9,500 nt of DNA. Source: Acidisarcina sp. (GTDB lineage Bacteria; Acidobacteriota; Blastocatellia; Pyrinomonadales; Pyrinomonadaceae). A program made the position numbers and the translations under genes. The DNA is taken from the NCBI GenBank assembly GCA_021155145.1, contig JAJNPX010000365.1, forward strand, positions 1-9,500, written 5' to 3'. The notes beneath the pieces are model-generated. The model worked only from the letters and a program-made list of their open reading frames with translations, searched no databases and had not been told where the DNA came from. Positions 1-9,500 of this stretch are shown here, piece by piece. Every line of letters starts with the position of its first letter. Position 1 is the stretch's first letter.

Positions 1-195
1 ATTCGCCCCGGCCGACAACCCCTTGCCGATCCGCGATATTTTACCGTCGCGTATCAGTATGTCCGTTCCCGCGAGCGTTCCGCGGGCCGCCGTCATAACG
101 GTCGCATTCTTGATCAGGACATCGCCGCGGCCCTGCCCGAAAAGGGCGGCCGTGCACACCGTGAGTATCAAAGAGAATAAAATGATCCGTTTCAT
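1..195 (-). CDS. Exported amidohydrolase, N-terminal part only (runs off the left edge)
   Basis: The frame opens with ATG at 195 and stays open to base 1, giving 65 residues. It begins with a short basic and hydrophobic stretch (MKRIILFSLILTVCTAALFG) that reads as a Sec signal peptide ending near GQG. The mature start (DVLIKNATVMTA, then a G-T-D-ILIRDGKISRIG pattern) is the N-terminal beta-sandwich strand set typical of imidazolonepropionase-like amidohydrolases. The metal-binding barrel lies outside the window, so I cannot say whether this copy is catalytically intact. It starts 36 bp after the stop of the upstream amidohydrolase-fold gene on the same strand, so the two are probably one transcript and their products may work together in the periplasm. 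No strong Shine-Dalgarno is visible before the ATG. The substrate cannot be judged. Confidence 0.85.
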   Translation of the reverse strand, partial: MKRIILFSLILTVCTAALFGQGRGDVLIKNATVMTAARGTLAGTDILIRDGKISRIGKGLSAGAN

Positions 196-231
196 ATAGG
201 TGATAGATCTTGTTCGTAAATGTCCGTGCCG

Positions 232-1893
232 TTAAGGATTCCTCGTACCGCTGATCGGTATCGCTCCCTGTGGTGAATCGACGGTCCCGGTGAACCGATC
301 GCCCGTGACCGTTGCCTGCACGGTAAAATCGATAGACTGTCCGCCAAAGACCACGGTTCCGCCAAAGCTAAAGCCCGTCTGCGTAACCCGGCCATCCTTG
401 ATCGTGGTCGTGCCGAGCTCTGTGACCATTGTGCCGGTCAATAGCGAACCCTGCTGTGTAAGATTGAGGGTGCCGGTCAACGTCTGCCCGGGTGCCTGTA
501 TCGTGATCGCGTAATTCCCCGCAACAGCGGGAAGAGCCGACGGGTTCGTTCCTGCACCGCGTCCGCCCGGTCCCCGGCCAGCGGGCGTCTGAGGCGGTTT
601 CGGCTCGAAGACCTTTCCGTCGATGAAAACGTGGGTGATCGTCTTCTGCTCGCCAAAAATGTCGCCCCGAACGACCGTCAGATTGGCGATCTTTCCGGCT
701 TCGATCGAGCCCATTCGATCGCTCACACCAAAGATCTCGGCCGGCGATAGGGTCATCGCCCTGATGGCCGCCTCTTTCGAAAGTCCGTTCTGCGTGGCCT
801 TGGCGGCGTTCGCGAGAAAGTCGCCGATGTTTGCTGCGCCGCCGTCCTGAAATGCAAATTTGACACCGGCTGCCGCGAGTTTCCCGGCCGTCTTAGGTAC
901 CTCGACCCTGAATCTGAGCGTGTCCATCGGCTCAGGATCGGCGTCGGGTGCGGCCGCCGCGGTCCGCTTAGGAAAGTTCATCGACAACAAAACAGGCACA
1001 TCCTGAGCCTTTAGCCGGTCGACGAACTTCGCCGCTTCCTGGCCGCCGGCGATGATCGCCTTCAGGTTGTATTCCTTCGCAAGGTCGAGGGCCCTCACGA
1101 TCTCATTCTCGCGGTTTGCAACAAAAACGACGGGGATCTGCCGATTGACGACGGGTATCACAGCCTCAAGCGATCGGTCGGCGGCCGGCCGCTTCATACC
1201 GCGGGGATTTTCGGCATACATTTTCAAAAGCTGATCATGGCGACGCGCATCGTTAAAAAGCTGGCGAAGAGCGGAAAACGTCCCAAGCAGCGATCCGGGA
1301 TAGGTACCCGGGATCGTACTAAAGCTGATATGCATCGCCACAGGGGCCTTGACCGTGATCTCGGAAACAGAATCGCCGGCAAGGTTTATAAGCGCCGATT
1401 GTCCATTGAATATCCTCTCGCGTCCGGTCGTTAGAGCCGTGGTGAAACCTGCGTTCCTTACCGCTTCGAACTGGCTTTCGGCCGCACGAATATCATCGAG
1501 CGACGTGTATTCGGGGCGAAACCCGGCCGGGTAGTTCGAGTTCGACGGCTGCGCCTGGGCTGCAGCAGCGGCTGCGGCGGCAGCACCGCCTCCCGGACCG
1601 CCGGTCGCCGGCCGCGACGGAGCGGCGATCCCCAGGTTGGTCAGGGCATCGATGAAACCCGGATAAACCGTAAGGCCGTTTCCGTCAAAAACCTGTGCAT
1701 CCGCCGGTATGCGAGCATCCGCTCCGACGGATTCGATCAATCCGTTGCGAATAACAACGGTGCCGTTTTCGATCGTTGCGCCCGACACAGTTACGATCCG
1801 TACTTTCGAGATCGCATACGATTGTCCCGATACCGACACGGCGGCGAACATAAGTGTTGCCGCAATAGCGTACAAAACGAGCTTCAATTTCAT
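232..1893 (-). CDS. Exported amidohydrolase-fold protein lacking the usual metal ligands, with C-terminal beta domain
   Basis: This 553-residue protein starts with a clear signal peptide (about residues 1-24). The N-terminal composite sandwich (ISKVRIVTVSGATIENGTVVI, DGNGLTVYPGFIDAL) and the C-terminal barrel helix plus sandwich (LSKEAAIRAMTLSPAEIFG, GSIEAGKIANLTVVRGDIFG) are those of imidazolonepropionase-like amidohydrolases. The metal site looks lost. The usual PGFIDxHxH reads PGFIDALTNLG, with L84 and N86 in the His places. The barrel His segment reads FVANRENEI around residue 260. The usual late Asp region reads AFQDGG around 350. A Gly/Ala linker with nine alanines lies at 104-112. Residues about 450-553 form an extra beta-rich module of repeated TGT/GTV strands after a Pro/Gly linker. 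It precedes a second amidohydrolase gene and may be a non-catalytic partner of it. Start choice rests on the signal peptide; there is no clear Shine-Dalgarno. The fold is secure, the function unknown. Confidence 0.9.
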   Translation of the reverse strand: MKLKLVLYAIAATLMFAAVSVSGQSYAISKVRIVTVSGATIENGTVVIRNGLIESVGADARIPADAQVFDGNGLTVYPGFIDALTNLGIAAPSRPATGGPGGGAAAAAAAAAQAQPSNSNYPAGFRPEYTSLDDIRAAESQFEAVRNAGFTTALTTGRERIFNGQSALINLAGDSVSEITVKAPVAMHISFSTIPGTYPGSLLGTFSALRQLFNDARRHDQLLKMYAENPRGMKRPAADRSLEAVIPVVNRQIPVVFVANRENEIVRALDLAKEYNLKAIIAGGQEAAKFVDRLKAQDVPVLLSMNFPKRTAAAAPDADPEPMDTLRFRVEVPKTAGKLAAAGVKFAFQDGGAANIGDFLANAAKATQNGLSKEAAIRAMTLSPAEIFGVSDRMGSIEAGKIANLTVVRGDIFGEQKTITHVFIDGKVFEPKPPQTPAGRGPGGRGAGTNPSALPAVAGNYAITIQAPGQTLTGTLNLTQQGSLLTGTMVTELGTTTIKDGRVTQTGFSFGGTVVFGGQSIDFTVQATVTGDRFTGTVDSPQGAIPISGTRNP

Positions 1894-1900
1894 ATAAATG

Positions 1901-1906
1901 AATTTA
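1901..1906 (-). promoter_or_regulatory. Candidate -10 element for leaderless start of the 553-residue gene
   Basis: The minus strand reads TAAATT here, ending 7 nt before the ATG at 1893. That is the spacing expected if transcription starts at or next to the start codon. The gene has no Shine-Dalgarno. The -35 region above it is poor, so this is only a candidate and competes with the promoter proposed at 1945-1972. Confidence 0.22.
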
Positions 1907-1944
1907 GGTTGAGAACTGGAACTACTTGGAACCGTGTTACGGAG

Positions 1945-1972
1945 AGGATAAATGAAAAGTTTCAGAATGCAA
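1945..1972 (-). promoter_or_regulatory. Candidate sigma-70-like promoter for the amidohydrolase pair
   Basis: On the minus strand TTGCAT (1967-1972) and TATCCT (1945-1950) are separated by 16 bp, about 50 bp upstream of the ATG at 1893. The matches to consensus are partial (3/6 and 4/6). An inverted repeat overlaps this site, which adds some weight. Weak call. Confidence 0.25.
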
Positions 1973-1998
1973 AAGCGATACGCCCTGCGATCTGAAAC
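1959..1998. promoter_or_regulatory. Inverted repeat, possible operator upstream of the amidohydrolase pair
   Basis: GTTTCAGA (1959-1966) and its exact reverse complement TCTGAAAC (1991-1998) are separated by 24 nt. The arm centres are 32 bp apart, about three helical turns, so both would face the same side of the DNA. The left arm falls inside the spacer of the candidate promoter at 1945-1972. It could be an operator for a dimeric or looping regulator, or a chance repeat. Confidence 0.3.
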
Positions 1999-2032
1999 CT
2001 TTACAAAAAATTACGAAATGAAGAATGGGTAT

Positions 2033-2500
2033 CTAGGTTCGCTCGACCCGGGCGATAAAGCACCCGACTTCGGCATTTCTGAGGTTTATGAATTTGACGT
2101 CATTCGACGCGAACGCCCCGGATATCTGTGAATCGATGGCCGGAGCATCCATTCGGACCCGTTCCACGAGCCTGCTGTCATCGCTGAATGCCTCTAGGTA
2201 GATCGGGAGCCCGAGCAGATCCGTCGGAAATCGGTCGCTATCGAAAGGCTTACACTCATTCTCGTGGATGAAGATCGGGCCCGGATCAGGCAAACTCGAC
2301 CGCCCGTCAAACGAATTGTACGTGAGATAGATACGGCGGTCCTTGCCCTGGTCAAAAACCTTCAGACAGCTTCGGCACGGGCCGTAGCCATCGGCGATGC
2401 CCGGGAATGCCCGAAGGCTCTTATACTGCGGCGAGATCAAGGACTTTCTCGCCTCGGATGCGATCTCGCCGGGTATCGGCACGACTTTGTAATTCATCAT
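2033..2500 (-). CDS. DUF1203 family protein
   Basis: The 155-residue product matches what I know of the DUF1203 family. It has a central PCRSC motif (Cys42 and Cys45) followed by a strand reading RRIYLTYNSF, then the segment GPIFIHENECKPF with a conserved His and Cys, and a C-terminal R-N-A-E-V-G-CFIARVER strand. The length is usual for the family. No signal peptide or membrane segment is present, so it should be cytoplasmic. The function of the family is not established; the conserved Cys and His residues could bind metal or take part in redox chemistry, which is inference. It follows ada with 3 bp between stop and start and has a good Shine-Dalgarno embedded in the ada 3' end, so it is very likely translated from the ada transcript. 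The start is at the first of two adjacent ATG codons; the second (2495-2497) is also possible. Confidence 0.87.
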   Translation of the reverse strand: MMNYKVVPIPGEIASEARKSLISPQYKSLRAFPGIADGYGPCRSCLKVFDQGKDRRIYLTYNSFDGRSSLPDPGPIFIHENECKPFDSDRFPTDLLGLPIYLEAFSDDSRLVERVRMDAPAIDSQISGAFASNDVKFINLRNAEVGCFIARVERT

Positions 2501-2503
2501 CTA

Positions 2504-3550
2504 TTAACTCCTTTTCTCCTCTGCTGTGAGCAGCTTTTCCTTTCTCTCGACACCCCAACGATATCCGCTGAGGGCGCCGTTCTTTCCGATCACCCTGTGA
2601 CACGGGATGACGACCGCCACCCGGTTGCTGGCGCATGCCTGGGCGACCGCCCGAACCTTTTTCCTGTCACCGAGCTGTTCGGCGATCTGAGAATATGTGA
2701 CGGTCTCGCCATATGGGATCTTTCTCAGCAGCTCCCAGACGCGCATCTGAAACGCCGTCGCCTGAATATCCAGTGGCAGGTCGAGACGCTTCTTCTCGCC
2801 AGAGAGATGCGTCAGGATCTCATCGACAAAGCCTTTGAGCACGGTCGCGTCCTTTACAATTTCGGCATTCGGATATTCTTTCTTTAGATTCAGCTCGAGC
2901 GATTCATCGTCGTCGGCGAATGCCACGTTGCACAGCCCTTTTATGGTACGCGCGACCAGTATCCGGCCGAGTTCGCAGTCGGTGATCGTAAAGCTGATCT
3001 TCATACCGCGCCCGCCTTTTTTGTATGCGGATGGCGTCATTCCGAGGCTCTCGCCGGCTTTTTCGTATAGCCGGCTGCTCGAACCAAACCCGGCCTCGTA
3101 TAAGGCCGTGGTAACATCGCTGCCCGATCGCAATTCACTCTTGAACTTTTCCATACGTCTTGCCTCTGCGTACTTTTTGGGGGAAACACCGATGATCTCT
3201 TTGAAACTTCGCTGCAGGTGGGACGGGCTCAGGCCGGTCTCAGCGGCAAGCATCTCTAAAGAGAACAGATCGTCGGAATCGAGCATTTCGCACACCTTGA
3301 AGATCATCGCCACTTGCGGGTCGATACCCTTGACTGACCTCGGCTTGCAGCGTAAGCAGGCCCGCAGCCCGTATGCCTCGGCGGCCTCGATCGTGGGGAA
3401 AAAGGCTACGTTCACGCGCTTCGGCTTTCGTGCGCGGCACGAAGGGCGGCAGTATATGCCGGTTGTCTTGACACCGAGATAGAACGTTCCGTCAAACCTC
3501 GAATCGTTGGTGTTTACCGCTCTCCAGAAGATCTCTGTATCCAAACTCAT
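2504..3550 (-). CDS. ada: Ada: bifunctional methylphosphotriester / O6-alkylguanine-DNA methyltransferase and regulator
   Basis: The 348-residue product is full length against E. coli Ada (354). Residues 1-75 are the zinc-binding methylphosphotriester repair domain, with Cys34, Cys38, Cys65 and Cys68 matching E. coli Cys38/42/69/72; Cys34 is the expected methyl acceptor. Residues about 80-175 form an AraC-type helix-turn-helix domain (SPSHLQRSFKEIIGVSPKKY). Residues about 185-265 are the methyltransferase N-terminal ribonuclease-like domain. The rest is the O6-methylguanine methyltransferase with its DNA-binding helix-turn-helix (GETVTYSQIAEQLG) and the active-site PCHRV, whose acceptor is Cys317 (Cys321 in E. 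coli). It repairs alkylated DNA by irreversible self-methylation, and Cys34 methylation should switch on transcription of the adaptive response. I see no E. coli-type Ada box in the upstream region. The DUF1203 gene follows immediately and may belong to the same regulon. Confidence 0.97.
   Translation of the reverse strand: MSLDTEIFWRAVNTNDSRFDGTFYLGVKTTGIYCRPSCRARKPKRVNVAFFPTIEAAEAYGLRACLRCKPRSVKGIDPQVAMIFKVCEMLDSDDLFSLEMLAAETGLSPSHLQRSFKEIIGVSPKKYAEARRMEKFKSELRSGSDVTTALYEAGFGSSSRLYEKAGESLGMTPSAYKKGGRGMKISFTITDCELGRILVARTIKGLCNVAFADDDESLELNLKKEYPNAEIVKDATVLKGFVDEILTHLSGEKKRLDLPLDIQATAFQMRVWELLRKIPYGETVTYSQIAEQLGDRKKVRAVAQACASNRVAVVIPCHRVIGKNGALSGYRWGVERKEKLLTAEEKRS
2507..2512 (-). promoter_or_regulatory. 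Shine-Dalgarno for the DUF1203 gene, inside the ada 3' end
   Basis: The minus strand reads AGGAGT here, 6-7 nt before the ATG at 2500. It overlaps the last codons of ada (Lys-Arg-Ser-stop). It is the clearest ribosome binding site in the window and supports translational coupling of the two genes. Confidence 0.7.
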
Positions 3551-3573
3551 ATCACGCTACTCAATATTGACTT

Positions 3574-3589
3574 TTTCGATGTGTCGAAA
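3574..3589. promoter_or_regulatory. Palindrome upstream of ada, candidate operator
   Basis: TTTCGA-TGTG-TCGAAA is a perfect 6-bp inverted repeat with a 4-nt centre. It begins 24 bp upstream of the ada ATG (3548-3550), in the divergent region shared with the DCC-family gene. A site here would sit in the ada promoter. It does not match the E. coli Ada box. A repressor such as a LexA-type protein, or Ada itself, could bind it; the sequence alone does not say which. Confidence 0.3.
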
Positions 3590-3752
3590 CGATACAAATG
3601 CCAGGATCTGCTGAGAAACTGACTCCCGCCGCTTCTGTCTCCACCGTTGAAAGCCGCTCCCGACACCGCCGCCGCCGACCTTGCGAACCGGCACTGACGA
3701 CACAATTTGAGTCTAGCCGCTGAGCCTCCTGAATTCTATCCGTTTCTTGCGG

Positions 3753-3758
3753 TAGAAT
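3753..3758 (+). promoter_or_regulatory. Candidate -10 element, probably leaderless start of the DCC-family gene
   Basis: TAGAAT matches the TATAAT consensus at five of six positions and ends 7 nt before the ATG at 3766. There is no Shine-Dalgarno. This suggests an mRNA that starts at or within a few bases of the start codon. No convincing -35 is visible. Confidence 0.4.
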
Positions 3759-3765
3759 TAGAAAC

Positions 3766-4158
3766 ATGGGTGCGATCGTACTTTTTGACGGCGTGTGCAA
3801 TTTCTGTAACGCCTCGGTCAACTTCGTGATCGCGCGAGACAAGGCCGCGTATTTTAAGTTTGCCCCGCTGCAGTCCGTGATCGGCGAAGAACTACGCACA
3901 AGGCACGGCATCGACAAAGTCGAGACCGATTCCGTGATCGTCATCGAAAACGAAAGGGTTTACACTCATTCGTCCGCGGCGCTGAGGATAGCAAGACATC
4001 TGGACGGGATCTGGTCGTGGACTTACGTCTTCGTGATCGTGCCGAAGCCGATCCGCGATCTTCTTTACAGGTTATTTGCGAGGAACAGATATCGGTTGTT
4101 CGGGCGTCAGGATGCGTGCATGATGCCGACGCCTGACGTGCGGGCAAGATTTATGTAG
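3766..4158 (+). CDS. DCC-family (DUF393) thiol-disulfide oxidoreductase-like protein
   Basis: The 130-residue product has the family signature at its N-terminus: a strand followed by FDGVCNFCN, giving D8-G-V-C11-N-F-C14. The DxxCxxC arrangement names the DCC family and resembles a thioredoxin-fold redox site. Other usual segments are FVIARDK, FKFAPLQS, a DSVIVIENERVYTHSSAALRI-type block, and the C-terminal YRLFARNRYRLFGR with CMMPTPDVRARF. Length is typical. The fold and the CxxC are clear, but redox activity is inferred from the motif and the partner is unknown. It is the first gene of a plus-strand cluster with the DUF427 gene 25 bp downstream (5 bp if the earlier ATG of that gene is used) and mutS2 after that. 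A candidate -10 element sits 7 nt before the ATG, and no ribosome binding site is visible. Confidence 0.92.
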   Translation: MGAIVLFDGVCNFCNASVNFVIARDKAAYFKFAPLQSVIGEELRTRHGIDKVETDSVIVIENERVYTHSSAALRIARHLDGIWSWTYVFVIVPKPIRDLLYRLFARNRYRLFGRQDACMMPTPDVRARFM

Positions 4159-4183
4159 AAGAATGCACGACGGAAAATCAATT

Positions 4184-4465
4184 ATGAAAGCAACCTGGAA
4201 GGGAGCCGTTCTGGCCGAGAGCAATGAGACTGTGGTCGTCGAGGGAAATCACTATTTCCCTGCCGAGGCCGTTAACAAAGAGTATTTTCAACCCAGCCAG
4301 ACGCACACGGTCTGCGGTTGGAAAGGCACCGCGAGCTATTATGACGTGATCGTTAATGGCGACACAAATAAGGACGCGGCGTGGTATTACCCGGAAACAA
4401 AGCCGGACGCAAAGAACATTGAGGGATACATCGCATTCTGGAAAGGCGTGGACGTAGGCGAATAG
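4184..4465 (+). CDS. DUF427 family protein
   Basis: The 93-residue product matches the DUF427 family almost end to end. It begins MKATWKGAVLAESNETVVVEG, then has a YFP motif, the central CGWKGTASYYDV block and a C-terminal IEGYIAFWKGVDV. The family is a small cytoplasmic beta protein with no firmly established reaction that I know of. I chose the ATG at 4184 because homologues start with MKATW and because a weak purine-rich GGAAA lies upstream. An in-frame ATG at 4163 would add seven residues (MHDGKSI) that look unlike the family. It lies between the DCC-family gene and mutS2, on the same strand with short gaps, so co-transcription is likely, but I see no functional link to either. Confidence 0.92.
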   Translation: MKATWKGAVLAESNETVVVEGNHYFPAEAVNKEYFQPSQTHTVCGWKGTASYYDVIVNGDTNKDAAWYYPETKPDAKNIEGYIAFWKGVDVGE

Positions 4466-4489
4466 GCCTCGGCGCTCCCGTGCAATCTA

Positions 4490-6946
4490 ATGAGTTTCTC
4501 GCTGGAGACACTTGAATACGAAAGGCTTCTCGAACTTGTAAGCCGAAATGCGCAGACACCGATGGGTGTTGACCGCTTCGCCTACCTGCGCCCAAGATCC
4601 AGCCGCCAGGAACTCGATCGCGAACTTGCAGCCGTTTCCGAGACCATCGTCCTCAATGAAGAAAAACAGGTCTCGTGGTCGTTCAGCGGGCTCGAAGACC
4701 CTGCGGATGCGGTCGCGATCCTGAAGATCAAGAATGCGACGCTTGAGCCGAACCTCCTGCTTGAGTTGACGCGTGTATGCAATCAGGCACTGTTCGCCCG
4801 ATCGCTTGTTCAGCCTGAAAAAGAATTCGTTCCCGTGATCTGGTCGATCGTCGAGAGTGTCCCGCCGACGCTGCTCGGAACGATCGAAAAGATCAACAAA
4901 AAGCTGCGTCCGGGCGGCGAGATCGATGATTCTGCTTCGCCGGAACTTGCGGCGATTCGGCGTGAGATATCGAATCAGCGGGCGCGGCTGACCAAGTCGC
5001 TCGAATCCGTGATGCGTTCCGCGGGCGACGCGATACAGGATCAGATCGTCACGATGCGAAACGACCGCTTCGTGATCCCCGTCAAAGCTGACTTTCGCGG
5101 CAAGGTCGGCGGCGTCGCTCATGGGTTTTCATCGAGCGGCGCGACGGTTTTCGTCGAACCCCTCGATGCCATCGAGGCGAACAACGAACTCCAAAACCTG
5201 AAGGGCAAAGAGGAGCGCGAGGTCGCTCGCATTTTGTTTGAGCTGACCGAATCGCTTCGCGAACAGCTTCCCGCGGTCGAGGCGGCGGTCGATGCGGTCG
5301 CCGATCTCGACTTCATCAAGGCAAAAGTCGAATTTGCCCGGAAATTCAGCGCGATAGTTCCCGTTATTTCCGACAACGGTGTTTTGGACCTGACCGAAGC
5401 CCGACATCCGCTATTGGAAGAGAACATCCGGCAACAGCACGCGGAGACAGATGCGGTAGCGAATATGCCTCGTGTCGGTAGCCCGCACGTTAGTAAGGGC
5501 ACAAGCCAAGGGATAGTCCCGAGTTCATTCACGTTGACCTCCCAACGATCAGTAATGATCATCTCGGGTGCGAATGCGGGCGGAAAGACCGTCGTGCTCA
5601 AGACCGCAGGATTATTGAGCCTGATGGCTATTTCTGGTCTCCCGGTTCCGGCTAAGTCCGCAAAGATACCATATTACCGATCGGTTTTGGCGGACATCGG
5701 CGATCACCAGTCGCTCTCGGCAAACCTTTCTACATTCTCGTCGCATATGTCGAACATCGCCGGGATGATCCGCGAGTGTGCGCCGCCCTCGCTTGTACTG
5801 CTCGACGAAGCCGGCACGGGGACGGACCCGGAAGAAGGTTCGGCATTAGGTGTCGCGATCGTAGATCACTTTCGAAAGCAGGGTGCTCAGGTGATTGCTT
5901 CAACACACTATCGCGGGCTGAAGATCTATGCGGCAAATGACCCGAACGTCGTGAACGCATCGGTCGAGTTTGACGAGAAAACCCTCCAGCCGACATACAA
6001 ATTATTGATCGGGCTCGCCGGTGCATCGTCGGGCATCGAGATCGCCCGTAGATTTGGCATAAAGGACGAGGTCATCGATGCCGCCCGTCAGAACCTCGAC
6101 ATTTCAGCCCAGAAGGCCGAGACGTATCTGCAAAAACTCCAGACGGAGACAAAACAGGCCGAGGATCTTCGCATCGCCCTCGAAGAAGAACGCGAAGCGA
6201 CCGCGATGAAATACGCAGGGCTAGAGGTCGAGGCCGTAAAGAAAGAGAAGGAACGGCAAAAGCAGTTTGAGAGAACGCTGGCCGAGACGGTCGAATCATT
6301 TGACCGGCAGTCAAAGGCATTTCTTGAATCGATCGAAGACAAGGTCCTCAAGAACAAGCTCGAAAAGGAACGCTCCGCCCGCAAGGCAGAATTGAATCGT
6401 GCCGTTCTGTCCAAAGTCCAAGGTCCAAGGTCCAACGTCGCCCCCCAACAGGCGGAAACACGACCGGTTGAGAGTGTGCCGCTTGGCCCGGATACGATCG
6501 CCATTGGCTCTAGTGTCATCACGACGTTCGGCAACATAGGGACGATCGAGAAAATGGACAAAGAAACCGCCGAAGTCCTGGTCGGCGGAATGCGGCTGCG
6601 GCAAAAACTCGCCGACCTTCAGGCAGTGGCACCACAGGTGGAAACCCGACCGGTAGGAAGGGCGTCAAACCAACTCAGCAAACCCATCGACTCGCCCGAC
6701 GTACCCGCCGAGCTAAACCTCATCGGCAAAACCACCGCCGAGGCCGATTACGAACTCGACCGCTTTATCGACGAGGCTTACATGGCATCGTTGCCCCGCG
6801 TGCGCATCATCCACGGCTTTGGAACCGGAGCGCTCAAGAACTTCGTCCATCATTTCTTAAAGAATCACGACTTGGTCGAACGCTTCGCCTTCGCATCTTC
6901 CGACAAGGGCGGCAACGGCGCTACTATTGCGGAACTAAAGCTCTAA
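4490..6946 (+). CDS. mutS2: MutS2 (ATPase with C-terminal Smr domain)
   Basis: The 818-residue product has the MutS2 layout: N-terminal helical core and clamp; an ATPase with Walker A GANAGGKT (360-367), Walker B LVLLDEAGTG (Asp439, Glu440) and STHYRG (471-476); a long charged coiled coil (about 520-640); a small beta domain (about 665-715); and an Smr domain with HGFGTG (775-780) ending GGNGATIAEL. MutS2 proteins are known to suppress homologous recombination and, in Bacillus, to act on collided ribosomes; which applies here is not visible. The usual Smr LDLRG motif reads LNLIG (742-746). The protein is about 30 residues longer than usual. The excess maps to repeat-like insertions near 322-343 and in the linkers on both sides of the beta domain. 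It starts 25 bp after the DUF427 gene without a clear Shine-Dalgarno, and a transposase element begins right after its stop. Confidence 0.97.
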   Translation: MSFSLETLEYERLLELVSRNAQTPMGVDRFAYLRPRSSRQELDRELAAVSETIVLNEEKQVSWSFSGLEDPADAVAILKIKNATLEPNLLLELTRVCNQALFARSLVQPEKEFVPVIWSIVESVPPTLLGTIEKINKKLRPGGEIDDSASPELAAIRREISNQRARLTKSLESVMRSAGDAIQDQIVTMRNDRFVIPVKADFRGKVGGVAHGFSSSGATVFVEPLDAIEANNELQNLKGKEEREVARILFELTESLREQLPAVEAAVDAVADLDFIKAKVEFARKFSAIVPVISDNGVLDLTEARHPLLEENIRQQHAETDAVANMPRVGSPHVSKGTSQGIVPSSFTLTSQRSVMIISGANAGGKTVVLKTAGLLSLMAISGLPVPAKSAKIPYYRSVLADIGDHQSLSANLSTFSSHMSNIAGMIRECAPPSLVLLDEAGTGTDPEEGSALGVAIVDHFRKQGAQVIASTHYRGLKIYAANDPNVVNASVEFDEKTLQPTYKLLIGLAGASSGIEIARRFGIKDEVIDAARQNLDISAQKAETYLQKLQTETKQAEDLRIALEEEREATAMKYAGLEVEAVKKEKERQKQFERTLAETVESFDRQSKAFLESIEDKVLKNKLEKERSARKAELNRAVLSKVQGPRSNVAPQQAETRPVESVPLGPDTIAIGSSVITTFGNIGTIEKMDKETAEVLVGGMRLRQKLADLQAVAPQVETRPVGRASNQLSKPIDSPDVPAELNLIGKTTAEADYELDRFIDEAYMASLPRVRIIHGFGTGALKNFVHHFLKNHDLVERFAFASSDKGGNGATIAELKL
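5474..5500. repeat. Repeat-like 27-bp block inserted in frame in mutS2
   Basis: This block, which includes GGTAGCCCGCACGTTAGTAA, encodes VGSPHVSKG at about residues 329-337. It lies in a stretch of about 20 residues that ordinary MutS2 proteins lack between the HPLLE motif and the strand before Walker A. The wording resembles short dispersed intergenic repeats I associate with Acidobacteriota genomes, but no second copy is present in this window, so its repeat status is inferred. Confidence 0.4.
6410..6437. repeat. Heptamer tandem repeat (TCCAAGG, four copies) within mutS2
   Basis: Four consecutive 7-bp units read TCCAAAG, TCCAAGG, TCCAAGG and TCCAACG. They encode part of the linker between the coiled coil and the beta domain of MutS2 (around SKVQGPRSNV). 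Heptamer arrays of this sort usually lie between genes. Because 7 is not a multiple of 3, gain or loss of one unit would shift the mutS2 frame. Confidence 0.8.
6448..6468 (+). repeat. Short direct repeat in mutS2, copy A
   Basis: This 21-bp segment matches 6634-6654 at 19 of 21 positions and is read in the same codon frame; both encode ETRPV after a V-A-P-Q run. It sits in the linker before the small beta domain of MutS2, directly after the heptamer array. Confidence 0.65.
6634..6654 (+). repeat. Short direct repeat in mutS2, copy B
   Basis: The second copy of the 21-bp segment at 6448-6468, with two mismatches. It lies in the linker between the beta domain and the Smr domain, so the two copies bracket the beta domain. 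Confidence 0.65.
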
Positions 6947-6975
6947 GCATAGCCACGCCGTTTACGGCGTGGTCA
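6947..6975 (+). repeat. Left terminal inverted repeat with hairpin
   Basis: The 29 bp are the exact reverse complement of 7485-7513. Inside, CCACGCCG (6953-6960), loop TTTA and CGGCGTGG (6965-6972) form an 8-bp hairpin preceded by CATAG, similar to the tetranucleotide at the foot of REP hairpins. Being right behind the mutS2 stop it could also stop transcription or protect the mRNA 3' end, although there is no T-tract. Confidence 0.88.
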
Positions 6976-6995
6976 CCGTGCAAACAACAACCCCA

Positions 6996-7015
6996 AAGGG
7001 CGTTTTAACGCCCTT
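6996..7015. repeat. Inner left palindrome of the transposase element
   Basis: AAGGGCGTT (6996-7004) and AACGCCCTT (7007-7015) pair around a 2-nt centre, 12 bp upstream of the transposase ATG. A mirrored copy with one stem mismatch lies at 7449-7466. It may be a subterminal transposase-binding hairpin, or a hairpin that limits read-through translation from mutS2. Confidence 0.7.
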
Positions 7016-7027
7016 ATCTACGAGATA

Positions 7028-7435
7028 ATGTCGAAACGAGTCTATTCGGAGATCAATTTACATCTAACGTGGCATACCAAGAACAATCTGCCAATGATTC
7101 GCGGGAACATGGAAAACAATCTTCACAAATTTCTCAAGAACAAGGTAGTCGAAACTTCGGACGCATATTTCCACGCAATCGGCGGCATCGAAGATCACGT
7201 ACATCTTGCTTTTTCCGTGCGCCCATCGCTCGATCTGGATAAATGGATTGGTCAATTAAAGGGTACGAGTTCACACGAATTTGGCAAGGAGTTACAATGG
7301 CAGAACGGATACGGAATTGTAAGCTTCGGGACTAAGGATTTGCCCTGGGTTGTGGCTTACGTAAAGAATCAAAAAGAACACCATTCGCGGGGAACGATTT
7401 TTGATCGATTGGAGCGAACTGAAAATGACGGCTAA
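7028..7435 (+). CDS. IS200-like Y1 transposase (HUH family, REP-associated type)
   Basis: The 135-residue product belongs to the Y1 transposase family. The HUH motif is IEDHVHLAF with His57 and His59 as metal ligands, and the catalytic tyrosine is Tyr111 in VVAYVKNQKEHH, with the Asn, Gln and His residues on the same helix that usually complete the site. The N-terminus (INLHLTWHTKNNLPM) is the usual first strand. It would cut and join single-stranded DNA through a 5'-phosphotyrosine link, recognising the hairpins at the element ends. All key residues are present and the frame is intact, so it could be active. It is slightly shorter than typical IS200 TnpA. No TnpB or other partner is present. 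The start is supported by a GAG a few bases upstream and by the N-terminal strand beginning right after it. The gene is AT-richer than mutS2, in keeping with a mobile origin. Confidence 0.93.
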   Translation: MSKRVYSEINLHLTWHTKNNLPMIRGNMENNLHKFLKNKVVETSDAYFHAIGGIEDHVHLAFSVRPSLDLDKWIGQLKGTSSHEFGKELQWQNGYGIVSFGTKDLPWVVAYVKNQKEHHSRGTIFDRLERTENDG

Positions 7436-7448
7436 AGCCTTAACAGTA

Positions 7449-7466
7449 AGGACGTTAAAACGCCCT
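7449..7466. repeat. Inner right palindrome of the transposase element
   Basis: AGGACGTT (7449-7456) and AACGCCCT (7459-7466) pair with one mismatch around AA. The sequence is the mirror image of the inner left palindrome at 6996-7015 with a single change, so the element is symmetric at two nested levels. Confidence 0.68.
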
Positions 7467-7484
7467 ATGGTTTGGATGCCAACT

Positions 7485-7513
7485 TGACCACGCCGTAAAC
7501 GGCGTGGCTATGC
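7485..7513 (-). repeat. Right terminal inverted repeat with hairpin
   Basis: Exact reverse complement of 6947-6975. The stem is CCACGCCG (7488-7495) with CGGCGTGG (7500-7507) and the loop is TAAA, the mirror of the TTTA loop on the left, which shows that the repeat is truly inverted. Confidence 0.88.
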
Positions 7514-7622
7514 CCTCAGATTCTTCCACCGTGCCTATCGGGACTACGATAATTTCTTTCAGCTTTCCCAGCGATGGATCGTGGGCAATTAACGCATTGT
7601 CGGCTTCGGGGACGAAAACAAA

Positions 7623-8330
7623 ATGAACCTGCCCCGAATATATTTGATCGCGATCCTGCTCCTGCTATTCGGTGTCGGTTCGCGCGGCCAGGAACCGCCG
7701 AAAGCTGTATTGGTGGATGAACACGGTCAGCTACCCTGTGACGACTCGCTTGGAAGATTGGATGTATGGTATGCGGAGATCAGTAATCATTCGGGTTCGA
7801 TCGGACTAGCTGTTATCTCAGGTGCGCGCGAAGAGAAACATCTTATTGCTTTTCGGCACTCATTGATGGAGACTAACGCGAGGTTTCGAGGAGCTTCCGA
7901 ACAGCTTAAGTTAAAGTATGTAAGGGCGGTGTCACGAGGACCTTTGATGGTTCAGTTATGGCGAATTCCTGCAGGAGCATCAGAACCGAGAATTGAGAAT
8001 GTTGATAATACATACACACTTCCTAATGACATCCGACCATTTCTACTTGGAAAAGAGTATCCAGATTATCTGGGCGACAACATTTGTCCGGGTGAACCTG
8101 CGGACCAAAGAATCTTCGCGAGTTTCCTCAAGGAAAATCCCTCGTCACGCGGAAACATTGTCGTCCGCGAAAGAACATTAGCGAAAGCTCGGGCAAAAGG
8201 GGCCCGCCTATTGAGGACATTCAAGTTGGAATACGGCATCCCTTCCTCCCGACTTCGTATTTTTCCTAGAAAGCGATCGATACCTTCGGACAATTTCGAA
8301 CCTATCGTAGAATACTGGTATCTTCCCTAG
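7623..8330 (+). CDS. Secreted protein of unknown function with two similar Cys-led domains
   Basis: The 235-residue product begins with a strong signal peptide (hydrophobic core YLIAILLLLFGVG, cleavage probably near residue 22-23), so it should be exported. I do not recognise a named family, but similar small exported proteins starting VDEHGxLPCDD are, from memory, common in Acidobacteriota. Two segments look like diverged copies of one domain: Cys39 to Pro116 (78 residues, ending VQLWRIP) and Cys155 to Pro235 (81 residues, ending VEYWYLP). Each starts with a Cys-acidic run and a helix. A glycine before a hydrophobic strand follows (SIGLAVI and RGNIVVR), then an Arg/Lys-rich helix (in copy 2 leading to GIPSSRLRIF), and a closing aromatic strand. 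Copy 2 loosely recalls an OmpA-C-like fold; this is a guess. Only weak purine-rich sequence precedes the start. It may be transcribed with the lipoprotein gene 49 bp downstream. Confidence 0.85.
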   Translation: MNLPRIYLIAILLLLFGVGSRGQEPPKAVLVDEHGQLPCDDSLGRLDVWYAEISNHSGSIGLAVISGAREEKHLIAFRHSLMETNARFRGASEQLKLKYVRAVSRGPLMVQLWRIPAGASEPRIENVDNTYTLPNDIRPFLLGKEYPDYLGDNICPGEPADQRIFASFLKENPSSRGNIVVRERTLAKARAKGARLLRTFKLEYGIPSSRLRIFPRKRSIPSDNFEPIVEYWYLP

Positions 8331-8379
8331 TCAGTGTTCTGCGACGATCGAGATCCCTGAGCTAGAAGTCGTTTCTTCA

Positions 8380-9500
8380 ATGATCTATCGCCTCTCGGCC
8401 CTATCCTTGTTAATTTTCCTCTTTGTCCCGCTCAACGGGTGCGGGGGTTCCGCGTCTGAGCCCGTCTTCAGAAGCGTGCGGACGCTCGGGACAACCAACG
8501 ATCAATTTGGCGAACCATTTGGGATCGCTGTGCGCGGCGGCGACGTCCTTGTTTCCGACGGCCAGCGGGGCGATATCTCCGTGCTGAGACCGGACGGCAG
8601 CGCGGCCTCCATCGCAAAGTTGAATACTCCTTCGGGGATGGCCGTTACCAAGGGCGGCGGTCTGGTCGTGGCTGACAGCGCTTCCAATACCATCGCGCTT
8701 ATCGATCCGAGCGGGACCGTGGCCGATCTAACGGGCCGCGACGACAATACTAGCGAGACGGCCGGTGCTGCCCCGGCGTTCAACGGTCCGGTGGGTGTCG
8801 CGGTCGGGCCTGACGCTTCGATTTACGTTGCGGATACCTATAACGACCGGATCAGGATCGTTCGCATGGGTTCCGAAGGCGGCCCGAAGGTCGAGACCCT
8901 CGCGGGCGGAGAACGGGGATTCGCCGATGGCGTGGGCCCGGCGGCCCGATTCGATACGCCTCTCGGCCTTGCGATGTGGGGCGAGCGCCTTCTCGTCGCC
9001 GATGCGGGAAATCGACGGATCAGGGTGGTCGAGGCGGATGGCCGCGTATGGACGCTGGCTGGAAACGGCGCCGGCGACGGAAACGACGGTTTTCCCCTAC
9101 AGGCAGGCTTTGTTCGGCCGACCGCGATCGCCGTTTCGCCGCGCGACACGATCTATATTGCCGATGGGAATGCTATTCGAGTGATAGGCCGCCGGTCGAT
9201 GCCTTTTGTGGAAACGATCACGCTGCCGCGTCGAGGCTTTCGCGACGGCGACATACGAAAGGCGCAATTCAACCGCCCCTCCGGGCTCGCATTCGATGAT
9301 AAGGGCCGGCTGCTGGTCGCCGACAGCGACAACGGTCTTGTCCGGATATTAGATGTCGAGGAACCCAAGGCAGAGGCCACCGGCATCTCGCCGCGCGAGT
9401 ACACCGCGGAAGAGTTTCGGGCATTGCAGCCCGCCCGCTGGCCATACGACCCGCCCGAAGCGAAACGCGACATCGCGGGCACTTTGGGCGAGATCCGCGG
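8380..9500 (+). CDS. NHL-repeat lipoprotein, C-terminus beyond the window
   Basis: The frame opens at ATG 8380 and is still open at 9500 (373 codons seen). A lipoprotein signal peptide ends in the lipobox LNGC, so Cys21 should be lipidated and the protein anchored in the envelope. At least six NHL-type blades follow in order: EPFGIAVRGGDVLVSDGQ, TPSGMAVTKGGGLVVADS, GPVGVAVGPDASIYVADT, TPLGLAMWGERLLVADAG, RPTAIAVSPRDTIYIADG and RPSGLAFDDKGRLLVADS. Six blades would close a beta-propeller, usually a binding platform for proteins or ligands. After the propeller, a Pro-rich link leads to ARWPYDPP and GTLGEIR at the edge, which looks like the start of another domain. I suspect a C-terminal extracellular peptidase-like domain but cannot show it. 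The spacing from the preceding gene is 49 bp; no Shine-Dalgarno stands out. Confidence 0.93.
   Translation, partial: MIYRLSALSLLIFLFVPLNGCGGSASEPVFRSVRTLGTTNDQFGEPFGIAVRGGDVLVSDGQRGDISVLRPDGSAASIAKLNTPSGMAVTKGGGLVVADSASNTIALIDPSGTVADLTGRDDNTSETAGAAPAFNGPVGVAVGPDASIYVADTYNDRIRIVRMGSEGGPKVETLAGGERGFADGVGPAARFDTPLGLAMWGERLLVADAGNRRIRVVEADGRVWTLAGNGAGDGNDGFPLQAGFVRPTAIAVSPRDTIYIADGNAIRVIGRRSMPFVETITLPRRGFRDGDIRKAQFNRPSGLAFDDKGRLLVADSDNGLVRILDVEEPKAEATGISPREYTAEEFRALQPARWPYDPPEAKRDIAGTLGEIR

Follow-up and report, generated by a model that had tools for sequence, protein, structure and literature searches.

The window analysed here, a 9,500-nucleotide stretch of contig JAJNPX010000365.1 from Acidisarcina sp., carries at positions 6947-7513 a compact element in which a single Y1 (HUH) transposase-like gene is enclosed by two nested pairs of mirrored hairpins. 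Its left neighbour is mutS2 (4490-6946, + strand, 818 aa), and the outer repeat of the element begins directly past the mutS2 stop codon. The outer inverted repeats (6947-6975 on the + strand and 7485-7513 on the - strand) span 29 nt and are 100% complementary, while the inner pair (6993-7016 on the + strand and 7447-7470 on the - strand) spans 24 nt with 22 matches (92% complementary). The left outer repeat contains a TAG (6950-6952) followed by a hairpin, designated B (6953-6972), with an 8-bp stem and a TTTA loop, and the left inner repeat contains hairpin A (6996-7015), whose stem is perfect. The right-hand counterparts, read on the - strand, are hairpin B' (7488-7507), with its TAG at 7508-7510, and hairpin A'. 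The tag at the outer hairpin of the window reads ATAG. Folded as single-stranded DNA, the left 88 nt form two 8-bp hairpins (z -5.3, with 0 of 200 shuffles equally good), and the right 88 nt, taken on the inward strand, form an outer hairpin of 8 bp and an inner one of 7 bp (z -2.9, with 2 of 200 shuffles equally good). The sole stem mismatch in the window lies in the right inner hairpin, where it is an A.C pair on the + strand and a G.T pair on the inward (-) strand. A sequence-only reading of this locus had described 29-bp perfect inverted repeats with an 8-bp hairpin in each, and a second mirrored palindrome pair with one stem mismatch; complementarity and folding confirm both descriptions. 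The layout can be taken to exceed chance because the same layout recurs in relatives.

Beyond the right repeat, 109 bp (7514-7622) precede a hypothetical gene (7623-8330, + strand) whose homologues lie behind mutS2 in relatives. The - strand of this spacer is open and has a coding-like look, perhaps that of a gene remnant, and by eye the spacer shows no match to the short spacer of genome G067. A homologue of the hypothetical gene was found within 1.5 kb behind mutS2 in 8 of 30 relatives examined. In four of them (G084, G015, G067 and G001) this homologue, at 25-41% identity, follows mutS2 directly, at 0-51 bp, and no element intervenes. A family Y1 gene occurs within 1.5 kb behind mutS2 in G001 only, where it lies beyond the next gene and not before it. 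Since the element is absent behind mutS2 in these four relatives, its presence in the window looks derived; the relatives without the element are too diverged to fix the exact joints of the window insertion.

The transposase-like gene (7028-7435, + strand) is an intact open reading frame of 135 codons, in agreement with the earlier description of a single Y1/HUH gene between the repeats. Its product matches the Pfam model Y1_Tnp (66.7 bits), with the HVH motif at residues 57-59 and tyrosine Y111 within YVKNQKEHH, an instance of the motif Y---Q--HH; in an alignment of 35 relatives neither histidine varies, and conservation of the tyrosine reaches at least 90%. A Pfam scan of the seven open reading frames of the window found no TnpB. 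The window protein alone retrieved no match among PDB sequences, and a profile of the family retrieved IS608 and ISDra2. The predicted structure (pLDDT 85.4) has ISDra2 and IS608 TnpA as its best PDB matches, with RAYT 4er8 only at rank 28.

A 66-row tree was built with 45 of the 81 family loci (47 were picked for spread, and 2 were dropped on account of a listed match overrunning the stop codon). The window family forms one clade (99/99), and IS608, ISDra2 and the TnpB-linked proteins form a separate one (100/100). Proteins resembling subclass 1.2 from the same genomes surround the window family in a weakly supported order, including a 90/73 grouping with the long-branched L139, and the one cyanobacterial protein in the tree groups with IS605. 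The E. coli RAYT is very distant, on a long branch that makes its position unsure. Subclass 1.2 is defined by Y---Q--HH and low copy number (Quentin et al. 2018, PMC6006769), two features that the window family shares together with a short core. Unlike subclass 1.2, the window protein ends at residue 135 and, as judged by eye, is devoid of the conserved C-terminal domain, the F--E...Y-W tail seen in the 1.2-like proteins of loci L126-L138. Class-2 TnpAREP proteins are defined by Y---NP at the catalytic tyrosine (PMC6006769), where the window protein has YVKNQKEHH. By motif and tree position, the window protein is thus to be read as a Y1 protein of the IS200 side, in a clade of its own that appears to lie near subclass 1.2 and not among class-2 RAYTs. 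Of the term REPtron-like used in the sequence-only reading, the layout of inward tagged hairpins flanking the gene is supported; tree, Y---Q motif and NTAG tag all speak against membership of class 2.

This placement bears on the simplest alternative, namely that the locus holds an ordinary IS200-type insertion sequence whose ends are symmetrical by chance and which moves as a single-stranded circle with both ends read on one strand. The class-1 Y---Q motif and HUH/Y1 fold shared with IS200/IS605 TnpA (IS608, ISDra2), the top structural matches, a score of 56.2 bits with the NCBIfam IS200 model (just above its cut-off of 55) and the absence of the element behind mutS2 in four relatives would all be expected under that account. 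Its weaknesses lie in the separation of the family clade from TnpB-linked IS605 and IS608, and in the properties of the ends and copies described below.

Homologues of the window protein are numerous, with 1258 at E <= 1e-10 among 1303 candidates; among the 120 listed, few are named by organism, and those are all Pyrinomonadaceae or Acidobacteriota. Scanning species genomes yielded 117 places, and the best 80 of these 117 loci come from Acidobacteriota and Planctomycetota, except for one from Chloroflexota and one from an unassigned bacterium. Plasmids, queried with the window protein, yielded mostly IS605-type proteins; two Bacteroidota plasmids were also among the matches. Comparison of each left flank with the reversed right flank revealed the same mirrored layout in many relatives, and the order going inward is an A-out hairpin (at many loci), TAG and hairpin B, hairpin A and the gene, mirrored on the other side. 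The flanks of 77 of the 81 loci were tested (4 were too short), the right flank of some loci beginning a few codons beyond the true stop. Under a strict test, an inward TAG hairpin is present on both sides at 47 of 77 loci, on one side at 21 (the Chloroflexota locus among those with B on one side only) and on neither at 9; the corresponding outward hairpin occurs on both sides at 4 and on one side at 23 of the 77. Among 439 pairs of control stretches 1-5 kb away, none had the hairpin on both sides and 29 had it on one, and a looser test gave 48 of 77 loci against 1 of 187 controls. Inverted palindromes thus flank the gene, as in a REPtron, and do so in both Acidobacteriota and Planctomycetota. 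Loops of the gene-flanking B hairpins are mostly TTTA or TTCA, and an inner hairpin lies between B and the gene on 84 of 107 sides.

A G precedes TAG in 11 of the 107 B hairpins examined in the family, so the tag is best written NTAG and is seldom the GTAG (or GTGG) found at the palindrome foot in class 2. The automatic REP search of Quentin et al. 2018 required GTAG or GTGG (PMC6006769), and with GTAG in 11 of 107 such a search would miss most of the window family. Subclass 1.2 is entered in that work as "no" for REPs and as occurring mainly in Cyanobacteria and Bacteroidetes (PMC6006769), and titles and abstract openings of the literature searched mention no REPs in connection with subclass 1.2 or the window family. 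We applied an inward-TAG test, with loops of up to 24 nt allowed, to fifteen 1.2-like loci (L126-L136, L138, L139, L121 and L122, without L137, which yielded no protein). Inward TAG hairpins are present on both sides at 9 of 15, on one side at 2 and on neither at 4, compared with outward hairpins on both sides at 1 and on one side at 3; the loci with inward hairpins include some from Acidobacteriota and from Persicobacter. The same test detected no inward TAG hairpin at E. coli rayT or at the IS605-type genes L123 and L124.

Two irregular arrangements were seen at individual family loci. The left end of L001 (3390-3550) carries four tandem B hairpins repeated every 42 bp, and the stems of two of these contain mismatches. 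Loci L002 and L013 (around 5.0-6.7 kb), from two genomes, have matching flanks and occupy the same site, with Y1 genes from different branches of the family, as if hairpin arrays attracted or exchanged elements.

The stem of B was analysed with a structure-blind anchor (TAG, eight free bases, TTNA, eight free bases). Inward anchor matches pair at 7 or 8 of the 8 positions in 92 of 103 cases; in the control stretches, 24 of 35 anchor matches are likewise well paired, because these neighbourhoods contain further copies. After removal of 11 of the 103, none of which had more than 5 pairs, 54 distinct stems with at least 6 pairs each remained, in which 97.9% of cells are paired, a figure favoured by the selection of stems by pairing. 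Cells changed on both sides number 114, as against 38.9 in shuffles, and the covariation score is 0.802, compared with 0.168 for shuffled stems (0 of 500) and 0.05-0.20 with the partners slid; a smaller set of 42 of the 54 stems, without 9 loop variants and 3 others, scores 0.771. This covariation argues that the B hairpin is selected as a structure. The left and right B hairpins of one locus share 17.6 of 20 positions, and B hairpins of different loci share 13.5 (34 loci; 0 of 10,000 permutations), and the mirror-image identity of the two ends noted in the sequence-only reading proves to be a rule of the family.

The mismatches that persist in these stems are polarised with respect to strand. 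Read on the TAG strand, mismatches at the listed places comprise 29 G.T, 2 A.C and 8 others over 77 distinct genome-by-sequence cells, or 15 G.T, 2 A.C and 7 others over 39 distinct sequences. The gene-flanking B hairpins give 15 G.T, 2 A.C and 5 others over 53 distinct stems, a count that leaves aside one odd stem of the 54 and also the first stem pair, which inflated G.T (32 to 3 with it, 15 to 2 then). Inner A hairpins, read on the TAG-bearing strand and counted over flanks instead of distinct sequences, give 33 G.T, 4 A.C and 2 others. These counts are not independent, one T.G variant being widespread, and the relatedness of copies weakens them. The single mismatch of the window follows the same rule of G.T on the TAG strand. 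Since neutral change would affect both strands equally, the folded TAG strand appears to be what is kept, and, as the ends face each other, the favoured strand would be the coding strand at the left end and its opposite at the right end. The functional hairpin, in other words, would belong to one strand, and to opposite strands at the two ends.

Both end hairpins of IS200/IS605 elements are read on one strand; in the window family, the opposite orientation of the ends and the mismatch polarity place the functional hairpin on opposite strands, as far as can be judged from the stems. The earlier suggestion that either end could serve as left end fits this polarity, by which each end would be the left end of its own strand. 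The same data bear on the possibility that the hairpins are regulatory only, acting as transcription terminators or as mRNA structures guarding the gene. Hairpins near genes frequently act on RNA, and the inner hairpins of the window lie only about 12-16 bp from the coding region, as such a role would lead one to expect. Against it, no T-run follows the hairpins of the window when the sequence is read by eye, polarity tracks the TAG, the B hairpins of inward pairs favour opposite strands and so could not both be used by one transcript, and copies occur away from the gene. We assign this reading very little probability.

Occurrence away from the gene was assessed by running a stem-blind pattern, TAGCCACGNNNTTNANNNCGTGG, on the genomes of 21 relatives, some of which had served in its design. 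It matched 183 times in 20 of 21 genomes, with at most 29 matches per genome, and a reversed control pattern matched once in all. Positions are available for 150 listed matches in 18 genomes, the other 33 including all those of G002 and G014. Among the listed places, 97 of 150 are separated by more than 600 bp from any family gene or relic. Thirteen of the 18 listed genomes have hairpins at such a distance, and in the remaining 5 of 18 they occur only beside the gene. Away from the gene they stand singly, in inward pairs and in mosaics. Close pairs, within 170 bp, are inward in 25 cases, outward in 3 and same-way in 4 over the 150 listed places, and inward in 17, outward in 0 and same-way in 2 when restricted to places away from genes. 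Singlets outnumber pairs, and the inward doublet is the commonest close arrangement, which is that of REPINs, described as inverted REP doublets (PMC3116915). A set of 12 genomes of Planctomycetota type (11 Planctomycetota and one unassigned), searched with their own stem, yielded 129 places in 11 of 12 genomes (control 0), on at least two contigs in 9 of 12, and their pairs within 230 bp are inward in 31 cases, outward in 3 and same-way in 1. Relatives of the window thus contain the dispersed cognate palindromes typical of a REPtron. Separately, seven viral contigs (L284-L290) carry one B-type hairpin each.

The gene, by comparison, is kept at low copy. Family matches above 100 bits number one to two per genome in 21 of 21 relatives and three in G071, although these genomes also contain more distant Y1 genes. 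Several near-identical copies per genome, the situation reported for IS200/IS605 (PMC6006769), are not found in the window family. Facing ends with the functional hairpin on opposite strands, few copies, a clade of its own and hairpins in inward pairs far from the gene thus already disfavour an ordinary IS200-type insertion sequence, which we regard as unlikely.

Hairpins and gene also go together across genomes. Within one order, hairpins are present in 28 of 32 gene-positive and 11 of 87 gene-negative genomes, and among gene-positive genomes outside the 21-genome pattern scan the proportion is 8 of 12, against the same 11 of 87 (p 1.4e-4), several of these genomes holding loci from the 80 kept. 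Eleven genomes have the hairpin and no gene at E <= 1e-30, and four have the gene without the stem searched for.

Several gene-less units have the form B-A-A'-B', like the element minus its gene, and L118, with 39 codons left between its B ends, represents an internal-deletion intermediate. Two such units can be compared between sister genomes at orthologous sites. The unit at L095 is present in G007 and absent in G002, G006 and G010; in these three the genes bordering the site almost abut, and about 346 bp are missing, more than the hairpin unit itself. The L091 unit occurs in G007, G002 and G010 but not in G003 or G004, and in G010 an identical pair change is found in both of its B stems, meaning that its ends have changed in concert. 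Many B copies of G007 sit inside mosaics of other palindromes, and these mosaics, together with the roughly 346 bp missing at the L095 site, leave the extent of the moving unit ambiguous. In L081-L100, all from G007, unrelated palindromes such as GGAGGCGGCTTGCCGCC surround many single B hairpins; they are probably other REP families.

Genome G061 holds 45 B hairpins and no intact family gene, only a relic, and was rejected as proof of REPs moved in trans. Its hairpins ride in a 275-293 bp element (L177-L196, L210-L224) with a 20-bp terminal repeat, CTCACCTTACGCGGTTTTGA, whose 84 matches imply about 40 copies; the 20 copies inspected in sequence carry the hairpin layout. Both ends are present in 26 of 35 copies examined, and exact target duplications of 7-8 bp flank 16 of these 26, as against 5 of 650 cross pairs. 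Because such duplications are the mark of a DDE transposase and not of a Y1 enzyme, the copy number in G061 is due to another transposase. The sequence-only reading had proposed that the hairpins may be spread alone: 13 of the 18 listed relatives do have them at a distance from the gene and 5 only beside it, and the copies of G061 are a DDE-type MITE.

It may accordingly be asked whether the array is in general a passenger of MITEs, multiplied by unrelated DDE-type transposases with the Y1 gene as a bystander. The G061 copies, with terminal repeats, duplications and a mere gene relic, are what such a process would leave, and two hairpin units of G021 have common flanks beyond B. Outside G061 the explanation finds less purchase: its terminal repeat has 0-2 matches in each of 8 other genomes, all with 3 mismatches; the window has no 7-8 bp target duplication at its ends (AGCTCTAA before the element and CCTCAGAT after it); and hairpins lie on both sides of the gene in Acidobacteriota as well as Planctomycetota, their presence tracking that of the gene. 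We therefore hold a passenger role to be quite improbable. The two G021 units (L114 and L115) possibly share a short terminal repeat, GTAGTGAA...TTCAYTAC, with no clear target duplication by eye.

The element anatomy, its conservation and covariation, strand polarity, low gene copy, gene-less inward pairs and presence or absence at given sites are all seen in relatives. We consider it likely that positions 6947-7513 constitute a REPtron-like element, formed by an IS200-side Y1 gene in two mirrored hairpin pairs of which the outer is TAG-tagged, and we predict that its enzyme binds the hairpin of the TAG strand as single-stranded DNA and mobilises the units. Such an enzyme would bring palindrome spreading to a branch of transposases that is on record as lacking it. 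That it is the Y1 enzyme that moves the hairpins is our inference. As a model we use TnpAREP, which binds and processes the REP and not its complement (PMC8266576). By analogy, the substrate recognised by the Y1 enzyme would be the TAG strand in single-stranded form, folded at the tagged hairpin, and the TAG would serve as a guide for placing the cleavage site, the role proposed for GTAG in TnpAREP. A strand that becomes exposed (for instance at a replication fork) would present a single active hairpin, located at the 5' end of that strand, so that either end could act as left end, and the enzyme would cut and rejoin at the active hairpin on whichever strand is single. Units of the form B-A-A'-B' would then spread in a REPIN-like manner, served in trans by a low-copy gene.

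Comparison with known systems delimits this reading. The window family resembles the REPtron/TnpAREP systems of E. coli rayT and of Pseudomonas REPINs in its low-copy Y1 gene between inverted tagged palindromes, its dispersed palindromes, its inward doublets and its strand-specific hairpins. It differs from class-2 REPtrons in having Y---Q--HH instead of Y---NP, NTAG instead of GTAG/GTGG and two to three hairpins per end, and in its distance from the E. coli RAYT in the tree. It resembles subclass 1.2 in motif, core and copy number, and canonical 1.2-like loci also bear inward TAG hairpins; it departs from that subclass in its tail-less 135-aa protein and separate clade. From IS200/IS605 it is set apart by ends that mirror each other and by few copies. 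TIRtrons (TIRYT) are Y1 genes with long inverted repeats, some of them double palindromic, and include members from Acidobacteria (De Nocera 2013, PMC3733652); 20 of 26 TIRYT fall in subclass 2.1 and the rest in 2.2 and 2.5 (PMC6006769). The window element is like them in carrying a Y1 gene between inverted repeats, and unlike them in that the TIRYT repeat motif, GGGGWSAS, is missing from 6947-7016 and 7447-7513 as read by eye.

In a wider reading, which we put forward as a serious possibility falling a little short of an even chance, the IS200 side would hold a second REP world. Its members, subclass 1.2 and the sister clade of that subclass, would be REPtrons whose mirrored ends carry NTAG tags and several hairpins each, with REPIN populations of their own in Acidobacteriota, Planctomycetota, Chloroflexota and Bacteroidota, missed by searches that require GTAG. 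Were this the case, a Y1 transposase would have been tamed into a palindrome-spreading gene at least twice, or before the split of classes 1 and 2. The spread of REPs, and the reason for which a low-copy transposase gene serves scattered palindromes, are open questions studied mainly in the class-2 RAYTs of Proteobacteria. The window family would provide an independent system in which to address them, distinguished by its tag, by a shorter enzyme that lies close to the well-studied IS608 and by mirrored ends, and one in which intermediates are visible: the full element, an internally deleted copy, the gene-less four-hairpin unit and unit-free sites. The roles of tag, hairpin strand and end symmetry could then be compared across two lineages, and the family would explain a share of the palindromes found between genes in Acidobacteriota and Planctomycetota.
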